Shown: piece by piece, positions 1 through 64,000 of the stretch | How the letters are laid out: every line of letters begins with the position of its first letter | Position numbering within the stretch: the first letter of the stretch is position 1 | Origin: Clostridia bacterium | Lineage (GTDB): Bacteria; Bacillota; Clostridia; Oscillospirales; CAG-382 | Assembly: GCA_017620655.1 (NCBI GenBank) | Contig: JAGAUT010000079.1 | Location: 1-64,000, forward strand | DNA: 64,000 nucleotides | Direction of reading: 5' to 3' | Notes under the pieces: generated by a model | What the model was told of the DNA's origin: nothing | Database searches by the model: none | Seen by the model: only the letters and a program-made list of their open reading frames with translations | Program-made: the position numbers and the translations under genes

Positions 1-2
1 CC

Positions 3-2744
3 AAAGCACGAGAAATCAAGCTTGAGAATATGCTTGTTAATATACTTTCTCTGAGGAACATTATTGATGACAACTTTTTTAGCATTTTCAAAATCACGGT
101 ATGAATACATACGCCAATAAGCAGGTGTATCCACCGAGAAGTTGGCAAACTGATTATAAACCTTTACACCGTTTATCGTTCTCAGCATACCCATGCTGTC
201 GTTATCACATGCCGATTCGATGTTTATATTTCTTACATGACGGTATGTATAGCGAGCATTAATATGGTCAGCCGCTCTGCGCACGATAACCTGATTATCA
301 CCGGACATCGAAAGCATTTCGTAATACTTTCCTCCAAGGGTGAGAAACTGTCCCGGCAGATACTTCTGAAGAATATGTCCTTTAAGCTCTGTTCCGAGGA
401 AAGTACTTTCATTTCCTCTTTCGGCAATATACTTTGCACTCTGCAAATCATCTATTACGTACTGCTTAAAGTAATTATTTGTTATTACATAGAAATCTTC
501 AAACTTACCTGTTTCAACCGAGAATTCGTGCTTATAGACTATAGTATCCTCTGTGAACGCTTTGACTCCCACAGGGGTATTTACTACAATCTTATCTTCG
601 CCGTTCTTACAGTAGATTGCACATATATTCTTCCAGATGATGCTTTCAAGCTTTCCTTCAGAAGTGTCTATATCAATAAGTGCGAATTCCTTAAGAACAT
701 CTTCCTTGCGTATACCGAGAATGCTCATCTGCAGGCATATTTTAAGAACAATATTTCTCTTTGTTCTTGCATAGTCTGCAGAAATGTAAGGAATCGCCTT
801 GGGATCTGATGTGAATATCTCATTATTTTCCGTCATATAGTCACGAAGCATATAATCGGATGAGATAACATTTACAAATCCTTGGTTCTTAGCTATTGTT
901 GAAAATTCTCGTTTTACTTCGAACAAGTTGCAGAATTCGTCTTCTACAGTAACAAAGGAATTATCCTTGGTCTGTTCGTTACAGTAATTGAAGGATACCT
1001 TGAAATACTTATCAAAGGTTTCCTGTGTCGCAGGAAGGGGTGTAGTTGCAAGAAGATCGTGATAATACTGCTTTGCAATCCAATGCTGGTCAAGCACGGG
1101 ATATGCATCGCCGCCGTACCATATAACCTTCTCTACATGGTTTTTGAGGGCAACAAGGGATATTTCCGTACCCATACCGAGATATCTCGATATACCGGGT
1201 GTAATTCTGTGCTGAAGGTATTCGCTGTCTGCCTTCCAACACATATACGAGCTTGTTCCCTCGGGAAATTCTGTTGCAGAAACCTCGGTAATATTTGTCA
1301 TAAGAATATGAGAAAGCGAGTCAACAAGACCGTCGCTGTTCTTATCTACCGAGCAATATACCGCATTGTTGCTTACGCTGATATTTCTTACAAGAAGATT
1401 AAGCCCTATCTGTGCTGTAGTCACAAGCCTTGAAGGCTCAAGCAGGAACACAAAGGACACTTCATTAAGAAATGCTCTGTTCGCCTTATGCAGTTCAAGG
1501 TCGTGAACGCCGGATCTTGTTACTATACCGATATCGCAGGGCTCTCCCTCTCTGTCAAGCTTTTTGATATTCCAGAGCGAAGGAAGACCTGTCACCTGCG
1601 AGAAACCGTCATTGCACCAGTTTATAATATCATCTTCGGTTCCGTGTCTGCCAAGCACAATAAGCACTTTCCCGCCTTTAAGCAAAGCGGTATGCATGGC
1701 ATAGAACATATAGGGTGTGAGTTTATAGTAGAATGGCGTATTGAAGAGAAGACTCTTTCCGCATGTAAGTTCTATACCCGAACGCACATAGTCCGCACTG
1801 GGTTTGAAGCCGGACAAAGCTTTTTTACGGATAAACATTGCGTAGTTTTCGCCTGTTTTACCGTACTCTTCTTTAATCTCTTCAAGAATCTGATCAATCG
1901 AACCGCCTCTGACAACACCGTCATTTACGGTAGTTCCGTCTGACATGAGTTTGTCGCCGAAAAGCTCACTCAGCTTTTTACGAAGAATGGCATAATTTGT
2001 GACGTGTCTTGAATTATCAATCTCTGCTGAGAATACGCTGTCGAGCTGTTCATATTCCATACCGTCTATAAAGAAAGCTACTTCACCCATTATTATTATG
2101 GGGAATATGGGATAGAATGGAACAAGTATAAGTCCCTTTTCGCAGAGATAGAAGGAAACAAATACGGCAACGGCTGAGATTGCAACAGTAGCATAGTATG
2201 CAGTCTTGATGAATGTCTTCGCCTGACCGAAATGTCTCTTGATATACCACATACCTGTTTTTTCGTCAAAATCATAGAATATACCCACAAAACGATTCGA
2301 CTGCGAGGTATTATACTTTTTAGACGTAAACAGGAGAAGTATAAACTTCTTAACTATGAGATAACAAAGCATCGAGCATACATTGAACAGAATAAGCAGA
2401 ACATATGTTACGTTGAACTTTGTCAGCAGGCTGCTTATAAATTCAGCGATGATGTTCAGCACACCCGAAGCCCAGCTCAGGTAGCTTATTTCTGCCACCT
2501 TCAGTGCCCAATCGTTCAGCGTATACACTATGGTATAGAAGAACGAATAAAAAATATCACTGAGCTTATTTGTAAATATAAATAGAATAACAGCTACCGC
2601 TACCGCAACAAACGGCATGAAAAACTGTTTATTTCTGACTTCTTTTTTTACGTTTGCCTTTGCATTGAGGAACACGAAGAGGAGGAATGGAATAAATGCA
2701 AGAGACAAGAGTATGTTGTTTAACATATTAGTCATACTAGTCAT
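3..2744 (-). CDS. Multi-pass membrane protein with degenerate SF2 helicase-like region (partial, C-terminus off window)
   Basis: An open frame of 914 codons runs to the left edge without a stop. I chose the ATG at 2744 because GGAGG lies 6 nt upstream; it overlaps the stop of the upstream gene in ATGACTAG, implying translational coupling. About five hydrophobic segments lie near residues 8-27, 41-60, 110-132, 180-200 and 205-225. A long soluble part follows in which LFNTPFYYKLTP (333-344), GKVLIVLG (358-365) and FLLEPSRL (433-440) resemble motifs Ia and II of large superfamily-2 helicases, but no Walker A motif was found and the DEAD box reads LEPS. A later segment around LPGQFLTLGGKYYEML resembles the accessory domain of Lhr-like helicases. 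I infer a membrane-tethered, probably ATPase-dead helicase relative. It is the last visible gene of the tubulin/vWA operon; its role is unknown. Confidence 0.6.
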   Translation of the reverse strand, partial: MTSMTNMLNNILLSLAFIPFLLFVFLNAKANVKKEVRNKQFFMPFVAVAVAVILFIFTNKLSDIFYSFFYTIVYTLNDWALKVAEISYLSWASGVLNIIAEFISSLLTKFNVTYVLLILFNVCSMLCYLIVKKFILLLFTSKKYNTSQSNRFVGIFYDFDEKTGMWYIKRHFGQAKTFIKTAYYATVAISAVAVFVSFYLCEKGLILVPFYPIFPIIIMGEVAFFIDGMEYEQLDSVFSAEIDNSRHVTNYAILRKKLSELFGDKLMSDGTTVNDGVVRGGSIDQILEEIKEEYGKTGENYAMFIRKKALSGFKPSADYVRSGIELTCGKSLLFNTPFYYKLTPYMFYAMHTALLKGGKVLIVLGRHGTEDDIINWCNDGFSQVTGLPSLWNIKKLDREGEPCDIGIVTRSGVHDLELHKANRAFLNEVSFVFLLEPSRLVTTAQIGLNLLVRNISVSNNAVYCSVDKNSDGLVDSLSHILMTNITEVSATEFPEGTSSYMCWKADSEYLQHRITPGISRYLGMGTEISLVALKNHVEKVIWYGGDAYPVLDQHWIAKQYYHDLLATTPLPATQETFDKYFKVSFNYCNEQTKDNSFVTVEDEFCNLFEVKREFSTIAKNQGFVNVISSDYMLRDYMTENNEIFTSDPKAIPYISADYARTKRNIVLKICLQMSILGIRKEDVLKEFALIDIDTSEGKLESIIWKNICAIYCKNGEDKIVVNTPVGVKAFTEDTIVYKHEFSVETGKFEDFYVITNNYFKQYVIDDLQSAKYIAERGNESTFLGTELKGHILQKYLPGQFLTLGGKYYEMLSMSGDNQVIVRRAADHINARYTYRHVRNINIESACDNDSMGMLRTINGVKVYNQFANFSVDTPAYWRMYSYRDFENAKKVVINNVPQRKYINKHILKLDFSCF

Positions 2745-4920
2745 ATATTTCCTCCATTCTAAGCGTTATCTTGCTGACAAAATCAGATGAGAGTTCAATC
2801 TTGTTATCAGGTGCCAGATAGTCAATAAAGATTCTGTCGTCCGGAAGATAGGGCGGATAATATTCATATTCCACGTTTTCAATTCCGAAATCGTACGGAT
2901 AAGGAGCAGACGAAAGATCGTCGGGAACGACATTTACATCATAGAAATCTTCGTACATATCGAGAATTGATGCCCTTGTCTTTTCCATATCTGTTTTGTG
3001 CTTCTTGCGGATTCGGATATCCCTGTCATACTTATCAACATTATTTTCCGAGAAATTCAACACTCTGTAACCGCGTCTGACATTGGCAACACAGCTGAGA
3101 TAATCGGAATACTTACCCATGGCATCCCTTACTTCGTTATCAATCTCCCCTACCTTTGCGTTAAAATCACTCAGTGCATCCTTCAAAGGCTTACGGAGCA
3201 ATATTACCGTTATTACAAGGACCACCAAAAGAAGTCCTGCAAACAGCAAAACAAACAAAAGCGAGGTTGATACCGTATTAAAGGTTGCCCTGTTCGAGAG
3301 CAGTATGGGCATAAAGGATACAACAAAGAGAAGCATACATATAAGACCGAGAACAAGGTTTGTCTTTCTCTTCATTCTGCGCCCTATTACTGCAGAAACA
3401 TTCTCGCTTTCCTTATTTATCTCTTCATGGTAGCGTGTAAGGTCAAAAATGTTTGTCACTTCCGTGGACACCATTTTATCCTTCTGGGTTTCCGTATGGT
3501 CACGGACATCGTCCATCTGGAATGAGTTCATGGCACGGATCATATTATAATCCACGTCACATTCGCGTTCCAGCTTCTCTATGGATTTTTTCAGAGCGCG
3601 TCTGGGCTGCTTGGCAAGTTTTTCGACAGACTCACTTGTACGCTTTGTCTGTGCCGACCAATTTGAAGAATCGTTTCCGAACGAATCACTGAAAAATCCA
3701 TAGTCCTTATGATCAACATAAAGATCTTCTTCATTGAAGTCCTCATTGGGCAGTACAGGTACGGTTACCTTGGCACAAAACAGCTTTTCGGCATCAGAAT
3801 CCGAAAGCTCCTTGGGAACGTCCCGTTTGATTTTCTCAATCTGTCCGTCTACAAGCTCTATTGAGTTATTAAGCTTATTTACATATGCCGAAACGATGGA
3901 ATTAAGTGATTTTTCGTTATTTTCACTTTCAAGGCAATACAGCTTTCTGGGCTGAATAGCTCCGCCGGGAACCTCATTAAGTGAAAACAGAAGGAGATTG
4001 TACAAAAAGCGTATACGGTCGTATCTGTAATTCTGATGTGTATTTGGAAGAATATCGGATGCTATAAATCTCATTTTGTCGAAATACATATTTCTTCCGA
4101 CAAAATCGGAATATTCCTGTCCGATATGGGTTTCCCAGTATACACGGTCATCGAAGAATCCAGTTTCGGTGGTTCTTTCCGCAAAGCAGAATACTTCTGC
4201 GGGAAGAGCTATGCCCATCGAGCTTTTTTTACTTGTAAGACCGTCGCCCGGAAGCATCTGTTCAAGACATTCTGCTCTGAGACTGCTCTTGAGCTTATCC
4301 TGCTCAAGGTGATACAAGCGGTCAAGCTCCAAAAGATATTTTTCGAAATTCATGCGATCAAGAACTTTATCGAAAAAGTCAATTGCCTCATGTTTTTCTG
4401 CAGGATTGTTGCTCTGCAAACCGTCCGGAGCAAAGCAAAGGCATGTCACAAGTCTCTGAAAAGGATAGCTGAGTGCATCTCTGAAGATTTCAGTATTATC
4501 CCTGAGGCGAGCGTTTATACGCTCGCCGCAGTCGTTTTTCCACTTTTCAAAAGATTCCTGAGACAAAACTTCAAAATCGGTTTCTTCGGACGACACATCA
4601 TCTCTGATATCTGTCTCATCAAGGGGATTTACCAGCTTATTTTTTTCTGCACACTCAAGAATTCTGTCGTAGCCGATGGCATCGAAAGGATTCTGTAAGA
4701 GCGAAAGGCTGTCATCCTTAAGAATTACTGCACGCCATGTTGCATGTCTTCCGACCTTTTTTACAAGAGAAGGAACACATTCGTATAAGTTTTTTCCCTC
4801 GGGATTCCATTCACAAAACGCAAACTCTTTATTTAATCTGTCAAGAAACGGCTTGAAATACAGTTTATTCTGTTCAATCGCGTCAAAATGCTTTTTTTCA
4901 GCTATTATGACAGTGTACAT
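2737..4920 (-). CDS. Conserved two-helix membrane protein of the tubulin/vWA operon, unknown function
   Basis: This 727-residue protein matches no family I recognise. It has a long N-terminal region with no signal peptide (about 1-515, rich in charged residues), two adjacent hydrophobic helices near residues 517-538 and 548-570, and a charged, probably coiled-coil C-terminus of about 150 residues. With two helices and a short loop, both large parts should lie in the cytoplasm. It starts 34 nt after the tubulin-like gene and its stop overlaps the start of the next gene, so the genes are surely co-transcribed. A membrane anchor or adaptor for the tubulin-like protein is a reasonable inference from context, but nothing in the sequence proves it. 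Confidence 0.75.
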   Translation of the reverse strand: MYTVIIAEKKHFDAIEQNKLYFKPFLDRLNKEFAFCEWNPEGKNLYECVPSLVKKVGRHATWRAVILKDDSLSLLQNPFDAIGYDRILECAEKNKLVNPLDETDIRDDVSSEETDFEVLSQESFEKWKNDCGERINARLRDNTEIFRDALSYPFQRLVTCLCFAPDGLQSNNPAEKHEAIDFFDKVLDRMNFEKYLLELDRLYHLEQDKLKSSLRAECLEQMLPGDGLTSKKSSMGIALPAEVFCFAERTTETGFFDDRVYWETHIGQEYSDFVGRNMYFDKMRFIASDILPNTHQNYRYDRIRFLYNLLLFSLNEVPGGAIQPRKLYCLESENNEKSLNSIVSAYVNKLNNSIELVDGQIEKIKRDVPKELSDSDAEKLFCAKVTVPVLPNEDFNEEDLYVDHKDYGFFSDSFGNDSSNWSAQTKRTSESVEKLAKQPRRALKKSIEKLERECDVDYNMIRAMNSFQMDDVRDHTETQKDKMVSTEVTNIFDLTRYHEEINKESENVSAVIGRRMKRKTNLVLGLICMLLFVVSFMPILLSNRATFNTVSTSLLFVLLFAGLLLVVLVITVILLRKPLKDALSDFNAKVGEIDNEVRDAMGKYSDYLSCVANVRRGYRVLNFSENNVDKYDRDIRIRKKHKTDMEKTRASILDMYEDFYDVNVVPDDLSSAPYPYDFGIENVEYEYYPPYLPDDRIFIDYLAPDNKIELSSDFVSKITLRMEEIYD

Positions 4921-4954
4921 AAAGCATACCTCCGTTTTATTTCTGATAGATTAA

Positions 4955-7900
4955 TTATCTTGAACGCTTTGCGATATGGTCGAGAAGTGTCTCGTAATCT
5001 TCGGGTTCGGGTGCAGAACGAACTTCTTCCTGAATCTTTCTTCTGATAACATCAAGAACTTCGTTATCTTCAATGCGCTCAGGAACATTGATTTCAGGAT
5101 GTTCAACATAAAGGTGGTAGTTATTCTGGAGCAAGTCAAACTCGTTTACGAGTCTGTCGCAAAGAACAAACTTTACGTCCTCTTCCTTTTCCCATGTTTC
5201 ATATTCTTCTCTGAATACGCTGATTACAGCATCAACCATAGCATTGAGTTCGGAAATGTATCTGCTGGAATTGGGGAGAGAATAATAATAGATAAGCGGA
5301 ATCGCAAAGAGGCTGGTTGTGTTTTCTGTAAATCTACCTTCAAAGTCGGGATTGTTCTTCTTTTCCAATGCATTCTTCTGAATTTCTTCCGCGAGCTTTG
5401 AAAGTTCCTTTGCAGACAGAGGAGCAGCTTTTCTCTTGCCATCATAGAATGTAAACATGTCAAAGTTAGCCATATCCTTGAAGAATTCGGTTTCTTCATA
5501 GTTACAGTTCTTCATGATACTCATTGCGCGCTTACGCTGCTTAACTACTTCGTTGATATCCTCAACTACCTTTGCATTTACATAGAGAGCATCGAGGATT
5601 TCATAGAACTCATCACAAAGAGTACCGTTTGAAACAACGAGAGACTCAAAGCGGTCGATGGAGTTCTTATAGTTGTATACAAGCTTACCGCCTGCCTTGA
5701 GGGAGAGAGGATTGTGCTGGATAGCATCGTGAACGATACCATAGATAAACGCCTTATGAATATCAAGAATAATGTTCTGCTGGTATTCGTCATCAATTTC
5801 AGGCATAACCTTAATGCTGTCCCAACGCTTATCGATATGTGTCGACATAGCGGCATTCTTTGTGGAATCGGGACCTATGCTCTTGGAATAGCTATGGTAA
5901 GCCTTATGGTATGTACCGGATTCCTTCTTACCTGTTTCTGTTGTGTAAGGAGCCGCAAACTTCTTGAGCTTATCGGGAGTTACATTATAAAGAGCGTTGA
6001 AGAAACGGATTTCATACTTGGATACAGATTCGCAGGGATCACCCTTTTCAAGGAGAACCTTAACATTGAACTGACGGTTATCTGTAAGGCTTGTGTTATA
6101 AGCACAACGGTTGATTTCTCTGGGTTCTACGTTGAGCATTCTCTGGATGGAGGGAGCTGCAATTCTTGAACCCATGGCAATCTTTGTCTTGAGGTAGGAT
6201 TCAGCATCACTCTGCTTGAAAATGAATTCTGTGCCGTTTGCACGAGCCTTCAAACCTTCAATAAGCTTATATTCAAGAACAATAGAGTTGATAACATCGA
6301 CATTGATTTCTTCGCACTTTTCGCAGATTTCATCCTTAAAGTAACCCATAAGAATGTCGTCAAAGATATCCTTATGACGGTTTTCGATGGAAAGATCGTC
6401 GCCTGCGATGGCTCTTTCCATGTTGAATACTGCATTCTTCTTAACCTGATCGAAGATAGCGCCGTTGATTTCGGAACTGAGAAGTGTGGATTCCTGAGAA
6501 ATCTTGCTGAGAGATGTACGGCTGAGTTCAGCAAGCACATCACCGTCAGAGCAGATATTCATAACGGAGTCGCCCTTCTTATACTTGAGTTCGTTTGCGA
6601 TATCGTCCTTCACGCGGCTGAGTCTCTTAACCTTTTCTTCAAAAGAACCGAAGAAGCTTTCATATTCTTCTGCATATGCCTTGATATAGCTGTATGCCTT
6701 TTCGTAAGCTGCATGCTTAGCTTCTTCGTTACAGAATGCCTTTGCCTTTCTGAAGTAATTGGGAAGAGCTTCATTTGCTGTTTCGAAAAGACTGTTATAT
6801 CCCTTCATCTTATCAACAAGAGAGGGATTTTCCTTTTCAAGTTCTCTGAGTCCTTCAAGACCTGTAACAGAGTTCTTTACAAACTTGAAGGAGTATTCAG
6901 CGTTTTCTGTAGCTTCGAGAGCCTTAGCGGCATCAAGATGATCGCCCTGCTTGAGTCTTTCTTCAAACTCGCTCTTGAGCTTGTAGATTATGTAACGGGC
7001 AGCACAAGGATGTGAAACGTCACCGATGCTGTTCTTGAGAAGCTTTTCAATGCTGTAATCCTCATCAATTATAGTTGTAGGTCTTTCATTGGTGAATACG
7101 CCTTCGATAAAGCGTCTTGCAATGTCGGCAACCTTATAGGAACCGTCCTTTGCCTTTTCCTTAACCTTGTTTCTGTAAGCGATAAGGCTGTCAATATTGT
7201 TGCTGAGAGAATTTTCGGGGTTAGTATAATCAATTGTAGAGCAGAGGCTTGATGCGGCATTGAGAACGTTGAATATTGTGGGATCTTCACTTACAACAGC
7301 TTCAATCTGAGCATCAAGGTTAGCCATATACATTTCTACACGTTCATCAATGTTTTCAAGGAAAACGCCAACCATATCCTTGGAGAAGCTGTCGCCGCCG
7401 GATTTAGCCGAGCTGTCAAGATGTTCAATGTAGAATTCGCCGAGCTTCTTAGAGGATTCAAGAGACTGGCCGCGCTTCTTCTGTTCCTTCATGTAAAGCT
7501 TATGAGCCTTATCGTATCTTGTCCACTTGGAGGACTCGCCTTCGCCGCCGATACTGTCTGCAGCAAGGTCGCATGCAACATAGTCAACAATTCTTTCGTA
7601 AGGATAACGAACGATACCTGCACCGATACCGCCGAATCTGTTACGTCCGCGAGACTTTGCAAGTTCCTTGATGATATTATCTTCTGTGGAAGCCGCCTTT
7701 CTCTGCATAGGACCGATATTCTGTTCATATAGAGCGATGGAAGCCTGTTCCTTATACTGCTCATAGCTTGTGAGAGTACTGTCTTCAGCATCCTGTCCGT
7801 CCATAAGGAAACAGAAGTCGATAGGAAGTGTAGAGAGAGACTTGAGCTTATCGGAGCCTGCTATCGGCACGTCAACATGAAGGTCACGGTACTGCCAGAG

Positions 7901-8623
7901 GTCGGGATCAAGGTCAACAAAGCCCGAACCCTTCATCATAAACGCATTGAGTTCCTTGATGGTAGCATAGCCGTTACGAGCCTGGCTGTCACGTTCTGTC
8001 TGGGAGTCAATAACACTGTCGAGTGTTTCGGGAAGGAGAAGGAGCGCTCTTGTAAGAAGGGCTGCATTGGGGTACTTTTCCTTAACGTAGTTTCTGATAA
8101 ACATGGAGATGGGAAGGATCATACCGGAACCTGTACCGCCGGAAGACGAGCTTGCAATGATACAACGCATTGACTGCTTGAGTTCCTTACCTGTCTTTCT
8201 GAAGAGGCTGTCGATAGCATCATAGAGAGGACGGATTCTGCCTGTCTTGATTGTTGCATCAACTGCGAGACGGGAAATTGCACGAACCTGACCTGCACCT
8301 TCGGACATTGTCTTATCGTACATTACTGCACTCTTGGGGAACCAGCGCTTACGTGCATCTTCATCGTTGTCAAGGAATGCACCGACTGTCTGGGTTGTGG
8401 ATGTCTGAATGATGTGTACAAATGGGAGTTCGTCCTTAATTCTCTTAAGGTCGTTAACGTCAGTATCCATGCAGAGGAAGCTGATGTTTTCTCTTTCAGC
8501 AGGATGACATCTCTTTGCGATTCTCTTTACAATGTCACAACCTGCACCGCCGATACCGAGGAAAAGGTACGCTGCATTGACTTCATTGGGCTTAAGGTCT
8601 TCGTTAATTCTTTTTGTTTCCAT
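4955..8623 (-). CDS. Tubulin/FtsZ-superfamily protein (Tubulin_2-like), 1222 aa
   Basis: The N-terminus carries the nucleotide-binding layout of the tubulin/FtsZ superfamily: LGIGGAG at 22-28, an MDTD acidic strand end at 52-55, and the diagnostic G-box GGTGSG at 162-167. The remaining 800 or so residues form a long, mostly helical extension absent from FtsZ (usually 350-400 residues) and typical of the large Tubulin_2 (PF13809-type) proteins. There is no signal peptide or membrane helix, so it should be cytoplasmic. AAGGAGA precedes the ATG by 7 nt. It sits between a membrane vWA gene and a membrane-helix gene with 34-nt gaps. Makarova and Koonin (2010) predicted a membrane-remodelling role for FtsZ-like proteins paired with vWA proteins. 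GTP binding is likely; polymerisation is inference. Confidence 0.85.
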   Translation of the reverse strand: METKRINEDLKPNEVNAAYLFLGIGGAGCDIVKRIAKRCHPAERENISFLCMDTDVNDLKRIKDELPFVHIIQTSTTQTVGAFLDNDEDARKRWFPKSAVMYDKTMSEGAGQVRAISRLAVDATIKTGRIRPLYDAIDSLFRKTGKELKQSMRCIIASSSSGGTGSGMILPISMFIRNYVKEKYPNAALLTRALLLLPETLDSVIDSQTERDSQARNGYATIKELNAFMMKGSGFVDLDPDLWQYRDLHVDVPIAGSDKLKSLSTLPIDFCFLMDGQDAEDSTLTSYEQYKEQASIALYEQNIGPMQRKAASTEDNIIKELAKSRGRNRFGGIGAGIVRYPYERIVDYVACDLAADSIGGEGESSKWTRYDKAHKLYMKEQKKRGQSLESSKKLGEFYIEHLDSSAKSGGDSFSKDMVGVFLENIDERVEMYMANLDAQIEAVVSEDPTIFNVLNAASSLCSTIDYTNPENSLSNNIDSLIAYRNKVKEKAKDGSYKVADIARRFIEGVFTNERPTTIIDEDYSIEKLLKNSIGDVSHPCAARYIIYKLKSEFEERLKQGDHLDAAKALEATENAEYSFKFVKNSVTGLEGLRELEKENPSLVDKMKGYNSLFETANEALPNYFRKAKAFCNEEAKHAAYEKAYSYIKAYAEEYESFFGSFEEKVKRLSRVKDDIANELKYKKGDSVMNICSDGDVLAELSRTSLSKISQESTLLSSEINGAIFDQVKKNAVFNMERAIAGDDLSIENRHKDIFDDILMGYFKDEICEKCEEINVDVINSIVLEYKLIEGLKARANGTEFIFKQSDAESYLKTKIAMGSRIAAPSIQRMLNVEPREINRCAYNTSLTDNRQFNVKVLLEKGDPCESVSKYEIRFFNALYNVTPDKLKKFAAPYTTETGKKESGTYHKAYHSYSKSIGPDSTKNAAMSTHIDKRWDSIKVMPEIDDEYQQNIILDIHKAFIYGIVHDAIQHNPLSLKAGGKLVYNYKNSIDRFESLVVSNGTLCDEFYEILDALYVNAKVVEDINEVVKQRKRAMSIMKNCNYEETEFFKDMANFDMFTFYDGKRKAAPLSAKELSKLAEEIQKNALEKKNNPDFEGRFTENTTSLFAIPLIYYYSLPNSSRYISELNAMVDAVISVFREEYETWEKEEDVKFVLCDRLVNEFDLLQNNYHLYVEHPEINVPERIEDNEVLDVIRRKIQEEVRSAPEPEDYETLLDHIAKRSR

Positions 8624-8657
8624 AACTGTTCTCCTTAATTTATAGTAAATTTATTTT

Positions 8658-11222
8658 TTATTCAAACTTTATGTCATAGGACACAGTAAATTTAGTTGCT
8701 CTGCCGTTTATATCTTTTGTTCCGGAATAATTCATTGTTCCCTGCGGGAAATTGAAATCCTTTACGCTTTCTGATGCACGGATAAGGGATCCGTCTTTCT
8801 TGCTGCGGAAGAATGACTCATTGCCAATATCCAGTTTAGCTACAGTGTTAGGATTAGGCTTTACACTTCCATTTACCACCAATGCTTTTCTCTTCTTTGA
8901 GGGAAGATATCTGTAGCTATCCTTTGCAGGAATGAGTGTTGCACTCCAGCTTGCATCGGAAAGATCTCCCGTTCCCTTGATTTTAATATCGCGTCTTTTT
9001 CCTTTTGAGGGATATCTCACGGTTGCCTTCAATGTATCAACTGTTTTGATACCAAGTTTTACCGAAACATTTACAAGTCTTATCTTCTTAGGCAAAACGG
9101 GAGTTCTGAGCCAGAGCCAGATAATAAGTGCTATCAAAAGGATTATGAGAATCCAGAACAGCCACTTCAGCCACAAAGCAACAAGGCTGAGGGTTACTGT
9201 AAGAGCCCCTTCTGTTTCTGTCACTCTGCCGATGTGGTCGGTATATTCTGCCTTTACTCTGATGGGATAATTGCCCTCAGCTATACCCTTTGTGGGTAAA
9301 AGCTTGATAAGGTATGCAGAATTCTTCTTATCGGGTGTAACTTTATGTTCAATTCCGCCGCAATCAACCGAAAGCTTTATTGCATCAAAGTCCTGTTCGC
9401 TGAGCTTTTTGCCCTTAAAGCTGAATGATGCAACTATCGGGCGGCTTTCTTCAATATCTTTGATTGTGATGTAGCTGTCGGGTGCATACAAATCCATATG
9501 CACGGGAACAAAATCATCTCTGATGATATACGAAAGTGTCTGCTGTACCTGAGCGTTGTCGCTGCCTTCCTTCTGATAAGAAGCATAAATGGTTACGGTA
9601 CATTTGCCGCACTGCGTATCCTGAGGATTTGATGTATCCTTATAGCTTAACAAAAGATTGTAGTGATCGTCTGCAAACTCAGGTGTAATTTTTGCATAGG
9701 TTACATCTTTATCCCAATCAAGAACAACCTTTTCAAGCTCTGCTCCGGTGAGCTTACTTCCTTCATAGAAAATCTCGGCAATAAAGGGACTTCCCTTGGG
9801 GAGATCCTGCAACGAATAATAATCGTCGCCGCCTGAAATTTTAAGCTTCATGTTCCCCGCGGGCATCGGAAGAACCTTGATACCTCCAAAAGGCCAGCCA
9901 AAGTCTGTGGAGCGTTTTGTAATTGTATATCCGCTAAGATATGTAACGGTAAGATTGGCATCGAAAGTATCACCCATTTTCAAATATACATTTTCATATC
10001 CGCTATACCCATCGCAAGCAATTGGCGTCTCTTCGCCTTTGACAGAATAGGTGCCACGATATTTCGGGGTGCCAAGAAGTTCAGAAGAAATAATTACTTG
10101 TTCTTTATTATCCCACATTCCAAAACTTATCGAGTAGTCGCCCTCATAAAGAGCATCGGGATTTACATCATTTCCTTCGGAATCCGTAAATACAAAATCA
10201 AGGTCTACATCCGGCTCGTAATACACCTCAAAGGTGGGTTTTTCGCCGGAATACTGGATTTTATATTTTCCAGATTCACAACCGCCAAATGTGAGAATCT
10301 CCCCTTGAAGCGAAGTGTCGGATTCAACAACAACCTTTCCGTTAAGCCATTTTCCCGCACCTTTTGTCGAATATTTAGTGGTAGTTTTGCTGAGTGCCTT
10401 CAAAGGCTTGCCGTTTTCGCCAACAACTTTTAAATCGGAAATATTCTTACCCTGTGCAAACAGGATAAGCTTGCTCATTGAAATGTCAAATTCAAAGCTA
10501 TCTCCCGAAATATACTTTTTGGGTAAAGTATCTCTGCCGAAAATACGGTTACACATTTCCGTTAGAGCCGAGAGAACATCCTCACTGTTCACAACATGTT
10601 TTTTTTCGAAATAATCCGATTCAGGGGTATCAGGAATTACGGCTTTCTCACCGATTCCCAGATACATGATTGTCATATCTGGACCGGCGTTGTTCTGGAT
10701 GATTTCATCGAGAAGAGGCTTTGCCGCGTTTCCTTTATAATCTGTACTACCGCGTTTAAACGAATCGCCATCGGTAAGTACAACAAGATATTTATTGCCA
10801 CTATTTACTTCACTAAGACCATTGATGGCGCTGTCAATACTTTCAATAGGCGTTCCCTGTGCATTCGGTGTATAAATCTCACGTATATCGGACGCCTGTT
10901 TAGCTCCGGTTATTTTCATGGGATTATCCATGGTATACTTTTCGCCGTCAACCTCAATTTCCCACATGGGATAAATCATAAGCGTATCGCCTTCGTTAAG
11001 CATTGAAGCGAAAACTTCCATAGCGTAGGTTGCACGGCACCACGCCTTGAGCGGTTGCCCATTGTTCTCGCTCGTCATATACATCGAACCGGAATTGTCA
11101 AAAACAATGGCTATCGTTCTTTTATCCTCAACCTTTTTGGCAGCCTCTACCCCGGTTGTTCCGATGTTTATGCATATGAAGAACAAAAACACCGCAAGCA
11201 GTGCACTTGTAAATTTCTTCAC
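8658..11222 (-). CDS. Secreted/membrane-anchored von Willebrand A domain protein
   Basis: An 854-residue protein with a signal peptide (1-28, cleavage probably after VEA), then a vWA domain whose MIDAS motif DNSGS is at 42-46 and whose later TDGDS metal site is near residue 150. A beta-rich extracellular region follows to about 680, then one transmembrane helix (683-705, very rich in L, I and W) and a basic cytoplasmic tail of about 150 residues. The start is GTG at 11222, with AAGGAG 10 nt upstream. Metal binding and adhesion or protein-protein contact are expected from the intact MIDAS. The outside-to-inside topology would let it connect an extracellular ligand to the cytoplasmic tubulin-like protein encoded next; that link is inferred. 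Confidence 0.85.
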   Translation of the reverse strand: MKKFTSALLAVFLFFICINIGTTGVEAAKKVEDKRTIAIVFDNSGSMYMTSENNGQPLKAWCRATYAMEVFASMLNEGDTLMIYPMWEIEVDGEKYTMDNPMKITGAKQASDIREIYTPNAQGTPIESIDSAINGLSEVNSGNKYLVVLTDGDSFKRGSTDYKGNAAKPLLDEIIQNNAGPDMTIMYLGIGEKAVIPDTPESDYFEKKHVVNSEDVLSALTEMCNRIFGRDTLPKKYISGDSFEFDISMSKLILFAQGKNISDLKVVGENGKPLKALSKTTTKYSTKGAGKWLNGKVVVESDTSLQGEILTFGGCESGKYKIQYSGEKPTFEVYYEPDVDLDFVFTDSEGNDVNPDALYEGDYSISFGMWDNKEQVIISSELLGTPKYRGTYSVKGEETPIACDGYSGYENVYLKMGDTFDANLTVTYLSGYTITKRSTDFGWPFGGIKVLPMPAGNMKLKISGGDDYYSLQDLPKGSPFIAEIFYEGSKLTGAELEKVVLDWDKDVTYAKITPEFADDHYNLLLSYKDTSNPQDTQCGKCTVTIYASYQKEGSDNAQVQQTLSYIIRDDFVPVHMDLYAPDSYITIKDIEESRPIVASFSFKGKKLSEQDFDAIKLSVDCGGIEHKVTPDKKNSAYLIKLLPTKGIAEGNYPIRVKAEYTDHIGRVTETEGALTVTLSLVALWLKWLFWILIILLIALIIWLWLRTPVLPKKIRLVNVSVKLGIKTVDTLKATVRYPSKGKRRDIKIKGTGDLSDASWSATLIPAKDSYRYLPSKKRKALVVNGSVKPNPNTVAKLDIGNESFFRSKKDGSLIRASESVKDFNFPQGTMNYSGTKDINGRATKFTVSYDIKFE

Positions 11223-11255
11223 TGATTCTTCACTCCTTTTTGTTGCTGTGCATAT

Positions 11256-11579
11256 TTACTTTTGCTTGACGAACTCCACACCGTCTATATAAATTGAATT
11301 ACCGTCTTTTTCAAAGCTCTTTACCATATCATAGCTGAGTCCGAAAAGGCTGTATGTGATTGTTATTTCATCCTTTTCAATCATGTATTCCCCGGTAACA
11401 TCAACACCAAATGCGGAAACCTTTACCTTGTTATCTTCCATAAAAGTAAATGTCTGCTTGATGAAACCGTCCGTCTGTTCATATGTGCCGTTAAGTTTTA
11501 CAGCACAGGACACAAGGGTAAATACCGCAGCAACAGCCAAAACAACTGCTGCAACTCTTTTTAAAAGTCTTTTTTTCAT
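11256..11579 (-). CDS. Small lipoprotein, first gene of the tubulin/vWA operon
   Basis: A 107-residue protein starting at the ATG at 11579, which has GGAGG 8 nt upstream; an in-frame TTG 15 nt earlier overlaps that ribosome site and is unlikely. The N-terminus is basic and hydrophobic and ends in a lipobox LVSC, so the mature protein should be lipid-anchored outside the membrane. The rest, about 80 residues, alternates in a beta-strand pattern with repeated F/Y-x-x-D/K elements, like the small secreted lipocalin-type domains common in Clostridia. It lies 34 nt upstream of the vWA gene and follows the only promoter seen for the operon. Function is unknown. Confidence 0.75.
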   Translation of the reverse strand: MKKRLLKRVAAVVLAVAAVFTLVSCAVKLNGTYEQTDGFIKQTFTFMEDNKVKVSAFGVDVTGEYMIEKDEITITYSLFGLSYDMVKSFEKDGNSIYIDGVEFVKQK

Positions 11580-11632
11580 AAAAACAACCTCCAAAGTTAT
11601 TCTTTCTGTATCGCCTAATATTTTGTTGAAAA

Positions 11633-11662
11633 ATTATACAAATTTATATTTAGGGATAACAA
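11633..11662 (-). promoter_or_regulatory. Probable sigma-A promoter of the tubulin/vWA operon
   Basis: On the minus strand TTGTTA (11662-11657), an 18-bp spacer and TATAAT (11638-11633) lie about 55 nt before the lipoprotein start. No other convincing promoter was found further down the operon, so all five genes probably depend on it. Confidence 0.6.
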
Positions 11663-11887
11663 ATATTTTATCACCAAAATCGCAAAAAATCAACAATTTC
11701 GACATATTTCGGCATTTTTTCTACATTTCTTACAAAACAGTGCCGCTTTAATTAGTTAATACGTTAATATTTGGACCGTGAATGACATTATTTTGTCAAA
11801 GAATTCGCCAAAACTCGTGTGTTGCACGGTCATGCAAGGCAAGAACCGGAACATCCGCACCGTCATCTGTCTTTTTATAAATTCCTA

Positions 11888-11916
11888 TTTACAATTCACC
11901 ATGCCGGGTATATAAT
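11888..11916 (+). promoter_or_regulatory. Sigma-A promoter of the LCAT-like lipase gene
   Basis: TTTACA (11888-11893), a 17-bp spacer and a perfect TATAAT (11911-11916) lie 30 nt upstream of the start codon at 11947. Confidence 0.75.
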
Positions 11917-11946
11917 TAATAAAAACAACTAACGAGGAAGTGAAAC

Positions 11947-13203
11947 ATGAAGCGATTATATTTGACAGGCGGAGCAATTATTCTCACTCTCATTTTAGTA
12001 CTTATTCTGGTATTCAGTTGCACAAGAAACAAAGAACCCGACGCAATAATAATTCTGCCCGGCATTATGGGAAGCGATTTATTCCTTGCTGAGCAAGCCG
12101 TATACGACGGCGATGTTTATCCCGCTGATACAAAGCTATGGATTGACATAGATTCGGTAAGGAAGATTTTCAAAACAGCCGAACACATCCGAATGCTTGC
12201 ACCGGAGAACAATTTCAACATCCGTCCGGATGCCCCTGTTATCAACGACCTTAAAACACTCGGAAACTACGGTGCAATGAATACATACGGTGTTTTATAC
12301 AAACAGATATACTCGCAGTTCCACGACACATGTGACGTGATACTTTACAACTATGACTGGCGCGAAGATCCCTATGAAACGGCTCGAAAGCTTGACCGAT
12401 TTATATCCGAGAGAGATTATCAAAGCGTTTCCTTTGTGGCACACAGCATGGGCGGTCTTGTAGCGTCCCATTATTTTGCCATGGGCAAAACACAAAGGAG
12501 CAAAGTAAACACATTTCTTTCTCTTGGTACCCCCTATCTTGGCTCCGAGCAAGCATCAAATGCCATGCTGACAGGCAACATCAGCGGTTTTATCGCAAAT
12601 GTATTTATTTCAGATGAAATAAGAAACATATGCCCAAAGCTCGATTCAATGTATGCACTGTTACCCTACGAACATCTATGGCGCAGTTCACTTGCCGTTT
12701 ACGATTTAACGGGATCTGACCGTTCATTATCATTTGAAGATGAAGAACATTTACTAGAAGAGTTTGCACAAGGATACAGTCAGAAACAGCATGACACAGC
12801 AAAAAGAAACAAAGAGCTGTTATTTACCGAAAAAGGCAAGCATATAAGCGAGCTTGTTAACTCTTATTATCTTGCGGGTGACGGCCAGGAAACCGTCAGT
12901 GTAATTAATTTACCCAAGATAGCAGAGCTTTCAAACACACTAAGCACGACTTCCAAAACATCATCGGGAGACGGCACGGTATCCTTATACAGTGCCACTG
13001 TTGCAGGAACGCTTCCCAAAAAAAGAACATTCATCAAATCAGAGGATAAAAAAAGCAAATCCTCCCACGATTCACTCGCCGACGGAAGTGATATATCTAC
13101 CATGGATTTTATCATCGAAGTTCTGAAGGGCAATGCAGACAAGATGTCGGATTCCGATTTAGAAAGAAAATACAACATTCGCAGAGCATCAAACGATAAA
13201 TGA
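11947..13203 (+). CDS. LCAT/PDAT-like alpha/beta-hydrolase (lipase or acyltransferase), exported
   Basis: A 418-residue protein with an N-terminal hydrophobic segment (8-24) ending at Cys25 (VFSC), which could be a lipobox or an uncleaved anchor, so the enzyme should face outward. ILPGIMGSDL (36-45) matches the oxyanion strand of lecithin:cholesterol acyltransferase relatives. The nucleophile elbow AHSMGG places the serine at 167, GDGTV near 340 supplies the likely aspartate, and SHDSL near 377 the likely histidine. Members act on phospholipid or triacylglycerol esters; the real substrate cannot be read here. GAGGAAGTG precedes the ATG. It has its own promoter and terminator and so is a single-gene unit divergent from the tubulin operon. 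Confidence 0.8.
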   Translation: MKRLYLTGGAIILTLILVLILVFSCTRNKEPDAIIILPGIMGSDLFLAEQAVYDGDVYPADTKLWIDIDSVRKIFKTAEHIRMLAPENNFNIRPDAPVINDLKTLGNYGAMNTYGVLYKQIYSQFHDTCDVILYNYDWREDPYETARKLDRFISERDYQSVSFVAHSMGGLVASHYFAMGKTQRSKVNTFLSLGTPYLGSEQASNAMLTGNISGFIANVFISDEIRNICPKLDSMYALLPYEHLWRSSLAVYDLTGSDRSLSFEDEEHLLEEFAQGYSQKQHDTAKRNKELLFTEKGKHISELVNSYYLAGDGQETVSVINLPKIAELSNTLSTTSKTSSGDGTVSLYSATVAGTLPKKRTFIKSEDKKSKSSHDSLADGSDISTMDFIIEVLKGNADKMSDSDLERKYNIRRASNDK

Positions 13204-13229
13204 TGGGCTGATGCGTAATTGACACAGCA

Positions 13230-13259
13230 AAAGCGGAGTGAATATCACTCCGCTTTTTA
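13230..13259 (+). terminator. Rho-independent terminator after the lipase gene
   Basis: A 12-bp stem (13230-13241 with 13245-13256) with a 3-nt loop ends in a T tract on the plus strand. Confidence 0.9.
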
Positions 13260-13269
13260 TGTTGCTGTC

Positions 13270-13298
13270 TTTACTTTTCAATTCGTTTATGATAAAAT
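13270..13298 (+). promoter_or_regulatory. Probable promoter of the 199-residue orphan gene
   Basis: TTTACT (13270-13275), a 17-bp spacer and TAAAAT (13293-13298) lie about 40 nt before the start codon at 13340. Confidence 0.5.
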
Positions 13299-13339
13299 GA
13301 AAGCAGAAATCACAAAAAACACCAAGGAACACAAAAGAC

Positions 13340-13939
13340 ATGACCGAATTTGACAAAAAAGAAATCCTTATTACTCAAAGAGCGAGAATGTACATGGAAA
13401 AATTGTCAAAAGGCATAAGTCCAATTGACGACAGTACAATTGAAAACGACAGTGTTTTAAACAACAGCAAGGTAAGAAATTGTTTTAAATACCTTATAGG
13501 GATTCTTGAAACATACGAAGAAGCACTGGAAGGCGTTGCGGAACCGCAAAAGCAAGTCTTTACCAAAAAGAAAAAGCCATTCTATCTAAGATTTGAAGAA
13601 CGGCTGATGATTCCTATCTCGGATAAAAAGCTGAAAACAGGCGATTTTGTAAAAATTATCAATACTCTTATTGACGAAAACGTTATGCGGCGGTTGAAAA
13701 TTTCATCCGTAAACAAATGGCTTATAAAAAAAGGGTTTCTTGAAACCGTCGCAGGAATTGACGGCAAAAATCACAAATGGCCGACAGAGGCAGGGGTTGA
13801 AATAGGGATCAGCAAGGAGAAATACATGAGCAAAACGGGATTCCCCTATTTCGCCGTTCTTTTAGACCGCAATGCACAGCAAATCGTTGCTGACAACATT
13901 GAGGAAATTATTGAGATAAATAATATGAAAAAGAAGTGA
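13340..13939 (+). CDS. Uncharacterised 199-residue protein
   Basis: I do not recognise this protein. It is soluble and basic, with no signal peptide or membrane segment. The middle (about 100-150) has a helix-turn-helix-like rhythm containing INTLIDE and SSVNKWLIKKGFL, which suggests a winged-helix fold. The C-terminus contains SKTGFPYFAVLLD followed by an acidic helix. It lies alone between a terminator and a convergent terminator, next to the end of the glycan cluster, and has a plausible promoter of its own. A DNA-binding regulator is possible, but only from this weak pattern. Confidence 0.65.
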   Translation: MTEFDKKEILITQRARMYMEKLSKGISPIDDSTIENDSVLNNSKVRNCFKYLIGILETYEEALEGVAEPQKQVFTKKKKPFYLRFEERLMIPISDKKLKTGDFVKIINTLIDENVMRRLKISSVNKWLIKKGFLETVAGIDGKNHKWPTEAGVEIGISKEKYMSKTGFPYFAVLLDRNAQQIVADNIEEIIEINNMKKK

Positions 13940-13957
13940 GTTGTATGCTCACTTCTT
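13931..13957. terminator. Bidirectional terminator between convergent genes
   Basis: A 10-bp stem (13931-13940 with 13948-13957) and 7-nt loop with A tract and T tract on either side. It overlaps the stop codons of both the 199-residue gene and the last gene of the downstream glycan operon. Confidence 0.85.
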
Positions 13958-15124
13958 TTCTTTCAAGCCCAGTTGTTCCAATAGCAACTCCATATTATCA
14001 AAGTCTGCAAAATTGGGCATTACGGGTAATACCAGTTCATTCTTGGCAATTTTCAGATATCCCGGTTTAAAAATTCTAAGCCATCTGGATATCTCGCAAA
14101 ATGGCGTCATCCACTTGTGCTTTCTTATGATGGGGTACTGTATTTTGAGCTTATCATATGATAAAAACACCGTATTTAAGATACGTTTTATTTTACTATC
14201 ATTTTTTGCATAAGCCACAGAATGCCGATTACTTGCCGTACCATAAGTGCCGCCTCTCAAAACAAAGTTTTGAAGTTTTATAATAGTTTCATTACTCTTT
14301 CCGTCAGAAAACCAAAAATCACTTAGTTCCCTGCTGCAATCAGCAAACTTGAGCAATCCGCATTTATTAAGCAAAATATCTCTTTTTTCTTTATCATGAT
14401 CAACCTTGTTATCAAGAATCCATAAATCAAGAAAAGGTCTAATTCCGCAGCCACCGCTTTCAAAATGTTTTGCCATATGATATATGTGATACAAATAAAA
14501 GAATTCATCGCTCAAAACACAATAGTAAGCTTTTCCTTCTTTTGGACAAGCATACTCCCAAACCCTATCTATCAGCTTTTCTGCCGAGCTTTCATAATAT
14601 ATTTCCGATAATTTATAATGAAGCTCTATATGGGTTCCGTTTTGAGAAAAAAGCGAAACATCATGAGTTCCGGATTCATCTTTTTTATAGCCATAAACAT
14701 TTCCCAGAAGCATGGATGCCCTTTCCAAATCTTCTTCATGCACAAGAATATCGATATCACAGCTTGTTCTCATCCACGGCTCTGGGTAATAATCACGTAT
14801 TACAGATCCTTTGAGGGGAACAAACTGAATATGCTCGGACTCAAAAGCATCACACACCTGGCAAAAAATCTGATTGGTTGCCTCATAACGAACAGCTGCA
14901 ATTGGATGGCGTTTTTTGAGTTTTTTTGTAAGTTCAGTTTGCTCAAGCGGTATTCTATTTTTTTCAATTGCATAAGATACTAAGTGGGAAATATCGTGGT
15001 GTTTTGAAAACTTATACAATTTGTCAGCACAGTTGAAAACTGCCTCTCTCGTTTCCTCATCAATCACAGTTTCAAATACAGCATTTCTGATGAGCGAAAA
15101 CAGGATTTCTATAGTAGGTTTCAA
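13949..15124 (-). CDS. NTP_transf_5-type nucleotidyltransferase, last gene of downstream glycan operon
   Basis: A 391-residue protein with the core motif of the uncharacterised nucleotidyltransferase family (PF14907-type): PLKGSVIR at 103-110, then PEPWMRTSCDIDILV with the paired metal-binding aspartates at 123 and 125. The start is TTG at 15124 with AGGAG 7 nt upstream. The protein at 29868-31037 is a clear paralogue; the two align without gaps through at least residue 130 and both end their operon. The family is frequent in capsule and exopolysaccharide clusters, but its substrate is not established; transfer of a nucleotidyl or sugar-phosphate group is inferred from the fold. Confidence 0.8.
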   Translation of the reverse strand: MKPTIEILFSLIRNAVFETVIDEETREAVFNCADKLYKFSKHHDISHLVSYAIEKNRIPLEQTELTKKLKKRHPIAAVRYEATNQIFCQVCDAFESEHIQFVPLKGSVIRDYYPEPWMRTSCDIDILVHEEDLERASMLLGNVYGYKKDESGTHDVSLFSQNGTHIELHYKLSEIYYESSAEKLIDRVWEYACPKEGKAYYCVLSDEFFYLYHIYHMAKHFESGGCGIRPFLDLWILDNKVDHDKEKRDILLNKCGLLKFADCSRELSDFWFSDGKSNETIIKLQNFVLRGGTYGTASNRHSVAYAKNDSKIKRILNTVFLSYDKLKIQYPIIRKHKWMTPFCEISRWLRIFKPGYLKIAKNELVLPVMPNFADFDNMELLLEQLGLKEKK

Positions 15125-15140
15125 AGTATTTCTCCTATAT

Positions 15141-16598
15141 TTATATGCTCTTTTTTTTATAAATAACAGTCAATAGGTATTGGAAAGATGAGTTTTTTGT
15201 CAACACAGATAGCAAAATATACACTGCCACACCGACCACTACCTGAGACACTATGAGTACATAATCATTTTCGATCACAAGCGATACGCTCCACACAGCA
15301 ACAGACATTAAAAGGGTTGACAAAGAATTAGGAATCAAATCCATAAGCTGTTCTTTATAAGAATAGTTTATAAGTTTTGTATTGGGATACATATTTATCA
15401 ACGAAGATAAAACTGCAATCAGTAGACCGCCATATGCAACGTATAGCGCATCGTCAAAAAAAACAATTGAAAGAATAAGAACAATTATTCCTAAAGCTTT
15501 CTTCACTATCTCAAGTTTCAAGAAGACATCGCTTCGTCCCATAGCATTTATTACCTGTGCATTTGCAGTCTGCAACGGAGTCAACATATATATGAGCGCA
15601 TTAATTACCAAAAATGGCACACAAGGAAGCCATACATCGGTTATGAGTATTGAAACAAGAGGTTTAGACACTATACAAAGACCGGCAAGCAAAGGAAATA
15701 CAACAAACGAACTAACCCTTACAGACAAGCTGAGTTGTTGCTTTAACCTTTGAGGATCATTCTGTGCTTTAGAATAAACCGGAAGCATAACGTTATCAAT
15801 AGTTGTATTTATATTAGATATAATAAGGTGCGGGAACTGCTTGCCTTTATCATAATAAGCAAGAGTAGCACTATTGTACTTCTTGCCAATCACAAGGCTT
15901 CTCAATTCATTATATCCGGTACTTATTATGTTAGCAATCAAAATCTTATAGCCATACTTTAGCAACGGTTTGACTTGCTTTACAGAAGACACTCCGTTAG
16001 GAACCCACCTCGTAGCGACTTCCATCGCAATTAATGCTACTGCCTGATTCGCAATGTGCTGATACACTAAAGCCCAAACACCATATCCACAGTAAGCTAA
16101 TATAATACCAACTATTCCAGACACGACACTGGCAACTATATTACAAAGGCACAGCACATTAAACTTCATTTCTTTTGCAAGCTTTGAGTTGAGCACCGTT
16201 GTGCCTGCACCAAAAAACAACGAAAGCGACATAACCTGCAAAGTCTGTTCTACTATTGGCATATCGAAAAACTCAGCAATAAACGGAGCACTTACGTACA
16301 ATGTGACGTATAGTACCGTTGCCAGCGCAATACTGACATACAACACAGAACTATAATCGTTATTGTTCACATTCTTTTTCTGTATGAGTGCTGTGCCAAG
16401 ACCGCTCTGTACAATAACCTGAGAAAGCGTTATGAAAATCAGCAATACCGACAAAACTCCATACTCTTCAGGCAATAGCATTCGAGCTAAAATCATCGAC
16501 ACAACAAACGATGAAATTTGCGCCCCGCATCGTTCTACGAATTTCCATATAAGTGCGACAACCACGCTGTTTTTACTTATCGAATCATTTTTTGACAC
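15141..16598 (-). CDS. Polysaccharide flippase (Wzx, MOP superfamily)
   Basis: A 485-residue polytopic protein with about 12-14 hydrophobic helices and the N-terminal pattern of the MOP polysaccharide transporters (ARMLLPEEYGVLSVL near 38-52). It should move lipid-linked repeat units across the membrane. The start is GTG at 16598 with AAGGAGA upstream. A second flippase at 35980-37440 shares blocks such as YNxxxLAYYxKGxxFP and NAxGRSDxxLKLEIVK, so the two are paralogues serving separate operons. It lies between a glycosyltransferase and the NTP_transf_5 gene. Confidence 0.9.
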   Translation of the reverse strand: MSKNDSISKNSVVVALIWKFVERCGAQISSFVVSMILARMLLPEEYGVLSVLLIFITLSQVIVQSGLGTALIQKKNVNNNDYSSVLYVSIALATVLYVTLYVSAPFIAEFFDMPIVEQTLQVMSLSLFFGAGTTVLNSKLAKEMKFNVLCLCNIVASVVSGIVGIILAYCGYGVWALVYQHIANQAVALIAMEVATRWVPNGVSSVKQVKPLLKYGYKILIANIISTGYNELRSLVIGKKYNSATLAYYDKGKQFPHLIISNINTTIDNVMLPVYSKAQNDPQRLKQQLSLSVRVSSFVVFPLLAGLCIVSKPLVSILITDVWLPCVPFLVINALIYMLTPLQTANAQVINAMGRSDVFLKLEIVKKALGIIVLILSIVFFDDALYVAYGGLLIAVLSSLINMYPNTKLINYSYKEQLMDLIPNSLSTLLMSVAVWSVSLVIENDYVLIVSQVVVGVAVYILLSVLTKNSSFQYLLTVIYKKKSI

Positions 16599-16608
16599 AA
16601 TTATCTCC

Positions 16609-17586
16609 TTAGGTGTTTGAATAATACTTCTCCATAACAGTTATCAGATTATTCAGGTGTTCAGAAAATTTACAACTGACCCTTTTATATACTTCTGTTT
16701 TTTTTATATCACAAAACTGCTTATAATAGTTTTTGTAGAGCTCAGAAGATATTATACTTTCCTCCGCTTCAACAATGACAGGGCTTCTGAATATTCCCAA
16801 ATGGATACCGTGATGAGGTCTATAAGCTGCCTTGGAAGCATCTGTTTCAATATTGTAAGGCAAGCCTGTTGATAATTGACAATCGTTAAAACCCGCATCC
16901 ATAACAAGATCCCGAAGCATAGCTTCATTGTTAAAAGAACAGAGATTATATCTATTTGATTTTCCTACTGCAAGAAGATTCAGTTCATCATAAAAATCGT
17001 CAATGACCGACTTCACTTTTGCATAATACTCTTTTGTAAGAACAAAGTGAAGCCCTGAAAGCTTAATAACAGGCTCATTCTTGCCAAAATAATACTTTAA
17101 TGACTGCAAAGGACCAAACTTTATGACATTTCTTGCAATAATTCTTGGATTAAATCTTCTTTTTCCTGCCGCTCTGCTGATATTGCTGTACGGAGCTCCC
17201 ACAATTTGACAATGAAGCTTATGCTGTTCAAACAAGGGCTTGTCTTCTCGGCAAATCAAGAGATCTATATCACCAATATAAATAGCTTCATAATCAAGAA
17301 AAGCCTCATCATAAAACAACCATCTTTGACAGCGCTGAATCTGCTGGATCGATATTGCCTTTTTTGTAAATTTGGTATGCTCTGCATAATTCTCTACAAC
17401 ATATATTCCGCCGTAATACTCGGAAAGAATATTGACAGCTTCTCTTGTATCTTTATTGAGCGTTTTATCAATATACAATCTAATATGGTAATCGGGATAA
17501 CTTTCTTTCAAAGAAATTATATACAAAGGTATGAATCCCTGATACTTTTCTCCGTGTATATAATTTACAACACAAAGTTTATTCAT
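16609..17586 (-). CDS. Putative glycosyltransferase
   Basis: A 325-residue protein beginning MNKLCVVNYIHG. I chose the ATG at 17586 (GGAGA 9 nt upstream) over an upstream in-frame codon because it gives an 8-nt ATGAATAA overlap with the acetyltransferase gene. A GT-A-like acidic motif GDIDLL near residue 90 is a candidate metal and donor site, and PLYIISLKESYPDYHIRLYI near the start fits the Rossmann-like first strand. No membrane helix is seen. It probably adds one sugar of the downstream repeat unit; donor and linkage cannot be read. Confidence 0.65.
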   Translation of the reverse strand: MNKLCVVNYIHGEKYQGFIPLYIISLKESYPDYHIRLYIDKTLNKDTREAVNILSEYYGGIYVVENYAEHTKFTKKAISIQQIQRCQRWLFYDEAFLDYEAIYIGDIDLLICREDKPLFEQHKLHCQIVGAPYSNISRAAGKRRFNPRIIARNVIKFGPLQSLKYYFGKNEPVIKLSGLHFVLTKEYYAKVKSVIDDFYDELNLLAVGKSNRYNLCSFNNEAMLRDLVMDAGFNDCQLSTGLPYNIETDASKAAYRPHHGIHLGIFRSPVIVEAEESIISSELYKNYYKQFCDIKKTEVYKRVSCKFSEHLNNLITVMEKYYSNT

Positions 17587-18007
17587 TGCCACCGTCTCCA
17601 ATTTCCTTAGCAGGGGCACTGACAACAGTACTTCCGGGTTTTACGCTCTTTACAACCAGAGCTCCCCCCCCGATTTTTGAATTCTCACCTATTGTTATAT
17701 CTCCCAGAATTGTAGCATTAGCACCAACAAAAACCCCATCCTTCAAGACAGGCCCCTCAGAGGAATTACGATTTCCGATAGTTACATTTTGATATATTGT
17801 ACAGTTTTCACCAATTTTACTGCTACTGTTAATTACAACACCGAGAGCATTGTGGGGAAAATTTACTGTAGGAGCTATTTCACAAGTATAGGGTATAACA
17901 CACGAATACATAAATCGCATATATCGATATATCATTACTGAAACAAACTGCATTTTATGCAAATAAAACCACCTTGCACGTCTCTGCAATTTTGTTATTT
18001 TATTCAT
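17579..18007 (-). CDS. Serine-acetyltransferase-like hexapeptide O-acetyltransferase
   Basis: A 142-residue protein with a short basic N-terminus followed by left-handed beta-helix hexapeptide repeats (INSSSKIGENCTIYQNVTI, VFVGANATILG, ITIGENSKIGGGALV), like CysE-related O-acetyltransferases of polysaccharide clusters. I prefer the ATG at 18007, which has AAGGAAAG 7 nt upstream, to the ATG at 18025 inside the previous gene. It overlaps the following glycosyltransferase by 8 nt. It probably acetylates a sugar of the downstream glycan; housekeeping cysteine synthesis is unlikely in this setting and at this length. Confidence 0.75.
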   Translation of the reverse strand: MNKITKLQRRARWFYLHKMQFVSVMIYRYMRFMYSCVIPYTCEIAPTVNFPHNALGVVINSSSKIGENCTIYQNVTIGNRNSSEGPVLKDGVFVGANATILGDITIGENSKIGGGALVVKSVKPGSTVVSAPAKEIGDGGNE

Positions 18008-18011
18008 TATT

Positions 18012-19211
18012 TCACTTTCCTTCATTTGCTTCTTTTTTTATCAAACTCGCAATAGCAAAACATAATGCCAACAATACATATGTAAACTTATTTAGAAGGG
18101 TGGTTGTCGTTATATCGTTAACAAACGTCATTAAAGTTATAAATACAAGCAATGGTGCCATATTATTCTTGTAAAAATGCTTTACACCTACAATCAAAAA
18201 GTAGACGTATGCGCCATACCAGAACGACAACCCGATTATGCCAAAACTCACTGCAATTTGGATATAATTGTTATGGGAAGGGTGAAAACTACCGAACGTC
18301 TGTTCAAACAACAAACCATATTGCTCTATGCCGTATCCCAAAATCGGTCTTTCTTTGATTTTTTCTAAGCCAAAATCTATATATAACTGTCGTTTTATAG
18401 TTGATGTATCTTTTCCTTGCAACGCATCATCAAATCTATTCAAAACAAGCTCCATTACCCCTAAACGGTATAAAATAAATGCTAACAACGCAATAATTGC
18501 CAAAGCAAAAGCTGCTCGCGTAATCAACTTTTTTTTATCTTTCAGTGCAATCAACAAGAAAGTCGCTACTAAAAGCAAAAGTAAGCACTTCTTTGACCCT
18601 GACATCAACCCCATCAATACAGGCAGTGGCAAAAAGACAATTTGCCACCTCTTTTTGTTGTATATAAATTGATAAAGAGCAAAAGCAAAAACTATGGCAC
18701 TGTAATATCCAAATGCATTTTCCTGATTTACGTTGCCTCCGATTCTCACCTCATCAGCAAGCATACTCAAAACCCCATCGATACCGATAGTTGCAAATGT
18801 ATAAAAATACATCACGTAACCCGAAAAAATAATGGAATTGATAGTAAAACTTACTTTATACGGTGTATCAATTATAACATTCGCAAATATACACAAAATG
18901 ATGAGTTGCACTAGTGTTATAATCTTTCCTGTTCCGTATGTAACATCCATAGACCATGACAAAGAAGCAAATGCCAATAAGAAAAGACCAAACAGCCACA
19001 AAACAGTACCGTTGACATAAAATGCACGCTTTTCCGTCAAAATATAAAGAAAACTGCAGGCACACATCACAAAAAACGCTGCTTGCGAGATTATATTCAA
19101 CTCTTCATTTGAACTAAAAACAAAAACAGTTGCAATGTATATAGCAAGTGAAAATATTGCCATATTCCCCGTTGTCCAAGACCATTTTTGTTTTCTCTGA
19201 ATATTATCCAT
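18012..19211 (-). CDS. O-antigen polymerase/ligase-type protein (Wzy-like)
   Basis: A 399-residue polytopic protein with about 10-12 helices and, late in the sequence, the O-antigen ligase/polymerase loop with ILGYGIEQY and FHPSHNNYIQIAVSFGIIGL, the HNxxLQ-like signature of the Wzy_C family. It should polymerise lipid-linked repeats on the outer face of the membrane. It lies 8 nt after the GT4 gene. It is the only polymerase of the downstream operon; the upstream operon has its own at 39230-40453. Confidence 0.85.
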   Translation of the reverse strand: MDNIQRKQKWSWTTGNMAIFSLAIYIATVFVFSSNEELNIISQAAFFVMCACSFLYILTEKRAFYVNGTVLWLFGLFLLAFASLSWSMDVTYGTGKIITLVQLIILCIFANVIIDTPYKVSFTINSIIFSGYVMYFYTFATIGIDGVLSMLADEVRIGGNVNQENAFGYYSAIVFAFALYQFIYNKKRWQIVFLPLPVLMGLMSGSKKCLLLLLVATFLLIALKDKKKLITRAAFALAIIALLAFILYRLGVMELVLNRFDDALQGKDTSTIKRQLYIDFGLEKIKERPILGYGIEQYGLLFEQTFGSFHPSHNNYIQIAVSFGIIGLSFWYGAYVYFLIVGVKHFYKNNMAPLLVFITLMTFVNDITTTTLLNKFTYVLLALCFAIASLIKKEANEGK

Positions 19212-19219
19212 TATTTCTT

Positions 19220-20317
19220 TTAACGCCTTTCAATAATATCTATCCACTGCTTTGTAATAGCCTCACCCGAGAACAGCTCTTTTGCCTTTTCTCGTGAAGC
19301 CTTCCCCATTCTTTCAAGCTCCTCTTTGGGAGTTTCAATGAGTTTTACCAGTGCTTCTTTTATGCTTTCTACGCTGTTCGGATCACAAAGATATCCGTTA
19401 TCAGTTACAAGCACATCATAATCCGATACTTTACTCATAACAACGGGACGTCCTATGGTCATCGCTTCGCAGATTGTATTGGGCAATCCCTCAACCGTGC
19501 TGAAAAGACCAACAGCGTCGCTTTGTGACATAATTTTATAAATCTCACTTGTTTCGTGGTTTAAGTGCAAAACTTCAGAGAGACTGTAGTCCTTTACCAT
19601 TTGTACGGCTTTATCATAAATTTCAGTATCACCTGTTGTAACCTCGGCTCTACCATACCAATCTATTACAAGCTTTGCTTTCTGTTCATCCGAAAGCATA
19701 TTAACAGCTTCAATAACCGCAAGCGGATTTTTAAGTCCCTGATAGCTGGCTGCAACAGCAAGCCTTACCTTGCCGTTTTCACAGTATTCATGGTCTTGTG
19801 ACACATATTCATCAGGAACAAGAATGTGATTATAAATTACCGAGTATTTATCATTATACTGCGGATAGTATTTCTGCCACATCCTTATGGCGTTCCATGA
19901 GTTACCAACCTTTGCATCAGAGAATCTTTCAAAAAAATTAAAGATTTTGTTTCTGCGAGAAGTAAATGTAGAAATCTTTGCACTTCTTTCGGTGGTTATC
20001 AGCTTCCACTTTTTATGACCAATTTTAGAAAAGCAGGAAAGAAAACATGGTGTTTCAAGAAACGCAGCAACAACATCAGCACCTGATTTATTGAGATACC
20101 TACGGATACTCATCATTCTTGAAATGATGCTTTTTGTTTCAAGAAGAGTAACAGGTATTTCATTTTCATCAAGCATTGGCTTATAAAACGGCATATTGTA
20201 ATACACAAGCACGCTGACATCATACCCTGCCTTTTTTAAAAGCAATGCAACGTTTACAACCTGTCTTTGTGCTCCGCCTGAGCCAAGATTGTCAATAAAG
20301 AAAATTACTTTTTTCAT
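19220..20317 (-). CDS. GT4-family glycosyltransferase
   Basis: A 365-residue GT-B glycosyltransferase. The N-terminus has DNLGSGGAQRQVVNVALLLK, the classic GT4 acceptor-domain loop, and the C-terminal domain has STVEGLPNTICEAMTIGRPVV, the E-x7-E donor-binding motif. I start at the ATG at 20317, with AAGG 9 nt upstream, and not at the preceding TTG. It is cytoplasmic or membrane-peripheral and retaining. It lies between the epimerase and the polymerase genes. Confidence 0.85.
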   Translation of the reverse strand: MKKVIFFIDNLGSGGAQRQVVNVALLLKKAGYDVSVLVYYNMPFYKPMLDENEIPVTLLETKSIISRMMSIRRYLNKSGADVVAAFLETPCFLSCFSKIGHKKWKLITTERSAKISTFTSRRNKIFNFFERFSDAKVGNSWNAIRMWQKYYPQYNDKYSVIYNHILVPDEYVSQDHEYCENGKVRLAVAASYQGLKNPLAVIEAVNMLSDEQKAKLVIDWYGRAEVTTGDTEIYDKAVQMVKDYSLSEVLHLNHETSEIYKIMSQSDAVGLFSTVEGLPNTICEAMTIGRPVVMSKVSDYDVLVTDNGYLCDPNSVESIKEALVKLIETPKEELERMGKASREKAKELFSGEAITKQWIDIIERR

Positions 20318-20334
20318 CAAAACAAACCTTCTTA

Positions 20335-21309
20335 TTAAAGATTCGCCTTATACCACTCAATAGCCTCAGCAAGACCTCTTGCAAAATCATAATCGGGGTC
20401 ATAGCCGAGAAGGTTTCTTGCCTTTGAAATGTCAGCATTTGAGTGCTTGATATCGCCCTTACGGTCAGGACCGAAGTTAGGTTCAATATCAACACCAAGT
20501 GCCTTTGTAAGGCTATAGTAAATATCAATAAGGTATTCTCGTCCGCCGTATGCTACATTGAATGCCTGACCTGCCGCTTCATGAGGAGCAAGGCAAGCCT
20601 TAAGATTTGCTTCAATTACGTTTTCGATATATGTAAAGTCTCTTGACTGCTTACCGTCGCCGTTGATTGTGGGCTGCTCACCCATAATGAGCATCTTGAT
20701 AAACTTAGGAATTACTGCTGCATAGAAGCCGTGAGGATCCTGACGTCTGCCAAATACGTTGAAGTAACGAAGTCCGTATGTATCAAGACCGTAGTGCATT
20801 GTATACTGCTTTGCCCATTCTTCATCACATCTCTTTGTAAGAGCGTAAGGTGAAAGAAGGTTACCCTCTCTGCCTTCTGTTTTTGGAAGGTTGGGTTCAT
20901 CGCCGTAAACAGAAGAAGATGAGGCATATACAAACTTCTTAACGCCGTTCTGTCTTGCTGCTTCCATCATATTGAGTGTACCCTGAATGTTATTTGCGCA
21001 GTAGAAAAGGGGCATCTCAATGGAACGGGGTACGCTTCCCCACGCCGCCTGGTTGAGAACGTAATCTACGCCCTCACAAGCCTTCATACAAGTATCCAAA
21101 TCCTTGATATCACCCTTCACAAATTCATAATTTGGGTTATCGGCGAACATATCAACATTTGCCTGCTTACCTGTAGAAAGGTCGTCAAGGCATCTAACCT
21201 TATATCCCATATTAAGAATAGCTTCGCAAAGGTTTGAGCCGATAAAGCCGGCACCGCCCGTTACAAGAAATTTTGCGTTTTCAGGAAACTTTAAATGCTT
21301 ATATCCCAT
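20335..21309 (-). CDS. UDP-N-acetylhexosamine (uronate) 4-epimerase, WbpP/TviC-like
   Basis: A 324-residue extended short-chain dehydrogenase. The NAD motif GGAGFIGS is at 18-25, NQAAWGSVPRS at 86-95 is close to the substrate loop of WbpP/TviC-type UDP-GlcNAc(A) 4-epimerases, SSSSVYG at 130-136 supplies the catalytic serine, and Y155 and K159 form the YxxxK pair. Two genes upstream is a TviB/WbpA-like dehydrogenase, so UDP-GlcNAc to UDP-GlcNAcA to UDP-GalNAcA, as in Vi-antigen synthesis, is the likely route. A UDP-glucose 4-epimerase is the alternative but fits the QAAxGSVPRS loop less well. Confidence 0.85.
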   Translation of the reverse strand: MGYKHLKFPENAKFLVTGGAGFIGSNLCEAILNMGYKVRCLDDLSTGKQANVDMFADNPNYEFVKGDIKDLDTCMKACEGVDYVLNQAAWGSVPRSIEMPLFYCANNIQGTLNMMEAARQNGVKKFVYASSSSVYGDEPNLPKTEGREGNLLSPYALTKRCDEEWAKQYTMHYGLDTYGLRYFNVFGRRQDPHGFYAAVIPKFIKMLIMGEQPTINGDGKQSRDFTYIENVIEANLKACLAPHEAAGQAFNVAYGGREYLIDIYYSLTKALGVDIEPNFGPDRKGDIKHSNADISKARNLLGYDPDYDFARGLAEAIEWYKANL

Positions 21310-21328
21310 TTTTATTTACTCCTTAATC

Positions 21329-23713
21329 TTAATACATTACTACAGAACCGTGAGATGCAGAATACACATTCGCAGCTCTGTCAAATCCATATTTATCATA
21401 ATATTTTTCATTCAAAACAGAAATTATGCTGTCAGCCTTTGCCTTTTCAACAAGTGCCACAACGCATCCGCCTAGACCTGCACCAACAAGCTCGCTTCCG
21501 AGAACGCCGTCTGTTTCGTTAAGGGTGTCGCAGAGGTAGTCGATTTCAGGCGTTGAACAGTCATAAGCACCATACTGAAGTGCAACATCGGCATTATCCT
21601 TTGAAAGCTTGTCCAGCATTTCATCGGTAACTTTAAGACCTGTGAGTCTGTCGCCGTTATGGCTTATCTTCATCATTTCGCCAAGTTCTGTGTACTTTCC
21701 TTCACGAAGAAGCTGCATACATCTGTCGGCTCTTACACATTCCGAAATACCGTAAAGCGATACTGCTCTCAAATCGTAAACCTCAGGGTCAGCATGGCTC
21801 ATGAAAATCTGCTTGATTCTGTCGGAATACTCGGGAAGCATCATCTTGATACCGCCCCTTGTCATTGTTTCGGGAATTGATTTTAAGATATCATAAATCT
21901 TGCTGTAGGGTCTTACCTTTGCAAGGTCTCTAAACTCAACAAAGCCGTATTCGGGATAAAGACGCTTTATCAGCATAAGTGCAAATTCATATGAGGCAAC
22001 CTTTGCATTGAACTTATCCTTACTGCCTTCAGACTTCTTTGCCTTAATCATGCTGTTTGCAACAATTACTGCATATTTATCCGAAAACTCGGCATTTTCA
22101 CCCACTTCAAAGGGTTTAAAGCCAAGGTGGACAATTCTGTCTGCCTTTCCGCATTTCATTGCCGCATGGTCGCCGGCACCGCCTCTGGAACCAACAAACC
22201 ATTCGCCTTCACCGCAAAGGGTAATGAAATCCTTGTCAGAAATGTTGAGACAGTTAAGTGCAACAACCGCTTCCATTGTAGAAACAACTATACTCGAAGA
22301 AGACGAGAGACCTGCCGCAACGGGAATTGTACCACTTGCCGCCATATCCATGCCGCAAAGTGGCATTTCGTTATCAAACTGAACTCGAATTACTGCACTC
22401 TTTACGTAGTTTGACCAACAGCCGCCACTTTCCTGAAGCTCACGAACCACTCTTTCATCGTCGAGATAGTCGAGCCACTTATCATATTTCTTTTCGCCGA
22501 GAACACGACCTATTGAGAAGGTTTTATCAGGGAAAGAAGGGTCTAAATTTGTAATACTTACCATATCATCATCACGGGAAGCAGATACAAAAACTATATC
22601 CTTGTCGGTTGCCATAACATTGATGCCGCCGCCTCTGTGGTCAATGTGTCTGCCCATGAGATTTACTCGTCCGGGTGAACGGGTAATTACAACCTTTTTA
22701 TCGCCGTACTTTTTCATAAAATGACTGAGAAGCTCTATGTATCTTGCCTTTTGCATCTCAGCGGTATCGCTGTAAAGCATCTTGAATTTATCGTCAAATG
22801 CTCCATCTTTGATATCAGAAACAAACTGAGAAGCCGTTCTCATAAAGTGCTTGCTGATTTCACAAAGTTCAGGCTTTGTACTGTAGGTGAGCATATCCTC
22901 TTTGGACTTTACAACGTAAATCTCAGCATCGTTATTTGATGCAAACTTTTCGAGCGCATCTGTAAGATAAATCTCACCCTGTGCATTGTTTGAACCGATG
23001 TTTTCAATAACCTTTACTGCCTCATCAACGTCAAAGCAGTAAAGACCTGCGTTTGCATACTTTGAATTTATAACTTCATCTGCACCAAAGGTCTTGCCGC
23101 AAAGAGTAACTGTACCGCAAGGCTTTTTCTCGAGTGCCTTCTTAAGCACCTTTTCTGCTTTTTTAGCGTTAAGTCTTGTGGATTTTAGCACCTCTGCATA
23201 ATCCTTTTCATCGGCATCCGCGAGCTTCATAAGCGCTGCATCCGCAAACTCTACAACACCGTAAGGCTTTTCATTGACAGTTACAACTCGTCCTCCGTTG
23301 AAATTTGCAGACAGGGGTTGTACTCCCCATACCGCCTTTGCGTCTTCCGCCTTTTCAAGAAGATCGGCAATTACCGGAGTAGATATTATTTTGTCGCCCA
23401 TTGAAATGATAACGGGTCCCGAATAGCCTACCGTCTGAAGGGCCTTCAAACCGCACATTGCAGCATGACCGGTACCCTTCTGTTCCTTTTGATAGGCATA
23501 CACAACGCCCTCTACTCCGTCAAGACAGTCCATTACGCTGTAAGCATTGTGACCGATAACGATAACAAAGCGGGAAACACCTGCCTGTCTCATGTTATCA
23601 ATTATTCTTCTTATTGTAGGGGTGCCTGCACAGTCAAAACAAACTTTATTCTTAGAGTCGTCATTCATTCGTGTGCCTTTACCCGCACACAGAATTATTG
23701 CAGCAGCATTCAT
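21329..23713 (-). CDS. Fused sugar-1-phosphate nucleotidyltransferase and GHMP sugar kinase
   Basis: A 794-residue fusion. The N-terminal half is a nucleotidyltransferase (LCAGKGTRM at 8-16; KGTGHAAMC later), resembling the GlmU uridylyl domain. The C-terminal half, from about 340, is a galactokinase-type GHMP kinase: GRVNLMGRHIDHRGG near 345-360 is the sugar-binding signature and PVAAGLSSSSS near 464 the phosphate-binding loop. The order nucleotidyltransferase-kinase recalls the L-fucokinase/GDP-fucose pyrophosphorylase fusions, but the kinase half is galactokinase-like. It should phosphorylate a free sugar (Gal or GalNAc are candidates) at C1 and activate it to an NDP-sugar, a salvage route. 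It lies between the epimerase and the dehydrogenase genes. Confidence 0.8.
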   Translation of the reverse strand: MNAAAIILCAGKGTRMNDDSKNKVCFDCAGTPTIRRIIDNMRQAGVSRFVIVIGHNAYSVMDCLDGVEGVVYAYQKEQKGTGHAAMCGLKALQTVGYSGPVIISMGDKIISTPVIADLLEKAEDAKAVWGVQPLSANFNGGRVVTVNEKPYGVVEFADAALMKLADADEKDYAEVLKSTRLNAKKAEKVLKKALEKKPCGTVTLCGKTFGADEVINSKYANAGLYCFDVDEAVKVIENIGSNNAQGEIYLTDALEKFASNNDAEIYVVKSKEDMLTYSTKPELCEISKHFMRTASQFVSDIKDGAFDDKFKMLYSDTAEMQKARYIELLSHFMKKYGDKKVVITRSPGRVNLMGRHIDHRGGGINVMATDKDIVFVSASRDDDMVSITNLDPSFPDKTFSIGRVLGEKKYDKWLDYLDDERVVRELQESGGCWSNYVKSAVIRVQFDNEMPLCGMDMAASGTIPVAAGLSSSSSIVVSTMEAVVALNCLNISDKDFITLCGEGEWFVGSRGGAGDHAAMKCGKADRIVHLGFKPFEVGENAEFSDKYAVIVANSMIKAKKSEGSKDKFNAKVASYEFALMLIKRLYPEYGFVEFRDLAKVRPYSKIYDILKSIPETMTRGGIKMMLPEYSDRIKQIFMSHADPEVYDLRAVSLYGISECVRADRCMQLLREGKYTELGEMMKISHNGDRLTGLKVTDEMLDKLSKDNADVALQYGAYDCSTPEIDYLCDTLNETDGVLGSELVGAGLGGCVVALVEKAKADSIISVLNEKYYDKYGFDRAANVYSASHGSVVMY

Positions 23714-23719
23714 GTTTTT

Positions 23720-25036
23720 TTACAGCCTCCAATAGAGATATCCGGCATTTTCGTATGCCTTTCTGTCAAGAAGTCCCTTGATATCGAGAAGTACCTTTCT
23801 GCCTTCGCCGAAGAACTTATCCATATCGCTCATTGTAAAGTGTGAGAAGTTTTCGTGGGCAACCGCAAGAACAACCGCATCCATGTCCTTAACAGTATCA
23901 ATATCGACAAAGTCAACACCGTAGAGATGCTTTGCCTCAGCAGCATCTGCCTGAGGGTCGGCAATAGTGGGTTCAATACCGTATTCACGAAGTTCTTTTA
24001 CTATATCAAAAATCTTGGAGTTTCTTGTATCGGGGCAGTTTTCCTTGAAGGTAAAGCCAAGAATTGCAACCTTTGCATTCTTAACCGCCTTTTCAGCCTT
24101 AATAAGGCTCTTTACTACGTTTTCGGCAACGTATTTACCCATATCATCGTTTATTCTTCTACCTGCGAGAATAACCTGGCTATGGTAGCCCATCATTTCT
24201 GCTTTGTATGTAAGATAGTAAGGGTCAACACCGATACAGTGACCGCCTACAAGACCGGGATAGAACTTAAGGAAATTCCACTTTGTTCCTGCCGCTTCAA
24301 GCACGCTCTTTGTATCAATACCCATTTTATTAAAGATAATCGAAAGCTCGTTCATGAAAGCAATATTAATATCTCTCTGGCTGTTTTCAATTACCTTTGC
24401 AGCTTCTGCAACCTTGATTGCGTTTGCTCTGTGTACGCCTGCTTCAACAACAAGCTCATACACCTTTGCCACAATATCAAGTGTTTCATCGTCCATACCC
24501 GAAACAATCTTGATAATTGTTTCAAGTCTATGTACCTTATCACCGGGGTTAATTCTTTCAGGAGAATAACCAATCTTAAAGTCAACACCGCATTTAAGTC
24601 CTGATTCCTTTTCAAGTATCGGTACGCACACATCCTCTGTAACACCGGGATAGACTGTAGATTCGTATACAACAACGCTTCCCTTTGTAAGGTTTCTGCC
24701 GAGGATTCTGCTTGCACCTTCAACGGGTGAAAGGTCGGGAGTATGGTCATCATATACGGGTGTAGGAACGGCAACAATGTGGAACTTTGCTTCTCTGAGC
24801 TTTGTTTCGTCTGCCGTAAATTCAACTGTTGTATTCTTAATAGCTTCGTCGCCAACTTCATTTGTGGGGTCGATGCCTGATTTATAGAGTTCTATTTTCT
24901 TTTCATTAAGGTCATAGCCGACAACCTTTACCTTCTTTGCAAATGCAACGGCTATAGGCATACCTACGTAGCCGAGACCTACAAGGGATATTTTTTCTTG
25001 TCCGTTTACTATTCTTTCGTAGAGGTTTGTGTACAT
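23720..25036 (-). CDS. UDP-N-acetylhexosamine 6-dehydrogenase (TviB/WbpA-like)
   Basis: A 438-residue nucleotide-sugar dehydrogenase with the NAD motif GLGYVGMP at 20-27, VPTPVYDDHTPDLSP, the helix KVIENSQRDINIAFMNEL, and the catalytic cysteine in GGHCIGVDPYYL near residue 267. The long VEGASRILGRNL and YPGVTEDVC segments fit the UDP-GlcNAc/GalNAc 6-dehydrogenase branch better than UDP-glucose dehydrogenase. It oxidises C6 to a uronate with two NAD. Together with the epimerase at 20335 it should give UDP-GalNAcA, so the downstream glycan is predicted to be acidic. Confidence 0.88.
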   Translation of the reverse strand: MYTNLYERIVNGQEKISLVGLGYVGMPIAVAFAKKVKVVGYDLNEKKIELYKSGIDPTNEVGDEAIKNTTVEFTADETKLREAKFHIVAVPTPVYDDHTPDLSPVEGASRILGRNLTKGSVVVYESTVYPGVTEDVCVPILEKESGLKCGVDFKIGYSPERINPGDKVHRLETIIKIVSGMDDETLDIVAKVYELVVEAGVHRANAIKVAEAAKVIENSQRDINIAFMNELSIIFNKMGIDTKSVLEAAGTKWNFLKFYPGLVGGHCIGVDPYYLTYKAEMMGYHSQVILAGRRINDDMGKYVAENVVKSLIKAEKAVKNAKVAILGFTFKENCPDTRNSKIFDIVKELREYGIEPTIADPQADAAEAKHLYGVDFVDIDTVKDMDAVVLAVAHENFSHFTMSDMDKFFGEGRKVLLDIKGLLDRKAYENAGYLYWRL

Positions 25037-25077
25037 ATTAAGCTTCCTTTCTGAATTACAACTTCTATTTAAACTAA

Positions 25078-25601
25078 TTATTCATCTTTCAAACGCGATT
25101 TTATAACCTTTGCGGGCACACCCGCAGCAACGGAATATGCAGGTATATCCTTTGTTACAACGGCTCCTGCCCCAATCACACAGCCATCACCGATATTAAC
25201 TCCCGGCATAATTATTACTCGTCTGCCAAGCCATACATCGTTGCCTATTGTAACGGGTCTTTCTGCGGTGTCACCCTGATCCATCATCGGAGCATCAATG
25301 CTGTCAAATGTATGTCCGCTTGTATAAATCACAACTTCGGGTCCCATCATAACACAGTTGCCGATTTTTACACTTCCATTAATCTCGCAGTTTATTCCAA
25401 TACCCGAACGGTCTCCAAGTTCAAGCCCCGGGGTAAAACTTGCATTGTGTTCTATATTTACGTCTTTACCGCATTTTGAGATAATCCTGCGTGCAAAAAA
25501 ACTCTCAATTTCTTGGCAAACGCCATATGTCTGCTTTGAGGCAGCCATGAGGCAAACATCTGATACAAAATATACAGTATTTTTGTTTTAGCAGTCCACA
25601 T
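25078..25601 (-). pseudogene. Hexapeptide acetyltransferase split by a -1 frameshift at a T7 run
   Basis: The frame 25548-25078 encodes the hexapeptide repeats of a LacA/WcaF-type O-acetyltransferase (GIGINCEINGSVKIGNC, DVWLGRRVIIMPG, GAVVTKDIPAYSVAAGVPAK), but its N-terminus does not look like the family. The missing start is in another frame: ATG at 25601, with GGAG 6 nt upstream, reads MWTAKTKILYILYQMF, then LPQSRHMAFAKKLRVF, and reaches a run of seven T (coding strand, 25501-25495). A -1 shift there joins KKLRVF to FARRIISKCGKDVNIE, the expected family junction, and gives a 174-residue protein. The sequence around the run, U UUU UUG, is a classic slippery heptamer, so programmed slippage, phase variation, decay or a sequencing slip are all possible. 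Confidence 0.8.
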
Positions 25602-25637
25602 ACCTGTCTCCATTCCGTTACACATAAGTACTCAATT

Positions 25638-26675
25638 TCACATTCTGTCAATCAGCACCTTTATTGCAACATCAGATTTAAACTTCTGTGCCTCAAATAA
25701 AGCACTTGATTTCATTTTCAAAAACTCATCAGGATTCTCAGCTACTTTTTTTAACAAATCCGTCAATGCATCAACATTTTCAAATTCGTACCCCCATCCG
25801 GTAACATTTTCACTGAAAACATCACTGTAATTAAGCCAAAGAGATGTTATAACAGGAACGCCTGCGGAATATGCATCAATTAAAGTTCCGGGTATTCCTT
25901 CAGTATAAAACCTTGTAGGAAAAAGAAGGGCAAAATAATCTTTTAGTACTTCTACACTTTTATCATACTCAACAATGCCGCGGTAACTTACAAAACCGGT
26001 GAATTCTTTTTGCAGGTTTTGGAACCATTCAATCTGAGAAACGTCTATCTGACCAAATATATCAAGAGTATACACGGTTCTTCCGTAATGTTCATTGACT
26101 CTTTTTACGGCAGTTATTGCATCCTCTATTCCTTTTTCTTTCATAACCCGAGAAAAAGTACATAGTTTATAAGGCTCGGTCTGCGCATACACAAGTTCTT
26201 TCTCGCTTAGTGGTGTTAACTCTTTAAAATTAGGCATTACTCTGACATTTTCAAAGCCCATCTCTTCAAGTGATCTTTTCATTGTTGATGTTTCAACATA
26301 TATACCATCAAGTTTTCTAAGAGTATTGGTCAAAGATTTTTTATTCTTCAAAAAAGCTGCCAACCATCCACCGATAACAACATAGTGAATACGTCTTTTA
26401 TAAAAACGATTCAAGAATTGCAACAATGCCGGAACTATTCTAAGGCTGTTGTGTGCAGGAAGAATTACAACATTCTCACACTGTTTTAAAGCCAACCGTG
26501 AAAAAAACGGCAGTTTTAATAGAAAATTTTTCCCGCCATAGGTATCAATTTTCAAAACTTCATTTTCACCGAATTCTTTTTCAAGAGCCGCGGTCACCGA
26601 TTTAGTTTTAACCGTCTGTCCGTCCAAAAACTCCTTGTTTCCGCCAAAATGACCTATTACAGCCGTCCTAATCAT
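25638..26675 (-). CDS. GT4-family glycosyltransferase
   Basis: A 345-residue GT-B protein. The C-terminal donor domain has CTFSRVMKEKGIEDAI near residue 180 and YTEGIPGTLIDAYSAGVPVI near 275, the E-x7-D/E motif of the family. The N-terminus begins AVIGHFGGNKEFLDGQTVKT, the usual glycine-rich opening. No membrane helix is seen. It lies between a GT2 gene and the split acetyltransferase, and should extend the lipid-linked repeat of the downstream glycan. Confidence 0.8.
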   Translation of the reverse strand: MIRTAVIGHFGGNKEFLDGQTVKTKSVTAALEKEFGENEVLKIDTYGGKNFLLKLPFFSRLALKQCENVVILPAHNSLRIVPALLQFLNRFYKRRIHYVVIGGWLAAFLKNKKSLTNTLRKLDGIYVETSTMKRSLEEMGFENVRVMPNFKELTPLSEKELVYAQTEPYKLCTFSRVMKEKGIEDAITAVKRVNEHYGRTVYTLDIFGQIDVSQIEWFQNLQKEFTGFVSYRGIVEYDKSVEVLKDYFALLFPTRFYTEGIPGTLIDAYSAGVPVITSLWLNYSDVFSENVTGWGYEFENVDALTDLLKKVAENPDEFLKMKSSALFEAQKFKSDVAIKVLIDRM

Positions 26676-26694
26676 AAGCTAATGCATCCCTATA

Positions 26695-27714
26695 TTAAAT
26701 TAATTTGTGAGTATATCCTTTGTCTCTATACTTCTTATCAAACAGCTTTACTATACCGCAGAGCGAACCGAAGCCGTATGATATATGAAAAACAGGAAAA
26801 AGTATAAACAAAGTCAAAAACTCTTTTACAGAGGAGGTCTGTTTTAACGAAAACAAAGCATCCAATGAAAAGTACAAAACAAGTTCAAGTCCAAGACCAA
26901 TCCAAAAGATATAATGCAAAAGTCCGAGAAGTGAAAATGCCAAAACCGATGCAACAAATGCAAAAGGAATAAAATGCCGGATTCCCATAGAACCTGGACA
27001 AAGTTTCATTGTGATAACATTCCACATACCGTTTATAAAAGCCATCCTCGAAATACCTTTTACTGTATCTCTGCAATAATACGATAAATGTATATCGTTG
27101 GATAAATATATTTTTCCGCCGTTTTTACGGATTCGGTAATTCATTTCATTGTCCTGATTACGTATGAGACGTTCATCATAACCGCCGTATTTTGAGAAAA
27201 CCTCACGTTTAAACGCCCCAAACGGCACAGTATCAACATATCCGCTTTCACCGTTTGTGCGAAACTGTGAATTGCCAACACCGAATTTTGAAGAAAGCAT
27301 CTTTGCAATAGCTCCACCCATAAATCCATTTGCCTTCGTTTCAGCAAGACCACCAACATTTTCAGCATCTGTATTTTCAAGATAATAAACACACTTTGAA
27401 ATGTAGTCACTTGCATAGTCCGAATGTGCATCAAGACGAACTATATACTTTCCTTTTGATGCCGAAATTCCTATATTCATTGCAAACGGAACTATTTTAT
27501 GAGGATTGTTAAGCACCTTTATAAGTTTAGGATATTTTTCACCATATGTCCTCAGAATCTCAACAGTTCTGTCCTTCGAACAACCATCTATAAAAATCCA
27601 CTCCATGTTTTCAGCAGGATAATCCTGAAGAAGAAGCGATTCAATACATTTATCTATGTACTTTTCCTCATTATAAACCGGCATCACTACCGAAACCACA
27701 ATTGTTTCGCTCAT
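26695..27714 (-). CDS. GT2-family glycosyltransferase with C-terminal membrane helices (ExoA-like)
   Basis: A 339-residue GT-A enzyme beginning VSVVMPVYNEEKYIDKCIES with IFIDGCSKDRTVEI (the DG-S-D segment) and VRLDAHSDY as the DxD-like metal site. A block of about three hydrophobic helices occupies 235-310, as in succinoglycan ExoA-like enzymes. Its ATG overlaps the stop of the sugar transferase by one base (TAATG), indicating coupling. It is probably the second transferase of the downstream pathway, acting on the lipid-linked first sugar. Confidence 0.85.
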   Translation of the reverse strand: MSETIVVSVVMPVYNEEKYIDKCIESLLLQDYPAENMEWIFIDGCSKDRTVEILRTYGEKYPKLIKVLNNPHKIVPFAMNIGISASKGKYIVRLDAHSDYASDYISKCVYYLENTDAENVGGLAETKANGFMGGAIAKMLSSKFGVGNSQFRTNGESGYVDTVPFGAFKREVFSKYGGYDERLIRNQDNEMNYRIRKNGGKIYLSNDIHLSYYCRDTVKGISRMAFINGMWNVITMKLCPGSMGIRHFIPFAFVASVLAFSLLGLLHYIFWIGLGLELVLYFSLDALFSLKQTSSVKEFLTLFILFPVFHISYGFGSLCGIVKLFDKKYRDKGYTHKLI

Positions 27715-28466
27715 TATTTCACCTTTTCAATTTCGTTATGAACCTCGGTTTTAACAGGTGCCACATAATCACCCTTATATTCCTTACCGAGAACCGCAAA
27801 CACAGTCATAAACATAATCTTAATATCACCGAAAAAGCTAAATTCCTTAATCGCCTTAAGATTATAGTACATTTTGCCCGGAAGCACATCTTCCACATAT
27901 ACCTTGTCGGCATCCTCTGCATTATCCAAAAGTTCAGCTTCGTCTTTATAATAGATGCTTGCAAGACTTGTAACTCCGGCAGGCAAAAGAAGCGTTGCCA
28001 TCATTTCGGGTGTATACTGCTTTGTATACCTTTCAACCTCAGGTCTTGTACCTACAAAAGTCATTGTTCCGCGCAACACGTCGATTAGCTGGCATAGTTC
28101 ATCAAGTCTGCACTTGCGTATAAACTTGCCGACCTTTGTAATTCTCGAATCTTCTCCGACAGTGACAAGAGAGCCTTTGTCGGCATTCTGTACCATTGAA
28201 CGGAATTTGAAGATTCTGAATTTTTTGTTATATTGCGTAAGTCTGACCTGTCGGTAAAAGACGGGGCCCTTACTGTCGATCTTTATGGCTGCAGCAAGAA
28301 CAACAAAAACAGGAGAAAGAATTATAAGCATTACAAATGACACAACAATGTCAAACACCCTCTTGAAGAATAGACTTAGTCTTTTCTTTTTCAAAACATC
28401 ATAATACTCTCTGACTTGCTCAGTCTGCATCTCGGCGGGAAGCTTTTCCCATTTTTTTAAAAGCAT
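27714..28466 (-). CDS. Initiating sugar-phosphate transferase of downstream operon (bacterial sugar transferase family)
   Basis: A 250-residue monotopic phosphoglycosyl transferase: one membrane hairpin (FKRVFDIVVSFVMLIILSPV near 34-53), the basic VFYRQVRL and FKFRSM motifs, and the catalytic Asp-Glu in RLDELCQL near 140. It transfers a sugar-1-phosphate from a UDP-sugar to undecaprenyl phosphate and starts repeat-unit assembly. It is the second gene of its operon, right after the DegT aminotransferase, exactly as in the upstream operon. The C-terminal third differs from the PglC-like enzyme at 47655, so the two probably prefer different sugars. Confidence 0.88.
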   Translation of the reverse strand: MLLKKWEKLPAEMQTEQVREYYDVLKKKRLSLFFKRVFDIVVSFVMLIILSPVFVVLAAAIKIDSKGPVFYRQVRLTQYNKKFRIFKFRSMVQNADKGSLVTVGEDSRITKVGKFIRKCRLDELCQLIDVLRGTMTFVGTRPEVERYTKQYTPEMMATLLLPAGVTSLASIYYKDEAELLDNAEDADKVYVEDVLPGKMYYNLKAIKEFSFFGDIKIMFMTVFAVLGKEYKGDYVAPVKTEVHNEIEKVK

Positions 28467-28467
28467 A

Positions 28468-29670
28468 TTATATGTACTCTTTCAAAATTCTCGTATAGTT
28501 TTCAATCACATAATCCATTTCTTCATCAGTAAGTTTTGTATGAAGCGGGAGTGTAATTTCATTTTCAAAATACTTGTACGCATTAGGATAATCCTTGATA
28601 TCAAAGCCGAGATTCTTATATGCAGTGTGCATTGGCAGAGGCTTGAAATGAACATTTGTTGAGATGCCACATTCTGCCATCTTTATAATAATCTCGTTTC
28701 TCTGTTCAAGACTTACACCGGGTATTCTTGTCATATAAAGATGTCCCGAAGACTTATAATCATCTGTGTAATGATTGAGAACTCCAATTCCGAGAGGCTC
28801 AAATGCTTTATTATACCTAGCAATCATTGTCTTTCTTCTCTCAAGCATACCGCCGTAGCGTTCAAGCTGCTTAAGCCCGATTGCCGCCATGATATCCGTC
28901 ATATTGCACTTAAACCAAGGACCGACAACATCATATTCCCACGCACCAAGTTGTGTCTTAGCCAAAGCATCCTTGCTTTGTCCGTGAAGCGAGAGTAACT
29001 GAAGCTTTTTATAAATATCCTCATTGGAAACACCGTCAATTGTTCTCCAGGTAAGAGCACCGCCTTCGGCTGTTGTAAAATTCTTTACTGCATGGAAGGA
29101 AAAAGCGGTAAAATCGGCGACATTACCAATCATTCTGCCCTTATATTCAGCACCAAGAGAATGTGCTGAGTCTTCAAGGATAATAACTCTTCCGATTGCC
29201 TTTTGAATCTCATTATTGGGCTTAAACAGGTGCTTTTTTCTCTCGACAATTTCAAAAATCCTGTCATAATCGCAGGGAACACCGCCGACATCTACAGGGA
29301 TAATAACCTTTGTCTTTTCTGTAATAGCCGCTTCAAGTTCATCGTAATTCATTTGTAAATTATCCTTCTGGGAGTCCACAAGAACAATTTTTGCACCCAC
29401 ATGGTCAATTACAGATGCAGAAGCCGTATATGTATATGCGGCAGTGATAACCTCATCACCTGCACCTACACCGAGCAAGCGCAATGTCATTTCCGCACAG
29501 GCGGTCTGAGAGTTAAGACATACGCATTTTTCGGTACCGATCCACTCGGCAATATTCGCTTCAAGCTTTTTTGTTCTCGGACCTGTTGTAATCCAACCGG
29601 AGCGCAATGCTTCGGCAACTTCGCTGATTTCAAGTTCTGTTATATCAGGAGGTGAAAATGGTATATTCAT
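28468..29670 (-). CDS. DegT/DnrJ/EryC1 sugar aminotransferase, first gene of downstream operon
   Basis: A 400-residue PLP enzyme. K196 in FSFHAVKNFTTAEGG is the Schiff-base lysine, EDSAHSLGA at 166-174 supplies the PLP-ring aspartate, and SGWITTGPRTKKLE opens the fold. AAGGAG lies 7 nt upstream of the ATG. It should convert an NDP-4-keto-6-deoxysugar into the amino sugar. No 4,6-dehydratase lies in this operon; CapE at 33972, or an enzyme outside the window, would have to supply the ketone. It follows the promoter at 29746-29774 directly. Confidence 0.88.
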   Translation of the reverse strand: MNIPFSPPDITELEISEVAEALRSGWITTGPRTKKLEANIAEWIGTEKCVCLNSQTACAEMTLRLLGVGAGDEVITAAYTYTASASVIDHVGAKIVLVDSQKDNLQMNYDELEAAITEKTKVIIPVDVGGVPCDYDRIFEIVERKKHLFKPNNEIQKAIGRVIILEDSAHSLGAEYKGRMIGNVADFTAFSFHAVKNFTTAEGGALTWRTIDGVSNEDIYKKLQLLSLHGQSKDALAKTQLGAWEYDVVGPWFKCNMTDIMAAIGLKQLERYGGMLERRKTMIARYNKAFEPLGIGVLNHYTDDYKSSGHLYMTRIPGVSLEQRNEIIIKMAECGISTNVHFKPLPMHTAYKNLGFDIKDYPNAYKYFENEITLPLHTKLTDEEMDYVIENYTRILKEYI

Positions 29671-29745
29671 ACTGATTCTCCTTACAAATTATCATTTGTG
29701 ATCTACAAACAGGCATAACTTCGCCCTTATAAATATACAGTATAA

Positions 29746-29774
29746 ATTATACTCTTTTCCCTCCCCAATGTCAA
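29746..29774 (-). promoter_or_regulatory. Strong promoter A of downstream glycan operon, with palindrome over the -10 box
   Basis: On the minus strand TTGACA (29774-29769), 17 bp, TATAAT (29751-29746). The palindrome GTATAAATTATAC (29740-29752) covers the -10 box and is followed by the shared stretch CTGTATATTTATAA. The same arrangement occurs at 49582-49610, pointing to one regulator for both operons. Confidence 0.85.
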
Positions 29775-29841
29775 TAGAATTAATACTGTTTTTACATTAT
29801 TATTTATTAATTGTTTTCCTTTTTCGTCAAAACCCAAACAA

Positions 29842-29869
29842 AAAAGCAAAACCCGAAGGTTTTGCTTTT
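29842..29869 (-). terminator. Rho-independent terminator of upstream glycan operon
   Basis: A 12-bp stem (29842-29853 with 29858-29869) and CGAA/TTCG loop followed on the minus strand by a T6 run. It overlaps the stop codon of the NTP_transf_5 gene and separates the two operons. Confidence 0.9.
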
Positions 29870-31037
29870 AATACAACGATTCAAGTCCAATTTTTTCAAA
29901 GAGCAACGATACGTCATCTTTGTTCTTTTCAGACACGTCATTATTCAGTGAGATTTCCTTTGACGCATATCCGATTCGTCCGCCAAATGCAATTCTGCAC
30001 CATCTTCTCAGCTGATAAATCGGTGTGAGATATTTCTTGCCTTTCAGTCCGGGATATGTTATTACAAGATGTTCATATGGCATGAAAATTCGGGAAAGAA
30101 TATATGAAACCCTGCTCTTTTTCCGTCTGCTTGCCGCAATCTGATTTTTCTTTGTTCCATACACACCGCCGTCAAGAAGGTACTTCTGGTAAAGGAGTGT
30201 TGTTTCGTCATGCTCTCCGTCACCAAACCAGACCTCTGACAGCCTGAGACTTTCATAATAGAAGGTCTTGATTTCGCAAATTTCAAGCATGGAACAAAGC
30301 TTGCTTTCATCAAGCTCAATCTTGTTTTTCAAGAGATACATGTCAAGAAAATTTCTGATGCTGCATCCCCCGCCGGCTACATGATAAGACAGGTGTGCCG
30401 CAATCTGGAACATGAAAAATTCATTCGTCAGCACGTATTCATAAGAGCCGTTATTCTTAGGTAAAGCGTAATCCCACACCCGCGTGAGAAGGGTGTCGAC
30501 ATTATTTCTGTTTTCCTTGATGTTAAAGTGCAGTTCGAGATGCACATCGTCCTCGGAATAGAGGGAAACATCATGATAGTCCCTCACGCCTTTCGAGGTA
30601 AAACCAAGCTTTTCAACAATTGCCTTTTCGGCTCTGTCGAGGTCTTCTTCATGCACAAGAATGTCAATATCGCAGCTTGTTCTCATCCACGGTTCGGGAT
30701 AAAAATTCCTGATTACCGCACCCTTCAGCGGAATAAACGGAATTCCTTCCTTTTCAAGAAGTTCTGAAATATTGACAAGTGCAAGATTCAAATTTTCATA
30801 TCTCATGACAGACATGGCATTCTGCTTTATGAACTCAAATGCAACATTCTCATCAGACACGGAAATTTCGCTGATTTTATATGCGTAATCAAGCAGATGC
30901 GCCATGTCGTGATGTCTTGCCATTTTATAAAGAAGCTCGGCCTCACGCCCTGCTTCCTGCTTTGCCTCTTCACTCATTTCTTCGCCGAGAACGGCGTTAC
31001 GGATGAGGGCAAAAAGGGTATTTATCTCTTTTCTCAA
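29868..31037 (-). CDS. NTP_transf_5-type nucleotidyltransferase, last gene of upstream glycan operon
   Basis: A 389-residue paralogue of the protein at 13949-15124. PLKGAVIR is at 103-110 and the metal aspartates in RTSCDIDILVHEEDL are at 123 and 125, the same residue numbers as in the paralogue, with the same LFALIRNAV-type N-terminus and HHDMAHLL helix. The start is TTG at 31037, again like the paralogue, with AGGTGG 10 nt upstream. It closes the upstream operon just before a strong terminator. A recent duplication of the gene, or of a whole operon ancestor, is likely. Confidence 0.82.
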   Translation of the reverse strand: MRKEINTLFALIRNAVLGEEMSEEAKQEAGREAELLYKMARHHDMAHLLDYAYKISEISVSDENVAFEFIKQNAMSVMRYENLNLALVNISELLEKEGIPFIPLKGAVIRNFYPEPWMRTSCDIDILVHEEDLDRAEKAIVEKLGFTSKGVRDYHDVSLYSEDDVHLELHFNIKENRNNVDTLLTRVWDYALPKNNGSYEYVLTNEFFMFQIAAHLSYHVAGGGCSIRNFLDMYLLKNKIELDESKLCSMLEICEIKTFYYESLRLSEVWFGDGEHDETTLLYQKYLLDGGVYGTKKNQIAASRRKKSRVSYILSRIFMPYEHLVITYPGLKGKKYLTPIYQLRRWCRIAFGGRIGYASKEISLNNDVSEKNKDDVSLLFEKIGLESLY

Positions 31038-31055
31038 GATTTATCTACCACCTGA

Positions 31056-32240
31056 TTAGAATTTTCTCCAGACCATCTTATTAACAACACCTGTGTATGA
31101 CTGGATAATCTTTACAACCTTTGTTGATACGTTTTCTTCAACGTATGTAGGAACGGGAATACCATAATCACCGTTATCGTTCATGGAAACTGCTGTTTCA
31201 ACCGCCTGAACAAGGCTGTTTTCGTCAATGCCGGCAAGGATAAAGCAAGCCTTATCAAGTGCCTCGGGGCGTTCGGTTGAGGTTCTTATACATACCGCAG
31301 GGAAAGGATTACCAACACTTGTAAAGAAGCTGGATTCTTCGGGAAGTGTACCGGAATCCGACACAACTGCATATGCGTTCATCTGAAGGTGGTTATAGTC
31401 ATGGAAACCTAAAGGCTCATGCTGAATAACACGCTTATCAAGTACAAAACCGCTTTCCGCAAGTCTCTTTTTACTTCTGGGGTGGCAGGAATAAAGTATC
31501 GGCATATCGTACTTTTCAGCAATCTTATTGATGGCTGTAAAAAGTGAAAGGAAGTTCTTTTCTGTATCGATATTTTCTTCTCTGTGAGCAGAAAGAAGGA
31601 TATACTTTTTACTCTCAAGTCCAAGTCTTGAAAGTATATCGCTCTTTTTGATATCCTCAAGGTTATTATGAAGAACCTCTGCCATAGGCGAGCCTGTTAC
31701 ATATGTGCGTTCCTTGGGAAGTCCGCATTCGTGAAGGTATCTTCTTGCGTGCTCGGAATATGCAAGGTTGACGTCGGAAATGATATCAACAATTCTTCTG
31801 TTTGTTTCTTCGGGAAGGCACTCATCCTTACAACGGTTTCCAGCTTCCATATGGAAAATCGGGATATGAAGACGTTTTGCGGCAATTGCCGAAAGGCAGG
31901 AGTTTGTATCACCGAGTATAAGAAGAGCATCGGGTTTTATCTCATTCATAAGCTTATACGAGCAGTTGATGATATTACCGACGGTTGCACCGAGGTCGTC
32001 CCCTACTGCATCCATATAAACCTCAGGGTCTGCAAGCTTCAAATCCTTGAAGAATACGCCGTTGAGGTTATAGTCATAGTTCTGACCTGTATGGGCAAGA
32101 ATTGTATCAAAATACTTTCTGCACTTATTGATAACAGCCGCAAGTCTTATGATTTCGGGTCTTGTACCAACGATAATAAGAAGCTTGAGTCTGCCGTCGT
32201 TTTTGAATTTTACGTCTGAATAGTCAGTTTTGATATCCAT
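31056..32240 (-). CDS. capG: CapG/FnlC/WbjD-like UDP-sugar 2-epimerase (UDP-L-FucNAc pathway)
   Basis: A 394-residue non-hydrolysing 2-epimerase: VGTRPEIIRLAAV near 24-36, GDTNSCLSAIAAKR, HMEAGNRCKDECLPEETNRR and SAHREENID are the family landmarks. The NRCKDECLPEE loop and the presence of CapE- and CapF-like genes just upstream point to the UDP-2-acetamido-2,6-dideoxy-L-talose epimerase that completes UDP-L-FucNAc, rather than UDP-GlcNAc 2-epimerase. A true WecB-like enzyme is separate, at 49792. It follows the acetyltransferase at 32254 and precedes the NTP_transf_5 gene. Confidence 0.88.
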   Translation of the reverse strand: MDIKTDYSDVKFKNDGRLKLLIIVGTRPEIIRLAAVINKCRKYFDTILAHTGQNYDYNLNGVFFKDLKLADPEVYMDAVGDDLGATVGNIINCSYKLMNEIKPDALLILGDTNSCLSAIAAKRLHIPIFHMEAGNRCKDECLPEETNRRIVDIISDVNLAYSEHARRYLHECGLPKERTYVTGSPMAEVLHNNLEDIKKSDILSRLGLESKKYILLSAHREENIDTEKNFLSLFTAINKIAEKYDMPILYSCHPRSKKRLAESGFVLDKRVIQHEPLGFHDYNHLQMNAYAVVSDSGTLPEESSFFTSVGNPFPAVCIRTSTERPEALDKACFILAGIDENSLVQAVETAVSMNDNGDYGIPVPTYVEENVSTKVVKIIQSYTGVVNKMVWRKF

Positions 32241-32253
32241 GTTTCTTTATCTC

Positions 32254-32766
32254 CTAAAGTTTATATGTTCTGTTTTCTATTACCTGCCCTGCTTCGACCT
32301 TCATAAAGGCAGGGATTCTGTTTTCCGCTTTAACTATTGCACCAAGGCACACATGAACGCCCTTTTCAATAACACATCCGTGGTCAACAATTGCACCGCA
32401 GTTGATTATACAGCCTTTTTCAATCACTGTATCTGTATTCACCATGGCATTGGGAAGCACAACAGTACCTTTGTTAAGGCTTGCCTTAGGGCTGATATAG
32501 GCAGTTTTATGCACAATTATCGGGATATTTGCACCTTTTTCTTCCAGCTTTTCAATGAAAGAGAGGCGTGATTGGTTATTGCCGAAAGCAGGATATATTT
32601 CTGTATCGTCTGAAATGAACTTTTCAAAATCCGCACATTTTCCGACAACATTGTCAGCAACCTTATTGTCATCGAGAAATACAATTCTTTCGTATTTTCC
32701 CGACTGTTCTGCAACATCGCACACCGTCTGTCCGTATCCGCCGGCACCTATTATTACTAAAGTCAT
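32254..32766 (-). CDS. NeuD/PglD-like sugar O/N-acetyltransferase
   Basis: A 170-residue protein with the NeuD/PglD layout: an N-terminal Rossmann-like nucleotide-sugar domain (VIIGAGGYGQTVCDVAE at 4-20) and then hexapeptide repeats (TAYISPKASLNKGTVVLPNA, CIINCGAIVDHGCVIEKG with the catalytic histidine in DHGCV). It overlaps capF by 4 nt (ATGA), so it is inserted into the capE-F-G set in a coupled position. The C-terminus is shorter than in the PglD-like protein at 47050, and the last coils are irregular. It may acetylate an intermediate or an added amino sugar. Confidence 0.8.
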   Translation of the reverse strand: MTLVIIGAGGYGQTVCDVAEQSGKYERIVFLDDNKVADNVVGKCADFEKFISDDTEIYPAFGNNQSRLSFIEKLEEKGANIPIIVHKTAYISPKASLNKGTVVLPNAMVNTDTVIEKGCIINCGAIVDHGCVIEKGVHVCLGAIVKAENRIPAFMKVEAGQVIENRTYKL

Positions 32767-33962
32767 TCCACTACCTCAAAAAATGTGTCAGGTTTATTGG
32801 GGTCAAAGCATTCGTTTGCCCACATAACAGTCACCAAGTCCTCGGTATCCGAAAGGTTGATGATATTATGGGTATATCCGGGAAGCATATGAACAGCTTC
32901 GATTTTTTCACCGCTGACATTAAAATTAAGTACCTCATCCGAACCGATTTTTCTCTGCTGAATAAGACCGTGACCTGAAACAACAATGAAAAACTCCCAT
33001 TTTGTGTTATGCCAATGTTGTCCCTTTGTGATACCAGGCTTTGAAATATTGACAGAGAACTGACCGCACTTTTCGGTTTTAAGAAGTTCCGTAAATGAAC
33101 CTCTTGCATCAACATTCATTTTAAGTTCAAAGCTCGCCTTTTCTTTAGGTAAATACGAAAGATATGTGCTGTAAAGCTTCTTTGCGAAACTATTATAGGG
33201 AATTTCGGGCATAACAAGAGTCTTAGGCTGATCACGGAAGCTTTCGAGAAGCTTTACGATTTCGCCAAGAGTTACTCTGTGGGTAACAGGTGCGGCACAG
33301 TATTTTCCGTCATCGCAAAGCACCGTCTTTATGCCGTCAAAACTGCATTTATGTGCCTTACCTTCAAGAGCACAGAACATTTCGTCTACAAGATCATCAA
33401 TGTAAAGAAGTTCAAGCTCTACAGCAGGGTCATTGACGGTTATCGGCAAATCATTTGCGATATTATTACAGAAGGTGGCAACAGCACTGTTATAGTTAGG
33501 TCTGCACCACTTACCGAAAAGGTTAGGGAATCTGTAAACAAGCACCTTTGCACCAGTTTCCTTCTCATACTCGAAGAACAGGTCCTCCCCTGCCTTTTTA
33601 CTTCTGCCGTAGTCACTGTCATAACGTCCGATGAGTGTAGCCTGAATAGAGGAAGACAGTACGATAGGGCATTTATTATTGTGTTTTTTTAAGGTATCAA
33701 GGAGTGTCGATGCAAAGCCGAAATTGCCCTGCATAAACTCCTCCGGATTTTGAGGACGGTTTACTCCCGCAAGATTAAAAACAAAGTCTGCATTTTTACA
33801 TGCTTCATCAAGAAGCTCTTTGGGTGAATCTATATCATAAAGATAAAGCTCGCCGATTTCAAGACCGGGATGGGTTCTGTCCTTGCCGTCCTTTACGTTC
33901 TGAAGTGCAGCTGTGAGGTTTTTACCGACAAAGCCTTTTGCACCTGTAATGAGAATATTCAT
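32763..33962 (-). CDS. capF: CapF/FnlB/WbjC-like bifunctional epimerase/reductase (UDP-L-FucNAc pathway)
   Basis: A 399-residue protein with an N-terminal SDR domain (ILITGAKGFVGKNLT; YxxxK in DYGRSKKAG near 120) and, from about 265, a C-terminal cupin with GQHWHNTKWEFFIVVSG and MLPGYTHNIINLSD, whose histidines bind zinc. This exact two-domain order is the hallmark of CapF, whose cupin performs C3 epimerisation and whose SDR half reduces C4 with NADPH. It begins 9 nt after capE and overlaps the acetyltransferase by 4 nt. Confidence 0.92.
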   Translation of the reverse strand: MNILITGAKGFVGKNLTAALQNVKDGKDRTHPGLEIGELYLYDIDSPKELLDEACKNADFVFNLAGVNRPQNPEEFMQGNFGFASTLLDTLKKHNNKCPIVLSSSIQATLIGRYDSDYGRSKKAGEDLFFEYEKETGAKVLVYRFPNLFGKWCRPNYNSAVATFCNNIANDLPITVNDPAVELELLYIDDLVDEMFCALEGKAHKCSFDGIKTVLCDDGKYCAAPVTHRVTLGEIVKLLESFRDQPKTLVMPEIPYNSFAKKLYSTYLSYLPKEKASFELKMNVDARGSFTELLKTEKCGQFSVNISKPGITKGQHWHNTKWEFFIVVSGHGLIQQRKIGSDEVLNFNVSGEKIEAVHMLPGYTHNIINLSDTEDLVTVMWANECFDPNKPDTFFEVVE

Positions 33963-33971
33963 AATATCTCC

Positions 33972-35024
33972 TTAATACTTTCTGCCCATGGCATCGAGTT
34001 CGTCTCTGATATACTGAAGTGTAAGAAGCTTTTCTTTTACTTGTTCTACATTAAGAAGCTCTGTGTTATGAGAATTGAACTCTGTAAGAGTGTTTCTTTC
34101 TGTATCGCCGTCCTTGAAGTATTTATCATAATTAAGACCGCGCTTATCTGAAGGCACTCTGTAGAAGTTACCCATATCAACGGCATTCGCACATTCTTCG
34201 TTAGTGAGAAGTGTTTCATACATCTTTTCGCCGTGTCTGATACCGATAACTTTAATAGCATTCTTATCTCCGCCGAAAAGTTCGCAAACAGCTTCAGCCT
34301 GTGTCTGGATTGTGCAGGCAGGAGCCTTCTGAACAAGGATATCACCTGTTGTGCCGTTTTCAAAGGCAAAGAGAACAAGGTCAACAGCCTCATCAAGGCT
34401 CATAATAAATCTTGTCATTGTGCCGTCGGTGATGGTGATAGGATTGCCATTCTTAATCTGTTCAATCCAAAGAGGAATAACAGAACCGCGTGAGCACATA
34501 ACGTTACCGTATCTTGTACAGCAAATCTTTGTCTTTTCCTGTGCAACCGTTCTCGACTTTGCAACGATTACCTTTTCCATCATAGCCTTTGATGTACCCA
34601 TAGCATTAACAGGGTATGCAGCCTTATCGGTAGAAAGGCATACTACATTCTTAACGCCTGCTTCAATTGCAGCTGTAAGCACGTTTTCTGTACCAAGTAC
34701 GTTAGTCTTTACAGCTTCGATAGGGAAAAATTCGCAGGAAGGCACTTGTTTTAGTGCAGCTGCATGGAATATGTAATCTACGCCGTGCATTGCGTTTTTA
34801 ACGCTGGCTAAATCTCTTACATCGCCGATATAGAACTTGATTTTATCAGCTACTTCAGGCATCTTTACCTGAAATTCGTGGCGCATATCGTCCTGCTTCT
34901 TTTCGTCTCGGGAAAATACGCGGATTTCTCCGATATCAGTTCTCAAGAATCGGTTGAGTACGGCATTGCCGAATGAACCGGTACCGCCGGTGATGAGTAG
35001 GGTTTTGTTTGTGAATGATGACAT
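33972..35024 (-). CDS. capE: CapE/FnlA/WbjB-like UDP-GlcNAc 4,6-dehydratase/5-epimerase
   Basis: A 350-residue soluble SDR: ITGGTGSFGNAVL near 10-22 binds NADP, and the active site NAMGTSK has the Met-x3-Lys form that replaces Tyr-x3-Lys in this family. The soluble length, without the four membrane helices of PglF/WbpM enzymes, plus capF and capG next door, indicate the inverting CapE branch, which begins UDP-L-FucNAc synthesis from UDP-GlcNAc. It is the only 4,6-dehydratase in the window and might also feed 4-keto substrate to the aminotransferases at 28468 and 48305. Confidence 0.9.
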   Translation of the reverse strand: MSSFTNKTLLITGGTGSFGNAVLNRFLRTDIGEIRVFSRDEKKQDDMRHEFQVKMPEVADKIKFYIGDVRDLASVKNAMHGVDYIFHAAALKQVPSCEFFPIEAVKTNVLGTENVLTAAIEAGVKNVVCLSTDKAAYPVNAMGTSKAMMEKVIVAKSRTVAQEKTKICCTRYGNVMCSRGSVIPLWIEQIKNGNPITITDGTMTRFIMSLDEAVDLVLFAFENGTTGDILVQKAPACTIQTQAEAVCELFGGDKNAIKVIGIRHGEKMYETLLTNEECANAVDMGNFYRVPSDKRGLNYDKYFKDGDTERNTLTEFNSHNTELLNVEQVKEKLLTLQYIRDELDAMGRKY

Positions 35025-35048
35025 AATACATTCCTCTGTTTTTAAAAA

Positions 35049-35966
35049 TTAATTTGAAACAATTCTATTATATGCAGTGGGAAAAGCATTTTTCAAATTA
35101 TCAAATCTTTCAAAATACATATTGCACGCAACATTGTCAGTCGCAAGTTGTACTACTTGTGTTTCTAAAACCACACTAAAAATTTTATGGTATTTGCAAG
35201 TTTTGATGATTTTTGTACCACTTTCGGCACATACAAACATCACCCACAAATCATCAGCTTTCAAGGCGGTTTTCTTTATATTATCAGCATCAACAAGTTC
35301 TTTTCTCACTGCTCCAAACGGATATAAACAGCCTCCACCATTTGAAGGCAATATTTTATATGTCGGCACTTCTAATCCTATATTCGAAATGGTTTCCCAT
35401 CTTCCAGGATTATTCATATTTCCTGCTTTATCATAAGACATTGCTTGAGCTCGATTACAAACAACACAATTTGGATACTTCTTGTGTGTTTTTATGAGTT
35501 TTTCTATTGAGTCAGGTGAATAAATAATATCATCATCATATGTTATAACTAGTTCATTTTCCTTTTGTTCAATCAGAGCATTATAATGTTTTTTATGTCC
35601 ATATAGATTATCGTCCACCCAACATATCTCAAGCCCATGCTTTGTAAGTTCTAACAGTTGAGCGGGCAACACCTTTTCAGGAAACTGCTCCTCAGCAAGC
35701 CACAATACAATTCTGTCGGGTTTATAACTTTGAAGCATTAATGACTTAATTGCGAGATGAACATATTCTATTCGTGCCGGAAATGACGTAAGAGAAACAG
35801 TAACAGTTTCATCTCTCTTTTCTGTATTCAATGCATTTTCAGGAAGTTTTTCCCTTATAATTGATTTATTGTCAAGCCAATTCAAAAAACAATACCATTT
35901 TCCACCAAAATATGGAATTCTGATTGATTCCGGTATTTTAAGAAATTCCGTTATTCTTCTGTTCAT
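35049..35966 (-). CDS. Putative GT-A glycosyltransferase
   Basis: A 305-residue protein with VTVSLTSFPARIEYVHLAI near 54-72, the opening strand of a GT-A fold, and VITYDDDIIYS near 145, an acidic DDD motif suited to metal and nucleotide-sugar binding. A loop with LPSNGGGCLYPFGAV follows. No transmembrane helix is seen. It lies 13 nt after the flippase and before capE, and may be the transferase that adds L-FucNAc, an inference from position only. Confidence 0.7.
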   Translation of the reverse strand: MNRRITEFLKIPESIRIPYFGGKWYCFLNWLDNKSIIREKLPENALNTEKRDETVTVSLTSFPARIEYVHLAIKSLMLQSYKPDRIVLWLAEEQFPEKVLPAQLLELTKHGLEICWVDDNLYGHKKHYNALIEQKENELVITYDDDIIYSPDSIEKLIKTHKKYPNCVVCNRAQAMSYDKAGNMNNPGRWETISNIGLEVPTYKILPSNGGGCLYPFGAVRKELVDADNIKKTALKADDLWVMFVCAESGTKIIKTCKYHKIFSVVLETQVVQLATDNVACNMYFERFDNLKNAFPTAYNRIVSN

Positions 35967-35979
35967 AACTTATGCCACC

Positions 35980-37440
35980 TTATACTTTCTTTTTAAGAAA
36001 ACTCTTAATTATACTTAACACATAAATATAACTCTCATTTTTAGTAACAATAGACATTAGCACATATACCACTAGGCCTGTGAAAATTTGAATTGCAAGC
36101 AAAACTACATTAGATAAATCCAAAACCATAATTATACGCACTGCAAAAAACATAACTGTAGACATAATCATTGGCGGCAAAACATCAAGAAACTGTCTTC
36201 GGTATGAATATCCAAGCAGTTTTCTGTTTGGATATGCGTTTATAGCCGAAGAAAGAATGTTGCCTACCAAAAGGCTGATTGCTATGACTTTGACACCAAA
36301 TGGCACTGCACAGAATATTAAAACCGTGCCAACAACTCTCTTTATAATTTCAAGTTTAAGAACAATATCGCTTCTGCCCAATGCTTTAATCGCCTGAAGA
36401 TTCTCAATTTCTATCGGTGCAAACACAAAGGAAATACTTATAATTTGCAAGTAAAAAACGCATGGAAGCCATTTTTCTGTAAGAAGCAAATCAACTAATG
36501 GTTCCGCTACTGCAGCAAGACCAACCAGAAGTGGTGTAATAAAATATGTACTCACCTTGATAGTGCGTCTTAGTATAGACAGCATCTTTTCTTTTGAGTC
36601 CTGAACCTTTGACATGGTTGGAAAAAACACACTGTCTATTGCACCGCCGACACAACCTTCAACAATCTGCGGAAAGCTTTGTCCTTTGTTATAGTATGCA
36701 AGCGAAGCTGCATTATAGTATTTGCCTATAACAAGACTTCTTAAATCATTATATAATACCTTGATTATAGATGCAGCAAATATCTTCCATCCGTATGAAT
36801 ATAATGCTTTAAAGCGTTTCAAAGAAAACACAAGAGACGGTCTCCATTTTACAGTAAACCAGAGCACAAGCATACTTCCCGTTGCTTTCACAAGATACTG
36901 AGCTACAAGTGCCCATACACCAAAACCTCGAAGTGCCATGATAATACCGACAACAGCAGACAGTATCATTCCTCCAAGATTTGACCAAAAGAATCTTTTA
37001 AACTGCATAGTATTAGATACATACGCACTTTGAACACTGTTTACTGCAGTAACAATCACCTGAATACCCATTACTCTTATGACAGAGATTAATAATTCCC
37101 TATTATAAGCACTATAAAAATCAGCAATAAAAGGAGCTAAAAAATATAAAACCGCGTATAGGACAAAAGACATTCCAAGGCTAAAATAAAAAATAGTTGA
37201 AAAGTCCTTGTTATCAGCATCTTTTTTTTGAATAAGCGATGTTGCAAGTCCACTTATTACCAATTTATCACAAAGAGTAACAAAAACCGAAACAAGTGCT
37301 ATAATCCCGTAATCTTCTGGAAGAAGCAATCTTGCAAGGACTATGGAAATAATGAAATTTACAATTTGACCAAGTCCGTTTTCCGCAAATTTCCAAAACA
37401 CACCTGAAACAGTTTGTTTTTTCAATGCATTATCATTCAT
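35980..37440 (-). CDS. Polysaccharide flippase (Wzx, MOP superfamily), upstream operon
   Basis: A 486-residue polytopic protein with about 12-14 hydrophobic helices and the MOP N-terminal pattern LARLLLPEDYGIIALV. It is clearly paralogous to the flippase at 15141-16598: YNAASLAYYNKGQSFP and ALGRSDIVLKLEIIKR have close counterparts there. It starts directly after the licD stop, with no gap. It should export the lipid-linked repeat of the upstream operon. Confidence 0.9.
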   Translation of the reverse strand: MNDNALKKQTVSGVFWKFAENGLGQIVNFIISIVLARLLLPEDYGIIALVSVFVTLCDKLVISGLATSLIQKKDADNKDFSTIFYFSLGMSFVLYAVLYFLAPFIADFYSAYNRELLISVIRVMGIQVIVTAVNSVQSAYVSNTMQFKRFFWSNLGGMILSAVVGIIMALRGFGVWALVAQYLVKATGSMLVLWFTVKWRPSLVFSLKRFKALYSYGWKIFAASIIKVLYNDLRSLVIGKYYNAASLAYYNKGQSFPQIVEGCVGGAIDSVFFPTMSKVQDSKEKMLSILRRTIKVSTYFITPLLVGLAAVAEPLVDLLLTEKWLPCVFYLQIISISFVFAPIEIENLQAIKALGRSDIVLKLEIIKRVVGTVLIFCAVPFGVKVIAISLLVGNILSSAINAYPNRKLLGYSYRRQFLDVLPPMIMSTVMFFAVRIIMVLDLSNVVLLAIQIFTGLVVYVLMSIVTKNESYIYVLSIIKSFLKKKV

Positions 37441-38247
37441 TTACAATTTACACTCCACAATTGTTTTACAACACTCATATACTTCTGATTCGGGAGGTGT
37501 TTCCATATAATTTCCATATCTCTTTGTCAGAAACTCATCATAATTTTTGGGGATATAGAACACTCTGTCTTCAAATTTATGCTCTATCAAATCTTCAAAA
37601 GTACATCTTGGTATTGGATAAATACCATTATTGGGATGAGCTACCTTGTAAACATTTTTTGTTGGAAAATACTTGAACATTTTTAGAGCTCCACTTCTGA
37701 ACGCATTTATCGCAAAATAAGGCATCCACGAAAAGAGTTTGTATACTCTTTTTTTTGATGCACTTCCGTTATACAAACCACTCTTAACCTTACCAACACA
37801 GCTCCAAAACATTGCCATTTTCACCTGCAAATTCAAAAAGCAAGGGACAATATTATCTATTGGATGAAGGTCTATAAACACACCTTTATGAAGTTCGGCA
37901 AGGCTTGCTAGCTCCTTTTCAAGAAACACCGTGCCATTAAGTCTAACTTTACCCCAGCTATTGGGATATCTTTTTTCAGATTTATAATTGCTGAAAAAGA
38001 TTTTTTCGTTGGGATGCTTTTTCATATACTTTACGAATCTATCATAATCTTTTCTCGGCATTGCCATATCGATATCATGATCCCACGGAATAAAACCATT
38101 ATGACGAACAGCACCGATAACGGAACCTCCGTACAAAGAACATTTCCATCCCTGCTCCCTGCAAATACGGTCGACTTCTGTTGCTATTTCAAGCATTCTG
38201 TTATGTAGCACATCCATATCATATCCGCAGACTGTATATTTACTCAT
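37441..38247 (-). CDS. LicD-family phosphotransferase
   Basis: A 268-residue protein with the LicD core: WKCSLYGGSVIGAVRHNGFI near 37-56 followed by PWDHDIDMAMPRKDYDRF, whose paired aspartates bind metal. LicD proteins transfer phosphocholine or a related phospho-group from a CDP-linked donor onto surface glycans. No CDP-choline synthesis genes (licA, licC) lie in the window, so the donor is unknown; CDP-glycerol or a glycosyl phosphate are alternatives. Its ATG overlaps the preceding stop by one base (TAATG). Confidence 0.85.
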   Translation of the reverse strand: MSKYTVCGYDMDVLHNRMLEIATEVDRICREQGWKCSLYGGSVIGAVRHNGFIPWDHDIDMAMPRKDYDRFVKYMKKHPNEKIFFSNYKSEKRYPNSWGKVRLNGTVFLEKELASLAELHKGVFIDLHPIDNIVPCFLNLQVKMAMFWSCVGKVKSGLYNGSASKKRVYKLFSWMPYFAINAFRSGALKMFKYFPTKNVYKVAHPNNGIYPIPRCTFEDLIEHKFEDRVFYIPKNYDEFLTKRYGNYMETPPESEVYECCKTIVECKL

Positions 38248-39233
38248 TAAATACCTCTTATTTTTTTGATTATTCTGTTACCTTCTCCATAAGCGAAGCA
38301 CTTCAACACATATGCAAGCTTTCTCCCATAACGCAACAAAGGATGCCCGACACCGCCTATTCTATTCAATTCCTCAACATACTTATAGTCGGGAACCAAA
38401 TACTTCGGATGCTTGAGAGGGAAAGAAACATTGTACGTCTTCATATTAAACATTTTTCTCTGTGCCTTCGTCAAAAGTTTTGTGTTCGACACAGCATGGG
38501 TAGCATTATCCGTCAAACCTAAATCGCAAATCATATTTCTTTTAGGAATGATTGCAACTCTGTTATTAAGCATTCCACCCATGCCTAGAATGGTTTCCCA
38601 ATACTGCTTGCCGGTTTCTTTGTGCCAAAGAGCTGTATTATATGCAGATTCAATACGTTCTTTGCCAACAGAATTTTTCAAACATTCTATAAAGTAATCG
38701 TTATCTTCCAAAAAACTGTATTCTTCATCCCATTCATCGGCAACTCGCTTCCATGTTGCCCATGTAGTAGAACCAAAAGGCGCAAAGAAATAGTCCGCAT
38801 CACACTTTTCATTAACTCCCAACAAATTTGTCCCGCAAATATGATTAACTCTTGTATCAAATTCATACTTGTCAAGAAGTTCTTTACAATACATGTAAAA
38901 TGAATCACAAGGAACTCGGTCATCCTCCATTATTATACACTTATCAACAATCGAAAAAGCCCACTTTTGTGCAAGGAAAGTGGAAGGATCACATCCCATG
39001 TTTTTAGTATGATAATTTCTGTGTACTTCGCACTCCCAGTCAATACTTTCCGCTATTTTACGGCATTTCTCTACTCCTTCCACATCATCGGGTCTACCTG
39101 TTCTCGGGCCGTCCTGCCAAAGAAGTAACACTCTAGGTCTAGCCTTTCTTACACTTTCAAAAACTTTTTCAAATGTATCTGCTCTAACAAAAAATGTAAG
39201 TAATACCGGAACATCAATTTCCCAAGGTTTCAT
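38247..39233 (-). CDS. Putative glycosyltransferase (GT-A type)
   Basis: A 328-residue protein that begins PVLLTFFVRADTFEKVFESV and has KCIIMEDDRVPCDSFY near 115-130; the EDD motif is the likely metal site of a GT-A fold. FGSTTWATWKRVADEWD, a tryptophan-rich acceptor loop, follows. The C-terminus has a basic amphipathic stretch and no clear membrane helix. It overlaps the polymerase gene by 4 nt (ATGA) at its start and licD by 1 nt at its end. Donor and acceptor are unknown. Confidence 0.7.
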   Translation of the reverse strand: MKPWEIDVPVLLTFFVRADTFEKVFESVRKARPRVLLLWQDGPRTGRPDDVEGVEKCRKIAESIDWECEVHRNYHTKNMGCDPSTFLAQKWAFSIVDKCIIMEDDRVPCDSFYMYCKELLDKYEFDTRVNHICGTNLLGVNEKCDADYFFAPFGSTTWATWKRVADEWDEEYSFLEDNDYFIECLKNSVGKERIESAYNTALWHKETGKQYWETILGMGGMLNNRVAIIPKRNMICDLGLTDNATHAVSNTKLLTKAQRKMFNMKTYNVSFPLKHPKYLVPDYKYVEELNRIGGVGHPLLRYGRKLAYVLKCFAYGEGNRIIKKIRGI

Positions 39234-40453
39234 TGTAAATCTCCTTCTTCGTTAAAAATAGTTTCTATCATAAGCGGCGCTATAAACCAAGTTGCAACGC
39301 CTAAAGGCTGTGATGCATGTATTGGATTTGTTACACCCATTAAAACAAACATAAGAACAACAGAAGCAAATTGATTTTTCTTTTCACCCAAAAGTCCGCT
39401 TATTCGATTTGCTACATAGCAAAGCAGTGAATAGAACGGCGCACCACCCACAAGCCCTGTATCGCTAAGAACAGTGAGAAAAGTCGCATGACCGTCAAAA
39501 GAAAGATTTCGGTTACCAATCAAAGGACTTTCAAAAAATGCGAGTATAGTTCTCCAATAAAGAGTAAACCTGCCGTTGAGATTATAGCCTCCCGCACCCT
39601 TTCCGGTAAGAAAATCACGGATTTCACTCAACCTTATCGTCATCTGCTCAGATTTAATATTAGCTATGGCAAATTCAAGGATTGAAGGAATGAAAAACGA
39701 AATCAAAATGACCGCCAAAACGAAAAGCACCTTTGATGACGACTTTTTCATGCTTCGGTATACCTGAAAAACAATTCCCACAATTGATATCAACACCGAA
39801 AGAGTATACTGTGCATTTATCAGAAAAATCAAGCCAACAAAAATTGAAACTATTGATACGTACTTAGCCGTCTTTCTAAGTTTTACATAGCATGCTGTTA
39901 TAATGGAAATAATAATCGGTATAGCATATATGAAGTAATAATTTGCAACGCCTTTTTGAGCATTTTCATCAAAGTTTTCCCATTCACGTGTTGCATTAGG
40001 ATTTTCCAAAAGAAACATCCACGTTGTGTACATAACGAAAACAATCATGATAAGCGAAACAACCATAAGTGTTTTTTTCTGTTTTGAAGATGCTTTCATC
40101 TTCACATGAACAAAAAGGACAGCAGGAAAATATAACGTATAATACTGATACATTTTCGAAATAAAACGCTTTAACGTACGATTTGATACTGTTTGCGCTA
40201 TTGAGTTGGCATTAGTCAGAAAAGCATACACCAACGCTAACAATACAACGAGCAATAAAACAGCAACTACCGTTTGGCTTGATTTTCTGTCAAAAAAGAA
40301 AATATAAGCCGAATACATTAGCAAAACGCCTAGGAAAACCGTTGAACCGATTGACACACTTGGCAAAAGATATATTGCCATCAGAAGAACTATAAATACA
40401 TATTCCAAAGATGCAAGTTTGTTTGTGTTTCCTTTAATAACATTATTATTCAA
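39230..40453 (-). CDS. O-antigen polymerase-like protein (Wzy), upstream operon
   Basis: A 407-residue protein with about 10-12 hydrophobic helices and a large loop containing GKGAGGYNLNGRFTLYWRTI and DGHATFLTVLSDTGLVGGAP, the O-antigen ligase/polymerase-type periplasmic loop (here HATFLTVLSDTGLVGG in place of HNxYLQxxxxxGxxG). The start appears to be TTG at 40453; no in-frame ATG with a good ribosome site lies nearby. It should polymerise the upstream repeat unit, parallel to the protein at 18012. Confidence 0.82.
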   Translation of the reverse strand: MNNNVIKGNTNKLASLEYVFIVLLMAIYLLPSVSIGSTVFLGVLLMYSAYIFFFDRKSSQTVVAVLLLVVLLALVYAFLTNANSIAQTVSNRTLKRFISKMYQYYTLYFPAVLFVHVKMKASSKQKKTLMVVSLIMIVFVMYTTWMFLLENPNATREWENFDENAQKGVANYYFIYAIPIIISIITACYVKLRKTAKYVSIVSIFVGLIFLINAQYTLSVLISIVGIVFQVYRSMKKSSSKVLFVLAVILISFFIPSILEFAIANIKSEQMTIRLSEIRDFLTGKGAGGYNLNGRFTLYWRTILAFFESPLIGNRNLSFDGHATFLTVLSDTGLVGGAPFYSLLCYVANRISGLLGEKKNQFASVVLMFVLMGVTNPIHASQPLGVATWFIAPLMIETIFNEEGDLQ

Positions 40454-40495
40454 ATTATTAATATTCCCCTATAACTTTTTGTAAAATGCATACGC

Positions 40496-41704
40496 CTATA
40501 TCAAACTTCCGTATAAATCTAAATACTTTCTGTAATTTGTATCTTTATCAAATCTTTTAGAAACAAAATCAATACATCCGGTTGAATACCTCTGTTTTCC
40601 GTTCGCTTTGATTTCTTTTATTTGTTCTAGCAATGCATTTGCATCTCCTGTTTCAACAGAAAAGCTATTTGTATTGTCGACAGTTTCAGCAGCTCCTGTG
40701 TTGCAATAGGTTACTGTCGGAGTCCCACAGGCTTGCGGTTCCACATTAGCAAGAGAAAAAGACTCTTCCCTCGTGCAATTCACAAATACATCTGCCATCG
40801 AATAAACCTGTCTAAGTTTATCTCTGTCTCTTATGTAATCAATTGCAAGAACATTTTTTGGAAGCCGTTTCTTTTGTTCGCCGTCACAACCTACCATCAA
40901 AACCACGCTGTCATCATCAATGCCATCAGTTACAGTCTTAAGAGTTTCAGCATTGATATCAAGCATCCATTTGTTTGCAACTGTTAGAATTATAAACTTG
41001 CCTTCCAGTCCAAGTTCTTTTCTCAAATTCGACTCGGTAGGAACAAAAAATTTCGTATCTACTCCATTATGTATTGTAACATATCTCGTTGCAGGAACAC
41101 GACTTTTCTTAGCTTCATTTGTAATCCACTCTGATACACCAACAAATGTAAGGTTTTCAATTGCACCAAAATACTTTATCCTATCTTTAAGAATTTTTGC
41201 TGATTTGTCAAAAAGGAAAGCAGGTGTATCTTTTTTCTTTTTAGGACAGCTCCCACATTTTTTTGTCCAATTATCACATCCTACACTCGTGTAGTGAAAA
41301 CACCCTCCTGTATAAAACCAACAATCATGAAGAGTTACAACAACAGCAATGTTTGTTTCAGAAAGAAACTTCAAAAGCACATTCAGATTTATATAATTAC
41401 TGTGTAAGTTATGAAGATGTACAACATCCGGTTTAATTGTTGCAATATGTTTTATGAGTTTTCCTGTTGCAATTCTTGAAAAGTATGCCTGTTTTCCGTT
41501 TACTCGGCTGAGAATTGCGTGAAGCTTTTTGCCACATGAGTTGCCAATCACGTACCCGTTTACAATTTCATCAGGTAAGCATTTTGATGTGGAATATGCA
41601 ACATAAGATTCAATACCACTTTTCAGAGAAAGCTCATGTATGTCTTTTACTATAACACCTGTGCTACCAACACCGTAAACAGCATTGATTTGTAATATCT
41701 TCAT
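40496..41704 (-). CDS. GT4-family glycosyltransferase (WcaC-like)
   Basis: A 402-residue GT-B enzyme: NAVYGVGSTGVIVKDIHEL at the N-terminus, the acceptor loop TLHDCWFYTGGCFHY followed by a cysteine cluster (GCDNWTKKCGSCPKKK) that is typical of the WcaC-like subgroup and may bind zinc, and the donor motif CTREESFSLANVEPQACGTP near 310. AAGGAAG precedes the ATG. It begins 31 nt downstream of the ancestral stop of the truncated transferase at 41883. Confidence 0.88.
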   Translation of the reverse strand: MKILQINAVYGVGSTGVIVKDIHELSLKSGIESYVAYSTSKCLPDEIVNGYVIGNSCGKKLHAILSRVNGKQAYFSRIATGKLIKHIATIKPDVVHLHNLHSNYINLNVLLKFLSETNIAVVVTLHDCWFYTGGCFHYTSVGCDNWTKKCGSCPKKKKDTPAFLFDKSAKILKDRIKYFGAIENLTFVGVSEWITNEAKKSRVPATRYVTIHNGVDTKFFVPTESNLRKELGLEGKFIILTVANKWMLDINAETLKTVTDGIDDDSVVLMVGCDGEQKKRLPKNVLAIDYIRDRDKLRQVYSMADVFVNCTREESFSLANVEPQACGTPTVTYCNTGAAETVDNTNSFSVETGDANALLEQIKEIKANGKQRYSTGCIDFVSKRFDKDTNYRKYLDLYGSLI

Positions 41705-41735
41705 GTTTTCTTCCTTACATTAACAATTATTTTAA

Positions 41736-43040
41736 TTATTTTTTATCACAGCAATTTTTAATAGTATTAATAAATGTTTTCTTCACATCATCAACACTAT
41801 GATTTCGCCTTCCGCATTCAAATGCTTTTTTTCCATACTGAGTAATTAGTTCCTTATTCTCAACAAGCTTCTGCAGTTGCTGTTAAATTTCATCATATTC
41901 ACAAGCAATAACAGCTGCATCATTTTCCTTGAGATACTGAATTGGTGCAATATCCTTATCGCCTATTGCAAATATACACTTCCCGCTTTTGAAATAATCG
42001 GTAAGTTTTGTTGAAAATGACAGTCTCGCCGTATAGCGATGTTCCTTTTCAAGCGATTCGACAAAAACAACAACATCCGCAGAATTTTGAATATTTTGTA
42101 CCGCTTCTCGTGGAACAAGACCGCGAAAATGACAGCCATTTGAATTGAAAAGTTCCATTGTTTTTTCGTCAAAAGTATCACCTGAATATATATCAAGAAC
42201 AATTTTTTCACCATAGCGGTTAATATTCTTAAGTGCTTCTGATATAGCTACAATGGAATAATGTCTGCCTATTACAAGTTTTCCCGTATAAACCATTCTT
42301 ATAGGGTCTGAAATCGGCTGCTCTTTGAATTCAAGATTTGAATAATCAATCCCCTTTGTAAGAACAACACTGTTTGTTCCAAAAAGACGGTCTGTATCTT
42401 CAGCTTCCGTTTTCGTGATCGTAAACATTTCATTACAATTTTTCGAAAGACTTTTAACATACTTCCTAAGCCAAAACCTATGGATATATGCAAAAGGATT
42501 CTTTCCGCAGGACATATATGAGTAGTTATCGTCTGCTAGATAACACACATAAGGTCTCGGGTGCTTCTTCAAAAGATATCTCTGTATTTTTCCCATATAC
42601 ACAACAGGGTATATCGGAATAAAATACACATCGGGATCAAATTCCTCAACAAATTTATCAAGTTCCTTGCTCTTCCAACATCCCAATGTCCAAACAAATT
42701 CTCTCATAAGAGTATAGAACCATGACTTTTTTTTATGAGCCATTTTATAAAGTTGTGCTTCCTGTTTTACTGCCTTGCTGTCAGTTTCCGATGCACTCGC
42801 ACCATTTTCCACACATCTTCCAACACTCTTTCTGTTGAAGACACTTTTTATGACTGCATTTTCGGAAATCTGAAAAAAACGGTTACAAACACTTGTGGCA
42901 GGAAGATCCGACTTTGTGTATATCTGTGCTACTCTGTCATTGTCCCAAAATTTAAACAAATCAGTTTGAGTATGTATACCGCTGTCTTCTCTCCATGTGC
43001 TAAGCGAAATAGCCATGACCTTCGGTAATCTATTATCCAT
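41736..43040 (-). pseudogene. GT4-like glycosyltransferase with premature in-frame stop near the C-terminus
   Basis: The frame from the ATG at 43040 (GAAGGG 9 nt upstream, just after the previous stop) codes 385 residues with a GT-B C-terminal domain (RMVYTGKLVIGRHYSI, DVVVFVESLEKEHRYTARLS, FKSGKCIFAIG). It meets TAA at 41885-41883 after ACEYDEI. The same frame then stays open for 48 more codons (41882-41739) to a second TAA at 41738-41736 and encodes QQLQKLVENKELITQYGKKA, then FECGRRNHS. This is the typical closing helix of GT4 enzymes. A single-base change to TAA has therefore removed the last 49 residues. The shortened enzyme may be inactive or weak; readthrough is also possible. Confidence 0.85.
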
Positions 43041-43041
43041 T

Positions 43042-44010
43042 TTATAATGCACCCTTCAATCTATCAACAATTTTAAGTATTGTTATTACAGCACTGAAAC
43101 CCAATGTTTTATAGACTTTGTTTATTTGCATCGGACGCTTGTTTATCGAATAATTAAGCAAAAAGCTTAACGCCTTAACGCGTTTTACACTTTCTCTTTT
43201 ACTCTTATCCTTTAGTCTTGCATAAACAATTAGCATATTGGAGTAATACTTTGCCATTGCCCCATAAAGTGCCTTTCTTTTTGTTTCAGAAATATCTGAT
43301 GTCAAAACCTTTCTGCTCCACTTTTCAAGAGTGTAAATAAAGTCCGTTAAGTTTTTAATTCTGAGAGTAGAAGTGACAGAACCAGAACGCTGTCTATAAG
43401 CAATATATGCTTTATCAATAACAGAAAAACTATCTGTGTTTGATAAAAGATTGAAGAACCAATCCATATCTTCGCAAACAAGATTTATATTAAATTCTGT
43501 TGCTATGCTTTTTTTGAAAGCCTTGGTCCAAGCCATACCATAATATGCGTCTTTCTTTACCATCTCAAGAAGCATCTCATCGCCATGATACTTTTTTGAA
43601 TCCGGGAAAGAAAAGCTACATTTTTCTAAAACTTTTGTTTCATCGAAATATTTAGAAAACTTATAAATAACAACATCAGAATTACTCGTGTTTATATGTT
43701 CATAAACATCAGAAAAAAAGTTGTTATCAATAATATAGTCATCACTGTCAATATATATTATATATTCTCCCGAAGCCACTGTTGTACCTACATTTCTAGC
43801 ATCAGCCTGACCGCCGTTTGGCTTATGAATTGTTTTTATAAAACTATATTTCTCGGAATACTTGTCACAAATGCTGCCGCTTGAATCCTTGGAACCATCA
43901 TCTACAAGTATAACCTCATAGTCAGTAAAGCTTTGATTTAAAATGCTTTCCACACATTCATCAAGATATTTTTCAACATTATAAACAGGAATAACAATAC
44001 TAAAAAACAT
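43042..44010 (-). CDS. GT2-family glycosyltransferase
   Basis: A 322-residue GT-A enzyme starting MFFSIVIPVYNVEKYLDECV, with VDDGSKDSSGSICDKY, NGGQADARNVG and the metal site IDSDDYI. I chose the ATG at 44010, which has GGGAGG 7 nt upstream and overlaps the Ldh_2 stop by one base (TAATG); in-frame codons upstream lie inside that gene. A late stretch of basic and hydrophobic residues lacks a clear membrane helix. It should add one sugar in the upstream repeat. Confidence 0.88.
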   Translation of the reverse strand: MFFSIVIPVYNVEKYLDECVESILNQSFTDYEVILVDDGSKDSSGSICDKYSEKYSFIKTIHKPNGGQADARNVGTTVASGEYIIYIDSDDYIIDNNFFSDVYEHINTSNSDVVIYKFSKYFDETKVLEKCSFSFPDSKKYHGDEMLLEMVKKDAYYGMAWTKAFKKSIATEFNINLVCEDMDWFFNLLSNTDSFSVIDKAYIAYRQRSGSVTSTLRIKNLTDFIYTLEKWSRKVLTSDISETKRKALYGAMAKYYSNMLIVYARLKDKSKRESVKRVKALSFLLNYSINKRPMQINKVYKTLGFSAVITILKIVDRLKGAL

Positions 44011-45008
44011 TATTGAACCTCCCAAATACTATCGGAAACATATATTCCATTTTTTAAATTCCGTCTGTAATTATCGAGCCTATCATCTCCGGGAATCGAT
44101 ATCTTCATTCCTTCTACGTTTTTTCCTGTTCTGACACTATTAATATAAGAATCCATTTCACTGTAAAATTCTGTTCCATACACAATTTTTGGATTGATTA
44201 CAATAAATGTAAATCCTACATCCATACACTTTTTTTCAGAATTGTAAAACCTACCGACGTTTCCAAGATACGACGCTCCCGAAATCACACCTGTAAGTAT
44301 ATCTATCATCATTGACATTCCATATCCCTTAAATCCTGCCATTGGCTGCATCAAACCATTTAAAGCCACCTTTGCATCCGTTGTAGGCTTTCCATTTGCA
44401 TCAAGTGCCCATCCATCAGGTATTGGCAGTCCATTTTCTGCATACTCATTAATTTTTGACTTTGCAACAACACTTGTTGCCATATCCACAACAATCGGGT
44501 GATTATTCTTAGCTGGAATTGCAATCGAAAACGGATTTGTTCCAAGTATTTTTTCACATCCACCTGCAGCCGCCATTTGAGCAGGGCTGTTACTCATGGT
44601 AAAACAAATACAACCTTTTTGTGCTGCTCTTAATGCATAATAAAATGCTGCTCCATATGTATTATTATTAAACGAAAAGGTGGTAAACACACCGGACTCC
44701 TTAGCTTTCTTCACAGCATAATCAACACAATGAATACCGCTTAACATTCCAATTGCATTATCTCCGTCTATCACAGCAAAAGCGGATGTTTCTTTTTTTA
44801 CCTGAAAACTCGGAGTTAAATTATACCCACCTGATTCGATTTTCTTCAAATGTGCCTTCAATGTCTTTAAACCGTGGCTTTTAACCCCATAAAGTTCTAC
44901 TTGTGTCATATATTCAGCAAACACTTCTGCGGAGTTGTCCTCAAGTCCTGATTGTAACAGAACGTTTTTTGTTTTTGCTTTTATCTCATCTTTTTTATAT
45001 ATACTCAC
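44010..45008 (-). CDS. Ldh_2-family (malate/L-lactate dehydrogenase type) oxidoreductase
   Basis: A 332-residue member of the non-Rossmann malate/lactate/ureidoglycolate dehydrogenase family: S44-H45-G46 in YGVKSHGL contains the catalytic histidine, and the nucleotide site is marked by GTNPFSIAIPA, VDMATSVVAKSKI and GFKGYGMSMMIDILTGVISG. These enzymes reduce 2-oxo acids to 2-hydroxy acids with NAD(P)H. The start is GTG at 45008. It follows an HpcH aldolase/glycosyltransferase fusion by 11 nt, so it may reduce the 2-oxo product of that aldolase. This is unusual for a glycan cluster and suggests a hydroxy-acid building block. Confidence 0.85.
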   Translation of the reverse strand: MSIYKKDEIKAKTKNVLLQSGLEDNSAEVFAEYMTQVELYGVKSHGLKTLKAHLKKIESGGYNLTPSFQVKKETSAFAVIDGDNAIGMLSGIHCVDYAVKKAKESGVFTTFSFNNNTYGAAFYYALRAAQKGCICFTMSNSPAQMAAAGGCEKILGTNPFSIAIPAKNNHPIVVDMATSVVAKSKINEYAENGLPIPDGWALDANGKPTTDAKVALNGLMQPMAGFKGYGMSMMIDILTGVISGASYLGNVGRFYNSEKKCMDVGFTFIVINPKIVYGTEFYSEMDSYINSVRTGKNVEGMKISIPGDDRLDNYRRNLKNGIYVSDSIWEVQ

Positions 45009-45019
45009 TGTAGCACATC

Positions 45020-47026
45020 CTATTCCACGCTTGTATAATTCAAAATCTCTTTGTAATCCTGTAGAATATTATTTAGCATTATCGATCTCTCAAAGTATCT
45101 TGTAGCTCTCTTATGACCATTCTGGGAGTATAGCATTCTTCTTTGCCCATCATTCATTAGTGATATCATTTCGCGACGCAAAGCTTCACTGTCCTTGGCA
45201 GGAACAAGTTTTCCTGAAACACCATCCTCTATAACTTCACTCGGGCCGGGAATGTCTGTAGTAATTACAGGAACAGCCATTCCCAGTCCCTCCTGAATAA
45301 CCTTGCCAAATCCCTCTCTATGTGTCGGATGAACCAGTATGTCAAAAGATGCAATATACTTACAAACATCATTTTGCGGGACATGTCCGGTCAATATAAT
45401 GTTTTCACACTCTTCAGCAAAACGCAAGTTGTCATCAGAAGGAACATCGTTTTCTCCAAACTTGCCTACCAGCATAAGCTTAGCATTTTGCATTCCCTTA
45501 AATGCACTGATCAGCTCATTAATTCCCTTGTCTTTGTGCAATCTTCCAATATATCCAAATACAAAATCGTCTGCTTTTATACTATACTTCTTTCTGATTT
45601 CATCTCTGTACTGGGTTTTCTTTTCGATGTCATATTCCGTCAAATCAACGCCGATGGTTCCACCAATACCAATAACAGAAATCTTTTCCGGTTTACACAG
45701 TTTTTCGTCAATTGCAAATTGTCTATTTTTAAAACTTTGAGATTTAATATGAGTCGAATTCCAACACACAATCTTCTCGAGTGCCTTAAATATTCTTCTA
45801 GATAAACCTGAAAGTCCCACGTATCTTATACCCCACTGGCAGTAAAGTCTTATAGGTGCCTTCACCAATCTTGCTGCAATACTCGAATAAAACGAGGCGT
45901 TAGGCGTCGAGTACTGAATCATATCGAACTTTTCACGTTTAAAGATCTTTCTTAGTTCACGAATTGAAGAAAGTGCAGAGAAATCAATCCCTCTGGCCAT
46001 TTTCACTGGTATAAATCTCAGATACTTTGGAAGTGATTTTGCAAATTCCTCATCATCATTGCAGATAAGGGTAATATCATATCCCCCTCTTTCGTGAAGA
46101 TACTTTGCCATTTCTACAACAAAACTCTTCATCGTAAGTGAAACAGTTGTTACCATACAAATTTTCTTTGCAGGCTCTGCGGACTTCTGTTTTTTCCTGG
46201 CTACTATTTCCAAAACTTTTTCTTTTATAATCTCAAGATTTTCAAGATATTTATCTTCAGAATAATCCGACACTTCTTTTTCTTTATCTCTTATATTCTT
46301 TACGCCATCAATAAAAAGCTGTTCTACTTCTCGTGGATTCTCAATTTGATTGGCATCGCAAAATCCCCTTGAGAGAATGGCTGCAGTCGAACCTAAATGA
46401 TAATGTTCTGCAATAACATACTCTGCAGGAAGCATACCATGTCCAACTCTTGCAATGCCACCAAACCCGTATTTGATTCCTTTGTTTTTGAATTTTTCGC
46501 ATAATTTCTTCACAGTGTCATCGCAAAGAAGCTCAAACATGAAATCTTTACCATATGCAAGATGAAGATCGTTGAGTCCAATATGCACTTCATCTATGCC
46601 TTCAACACTCAAAATCTCATCTGCATTTTCTACAGACTCAGCCGTCTCAAACAGAAGAATTGTTTTTGTTCTGCCGTTTACGCATTTAACAAAACGCTCA
46701 ACTTCCGAAGAAGTTCTGAACATAGGAAGCATTATTACATCTGCGCCCGCTTCTATTGTTTGTTCAATCTCTTCCTCGGTACTACAATAAGCATCCGTTG
46801 CTTCATGTACAGGATTTATTCTGACAAGAAGTTCAGCTGATGTAACATACGGTCTTATTATCCTGATATCTTCGACAGTATGATGAGACTTTACTGTATC
46901 AAGACCGCCCTGACGTTTTTCTTTATCGATATATTCCATATCAATCCAGATGCGGTCAACACCTGCTTTTTGTGCTATTTTTGCAATTTCAACATTATTT
47001 GTTATGTACATCAATGTCAATGACAT
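45020..47026 (-). CDS. HpcH/HpaI aldolase fused to a GT4 glycosyltransferase
   Basis: A 668-residue fusion. Residues 1-260 are an HpcH/HpaI-type class II aldolase: E127 in LLFETAESVENADEIL and D153 in HIGLNDLHLAYG are the metal ligands and SHHT (48-51) includes the likely base. A lysine-rich linker (about 265-293) leads to a GT4 enzyme from 295: KKICMVTTVSLTMKSFVVEM, GYIGRLHKDKGINELISAF and THREGFGKVIQEGLGMAVPV. I start at the ATG at 47026, with GGAGAT 7 nt upstream. The aldolase half should join or split pyruvate and an aldehyde; the Ldh_2 gene follows. The fusion suggests that aldol product and glycosyl transfer belong to one step, but the chemistry is unknown. Confidence 0.82.
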   Translation of the reverse strand: MSLTLMYITNNVEIAKIAQKAGVDRIWIDMEYIDKEKRQGGLDTVKSHHTVEDIRIIRPYVTSAELLVRINPVHEATDAYCSTEEEIEQTIEAGADVIMLPMFRTSSEVERFVKCVNGRTKTILLFETAESVENADEILSVEGIDEVHIGLNDLHLAYGKDFMFELLCDDTVKKLCEKFKNKGIKYGFGGIARVGHGMLPAEYVIAEHYHLGSTAAILSRGFCDANQIENPREVEQLFIDGVKNIRDKEKEVSDYSEDKYLENLEIIKEKVLEIVARKKQKSAEPAKKICMVTTVSLTMKSFVVEMAKYLHERGGYDITLICNDDEEFAKSLPKYLRFIPVKMARGIDFSALSSIRELRKIFKREKFDMIQYSTPNASFYSSIAARLVKAPIRLYCQWGIRYVGLSGLSRRIFKALEKIVCWNSTHIKSQSFKNRQFAIDEKLCKPEKISVIGIGGTIGVDLTEYDIEKKTQYRDEIRKKYSIKADDFVFGYIGRLHKDKGINELISAFKGMQNAKLMLVGKFGENDVPSDDNLRFAEECENIILTGHVPQNDVCKYIASFDILVHPTHREGFGKVIQEGLGMAVPVITTDIPGPSEVIEDGVSGKLVPAKDSEALRREMISLMNDGQRRMLYSQNGHKRATRYFERSIMLNNILQDYKEILNYTSVE

Positions 47027-47049
47027 TCTATTATCTCCAATCACAAAAA

Positions 47050-47658
47050 CTAATCATTAACTTTGCGTGCAGGAACACCAAGATACGTTCCTTTTTCTGT
47101 TATATCCTTTACTACAACAGCGCCTGCACCTATTATACAATCCTCGCACACTGAAATATTATTGCTGATTGTAGCACCTGCACATATAAAAGATCTTTGC
47201 CCGACACAAACAGTTCCAGCTAAATGTGTTCCCACAGAAATATGACAATAATCTCCTACAATATCATCATGATCAACAGAACTGCAAGTGTTAATAATTA
47301 CACCCTCACCAATTTTTGCACCATTATTGATAACTGCACCGGCAACAACAACTGTTCCTTTTCCGATTGATACATTTCCACCGACAACCACTGACGGATG
47401 CACAAGTGTTGCCATCTCTCCGCCATCCGATACTATCATGCGCATAATTCTTTCGCGTACAATATTGTTTCCTATTGCCACAAAGAAATCACTGTTGCTT
47501 ATGTAATTGATGTAATCCTTAGTTTTACCCTTAATTCCAACATCAAATCTATCAGAATCATCAAGAAAAAATACGTTTTCGTAACCAACAGACAAAGCGA
47601 TATCTCTCACGACTCTTCCATGACCGCCTGCCCCCAAGATAACAATTGTCTTTTTCAT
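47050..47658 (-). CDS. PglD/NeuD-like sugar N-acetyltransferase
   Basis: A 202-residue protein with the full PglD layout: GAGGHGRVVRDIAL at 9-22 in the N-terminal Rossmann-like domain, then hexapeptide repeats with the catalytic histidine in SSVDHDDIVGDYCHIS and the closing VPARKVND. It lies directly after the PglC-like transferase with a 4-nt ATGA overlap, and PglE-like aminotransferase is next upstream, so it most likely acetylates the 4-amino group of a UDP-4-amino-sugar to give a bacillosamine-type donor. Confidence 0.85.
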   Translation of the reverse strand: MKKTIVILGAGGHGRVVRDIALSVGYENVFFLDDSDRFDVGIKGKTKDYINYISNSDFFVAIGNNIVRERIMRMIVSDGGEMATLVHPSVVVGGNVSIGKGTVVVAGAVINNGAKIGEGVIINTCSSVDHDDIVGDYCHISVGTHLAGTVCVGQRSFICAGATISNNISVCEDCIIGAGAVVVKDITEKGTYLGVPARKVND

Positions 47659-48296
47659 ATATACTTTTCCTCTTTTACCTTTTCATCAACCACAGGAGTT
47701 ACGGTAAACTCTTCCATTGTGACATTTGTTTCTGAACTGATACCCTCTCTTTTAAGTACAGCAAGCACCGTTCCTAAAATGATTTTCACATCACCCACAA
47801 AAGTAATGTTATTAACATACTCAACGTCCAATTTGAATTTTTCTTCCCATGAAATAGCATTTCGTCCATTTATCTGAGCAAATCCCGTAAGTCCCGGCCG
47901 CACGTCGTGTCTGTGCTTTTGTTCTTCGTTATAAAGCGGAAGATATTTGACAAGCAACGGTCTTGGACCCACTATTGACATATGACCGACAAGTATATTG
48001 AAAAGCTCGGGCAATTCATCAAGCGAAGTCTTTCTAAGCAATTTCCCGTAGCCGTTCAACCTTAATTCATCAGGTAAAAGATTACCGTTCTTATCCCTAC
48101 CGTTTGACATTGTTCTGAATTTTATCAGTTTAAATATCTTTTCGTTTTTACCCGGCCGTTGTTGAGTGAAAAAAGGATTTCCCTTCATCATTACTACACC
48201 AATAATGCTTAAAACCAGTAAAACAGGTGATAAAACCAGAATTGCCATAAATGACAGTGCAAAATCCATCACTCTTTTAAAAAAACATCTATACAT
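47655..48296 (-). CDS. PglC-like initiating phosphoglycosyl transferase of upstream operon
   Basis: A 213-residue small monotopic phosphoglycosyl transferase: re-entrant helix FALSFMAILVLSPVLLVLSI, KLIKFRTMSNG, the catalytic Asp-Glu in TSLDELPELFN, and the GPRPLL and RPGLTGFAQINGR blocks. I start at the ATG at 48296 with GAGGG 5 nt upstream; a TTG further up overlaps the previous gene. PglC attaches UDP-diNAcBac to undecaprenyl phosphate, consistent with the neighbouring PglD/PglE-like genes. It should launch the upstream glycan. Confidence 0.9.
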   Translation of the reverse strand: MYRCFFKRVMDFALSFMAILVLSPVLLVLSIIGVVMMKGNPFFTQQRPGKNEKIFKLIKFRTMSNGRDKNGNLLPDELRLNGYGKLLRKTSLDELPELFNILVGHMSIVGPRPLLVKYLPLYNEEQKHRHDVRPGLTGFAQINGRNAISWEEKFKLDVEYVNNITFVGDVKIILGTVLAVLKREGISSETNVTMEEFTVTPVVDEKVKEEKYI

Positions 48297-48304
48297 GTAT
48301 TCCC

Positions 48305-49522
48305 TCAAAAACAACTCTTAATAATTTCAATAATAATGTCCTGTTCTTTAGGAGTCATTTTAATATCGCTTGGCAGACACAAACCTCTTTCAAATATATC
48401 TGCTCCAACGTCCTTTGTGCTTTCATTTGCCTTTCCTCCGACATGAGCAGTTACAAATCCGTTATTCTTATAAATCGGTTGCATATGCATAGGCTTCCAA
48501 ATAGGTCTACCTTCTGCGTTATATTTTGCCAAAGTTTCGAGAATTTCTGTGGGACAACTCTTTCCTCTTTCACGGACATATGAAGCTTCGCAGTCACTTC
48601 TGTTCTGCTTGCACATGGCGTTTTCATCTATAATAAGACAAGACAGCCAGAAGTTAGGCTCCATTATATTTTCATTATATGGATTCATCTTAACAGGCAA
48701 ATCCTTTAGACCTTCTTTATAACGCATATAAATAGCCTTCTTTTGGGCAATATGTTCTTCAAGGTGAGGATACTGCCCTCTGACAACACCGGCTATAACG
48801 TTACTCATTCTGTAATTATATCCTATTTCTTCATGCTGGTACCAAGGGGCGTTTTCCCGGCTTTGTGTAGACCACTTTCTTACCTTTGTCGCTGCGACAG
48901 AATCATCAGTAAGAAGCATACCGCCTGAAGAACCGGTTATAATCTTATTTCCATTAAAAGAAATGGCATTATATGTACCAAATGTACCTGTCTGTCTTCC
49001 TCTGTATGTGGCACCTAACGATTCTGCTGCGTCTTCAATCATAACAGCACCGTGTTTTTCACAGATTGATGTAATCTCATCCATTTTAGCCGGAGTTCCG
49101 TAAAGATTAGCAAGAACAACAACCTTGACATTTGGATATAACGCAAACGCTCTTTCAAGTGCCACAGGATCCATATTCCATGTATCATATTCAGTATCTA
49201 CAAATACAGGCTCAGCCTTTTCATAAACAACCGAATTTAACGTTGCTGCAAATGTCAAATCCGAACAAAAAACCTTGTCTCCGGGTTTTACACCTGCAAG
49301 CTTTATCGCAAGATGAAGGGCAGCTGTTCCGCATGAAAGACCGACTGCATTCTTGCAACCCAATTTTTCACAAGTAATGCGTTCAACCTCGTTGATATTT
49401 TCACCAATTGTAGACATCCAGTTCTTTTCATATGCGTCGGTTATATACATTAGTTCTTCGCCGTGCATTGTCGGTGTTGCCAACCAGACCTTTTTATCAA
49501 ATGGTTTGATATTATCAAGCAT
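48305..49522 (-). CDS. DegT/PglE-like UDP-4-keto-sugar aminotransferase, first gene of upstream operon
   Basis: A 405-residue PLP aminotransferase. K193 in SFNGNKIITGSSGG is the Schiff-base lysine, EDAAESLGA at 163-171 holds the PLP aspartate, and the opening KPFDKKVWLATPTMHGEE resembles PglE/LegC-type enzymes. The ATG at 49522 has GGGAG about 9 nt upstream; the in-frame TTG before it would overlap that site. With PglD- and PglC-like genes following, it likely makes UDP-4-amino-4,6-dideoxy-GlcNAc. No membrane PglF dehydratase is present. Confidence 0.9.
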   Translation of the reverse strand: MLDNIKPFDKKVWLATPTMHGEELMYITDAYEKNWMSTIGENINEVERITCEKLGCKNAVGLSCGTAALHLAIKLAGVKPGDKVFCSDLTFAATLNSVVYEKAEPVFVDTEYDTWNMDPVALERAFALYPNVKVVVLANLYGTPAKMDEITSICEKHGAVMIEDAAESLGATYRGRQTGTFGTYNAISFNGNKIITGSSGGMLLTDDSVAATKVRKWSTQSRENAPWYQHEEIGYNYRMSNVIAGVVRGQYPHLEEHIAQKKAIYMRYKEGLKDLPVKMNPYNENIMEPNFWLSCLIIDENAMCKQNRSDCEASYVRERGKSCPTEILETLAKYNAEGRPIWKPMHMQPIYKNNGFVTAHVGGKANESTKDVGADIFERGLCLPSDIKMTPKEQDIIIEIIKSCF

Positions 49523-49581
49523 TTTCTTTTCTCCCAATCTTTAAAAAGGCATACCTATGCCTTTTATAAATATACAGTATA

Positions 49582-49610
49582 ATTATACCCCTCCCCTTTT
49601 AAAAAGTCAA
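49582..49610 (-). promoter_or_regulatory. Strong promoter B of upstream glycan operon, with palindrome over the -10 box
   Basis: On the minus strand TTGACT (49610-49605), 17 bp including GGGGAGGGG, TATAAT (49587-49582). The perfect palindrome GTATAATTATAC (49577-49588) covers the -10 box, followed by CTGTATATTTATAA as in promoter A. A further hairpin GGCAT-N4-ATGCC (about 49546-49563) lies in the leader. Confidence 0.85.
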
Positions 49611-49655
49611 TAGCATAAATGATTTTTTACTTATAATATTAATTAAACAAAAAAG

Positions 49656-49677
49656 TCCCCGCACAAACATGCGAGGA
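49656..49677 (-). terminator. Second terminator between wecB and the upstream glycan operon
   Basis: An 8-bp stem with one G-U pair on the minus strand (49677-49670 with 49663-49656) followed by a T6 run. It lies about 80 nt beyond the first wecB terminator. Confidence 0.7.
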
Positions 49678-49758
49678 AATACTCTATTACGGGTTACCAA
49701 GTGCCTTTTTGATAAGTTCAACTCTTTCGATGGAAAAATGCATGTGCTTAAAAAATTT

Positions 49759-49782
49759 AAAAGCAGCCCAACGGCTGCTTTT
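49759..49782 (-). terminator. Rho-independent terminator of gpsA-wecB
   Basis: A 10-bp stem (49759-49768 with 49773-49782) with a 4-nt loop, followed on the minus strand by an AT-rich T tract, immediately after the wecB stop. Confidence 0.88.
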
Positions 49783-49791
49783 ATTATTTTG

Positions 49792-50883
49792 TCAACCTTC
49801 AAGAATATCTGCAATTCTCTTGCAGGCAAAACCGTCGCCGTAGGGGTTACTTGCCTTTGACATTGCTTCATATGCGTTCTTATCATTGAGAAGAAGCTTG
49901 AAGTTTTCGTAGATTACCTCTTCATCGGTACCTACAAGTTTTAGCGTTCCTGCCTTGATACCCTCGGGTCTTTCGGTGGTATCACGCATAACGAGTACGG
50001 GCTTGCCGAGACTTGGAGCTTCCTCCTGAATTCCGCCGCTGTCTGTCAAAATCATAAAGCTTCTCGCAAGGAAATTATGGAAATCAAGAACCTCAAGAGG
50101 CTCGATAATTCTGATTCTGTCGCAGCCGCCGAGTTCTTCATCGGCTGCCTGACGTACCACAGGATTCATATGAATGGGATAAATCGCCTTGACATCGGGA
50201 TGCTCATCCATAACACGGCGGATTGCTCTGAACATATTATGCATTGGCTCACCAAGGTTTTCACGTCTGTGAGCTGTAATCATTATAAGTCTTGAATCCT
50301 TTGCCCATTCAAGTTCGGGATGTGTATAGTCATCCTTTACGGTTGTCTTGAGTGCATCAATGGCAGTATTGCCTGTAATATAGATTGTGCCCTCATCCTT
50401 ACCCTCACGAACAAGGTTTTCCTTTGAAAGTTCGGTGGGAGCAAAGTTATACTGCGAAATTATAGAAACTGCCTGACGGTTAAACTCTTCGGGGAACGGA
50501 CTATAGATATTATAGGTTCGAAGACCTGCTTCAACGTGACCTACGGCAATCTGCTTGTAGAAGCAGGCAAGCGCCGTAACAAAGGTTGTTGAAGTATCTC
50601 CGTGAACAAGCACAACGTCAGGCTTTACCTCATCAAGAACCGCACCTATGCCGTTAAGAATGTTTGTTGTAATATCAAAAAGCGTCTGCTTATCCTTCAT
50701 AACCGAAAGGTCATAGTCAGGCTTTACGCTAAAAGCTTCAAGCACCTGATCAAGCATCTGTCTGTGCTGACCCGTTACGCAGACAACGGTATTTATATTC
50801 TTTCTTGTCTTGAGTTCATTTACTAGCGGACACATTTTTATTGCCTCGGGACGTGTTCCGAATACAAGCATTACTGTTTTCAT
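49792..50883 (-). CDS. wecB: UDP-N-acetylglucosamine 2-epimerase (non-hydrolysing)
   Basis: A 363-residue enzyme: MLVFGTRPEAIKMCPLVNEL at the start, VHGDTSTTFVTALACFYKQI, HVEAGLRTYNIYSPFPEEFN with the E-R-PEE pattern of true UDP-GlcNAc 2-epimerases, TAHRRENLGEP and TDSGGIQEEAPSLG. It makes UDP-ManNAc for wall teichoic acid linkage units or capsule. I prefer the ATG at 50883 (AGGTGAT upstream) to a GTG three codons earlier. It is co-transcribed with gpsA and ends at a terminator, so it is outside the two glycan operons but probably supplies them or teichoic acid synthesis. Confidence 0.93.
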   Translation of the reverse strand: MKTVMLVFGTRPEAIKMCPLVNELKTRKNINTVVCVTGQHRQMLDQVLEAFSVKPDYDLSVMKDKQTLFDITTNILNGIGAVLDEVKPDVVLVHGDTSTTFVTALACFYKQIAVGHVEAGLRTYNIYSPFPEEFNRQAVSIISQYNFAPTELSKENLVREGKDEGTIYITGNTAIDALKTTVKDDYTHPELEWAKDSRLIMITAHRRENLGEPMHNMFRAIRRVMDEHPDVKAIYPIHMNPVVRQAADEELGGCDRIRIIEPLEVLDFHNFLARSFMILTDSGGIQEEAPSLGKPVLVMRDTTERPEGIKAGTLKLVGTDEEVIYENFKLLLNDKNAYEAMSKASNPYGDGFACKRIADILEG

Positions 50884-50895
50884 CTGTATCACCTG

Positions 50896-51885
50896 TCAAA
50901 TATTTTCTATTTTCATTTCCCTTGTCATGAGAGAGTCAACAACATCTGCAGGGTTTGCATTTCCGTTCACAACGGCATCTACGGCATTTATTATGGGAAG
51001 ATCAACACCGTATTTTTTCGCAAGACCCATTGCTGCAGGAAGTGCATTCATGCCCTCGACAACCATACCCACCTCTTCAATTGCACGCTTTGGGGAATGT
51101 CCCCTGCCTATAAGAAAGCCTGCGTGATTATTTCTTGAATGGATACTCGTACATGTTACGATAAGGTCGCCAACGCCTGCAAGACCGTAAAAAGTCTTTA
51201 TGTCGCAGCCCATGGCCATGCCCAGCCTTGACATTTCGGCAGCACCTCTTGTGATAATTGCCGCCTTTGCGTTGTCGCCGTAGCCGAGTCCTGTGGAAAT
51301 ACCTGCCGCAAGGGCAATGATATTCTTGAGTGCACCGCATATTTCAACGCCGAGTATATCTGAGTTTGCATAAACTCTCATGACATTGTTTGAAAAGACT
51401 CTCTGTACAAGAAGCGCCGCATCCTCGTCGCGGCTTGCAGAAACGATGGTTGTGGGAAGATCCTTTGCCACCTCTTCAGCATGGGTAGGACCCGAAAGGG
51501 CAACAAGTCTTACATCTCCAAGTTCGTCCGCAATAACCTCTGTCATAGTCTTAAGCGTGTCGGTTTCTATTCCTTTCGCAACGTCCACAATAACCGCACC
51601 GGAAGAAATATAGTCCTTTGCGGATTTTGCAACAGAACGGATATAAACAGAAGGTACTGCAAACACAATCATTTCCATACCTATACATGCTTCTTTTATA
51701 TCACCGGTAAAAACGATTTGCTCGGGTATTTTCATGCCAAGAAGATTGGGATGCGCACGCTTTTGGGAAAGTGTTTCAACTTCCTTTTCAATAGCAGACC
51801 ACACAACAACATCGTTGCCGTTGATTGCAAGCATACGTGCAAGAGCCGTACCCCATGTTCCTGAGCCTAAAACGCCTATTTTCAT
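50896..51885 (-). CDS. gpsA: Glycerol-3-phosphate dehydrogenase [NAD(P)+]
   Basis: A 329-residue GpsA of normal length. The dinucleotide motif GVLGSGTWGTALARML is at the N-terminus, VAKGIE and SGPTHAEEVAKDLPT (catalytic lysine) follow, and GALKNIIALAAGISTGLGYGDNAKAA is the C-terminal signature. It reduces dihydroxyacetone phosphate to sn-glycerol 3-phosphate for phospholipids and teichoic acids. It is the first gene after the promoter at 51930-51958 and is followed 12 nt later by wecB. Confidence 0.95.
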   Translation of the reverse strand: MKIGVLGSGTWGTALARMLAINGNDVVVWSAIEKEVETLSQKRAHPNLLGMKIPEQIVFTGDIKEACIGMEMIVFAVPSVYIRSVAKSAKDYISSGAVIVDVAKGIETDTLKTMTEVIADELGDVRLVALSGPTHAEEVAKDLPTTIVSASRDEDAALLVQRVFSNNVMRVYANSDILGVEICGALKNIIALAAGISTGLGYGDNAKAAIITRGAAEMSRLGMAMGCDIKTFYGLAGVGDLIVTCTSIHSRNNHAGFLIGRGHSPKRAIEEVGMVVEGMNALPAAMGLAKKYGVDLPIINAVDAVVNGNANPADVVDSLMTREMKIENI

Positions 51886-51929
51886 TATAAATCTCCTGAA
51901 AAAGTGTTGTATACATAACTATATATAGT

Positions 51930-51958
51930 ATTATAACCCTCTTTCACAAATATGTCAA
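51930..51958 (-). promoter_or_regulatory. Sigma-A promoter of gpsA-wecB with downstream palindrome
   Basis: On the minus strand TTGACA (51958-51953), 17 bp, TATAAT (51935-51930). The perfect palindrome ACTATATATAGT (51918-51929) begins right after the -10 box. The plan resembles promoters A and B, but the sequence of the palindrome differs. Confidence 0.8.
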
Positions 51959-51982
51959 GACAATATATGACTACAAATAAAA

Positions 51983-52004
51983 TCCTGCCCCTTTCGGAGC
52001 AGGA
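51983..52004 (-). terminator. Terminator of the DUF5131-GH78 operon
   Basis: A 9-bp stem with one mismatch (51983-51991 with 51996-52004), loop GAAA on the minus strand, followed by TTTTATTT. Confidence 0.8.
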
Positions 52005-52025
52005 CGTTTTCAACCGATTAAAATA

Positions 52026-53966
52026 TTATGAAAAAAACTTATGATAGTAATAAATCGGCACCGCACTCCAACCGTGGCAGAGCGAGCCTGCACTTGCAAA
52101 GGCACTTTCGCCTTCTTTTGTTTCCCAGACGGTTGTAGAGTCTGCATCAAGCATCACCTTATATGTATCTCTGATTTCCGAGAGAACATTTTCCCTGTAT
52201 TTTTCATCCGTCATAAGAAGTGCGTCATACTTAAAGCCCTTCATACTGAGAGAACACTCAGAAAGAGTATTTGACGAGAGTTTTTCACATATACTCTTCG
52301 CTCTTTCACCCTCAGCAATACCTGCACAAACACAAAGGCTGTTTACAAGCTCTGTCGGGTCTTCTTCGGGAGAAGTAACAAAATACAGTCCCTTTTCGCC
52401 GTCAAAGAAGGTTTCATTGACTCTTGTCTTTATTTCATCCTTAATGCCGTCAAAAGGATTAGCCCTGCCAAGCTTTTTGCATATTTCCTCAAAGGCACAA
52501 AGTGCAATTACTGCAATGGCATTCACAAGACAGTTGGAAGACAGCACATCTTTATTGAACATTTCCTTAGAACCGTTCGTTCCGTATCTTGAGCCGTCGG
52601 CATAGTCCGACCAGTCGTAGAAATTCCAGCGGCTGTCGCCGTCAAAGTTACAGATAAGTCCGTCTTTTCTGTTATCCATAAAGGTATTCAAGGTCTTTAC
52701 CATTTTGTCGAATACTTCTTGTGCGAGTGTTATATCGCCGCTGTGCTGTGTGTATTCCTTAACGGCAAGCACATAATAGAGGCAGAAGGACGGTATCGTC
52801 AAATCCCTCTTACTGGGGAAGCATATCGACATGAGTCCGTCTTCCCTGTTGTCCTTGCTCATAAGAAGAAGATTTGCTCTTGCATATTCAAAGTTACCGT
52901 CGGCATATGCGTAGTAGCCCGTCAACATCTGATTTCTGGAATCGAAAGCATAAAGGCACTGCTCACGCCAGGGGCAGTCAACATAATGCTCAAGCATTGA
53001 AAGTTTTAAGGTGTTAAGGCAGATTTTATATATATCCTTATCAAGTTCCGAAAGGAAATCGTACTTTGCCGCATTTGTGGGATATACCTGCGGTAAAATA
53101 CCGATATAATCCACATCTATCTCATCCTCACACTCGATTTCTATGTATCTGCAAGCGAGTCTTAGCATATGGTTTGTAAATACATTTTCGCCTTTTTTTG
53201 TCTTGTAATCAAAGCGGAAATTTCTGAATCCGATTGTCTTTTTAACGTGTCCGTCTTTGAGAAGCTCGCCATAGAAGACTCTGATTGTCTGTTCTGTTTT
53301 GCTGTTAATCGAGAAATTGCAAAAGCCCACATATTCTTCACCGAGGTCGAAAATGTAGTTTTTCTTTTCGCCATGGGGTTTGCCCTGTCTTAAAGCCTCA
53401 ACAATCTGAGCCTTTATTGGACGTTTAACAAAATTACATTCCTTTTCGAGTACAACGGATTTTCCAAAGCCGTCACCGCCGCCTACAAGCCATTCGTCCT
53501 CTTTTGTCGCATCATAAGAGAAGGAATAGCCGAGCTGGGAGGAGATTTCCACATCAAAGCCGGAAAGGTATACACGGCTCTGTCTTGATGGAGTATTTTC
53601 ATCAGAAACAGCAATTATTTTACCGTCATTCTCGATTTCATAGATAAGTCCGGCTTCGGGTGTGTTCCAGCGCATACCGGATTTCGACCAGTAAACACAG
53701 AGGAAGCATATATAATTTTCACCGTTTTTCAGAAATGAGGTAATATCAATATTCTCATATGCCTTATAATGCTCAAAATCGGCATATTGAATACTGCTTA
53801 CATATTCGCCGTTAACAAAAAGCGTATATTCGCCGCTGACAGAGAACTTTACGTTCACTTTACCGCCGTTGTAATCAATTTTCTGACAAAATTCAGCATA
53901 ATTGTTTATGCCGTATTCCTTGGATGTCCAAATCCATTTTGAGTTTGAAAACACGTTGTTACACAT
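52026..53966 (-). CDS. Alpha-L-rhamnosidase-like glycoside hydrolase (GH78)
   Basis: A 646-residue protein without a signal peptide, so cytoplasmic. The N-terminus (SKWIWTSKE and a beta-sandwich with GEYTLFVNGEYVSSIQYADF) is the GH78 accessory region, HYVDCPWREQCLYAFDSR near 338-355 matches the DCPxRxE/Q catalytic-domain signature, and VWETKEGESAFASAGSLCHGWS near the end matches the closing active-site loop. It is somewhat shorter than the common 700-900 residue members. It should release alpha-L-rhamnose from imported oligosaccharides; related sugars are possible. Its ATG lies 1 nt beyond the DUF5131 stop. Confidence 0.82.
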   Translation of the reverse strand: MCNNVFSNSKWIWTSKEYGINNYAEFCQKIDYNGGKVNVKFSVSGEYTLFVNGEYVSSIQYADFEHYKAYENIDITSFLKNGENYICFLCVYWSKSGMRWNTPEAGLIYEIENDGKIIAVSDENTPSRQSRVYLSGFDVEISSQLGYSFSYDATKEDEWLVGGGDGFGKSVVLEKECNFVKRPIKAQIVEALRQGKPHGEKKNYIFDLGEEYVGFCNFSINSKTEQTIRVFYGELLKDGHVKKTIGFRNFRFDYKTKKGENVFTNHMLRLACRYIEIECEDEIDVDYIGILPQVYPTNAAKYDFLSELDKDIYKICLNTLKLSMLEHYVDCPWREQCLYAFDSRNQMLTGYYAYADGNFEYARANLLLMSKDNREDGLMSICFPSKRDLTIPSFCLYYVLAVKEYTQHSGDITLAQEVFDKMVKTLNTFMDNRKDGLICNFDGDSRWNFYDWSDYADGSRYGTNGSKEMFNKDVLSSNCLVNAIAVIALCAFEEICKKLGRANPFDGIKDEIKTRVNETFFDGEKGLYFVTSPEEDPTELVNSLCVCAGIAEGERAKSICEKLSSNTLSECSLSMKGFKYDALLMTDEKYRENVLSEIRDTYKVMLDADSTTVWETKEGESAFASAGSLCHGWSAVPIYYYHKFFS

Positions 53967-53967
53967 T

Positions 53968-54702
53968 TCAGTTATTCCTTTCAGGTATATAATCTATATT
54001 TGCTTTTCTCGCCTGTAGTCCTTGTTTAGGTTTGGGCACTCTGTACAGTCGTCCGTCTTTTACGAACTTTGCACCCGTCTGTTTAAAGTGAAATCCGACG
54101 CCTGCATTTACGCACTGCTGTCTCAAATCAAGTACCCATTCATATTTACAGATTCTTGCCTCAAGACCCGATTCTCCGCCTGCAACAACCTCGTCAATGC
54201 CTTTGTCGAGGTATGCAGAAAGGTCTATCTTTTCTAAAAGAGGCTCGCAGATTATTATACGTTCTTTAAGCGGTATTGACAGATATATTGGAAGCCTGTA
54301 GTCTGCCCTGTCCTGATTTTCACACGTTACCGCCATTGTGACATGACCGAAAATTTCCTGCCAGTCATCGGGAACACATTCATAAAAGCGGTCAACGCGT
54401 TTAGTGATAAAAAAGAAGTTACAGTCGCATCTTTCACGCATTATCTGCCACACATCATCTCTCCACTCGTCAGCTTCTTTAAGGAAAAAGTCGGAGGTAA
54501 AGCAGGTATAAAAGGTTGTACCCGACGGGTATTTATATTCGCCTTTTCTGTTTTTTGCTATGGGGAGATTAAAGGTTGAAGCATTCTTTTTTATCTCACT
54601 TGCATCCTTGTCATTACGTGAGTCGATTCTGTAAACGTAGCAGTTGCGACAGCCCTCGCTGTGCTTTTTACAGCCGTGCCACATATTCCATGTTACGTCC
54701 AT
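53968..54702 (-). CDS. DUF5131 / phage Gp37-Gp68-like protein
   Basis: A 244-residue protein beginning MDVTWNMWHGCKKHSEGCRN followed by CYVYR, the N-terminal cysteine cluster (C-x6-C-x2-C-Y) of the DUF5131 family, and CEPLLEKIDLSAYLDKGIDEV later. The radical-SAM-like cysteine arrangement and TIM-barrel-like pattern suggest a metal-binding enzyme, but the family has no proven activity. The ATG at 54702 has GAGGTGAG 7 nt upstream. Its own promoter lies just upstream and the GH78 gene follows directly. The family is common in phages as well as chromosomes; no other phage gene is nearby. Confidence 0.8.
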   Translation of the reverse strand: MDVTWNMWHGCKKHSEGCRNCYVYRIDSRNDKDASEIKKNASTFNLPIAKNRKGEYKYPSGTTFYTCFTSDFFLKEADEWRDDVWQIMRERCDCNFFFITKRVDRFYECVPDDWQEIFGHVTMAVTCENQDRADYRLPIYLSIPLKERIIICEPLLEKIDLSAYLDKGIDEVVAGGESGLEARICKYEWVLDLRQQCVNAGVGFHFKQTGAKFVKDGRLYRVPKPKQGLQARKANIDYIPERNN

Positions 54703-54719
54703 TTTGCTCACCTCGTTTT

Positions 54720-54748
54720 ATTATACAACACATGTTTTGTAAAGTCAA
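54720..54748 (-). promoter_or_regulatory. Sigma-A promoter of the DUF5131-GH78 operon
   Basis: On the minus strand TTGACT (54748-54743), 17 bp, TATAAT (54725-54720), 18 nt upstream of the ATG at 54702. Confidence 0.85.
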
Positions 54749-54751
54749 ACA

Positions 54752-54778
54752 AAAAACACCCTTTCCGGGGGTGTTTTT
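54752..54778 (-). terminator. Terminator after the MATE transporter gene
   Basis: A 9-bp GC-containing stem (54753-54761 with 54769-54777) followed by T6 on the minus strand. Its T tract nearly touches the -35 box of the next promoter. Confidence 0.88.
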
Positions 54779-54798
54779 CACAATTTAATTAAAATTAA

Positions 54799-56214
54799 TC
54801 AGATGCCGACCTGTCTTCTGAGCCACTTGCCCCTTGCCAGTATCACAAGATAGATTATTCCTCTGAAGCAAAGCTCAAGTGCCATTGCAATCCATACACC
54901 GTAAAGACCCAAATGCGGTACAAGTAAAAGTGAAAGGGTTATTCTCACACCCCACATACTCACAAGGTTGAGTATTCCCGGCACAAGTGTGTCGCCTGCT
55001 CCGCGAAGCGCACCCGTGCATACGATAGATGCAGCATACAGAGGTTCTGCAAAGGCTTCGATTTTAAGAATATCCGCACCGAGAGAGCGAACAAGAACAT
55101 CGCTTGACAAAAGCGAAAACATAAATTCTGCACCGAAAAACATTAAAAATCCCATAAACGTCATCACAGAAACGCCGAGAAGAACGGCACACCAGGAAAA
55201 ACGCTTTGCAATATCCCGCCTTTCTGCACCTATGCTTTGTCCGACAATAGTGGTAGACGCCGAGCCTATGCCGTAGCCGGGCATATAGCAAAAGCTCTCG
55301 GCAGTAACAGCAAGGGAATGTGCCGCAACCGAAACAGTACCAAGCGGTGCAATAATAAGGGTTGAACAGATATATCCCGTACACATAATGGCGTGTTCAA
55401 AGGCTGACGGTACTGAAATTCTGAGTGCCGCCAGAAGGGTGTTTTTTCTGATTCTCCAGTTTCCGCCAAGACGAAAGGAAAGTTTATCGGATTTAAAAAT
55501 GCACACAAGCATCATAAAAAGCATTGTGACATAATCGGCAAGTGCCGTACCTATTGCCGCACCCATAACACCGAGACCTGCACCAAAAACTGCAAGTTCA
55601 AAACCGAAAAGTGTTATTTTTCTTGTGGGATAGATAAAGAAGAAATTAAAAACAACATCAAGAAAACACATCATTATATTGAGAAAACTGGGTGTTTTCA
55701 TATCGCCGCTGCACTGAAGCGAGCTTGAAAAGAGCATTCTCATCTGGGGCGAAGGAAGCGACAGGGCATATACAAAGAAATACCTTGAAGCATCCCGTTT
55801 TATCTCCGGCTCACCGCCAAGCCACGTTGGAAGATTCGGACTTATGCAAAGTGCAACAGCACATATAAGTAATCCAAAGGACAGACAAAGCAAGATTCCC
55901 TGTCTGAATGTACTTCTGGCATCGTCATCTCGTCCTGCACCCACAAGCTGTGCAATCTGCACGGAAAAGCCCATTGCAAGCGATGAGCAAAGTCCCGAAA
56001 GCAACCATGTTGTTGTGCTGACAAGACCGATTGAAGCCGAGGCATCAGCACCGATGTTGCCCACCATTGCCGCATCTATATACTGCATTACGACGGAGGT
56101 GAGCTGAGCAAGAATTGCAGGAACACTCAGCATTACCACCGTCGTCAGCATTTGTTTTACTGTCGGCTTTCCCATTGCCGAAAAATTCAGATAATTTGTT
56201 TTACTCAACGCCAT
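54799..56214 (-). CDS. MATE-family multidrug/metabolite efflux transporter
   Basis: A 471-residue protein with about 12 hydrophobic helices and MATE landmarks: SVPAILAQLTSVVMQYIDAAMVGNIG in the first helices, FRQGILLCLS, and YGIGSASTTIVGQSIGAERRDIAKR at the start of the second half. It exports cationic compounds using a Na+ or H+ gradient; the substrate is unknown. I place the start at the ATG at 56214, because the in-frame codons up to 56262 include the promoter -10 box (56241-56246) and cannot be in the transcript. The ribosome site GAAGG lies very close to this ATG, which is unusual. Confidence 0.9.
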   Translation of the reverse strand: MALSKTNYLNFSAMGKPTVKQMLTTVVMLSVPAILAQLTSVVMQYIDAAMVGNIGADASASIGLVSTTTWLLSGLCSSLAMGFSVQIAQLVGAGRDDDARSTFRQGILLCLSFGLLICAVALCISPNLPTWLGGEPEIKRDASRYFFVYALSLPSPQMRMLFSSSLQCSGDMKTPSFLNIMMCFLDVVFNFFFIYPTRKITLFGFELAVFGAGLGVMGAAIGTALADYVTMLFMMLVCIFKSDKLSFRLGGNWRIRKNTLLAALRISVPSAFEHAIMCTGYICSTLIIAPLGTVSVAAHSLAVTAESFCYMPGYGIGSASTTIVGQSIGAERRDIAKRFSWCAVLLGVSVMTFMGFLMFFGAEFMFSLLSSDVLVRSLGADILKIEAFAEPLYAASIVCTGALRGAGDTLVPGILNLVSMWGVRITLSLLLVPHLGLYGVWIAMALELCFRGIIYLVILARGKWLRRQVGI

Positions 56215-56240
56215 ACCTTCTCTGAAAATATTACAAGAGA

Positions 56241-56269
56241 AGTATAGCATCATTTGCGGCAAACGTCAA
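56241..56269 (-). promoter_or_regulatory. Sigma-A promoter of the MATE gene
   Basis: On the minus strand TTGACG (56269-56264), 17 bp, TATACT (56246-56241). The expected start site is near 56234, leaving a leader of about 20 nt. Confidence 0.75.
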
Positions 56270-56273
56270 TAAG

Positions 56274-56546
56274 TCAGCAGAGTTCTTTTTCGGGCATTTT
56301 TATTCGTTTTGCCGTTCTGATTACACCGGTAACTCTTGTTCTTTTGGTAATACGGCGGCGCCTTGTTCTTGTGAGGTACGCATTATAGTGCATGAGTGCA
56401 CTTGTGCCGAAAAGAACTACGAGCATACCGCACATTTCAAGAACAAGGAGATTTACAAAGCTCATGCCAAAAACATCCGCACTGCCTGCAGCACCTACCA
56501 TGAGTATAAATCCCAAAAGAATAATCATACCTAAAAGCTTTTTCAT
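56274..56546 (-). CDS. Small two-helix membrane protein, unknown
   Basis: A 90-residue protein with two hydrophobic helices (about 4-22 and 30-50) and a very basic C-terminus containing LTRTRRRRITKRTR. AAAGGAG lies about 9 nt upstream of the ATG, and a TATAAT (56598-56603 complement) sits about 55 nt further up without a clear -35 box. I recognise no family. The basic tail would face the cytoplasm. It is followed after a few bases by the MATE promoter. Confidence 0.6.
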   Translation of the reverse strand: MKKLLGMIILLGFILMVGAAGSADVFGMSFVNLLVLEMCGMLVVLFGTSALMHYNAYLTRTRRRRITKRTRVTGVIRTAKRIKMPEKELC

Positions 56547-56663
56547 TTTTATGCACTCCTTTATGTAAAATTCGTTGTTTCTTTATCTTACGGTTTTATT
56601 ATAAAGGAATGGGTGTCCAAAAAAACGGACTTTGGCGTGCTTTTTGTGAGTGATTATAAAAAA

Positions 56664-56681
56664 GCAGGGCTTATGCCCTGC
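56664..56681 (-). terminator. Third hairpin with T tract downstream of rpmB
   Basis: A 7-bp stem GCAGGGC/GCCCTGC (56664-56670 with 56675-56681) followed on the minus strand by T6. Confidence 0.8.
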
Positions 56682-56763
56682 CGTGTATTGCTTTTATCTC
56701 AGTTACAGTACCCGGTCTCAGTACCGGTATCAGCCGTAATTGCATGCAATTGTAAAAACAAAA

Positions 56764-56794
56764 ATCTCCGACGCCGTCATTTAATGTCGGAGAT
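56764..56794 (-). terminator. Second hairpin with T tract downstream of rpmB
   Basis: A perfect 9-bp stem (56764-56772 with 56786-56794), 13-nt loop, followed on the minus strand by TTTTTG. Confidence 0.75.
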
Positions 56795-56875
56795 TAATTA
56801 TTTACGCGGAGAATATATTCCGGCTACAGGCAAAATCACCCGCGACACATCCTGTCGGCCGTCCCGACAAGACAA

Positions 56876-56899
56876 AAGCACCCTCGGATGAGAGTGCTT
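56876..56899 (-). terminator. Terminator immediately after rpmB
   Basis: A 10-bp stem with one mismatch (56876-56885 with 56890-56899) followed by TTTTG on the minus strand, 19 nt after the rpmB stop. Confidence 0.75.
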
Positions 56900-56918
56900 C
56901 AAGATTAATCGTATCAAC

Positions 56919-57107
56919 TTAGATTGCTCTTGTAACCTTGTTGGAACGGAGACATCTGGAACATACGTTAACTGTCTTATGAGTTCCGTTATCAACAACC
57001 TTTACCTTACGGATGTTGGGCTTAAAGGTTCTGTTTGTCTTTCTGTTGGAGTGAGATACGTTACAACCGAATGTAACACCCTTTCCACATACTTCGCACT
57101 TTGCCAT
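56919..57107 (-). CDS. rpmB: Ribosomal protein L28
   Basis: A 62-residue L28 of the zinc-binding type: the pairs C4/C7 in AKCEVCGKG and C48/C51 in VCSRCLRS form the zinc site, and GNxxSHSxRKTxR-like FGCNVSHSNRKTNRTFKPNI is the core. It belongs to the large ribosomal subunit. GGAGGTGTTATAA precedes the ATG. It stands alone with a promoter about 85 nt upstream; the leader has a hairpin GGGCA-N5-TGCCC (about 57161-57175), which might be a control element. Confidence 0.95.
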   Translation of the reverse strand: MAKCEVCGKGVTFGCNVSHSNRKTNRTFKPNIRKVKVVDNGTHKTVNVCSRCLRSNKVTRAI

Positions 57108-57192
57108 TTATAACACCTCCATGTGATGTTCTCTTGTTTTTTAAACTATTTTAATAATGTTCGGGCAGTCTTTGCCCATTTGCAACAGTGGT

Positions 57193-57221
57193 ATTATAAC
57201 ACACTAAATTTTAAAATGCAA
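57193..57221 (-). promoter_or_regulatory. Sigma-A promoter of rpmB
   Basis: On the minus strand TTGCAT (57221-57216), 17 bp, TATAAT (57198-57193). Confidence 0.75.
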
Positions 57222-57287
57222 TAGGTAAATCGAATTTTTTTTAAGTTTTTTCAATTTTTACATTTTTTATAAAACAAGCAGTCTTTT

Positions 57288-59750
57288 CTACTGTTTCTTT
57301 GACATTTTGGCAAAGTTGCCCATGATTTTCTTTGTACCCACCTTATCAAAAGCAACCTCGTACATAACGTCATTGCCCATAGGCTTTGCCGAAAGCACCA
57401 TACCGTCACCGAAAATGGGATGTGAAACCGCCTGTCCTGCAGAGAAGGTTTCACCCTGAGGCTTGGGGGCTGAGAAGGACGAAGGCTTTGACACCGGTTT
57501 TGCATAAGAAGGTTGTTTATTCCAGGGTGCATCCTCGGAATTCACACGGCTTGTTCTTACTCCGTTCTTATTACCGTATGAGCCGTAAGAGGAATACTGA
57601 TTGACAAACTCACGCTGAGTGTCTTCCATTCTGTCACCGTAGCTCATTTCGTATTCGCAATAGCTTTCGGGGATTTCGTCAACAAAGCGGCTTCTGCGGT
57701 TGAATTCGGTTCTGCCGTAAGTCATGCGGGAATTACAGTGAAGTATAAACAGGCGTTTCTTTGCTCTGGTTATGGCAACATAAGCAAGGCGTCTTTCTTC
57801 CTCAAGCTCATCCTCGCTCATAATCGACTGAGTTCCGGGGAAAATGTTTTCTTCAAGACCGGGCAGGAATACAACGGGGAATTCGAGACCTTTGGATGAA
57901 TGTATTGTCATCATGACAACGGCAGGTGCATCGGCATCGTAGTTATCGATATCGGCAATGAGGGCAACTTCTTCAAGGAAGCCTCCGAGTGTCGGTTCAT
58001 CATTGCTTTCTTCATAAACAACGGCATTTGATACAAGTTCCTTGACGTTTTCGCATCTGTCCTTGCCCTCCGCCTTATCAAGCTCCTTGAGCATTTCCAT
58101 GTAGCCTGTTTTTTCAATTACCTTTTCAACAACCGAGCCGAGTGTTAAAAGCCCTACGCTTGACTTTAAATCTTCAATCAGCTGTGAGAAGAGAACAAGC
58201 TTTGCCGCACTTCTTGAAAGTGACGGGTAGCGTTCCGCGTTCTTACAGATTGACAGCATGTCGGTTTCAAACTCAACCGAAAGTCTGTCGATTTCATCAA
58301 CCGTAGCATCACCGATGCCACGTTTCGGGGTATTGATAATTCTCTTGAATCTCACCTTGTCATTGGCATTTGTCATGACGCAGAGATAGGCAACAATATC
58401 CTTGATTTCTTTTCTGTCGTAGAATCGTGTACCGCCGAGAATTCTATATGGTATACCGCTTTTTGCAAATACCGTTTCAAGGCTGTTTGACTGGGCATTC
58501 ATACGGTAAAGTATTGCAAAGTCGCCGAAGTTATATTTACCGTCTTTTACCATTTCGCCGATTTTATCAACGATATACTGTGCCTCGGCGTTCTGGGTTT
58601 CGCACTTTTTGACAGTAATCTTGTCGCCGCCTGCCTCTTTTGTCCAAAGGGTCTTACCCTTTCTGCCTGCGTTGTGTTTGATTACCTCATTTGCCGCACC
58701 TATAATCATGTCGGTACTTCGATAGTTCTGTTCCAGCTTTACAACACGGGTATTCTTGAAGTTCTTATCAAAGGACAGGATATTTTCGATTGTAGCACCT
58801 CTGAATTTATAGATACTCTGGTCATCGTCGCCTACTACCATAATATTATAATCATCGTTACAGAGCATTCTTGTCAGTTCAAACTGTGCCTTATTTGTAT
58901 CCTGATATTCATCGACAAGTATGTATTTGAACCTGTTTCTATACTTTTCAAGTATATCGGGACAAGTTTTGAAAAGCTCTACCGTAAGGGTGATAATGTC
59001 GTCAAAGTCAACAGCGTTGGCGCTTCTCTTTTTATCTTCATACAGTTTATAAAGCTGTACAATTGTCGTTTTCCTGATATCGCCCTGCTTTACGTCTGCC
59101 ATATAGCCTTTCCAGTCGATAAGCTTTTCTTTGGCACGTGAAACTTCCGAAAGCACAAGCTTTGCAGGGAACATTTTATCGCTGACATTGGCTTCCTTGA
59201 TACATTCGGTCATGAGCTTTTTCTGGTCATCGGTATCGTAGATGGTAAAATCCCTGTTTCTGCCGATAAGCTCTATATGCATACGAAGAAGCTTTGCACA
59301 GACGGAATGGAAGGTGCCTGCCCAGATATTAAGTGCATCATCGCCAAGGCTCTTTTCAAGTCTTTCCTTCATTTCCCTTGCCGCTTTATTGGTAAAGGTG
59401 ATTGACAGGATTTCATAAGGACTTGCCTTATCAATGGCAAAGGTGTTAAGAGCATTCTCAAGCTGGGTTTTATCGGGATTTTCCGCTGAAGCTATCTTCT
59501 CAAGCATTGCAATATACGGCTCAAAAAGGTTCTTTTCGGGTATATTCTTTTCGTCCATACATCTGCCGTACTTGATAAGGTGGGCAATTCTCTGTACAAG
59601 CACCGTAGTCTTACCGCTTCCTGCACCTGCAAGCACAAGTAAAGGTCCGTCGGATGCATATACTGCCTCACGCTGTTTATCGTTAAGACGGCTGTAGTAT
59701 TTATCAAAAAGTTTTTTTCTGACGTTTATATATCTTTCAAGTAGTGTCAC
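57288..59750 (-). CDS. pcrA: ATP-dependent DNA helicase PcrA/UvrD
   Basis: An 820-residue superfamily-1A helicase. I start at the GTG at 59750, which has AAGGAGA 8 nt upstream, and not at further upstream in-frame codons: those lie in the divergent promoter region and encode an unrelated hydrophobic stretch. Walker A AGAGSGKT is at 41-48; VDEYQDTNKAQ is motif II, GDDDQSIYKFRGA motif III, and VMMTIHSSKGLEFPVVF and VAITRAKKRLFI are motifs V and VI. The C-terminus, after a disordered Ser/Pro-rich linker, ends in the Tudor-like domain (VSHPIFGDGMVLS) that binds RNA polymerase in PcrA. It unwinds DNA 3'-5' in repair and replication-transcription conflict resolution. Confidence 0.95.
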   Translation of the reverse strand: MTLLERYINVRKKLFDKYYSRLNDKQREAVYASDGPLLVLAGAGSGKTTVLVQRIAHLIKYGRCMDEKNIPEKNLFEPYIAMLEKIASAENPDKTQLENALNTFAIDKASPYEILSITFTNKAAREMKERLEKSLGDDALNIWAGTFHSVCAKLLRMHIELIGRNRDFTIYDTDDQKKLMTECIKEANVSDKMFPAKLVLSEVSRAKEKLIDWKGYMADVKQGDIRKTTIVQLYKLYEDKKRSANAVDFDDIITLTVELFKTCPDILEKYRNRFKYILVDEYQDTNKAQFELTRMLCNDDYNIMVVGDDDQSIYKFRGATIENILSFDKNFKNTRVVKLEQNYRSTDMIIGAANEVIKHNAGRKGKTLWTKEAGGDKITVKKCETQNAEAQYIVDKIGEMVKDGKYNFGDFAILYRMNAQSNSLETVFAKSGIPYRILGGTRFYDRKEIKDIVAYLCVMTNANDKVRFKRIINTPKRGIGDATVDEIDRLSVEFETDMLSICKNAERYPSLSRSAAKLVLFSQLIEDLKSSVGLLTLGSVVEKVIEKTGYMEMLKELDKAEGKDRCENVKELVSNAVVYEESNDEPTLGGFLEEVALIADIDNYDADAPAVVMMTIHSSKGLEFPVVFLPGLEENIFPGTQSIMSEDELEEERRLAYVAITRAKKRLFILHCNSRMTYGRTEFNRRSRFVDEIPESYCEYEMSYGDRMEDTQREFVNQYSSYGSYGNKNGVRTSRVNSEDAPWNKQPSYAKPVSKPSSFSAPKPQGETFSAGQAVSHPIFGDGMVLSAKPMGNDVMYEVAFDKVGTKKIMGNFAKMSKKQ

Positions 59751-59781
59751 GTTATTTCTCCTTAAAATGGGGTGGATAATT

Positions 59782-59810
59782 ATTATAGCACAGAAGCAAG
59801 ACAAAATCAA
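59782..59810 (-). promoter_or_regulatory. Sigma-A promoter of pcrA
   Basis: On the minus strand TTGATT (59810-59805), 17 bp, TATAAT (59787-59782), 32 nt before the GTG start. It is divergent from the promoter at 59831-59859. Confidence 0.8.
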
Positions 59811-59830
59811 CGGCTTTTTGAATAATTGTA

Positions 59831-59859
59831 TTGACAAAAAATGCGGTGTGATATAAAAT
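59831..59859 (+). promoter_or_regulatory. Sigma-A promoter of the GH116-like/queA operon
   Basis: TTGACA (59831-59836), 17 bp, TAAAAT (59854-59859); the start codon is at 59914. Confidence 0.75.
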
Positions 59860-59913
59860 GTTATGATAGGAAAATTATAAAACTCGGCGCTATTTTCGGA
59901 GGAAAACTTATAC

Positions 59914-61635
59914 ATGGCAAAAAATCTCTACAAGGCAAAATTTGAAGACAATCTGCCCCTCGGCGGCATCGCAACGGGGCATATAACCTTAGGCTGTGAT
60001 GGAAGCATTACAGCTCAGGCACCCACCTTTTTCGCAATAAAAGCAGAAAAGGGCGGTGAGCTTCTTGATGCAAGAATTTTACAAAGCTCACAGAGTGAGG
60101 CTGTAATTCTCCCCTGCTTTGAGAATGCTTCCGCGGCTTCATTTTTCCCCTTTACAGAGATTTGTTTCTCGGGCTCCTCCTTTCCCTTTGATGTAAAAAT
60201 GACAGCTTTCTCCCCCTTCATTCCTTTGAGCGACACAGACTCCGGAATACCCGCCGTTCTTTTTGAGCTTGAAGTGACGAACAAGGAGGACTCAAGAGTT
60301 GACTGCTCAGTGTGTCTTGTATCCGCAAACGTCAACCGTGACGGCATCAACCGCATGGGCTGTACCGACACGGGAGAGGCATACATTCATCTTTCGGGAA
60401 ACGGAAAGGATGCTCCAAACACCTGCATTGCCACCGGCGGCAAGAATGTCTCCTTTTGCGAATACACCTGCGCCGACGCTTTTATAAAGAACTTCACGGA
60501 AAATGAAACGCTTTACAACACAACAAAGTCAGAATATTCTTTCCCCTTTGCGAGCGGTGCATTATGCACCCACTTCTCACTCGGCAAAGGCGAGGTAAAA
60601 AGAGTAAGTTTCTGTCTTTCGTGGTACAGTCCGGAAAATGAATTCTCAAGAAACTACTACGCCCAGTATTTCGAGTCCGGTCTTGAATGTGCGTCCTACG
60701 TCTTCAGACAAAAGGAAAGACTTCACGGAGCAAGCACGGAGTTTTGCCAAAACATACTCGGTGCAACACTCCCCGAAAATGTTCTTGAAGAAGTCAACAA
60801 AGACCTCTTTTCATTTACGGGAAAAGGCTATATCCGTCTTGACGACGGATGTCTCATGTCGGGAGAAAGAATACGCTTTTCCGACACAGACAGCTTTATC
60901 TGCCGTTCTGACATTTTGGCAAGCATGTTTCCCGATCTTTCATATTCCGAGACAGAAAGTTTTTACAAATCGGGCATGTTTGACTCGGCAGGCGATGAGG
61001 ACATGCTGACACACATTCTCGCAAGCTACAGAAAATACATTCTTTGCGGCGACAACGATTCGCTTATTGAAGACTGGTACTACATTTCAAAATGCATGGA
61101 AAAGGTATTTGGCGAAGACGGAAATATAAAATCCAAAGCAGACGGAAAGTTATTGACTTGTGCAATCGGAGCTGCTGTCGAAATGTCAGATGCCGTAAAA
61201 GACAAAAAAAGGCATGAGCTATATTCGTCAATGCTTGATAACATGCCGCCTTGCCAGACTTCAATGGATATCGCAGAAGGCTATGCAAAAATCAATGAAA
61301 TCTCACGCTTTGAGTACAACGCTGTTTCAAAGCACATAGGCTTCAGCCCCGATTCCGATGCCTGTCCCCTTGATTTCGGAAACACCTTCAGATGCTTTTT
61401 CTGCACGCCCACCTGCTACGGCTATGTGGAAGAAGGCATTGACTACATTGAAATTAATCTTCTTCACGGTGTTCTTACCGTGCGAAGCTTCGGCGTTCCC
61501 AGAACACCGAGACTTGTTCAGTACGGGGGACGAAACTGGAAATTCACAAATGAAAACCTTGTGGCGGTTCTCGATTCGGATTTGGAGATTACACCCCAGA
61601 AAAAGCTTACAATATTCATTGATATAAAACAGTAA
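59914..61635 (+). CDS. GH116-like protein, short and possibly non-catalytic
   Basis: A 573-residue cytoplasmic protein. LPLGGIATGHITLGCDGSI at 14-32 matches the N-terminal beta-domain opening of GH116 glucosylceramidase-type hydrolases (PLGGIGTGxxxLGxDG), and DEDMLTHILASYRKYILCGD near 370-389 resembles the start of the catalytic alpha/alpha-barrel. GH116 enzymes usually exceed 650-800 residues. Here the barrel appears shortened to about 250 residues, and I could not find the expected catalytic Glu and Asp motifs. It has GGAGGA upstream and is followed 9 nt later by queA. It may be a degraded or repurposed family member; activity is doubtful. Confidence 0.65.
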   Translation: MAKNLYKAKFEDNLPLGGIATGHITLGCDGSITAQAPTFFAIKAEKGGELLDARILQSSQSEAVILPCFENASAASFFPFTEICFSGSSFPFDVKMTAFSPFIPLSDTDSGIPAVLFELEVTNKEDSRVDCSVCLVSANVNRDGINRMGCTDTGEAYIHLSGNGKDAPNTCIATGGKNVSFCEYTCADAFIKNFTENETLYNTTKSEYSFPFASGALCTHFSLGKGEVKRVSFCLSWYSPENEFSRNYYAQYFESGLECASYVFRQKERLHGASTEFCQNILGATLPENVLEEVNKDLFSFTGKGYIRLDDGCLMSGERIRFSDTDSFICRSDILASMFPDLSYSETESFYKSGMFDSAGDEDMLTHILASYRKYILCGDNDSLIEDWYYISKCMEKVFGEDGNIKSKADGKLLTCAIGAAVEMSDAVKDKKRHELYSSMLDNMPPCQTSMDIAEGYAKINEISRFEYNAVSKHIGFSPDSDACPLDFGNTFRCFFCTPTCYGYVEEGIDYIEINLLHGVLTVRSFGVPRTPRLVQYGGRNWKFTNENLVAVLDSDLEITPQKKLTIFIDIKQ

Positions 61636-61644
61636 GGAAAAATT

Positions 61645-62709
61645 ATGGAACTCAGGAAAAGCGATTACAATTATTATCTTCCGGAGGAGCTTATTGCACA
61701 GGTTCCCGCCGAGAAAAGAGATATGTCAAGATTATTCATACTTGACAGAAGCAAAGAAGAATACGAGCACAGGCATTTCTGCGACATAAAGGATTACTTG
61801 AAAAAAGGAGACTGTCTTGTTCTCAACAATTCCAAAGTTATCCCTGCCCGTCTTTTCTGCAAAAGATACATTAAAGACGGCGAAGGCAACCTGACGGGAG
61901 CTTTAGGCGAAACTGAAATTGAGGTTTTACTCCTAAAGAGACTTGACGACACAAAGTGGGAGTGCATAGTACGTCCCGGCAAAAAGATGACGGTTGGTGT
62001 CAAGGTACATTTTTCTGATGAGCTTGAAGCAGAAGTAGTTGAAGTTTTACCCGACGGCAACAGAATCCTTGATTTTTCCTACGAAGGCGAATTTTATTCT
62101 GTTCTTGACAAGGTTGGCGAAATGCCGCTTCCTCCGTATATCACAAGCAGAGAAAGTGAAAGAGACAGATACCAAACGGTCTACGCAAAGCACGAAGGTT
62201 CAAGTGCTGCACCCACAGCAGGACTTCACTTTACAGAGGAACTCTTAGAGGAAATAAAAAATATGGGCGTTGACATTGTTTATGTTACGCTTCATGTAGG
62301 TCTCGGAACATTCCGTCCCGTAAAAGAAGAAATAATTACCAACCACAAAATGCACTCAGAGTATTACTTCATTTCCGAAGACAGTGCAAACCGCATTAAC
62401 GAAACAAAAAAGAGAGGCGGCAGGGTTATCTGTGTCGGTACTACAAGCTGCCGGACAATCGAATCCGCGGCGGATGAAAGCGGATTTATCCACGCAGGAA
62501 GTGACAACACCGAGATTTTCATCTATCCCGGTGGAAGAAAAATAAGAGCCACCGACTGTCTTATAACAAACTTCCATCTTCCCGAAAGCACGCTGATTAT
62601 GCTCGTTTCCGCTTTTGCAGGCAGAGAAAAGGTGCTTGATGCTTATCGGGTTGCGGTTGAGGAAAAGTATAGGTTCTTCTCTTTTGGGGATGCGATGCTC
62701 ATCCTGTAG
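61645..62709 (+). CDS. queA: S-adenosylmethionine:tRNA ribosyltransferase-isomerase
   Basis: A 354-residue Que[24 protein letters not shown] opens the protein, [13 protein letters not shown] and [15 protein letters not shown] (the [11 protein letters not shown] signature) follow, and [17 protein letters not shown] and [10 protein letters not shown] complete the set. It transfers the ribosyl part of SAM to 7-aminomethyl-7-deazaguanine at the wobble position of tRNA, making epoxyqueuosine. AAGGAAA precedes the ATG. It is the second gene after the promoter at 59831; no tgt gene is in the window. Confidence 0.96.
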
Positions 62710-62710
62710 G

Positions 62711-62752
62711 TATTCGGAATGAGGAGTTCGGAATGAGGAATTCGGAATTAAT
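62711..62752. repeat. Short degenerate tandem repeat after queA
   Basis: The unit TTCGGAATGAGGA(G/A) occurs twice in full, followed by a third partial copy TTCGGAATTAAT, immediately after the queA stop and before the terminator. No reading frame or known element fits. Confidence 0.6.
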
Positions 62753-62793
62753 ATAAGAATTTGTAAAACGTATTTCTTCAATATAAAAAAACA

Positions 62794-62823
62794 AAGCAGG
62801 CATTCACTACCGAATGTCTGCTT
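62794..62823. terminator. Bidirectional terminator between queA and the XRE gene
   Basis: A 12-bp stem with one wobble pair (62794-62805 with 62812-62823), A-rich on one side and T-rich on the other, overlapping the XRE stop codon. Confidence 0.8.
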
Positions 62824-63064
62824 ACTTTATTTCCTGCTCTAAATTCTTGAAAACATCTGCGTTAAAGAAATCCTGTATTGTTAATCCTAAGCCGTCGCAT
62901 ATCTTTTTTATCGTTGAAACGGTGGCACTGTTATTTCGTCCGCTTGTGATATTACTGAGTGTTGATTGAGTAATTCCGCAAATCGTGGACAATTTATTTA
63001 CTGTAATCCGTTTTTCTTCACAAAGCTGTAAAATCCTCTGTCGCGTTGCTTCTCCTATATTCAT
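62822..63064 (-). CDS. XRE-family HTH transcriptional regulator
   Basis: An 80-residue protein that is essentially one Cro/C1-type helix-turn-helix: RQRILQLCEEKRITVNKLST, then ICGITQSTLSNITSGRNNSA, then VSTIKKICDGLGLTIQDFF. The GITQSTLSNI helix is the recognition helix. AGGAG lies just upstream of the ATG. It is divergent from the two-helix membrane protein at 63187, and direct repeats TTTTGAGTT between them are a likely operator. It probably controls that gene and perhaps itself. Confidence 0.9.
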   Translation of the reverse strand: MNIGEATRQRILQLCEEKRITVNKLSTICGITQSTLSNITSGRNNSATVSTIKKICDGLGLTIQDFFNADVFKNLEQEIK

Positions 63065-63104
63065 ATCAAACTCCTACAAAACTGTTATACTACAATTCTA
63101 TCCA

Positions 63105-63136
63105 TTTTGAGTTAAAATAGTTAACCCTTTTGAGTT
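63105..63136. promoter_or_regulatory. Candidate XRE operator: two direct repeats
   Basis: TTTTGAGTT occurs at 63105-63113 and 63128-63136, 23 bp apart from start to start (about two helical turns). The second copy overlaps the first base pairs of the -35 box of the divergent promoter, so binding should repress it. Confidence 0.6.
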
Positions 63137-63163
63137 GACAAATGCAAATTGCTATGATATAAT
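63135..63163 (+). promoter_or_regulatory. Sigma-A promoter of the two-helix membrane protein gene
   Basis: TTGACA (63135-63140), 17 bp, TATAAT (63158-63163), followed by AAAAGGAGG and the ATG at 63187. This is a perfect-consensus promoter. Confidence 0.85.
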
Positions 63164-63186
63164 TGTAAAAAAAAGGAGGAATTTGT

Positions 63187-63789
63187 ATGGGGAAAAGTTA
63201 TAAAGCTTGGAGTAAAGAACTGGGAACAGTTTATATAGAGGAGGATTCTGGCATTGATACCCGTGGAAATGAGAACAAAAGCAATTATCTTAATCAACTG
63301 TTGCGCCAGTTAGGTCCTGTTGATGATTACTCTGACTACAAAAGGCAGAAGCATATAAACCAAAAGGAACTCATTTTACAAAAAATGACTGAAGACGAAA
63401 AAGCAGACTATGAAAAACACTTAAAATCTTTTGAGGACGAAATAACTGCTTTGGTTAACAAGTGCAAAGAAATTGAAAAAGTGATTAACAGACGACTGAA
63501 ATTACGAAGTTTTTTACCTGTTATTATTGCAATCCTTTTGTGGTTCCCTCGGATTATCTCAAATTTGAAAGTTCTTGATGTTGGAAGTATTGTTGGAAGT
63601 ATTGTTTTAATCTGGATTACCTATTTCATTATTGAAAAAATTTTCTCTTCATCACTGTTCTATAGACTATTCATATTTCCTTTGAACGTAGAAACAGCAA
63701 CAATCAAAAGCAAAATTGATATAATCAAAACTAAATCAAGAGACTATATTTACAACTATACTACCGAATTCATATCACCATATAATTAA
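63187..63789 (+). CDS. Two-helix membrane protein with coiled coil, unknown
   Basis: A 200-residue protein. The first 60 residues are charged and polar, a coiled coil is likely at 65-103 (repeated E/K with MTEDEKADYEKHLKSFEDEI), and two hydrophobic helices lie at about 108-126 and 132-152, followed by a basic C-terminus. I recognise no family. Perfect promoter and ribosome site suggest strong expression unless repressed by the divergent XRE protein. A regulator/membrane-protein pair of this kind can be a small stress or toxin-like module, but nothing in the sequence shows that. Confidence 0.7.
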   Translation: MGKSYKAWSKELGTVYIEEDSGIDTRGNENKSNYLNQLLRQLGPVDDYSDYKRQKHINQKELILQKMTEDEKADYEKHLKSFEDEITALVNKCKEIEKVINRRLKLRSFLPVIIAILLWFPRIISNLKVLDVGSIVGSIVLIWITYFIIEKIFSSSLFYRLFIFPLNVETATIKSKIDIIKTKSRDYIYNYTTEFISPYN

Positions 63790-63813
63790 CGGAGAGGTCA
63801 CCCTCTCCGTTTT
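63789..63813 (+). terminator. Terminator after the two-helix protein gene
   Basis: A 9-bp stem (63789-63797 with 63802-63810) with a TCAC loop and following T tract; the stem overlaps the stop codon end and may also serve the convergent EamA gene. Confidence 0.85.
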
Positions 63814-63814
63814 A

Positions 63815-64000
63815 TTATTTCTTATTGAAATTCAATTCACTTACAATACAAGCTCCGAGTATCAGCACCGCACCCACGACACCCGACACCGTCATTGGTT
63901 CTTTTAGCAGGAACACCGACAGAAGTATCGCAAATGCAGGGTCAATGTAACTATAGATTGCCACCGTTTCACTCGGAAGATGGTTCATTGAAGAAAAGTA
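63815..64000 (-). CDS. EamA-family (DMT superfamily) transporter, C-terminal part only
   Basis: The minus-strand frame entering from the right edge encodes 61 codons plus stop: YFSSMNHLPSETVAIYSYID, PAFAILLSVFLLKEP and SGVVGAVLILGACIVSELN. This is the final two helices of an EamA/RhaT-like permease, including the PxxAxLLxxxxLxEP signature. EamA members export amino acids or other small metabolites. The N-terminus lies outside the window. Confidence 0.85.
   Translation of the reverse strand, partial: YFSSMNHLPSETVAIYSYIDPAFAILLSVFLLKEPMTVSGVVGAVLILGACIVSELNFNKK

Follow-up and report, generated by a model that had tools for sequence, protein, structure and literature searches.

A conserved clostridial operon of Tubulin_2 and vWA genes with a probable membrane-bound pseudo-helicase and a candidate output metallopeptidase

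FtsZl1/vWA operons were described by Makarova and Koonin (2010), who proposed a function in membrane remodelling; according to the main text of that paper, a P-loop GTPase, a protein kinase or an OmpA partner is frequent in these operons but not obligatory (PMC2875224). Loci with a tubulin, a vWA protein and a DO-GTPase (the DO-GTPase/GAP1-N2 systems) were interpreted by Kaur et al. (2020) as predicted conflict systems, in a class that includes firmicute systems consisting of a tubulin, a coiled coil and an extracellular vWA protein (PMC7159879). YprA helicases have a central place in DISARM and Druantia according to the main text of a 2025 survey, in which no association with tubulin or vWA proteins is reported (PMC12458937). 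The literature that we searched contained no experimental work on Tubulin_2/FtsZl1 proteins. Here we analyzed a Tubulin_2 locus from a clostridial genome. An earlier note on this DNA referred only to Makarova and Koonin (2010) and left the 2020 treatment of vWA/tubulin conflict systems (PMC7159879) uncited.

The window of 64,000 nucleotides is the start of contig C17 (69,900 bp). Its minus strand carries five open reading frames between positions 3 and 11594, which encode a lipoprotein, a vWA protein, a Tubulin_2 protein, a protein denoted CC2TM and a helicase-like protein. Because the window starts at the first base of C17, the fifth gene, encoding the helicase-like protein, is truncated by the contig end and has no stop codon there. 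By profile search, what is missing was located on another contig of this genome, at the end of C66; the ends of C17 and C66 share an exact overlap of 141 nt, which looks like an assembly k-mer. On C66, the remainder of the helicase-like gene is followed by a sixth gene, which encodes a metallopeptidase with a zinc ribbon and an HExxH motif. In support of the join, the two pieces on C66 are both 70–77% identical to L019, the sister locus. The previously claimed five-gene operon was thus correct as regards the five same-strand reading frames and incomplete as regards the metallopeptidase gene on C66. The features of the locus are the following:

1–141, no strand: contig-end sequence common to the end of G000:C66 (exact match), where the operon continues
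3–2744, minus: probable MrfA-like membrane-anchored pseudo-helicase, first 914 residues, 3′ end missing (Foldseek, five TM segments, motif II EPSR)
L057:17561-18724, minus: remainder of the pseudo-helicase gene on G000:C66 (141-nt overlap)
L057:16432-17706, minus: metallopeptidase gene on C66 (contig overlap and profile search)
2737–4920, minus: CC2TM (coiled coil and two TM segments); AlphaFold2 and TM prediction give a long helical bundle, a TM hairpin and, at the N-terminus, a small alpha/beta domain
4921–4954, minus: intergenic gap of 34 nt with ribosome-binding site CGGAGG, length variable in relatives
4955–8623, minus: Tubulin_2/FtsZl1-family GTPase, 1222 aa (PF13809, E 9.4e-51)
8624–8657, minus: intergenic gap of 34 nt with ribosome-binding site AAGGAG, length variable in relatives
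8658–11222, minus: membrane-anchored extracellular vWA protein (signal peptide, MIDAS, TM segment, cytosolic tail)
11223–11255, minus: intergenic gap of 33 nt with ribosome-binding site AAGGAG
11256–11594, minus: small accessory lipoprotein with lipobox LVSC (sequence; translation probably starts from the ATG at 11579)

The relatives show the operon to be real and conserved. The earlier note had proposed a search of relatives for a conserved neighbourhood; among close relatives with loci long enough for testing, the order vWA, Tubulin_2, CC2TM and helicase-like gene on one strand was kept in 15/15. The overlap that had been noticed between the last two genes, CC2TM and helicase-like, amounts to 8 nt in the window and is kept in all 15 relatives, where it measures 8–50 nt. 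The near-identical gaps of about 34 nt were read correctly in the window (33, 34 and 34 nt); as a feature of the operon they were rejected, since the corresponding lengths vary from 5 to 221 nt among relatives. CC2TM is present in all complete relatives.

The distribution of the operon is patchy: a Tubulin_2 relative was found in nine of 63 genomes of the family and in none of the three other genomes of the same genus included in that search. In the class (391 genomes), the helicase-like protein was confined to five of the 14 genomes with Tubulin_2, and a profile search yielded the metallopeptidase in two genomes of the phylum out of 398, both of which carry the operon. Many of the relatives are gut and rumen MAGs. 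Searches of viral contigs, phages and plasmids gave no match for the pseudo-helicase; for the Tubulin_2 protein, plasmids gave one distant tubulin-like match, and mobile carriage was rejected on these grounds. A distant version of the operon (L060:1808-16510) contains two vWA-like genes and a gene for a 996-aa pseudo-helicase; the metallopeptidase was not detected in this version.

The assignment of the third gene as a Tubulin_2-type protein was confirmed by a match to Pfam PF13809 that covers profile positions 1–354 of 356. The motifs GGAG (residues 25–28) and GGTGSG (162–167) are located as described before, and the GTP-binding motifs GGxG and GGTGSG are invariant in 22/22 members. The two refutations offered in the earlier note, a neighbourhood lacking in relatives and a protein lacking the tubulin fold, were both withstood, the second through the strength of this Tubulin_2 match. 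At another locus (L066:10079-15978), a Tubulin_2 gene adjoins a NYN/LOTUS-domain gene and a gene for a clostripain-family peptidase, which represents another combination.

CC2TM comprises 727 aa and was modelled by AlphaFold2 with a mean pLDDT of 80. A TM hairpin is predicted in this protein (TM segments 522–540 and 557–575). Foldseek gave no significant fold match for CC2TM, and its assignment as a dynamin or a pore-former was rejected, the best match (E 0.03) being generic for long helices. The lipobox of the small lipoprotein is present as claimed, and its start is more likely the ATG at 11579. Relatives of this protein were found only in L015 and L016; the lipoprotein is therefore regarded as accessory, and its earlier status as a core partner was rejected.

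The helicase-like protein contains five N-terminal TM segments, and its C-terminal part is placed in the cytosol by the positive-inside rule. For the fold search, we used a model of the L019 orthologue (mean pLDDT of 63.8, pTM of 0.41). The best Foldseek match was MrfA (6znq; E 3.6e-10, probability 1.00), well above other helicases; MrfA aligned over nearly its full length (residues 35–722) with a Z score of 11.6 over 393 residues and an rmsd of 13.6, values that apply to a model with a pTM of 0.41. Kinship with YprA was not detected by sequence profiles (hhalign P of 0.02–0.65; hmmsearch scores no better than those of shuffles), and comparison of the helicase core with the sequences of solved structures gave chance-level matches. 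Since the sequence profiles are silent, the YprA kinship is based on the fold match and on the motif order as read by eye. There was no match to the MZB domain (PF09369), and its cysteines are missing from the alignment.

Motif II reads EPSR in the window protein, EPS[RKL] in close members and DADK or DTDK in distant ones, and an intact DExx motif II was absent from the helicase-like proteins examined. Many members retain GK[ST]; in several, motif I has degenerated. Because motif II is EPS[RKL] and the catalytic motif thus lost, we regard the protein as a probable membrane-bound pseudo-helicase; in the structural model, its fold is most like that of MrfA, of the DUF1998/YprA family. The membrane helicase-like protein of the earlier note therefore holds with respect to the five TM segments and the MrfA-like fold, and an active helicase in the plain sense was rejected.

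The metallopeptidase is encoded by a separate gene that overlaps the helicase-like gene in seven relatives, and in L022, L027, L028, L029, L058 and L059 it forms one protein with the pseudo-helicase. An N-terminal zinc ribbon is found in 16/16 members examined. The HExxH motif and the downstream glutamate, the third ligand, are intact in 13 of these 16, including that of the window's genome; the loss of HExxH in the other three indicates that protease activity is not always needed. The metallopeptidase, putatively a protease, is a candidate for the output enzyme. A transglutaminase core is fused in L069 (E 1.7e-8) and, less clearly, in L029 (E 0.01); the same region was identified by alignment in L028 and L031.

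The vWA protein carries a signal peptide, the MIDAS motif DNSGS, a TM segment at residues 684–705 and a cytosolic tail of ∼150 aa, a predicted topology that agrees with the earlier reading of a secreted, membrane-anchored protein. Four of its orthologues match Pfam VWA (best E 1.7e-7); matches of the vWA domain to the sequences of solved structures were at chance level. Comparison of the window with L019 revealed identities of 67–80% for the core and only 33% for the vWA protein. In the core tree, the window and L019 are joined with a support of 100/100. In the ectodomain tree, the window protein lies among those of L015, L016, L021 and L023, and its pairing with L019 is rejected (AU p 0.0004). 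In the tree of the TM segment plus tail (residues 680–854), the window and L019 are rejoined (98/97), and the other grouping is rejected (p 0.0006). The branch of L019 is long in the ectodomain tree, so L019 may be the changed one, or both may have changed. Either way, the trees point to different histories for the parts of the vWA protein outside and inside the membrane. They indicate exchange of the ectodomain between lineages, with the TM segment and tail kept together with the core; a receptor that meets a variable ligand and has constant cytoplasmic partners would be expected to show this pattern.

The flanks of the operon consist mostly of ordinary metabolic genes, in this genome arabinose genes, and a defence island around the operon was rejected on this basis. 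With PADLOC, no operon protein scored except for a weak match of the protease. Among 101 flank proteins, TIR was the commonest Pfam family (four), followed by Macro and a phosphoesterase family (three each). Six TIR matches lie at most 10 kb from the operon, against 0.42 expected from whole-genome counts, and three Macro matches against 0.14, an enrichment that is supportive only, because both families were chosen after they had topped the flank list, which makes the P values optimistic, and flank lengths were derived by hand. In L019, the nearest relative, the operon lies between genes for a TIR-domain protein (L019:327-1322) and a TIR-LRR protein (L019:16732-18585); in L015, the gene directly upstream (L015:2645-4609) encodes a Ser/Thr protein kinase joined to a TIR domain. 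A family of ∼600 aa recurs beside the operon (L029:15444-17216, L028:19221-20000 and L023:2936-4849); its L029 member weakly matches the RyR domain. Another family, of ∼700 aa and without a Pfam match, is found on opposite operon sides in L022 (L022:4970-7093) and L029 (L029:17251-19347), the two proteins being 67% identical. In the window, the gene for a divergent LCAT/PGAP1-like lipase-type protein (11947–13203) adjoins the operon start. The adjoining contig encodes a 1587-aa SLH-domain surface protein with WbsX-like and CBM domains (L057:3176-7939).

We tentatively favour, at somewhat less than even confidence, the reading that the operon is a six-gene chromosomal envelope-sensing module, composed of a receptor, a tubulin-family GTPase and a protease, with a role in conflict rather than in housekeeping. 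The analysis itself establishes which genes belong together and in what order, their domains and predicted topology, the lost motif, the fusions and the ectodomain exchange; we infer the direction of the signal, polymerisation, activation of the protease and the conflict role. Outside the membrane, the vWA protein would bind a variable ligand, and its TM segment and cytosolic tail would relay the signal to the cytoplasmic partners. The Tubulin_2 protein would then assemble at the membrane in a GTP-dependent manner, on a scaffold of CC2TM and the 5-TM pseudo-helicase, and this assembly would position or activate the zinc-ribbon HExxH metallopeptidase as the output enzyme; in some relatives, the transglutaminase-like domain would take this part. 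The conflict would be with phages or competing cells. Of the earlier idea of an extracellular sensor or adhesin joined across the membrane to a cytoplasmic polymer, the topology and the exchanged ectodomain support an outside receptor with a tubulin-family GTPase on the cytoplasmic side. The conserved order, the gene overlap, the occurrence of the pseudo-helicase only in genomes with Tubulin_2 and of the metallopeptidase only in genomes with the operon, the protease and transglutaminase fusions, the intact HExxH and glutamate of 13/16 members, the ectodomain exchange, the nearby TIR and Macro proteins and the patchy distribution speak for the sensing module; the mostly metabolic flanks, the near silence of PADLOC, the loss of HExxH in 3/16 members and the near absence of mobile-element matches speak against it. 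The more far-reaching claim of a new membrane immune-type class, in which an exchangeable vWA receptor would act on a tubulin polymer and a YprA-derived pseudo-helicase and these on a protease or transglutaminase, appears unlikely at present.

The intact GTP motifs of the Tubulin_2 protein and the several membrane proteins of the operon would also suit a membrane-remodelling or cytoskeletal machine, in which Tubulin_2 filaments, anchored through CC2TM and the pseudo-helicase, would bend or organise the membrane under the control of the vWA protein on the surface and would serve no immune function. Remodelling was proposed in the main text of PMC2875224, and the earlier note leaned towards it. 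The helical bundle and TM hairpin of CC2TM weakly resemble bacterial dynamin and pore-forming stalks, but this likeness (best E 0.03) is typical of helical bundles, and the protease, the transglutaminase domains, the patchy distribution and the exchanged ectodomain are left unexplained; we consider such a machine rather unlikely, if still a serious contender. A surface adhesion or contact system, in which the vWA ectodomain would adhere to ligands of the host or of microbes and the cytoplasmic parts would cluster it or control its display, would agree with the signal peptide and MIDAS motif, with the ectodomain exchange, which fits variable ligands, and with the gut and rumen origin of many relatives. 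It is a doubtful explanation, as the large cytoplasmic partners, the pseudo-helicase and the intracellular protease exceed the needs of an adhesin.

Two further readings tie the operon to described defence or conflict systems. Plain membership in the DO-GTPase/GAP1-N2 group of tubulin conflict systems that Kaur et al. (2020) treated is suggested by the firmicute tubulin, coiled-coil and extracellular vWA systems of that class (PMC7159879) and by three other Tubulin_2 loci of the same taxonomic class (L063, L064 and L065), which carry DO-GTPase and vWA genes. This reading is already weakened and very improbable: no DO-GTPase was found in window positions 3–15124, which comprise the operon proteins and the three genes next upstream, and BLAST did not find the pseudo-helicase or the protease in the DO-GTPase loci. 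Least probable among the alternatives is a helicase still active on DNA or RNA, the module handling nucleic acid at the membrane as a relative of DISARM and Druantia. The DUF1998 helicase MrfA as best fold match, the GK[ST] retained in many members and the central place of YprA helicases in both systems (PMC12458937, main text) argue for it; EPS[RKL] as motif II in all close members, the degraded motif I of several and the fact that no nuclease domain was recognised among the operon proteins argue against it.

As an envelope-sensing module, the operon would be a compact, defined Tubulin_2 system with a likely input, the exchanged ectodomain, and a likely output, the protease, which makes the question of Tubulin_2/FtsZl1 function testable. 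The YprA group, known from anti-phage defence, would extend to a membrane-bound, catalytically dead scaffold.

The operon differs from each of the related systems in defined features. With the FtsZl1/vWA operons it has in common an FtsZl1 protein whose C-terminal extension is long, an adjoining vWA gene and lineage-specific membrane proteins (PMC2875224, main text), whereas the helicase and the protease found here are not mentioned in that text. P-loop GTPase, protein kinase and OmpA partners were not found among the operon proteins, the TIR-kinase gene of L015 lying upstream. One of the present families may have been listed earlier, unnamed, in the supplementary files of the same paper. A tubulin and a membrane-anchored extracellular vWA protein in firmicutes are shared with the DO-GTPase/GAP1-N2 systems (PMC7159879); here, by contrast, a pseudo-helicase and a metallopeptidase are present, and DO-GTPase and GAP1 were not detected in the operon. 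The fold of the soluble part of the pseudo-helicase is common to the MrfA/YprA-family (DUF1998) helicases of MrfAB, DISARM, Druantia and ARMADA (PMC12458937; MrfA residues 35–722), from which it differs by five N-terminal TM segments, the lost motif II, missing MZB cysteines and no significance in sequence profiles. The metallopeptidase shares HExxH and the downstream glutamate with the HExxH metallopeptidases of Pfam DUF6782 and BSP and of PADLOC PDC-M69B, the Pfam matches all being under the curated cut-off and the PADLOC match weak, and differs from them by its N-terminal zinc ribbon. Taken together, the operon is of a kind already known from FtsZl1/vWA operons and tubulin conflict systems, and its combination of a pseudo-helicase with a protease looks new and undescribed.
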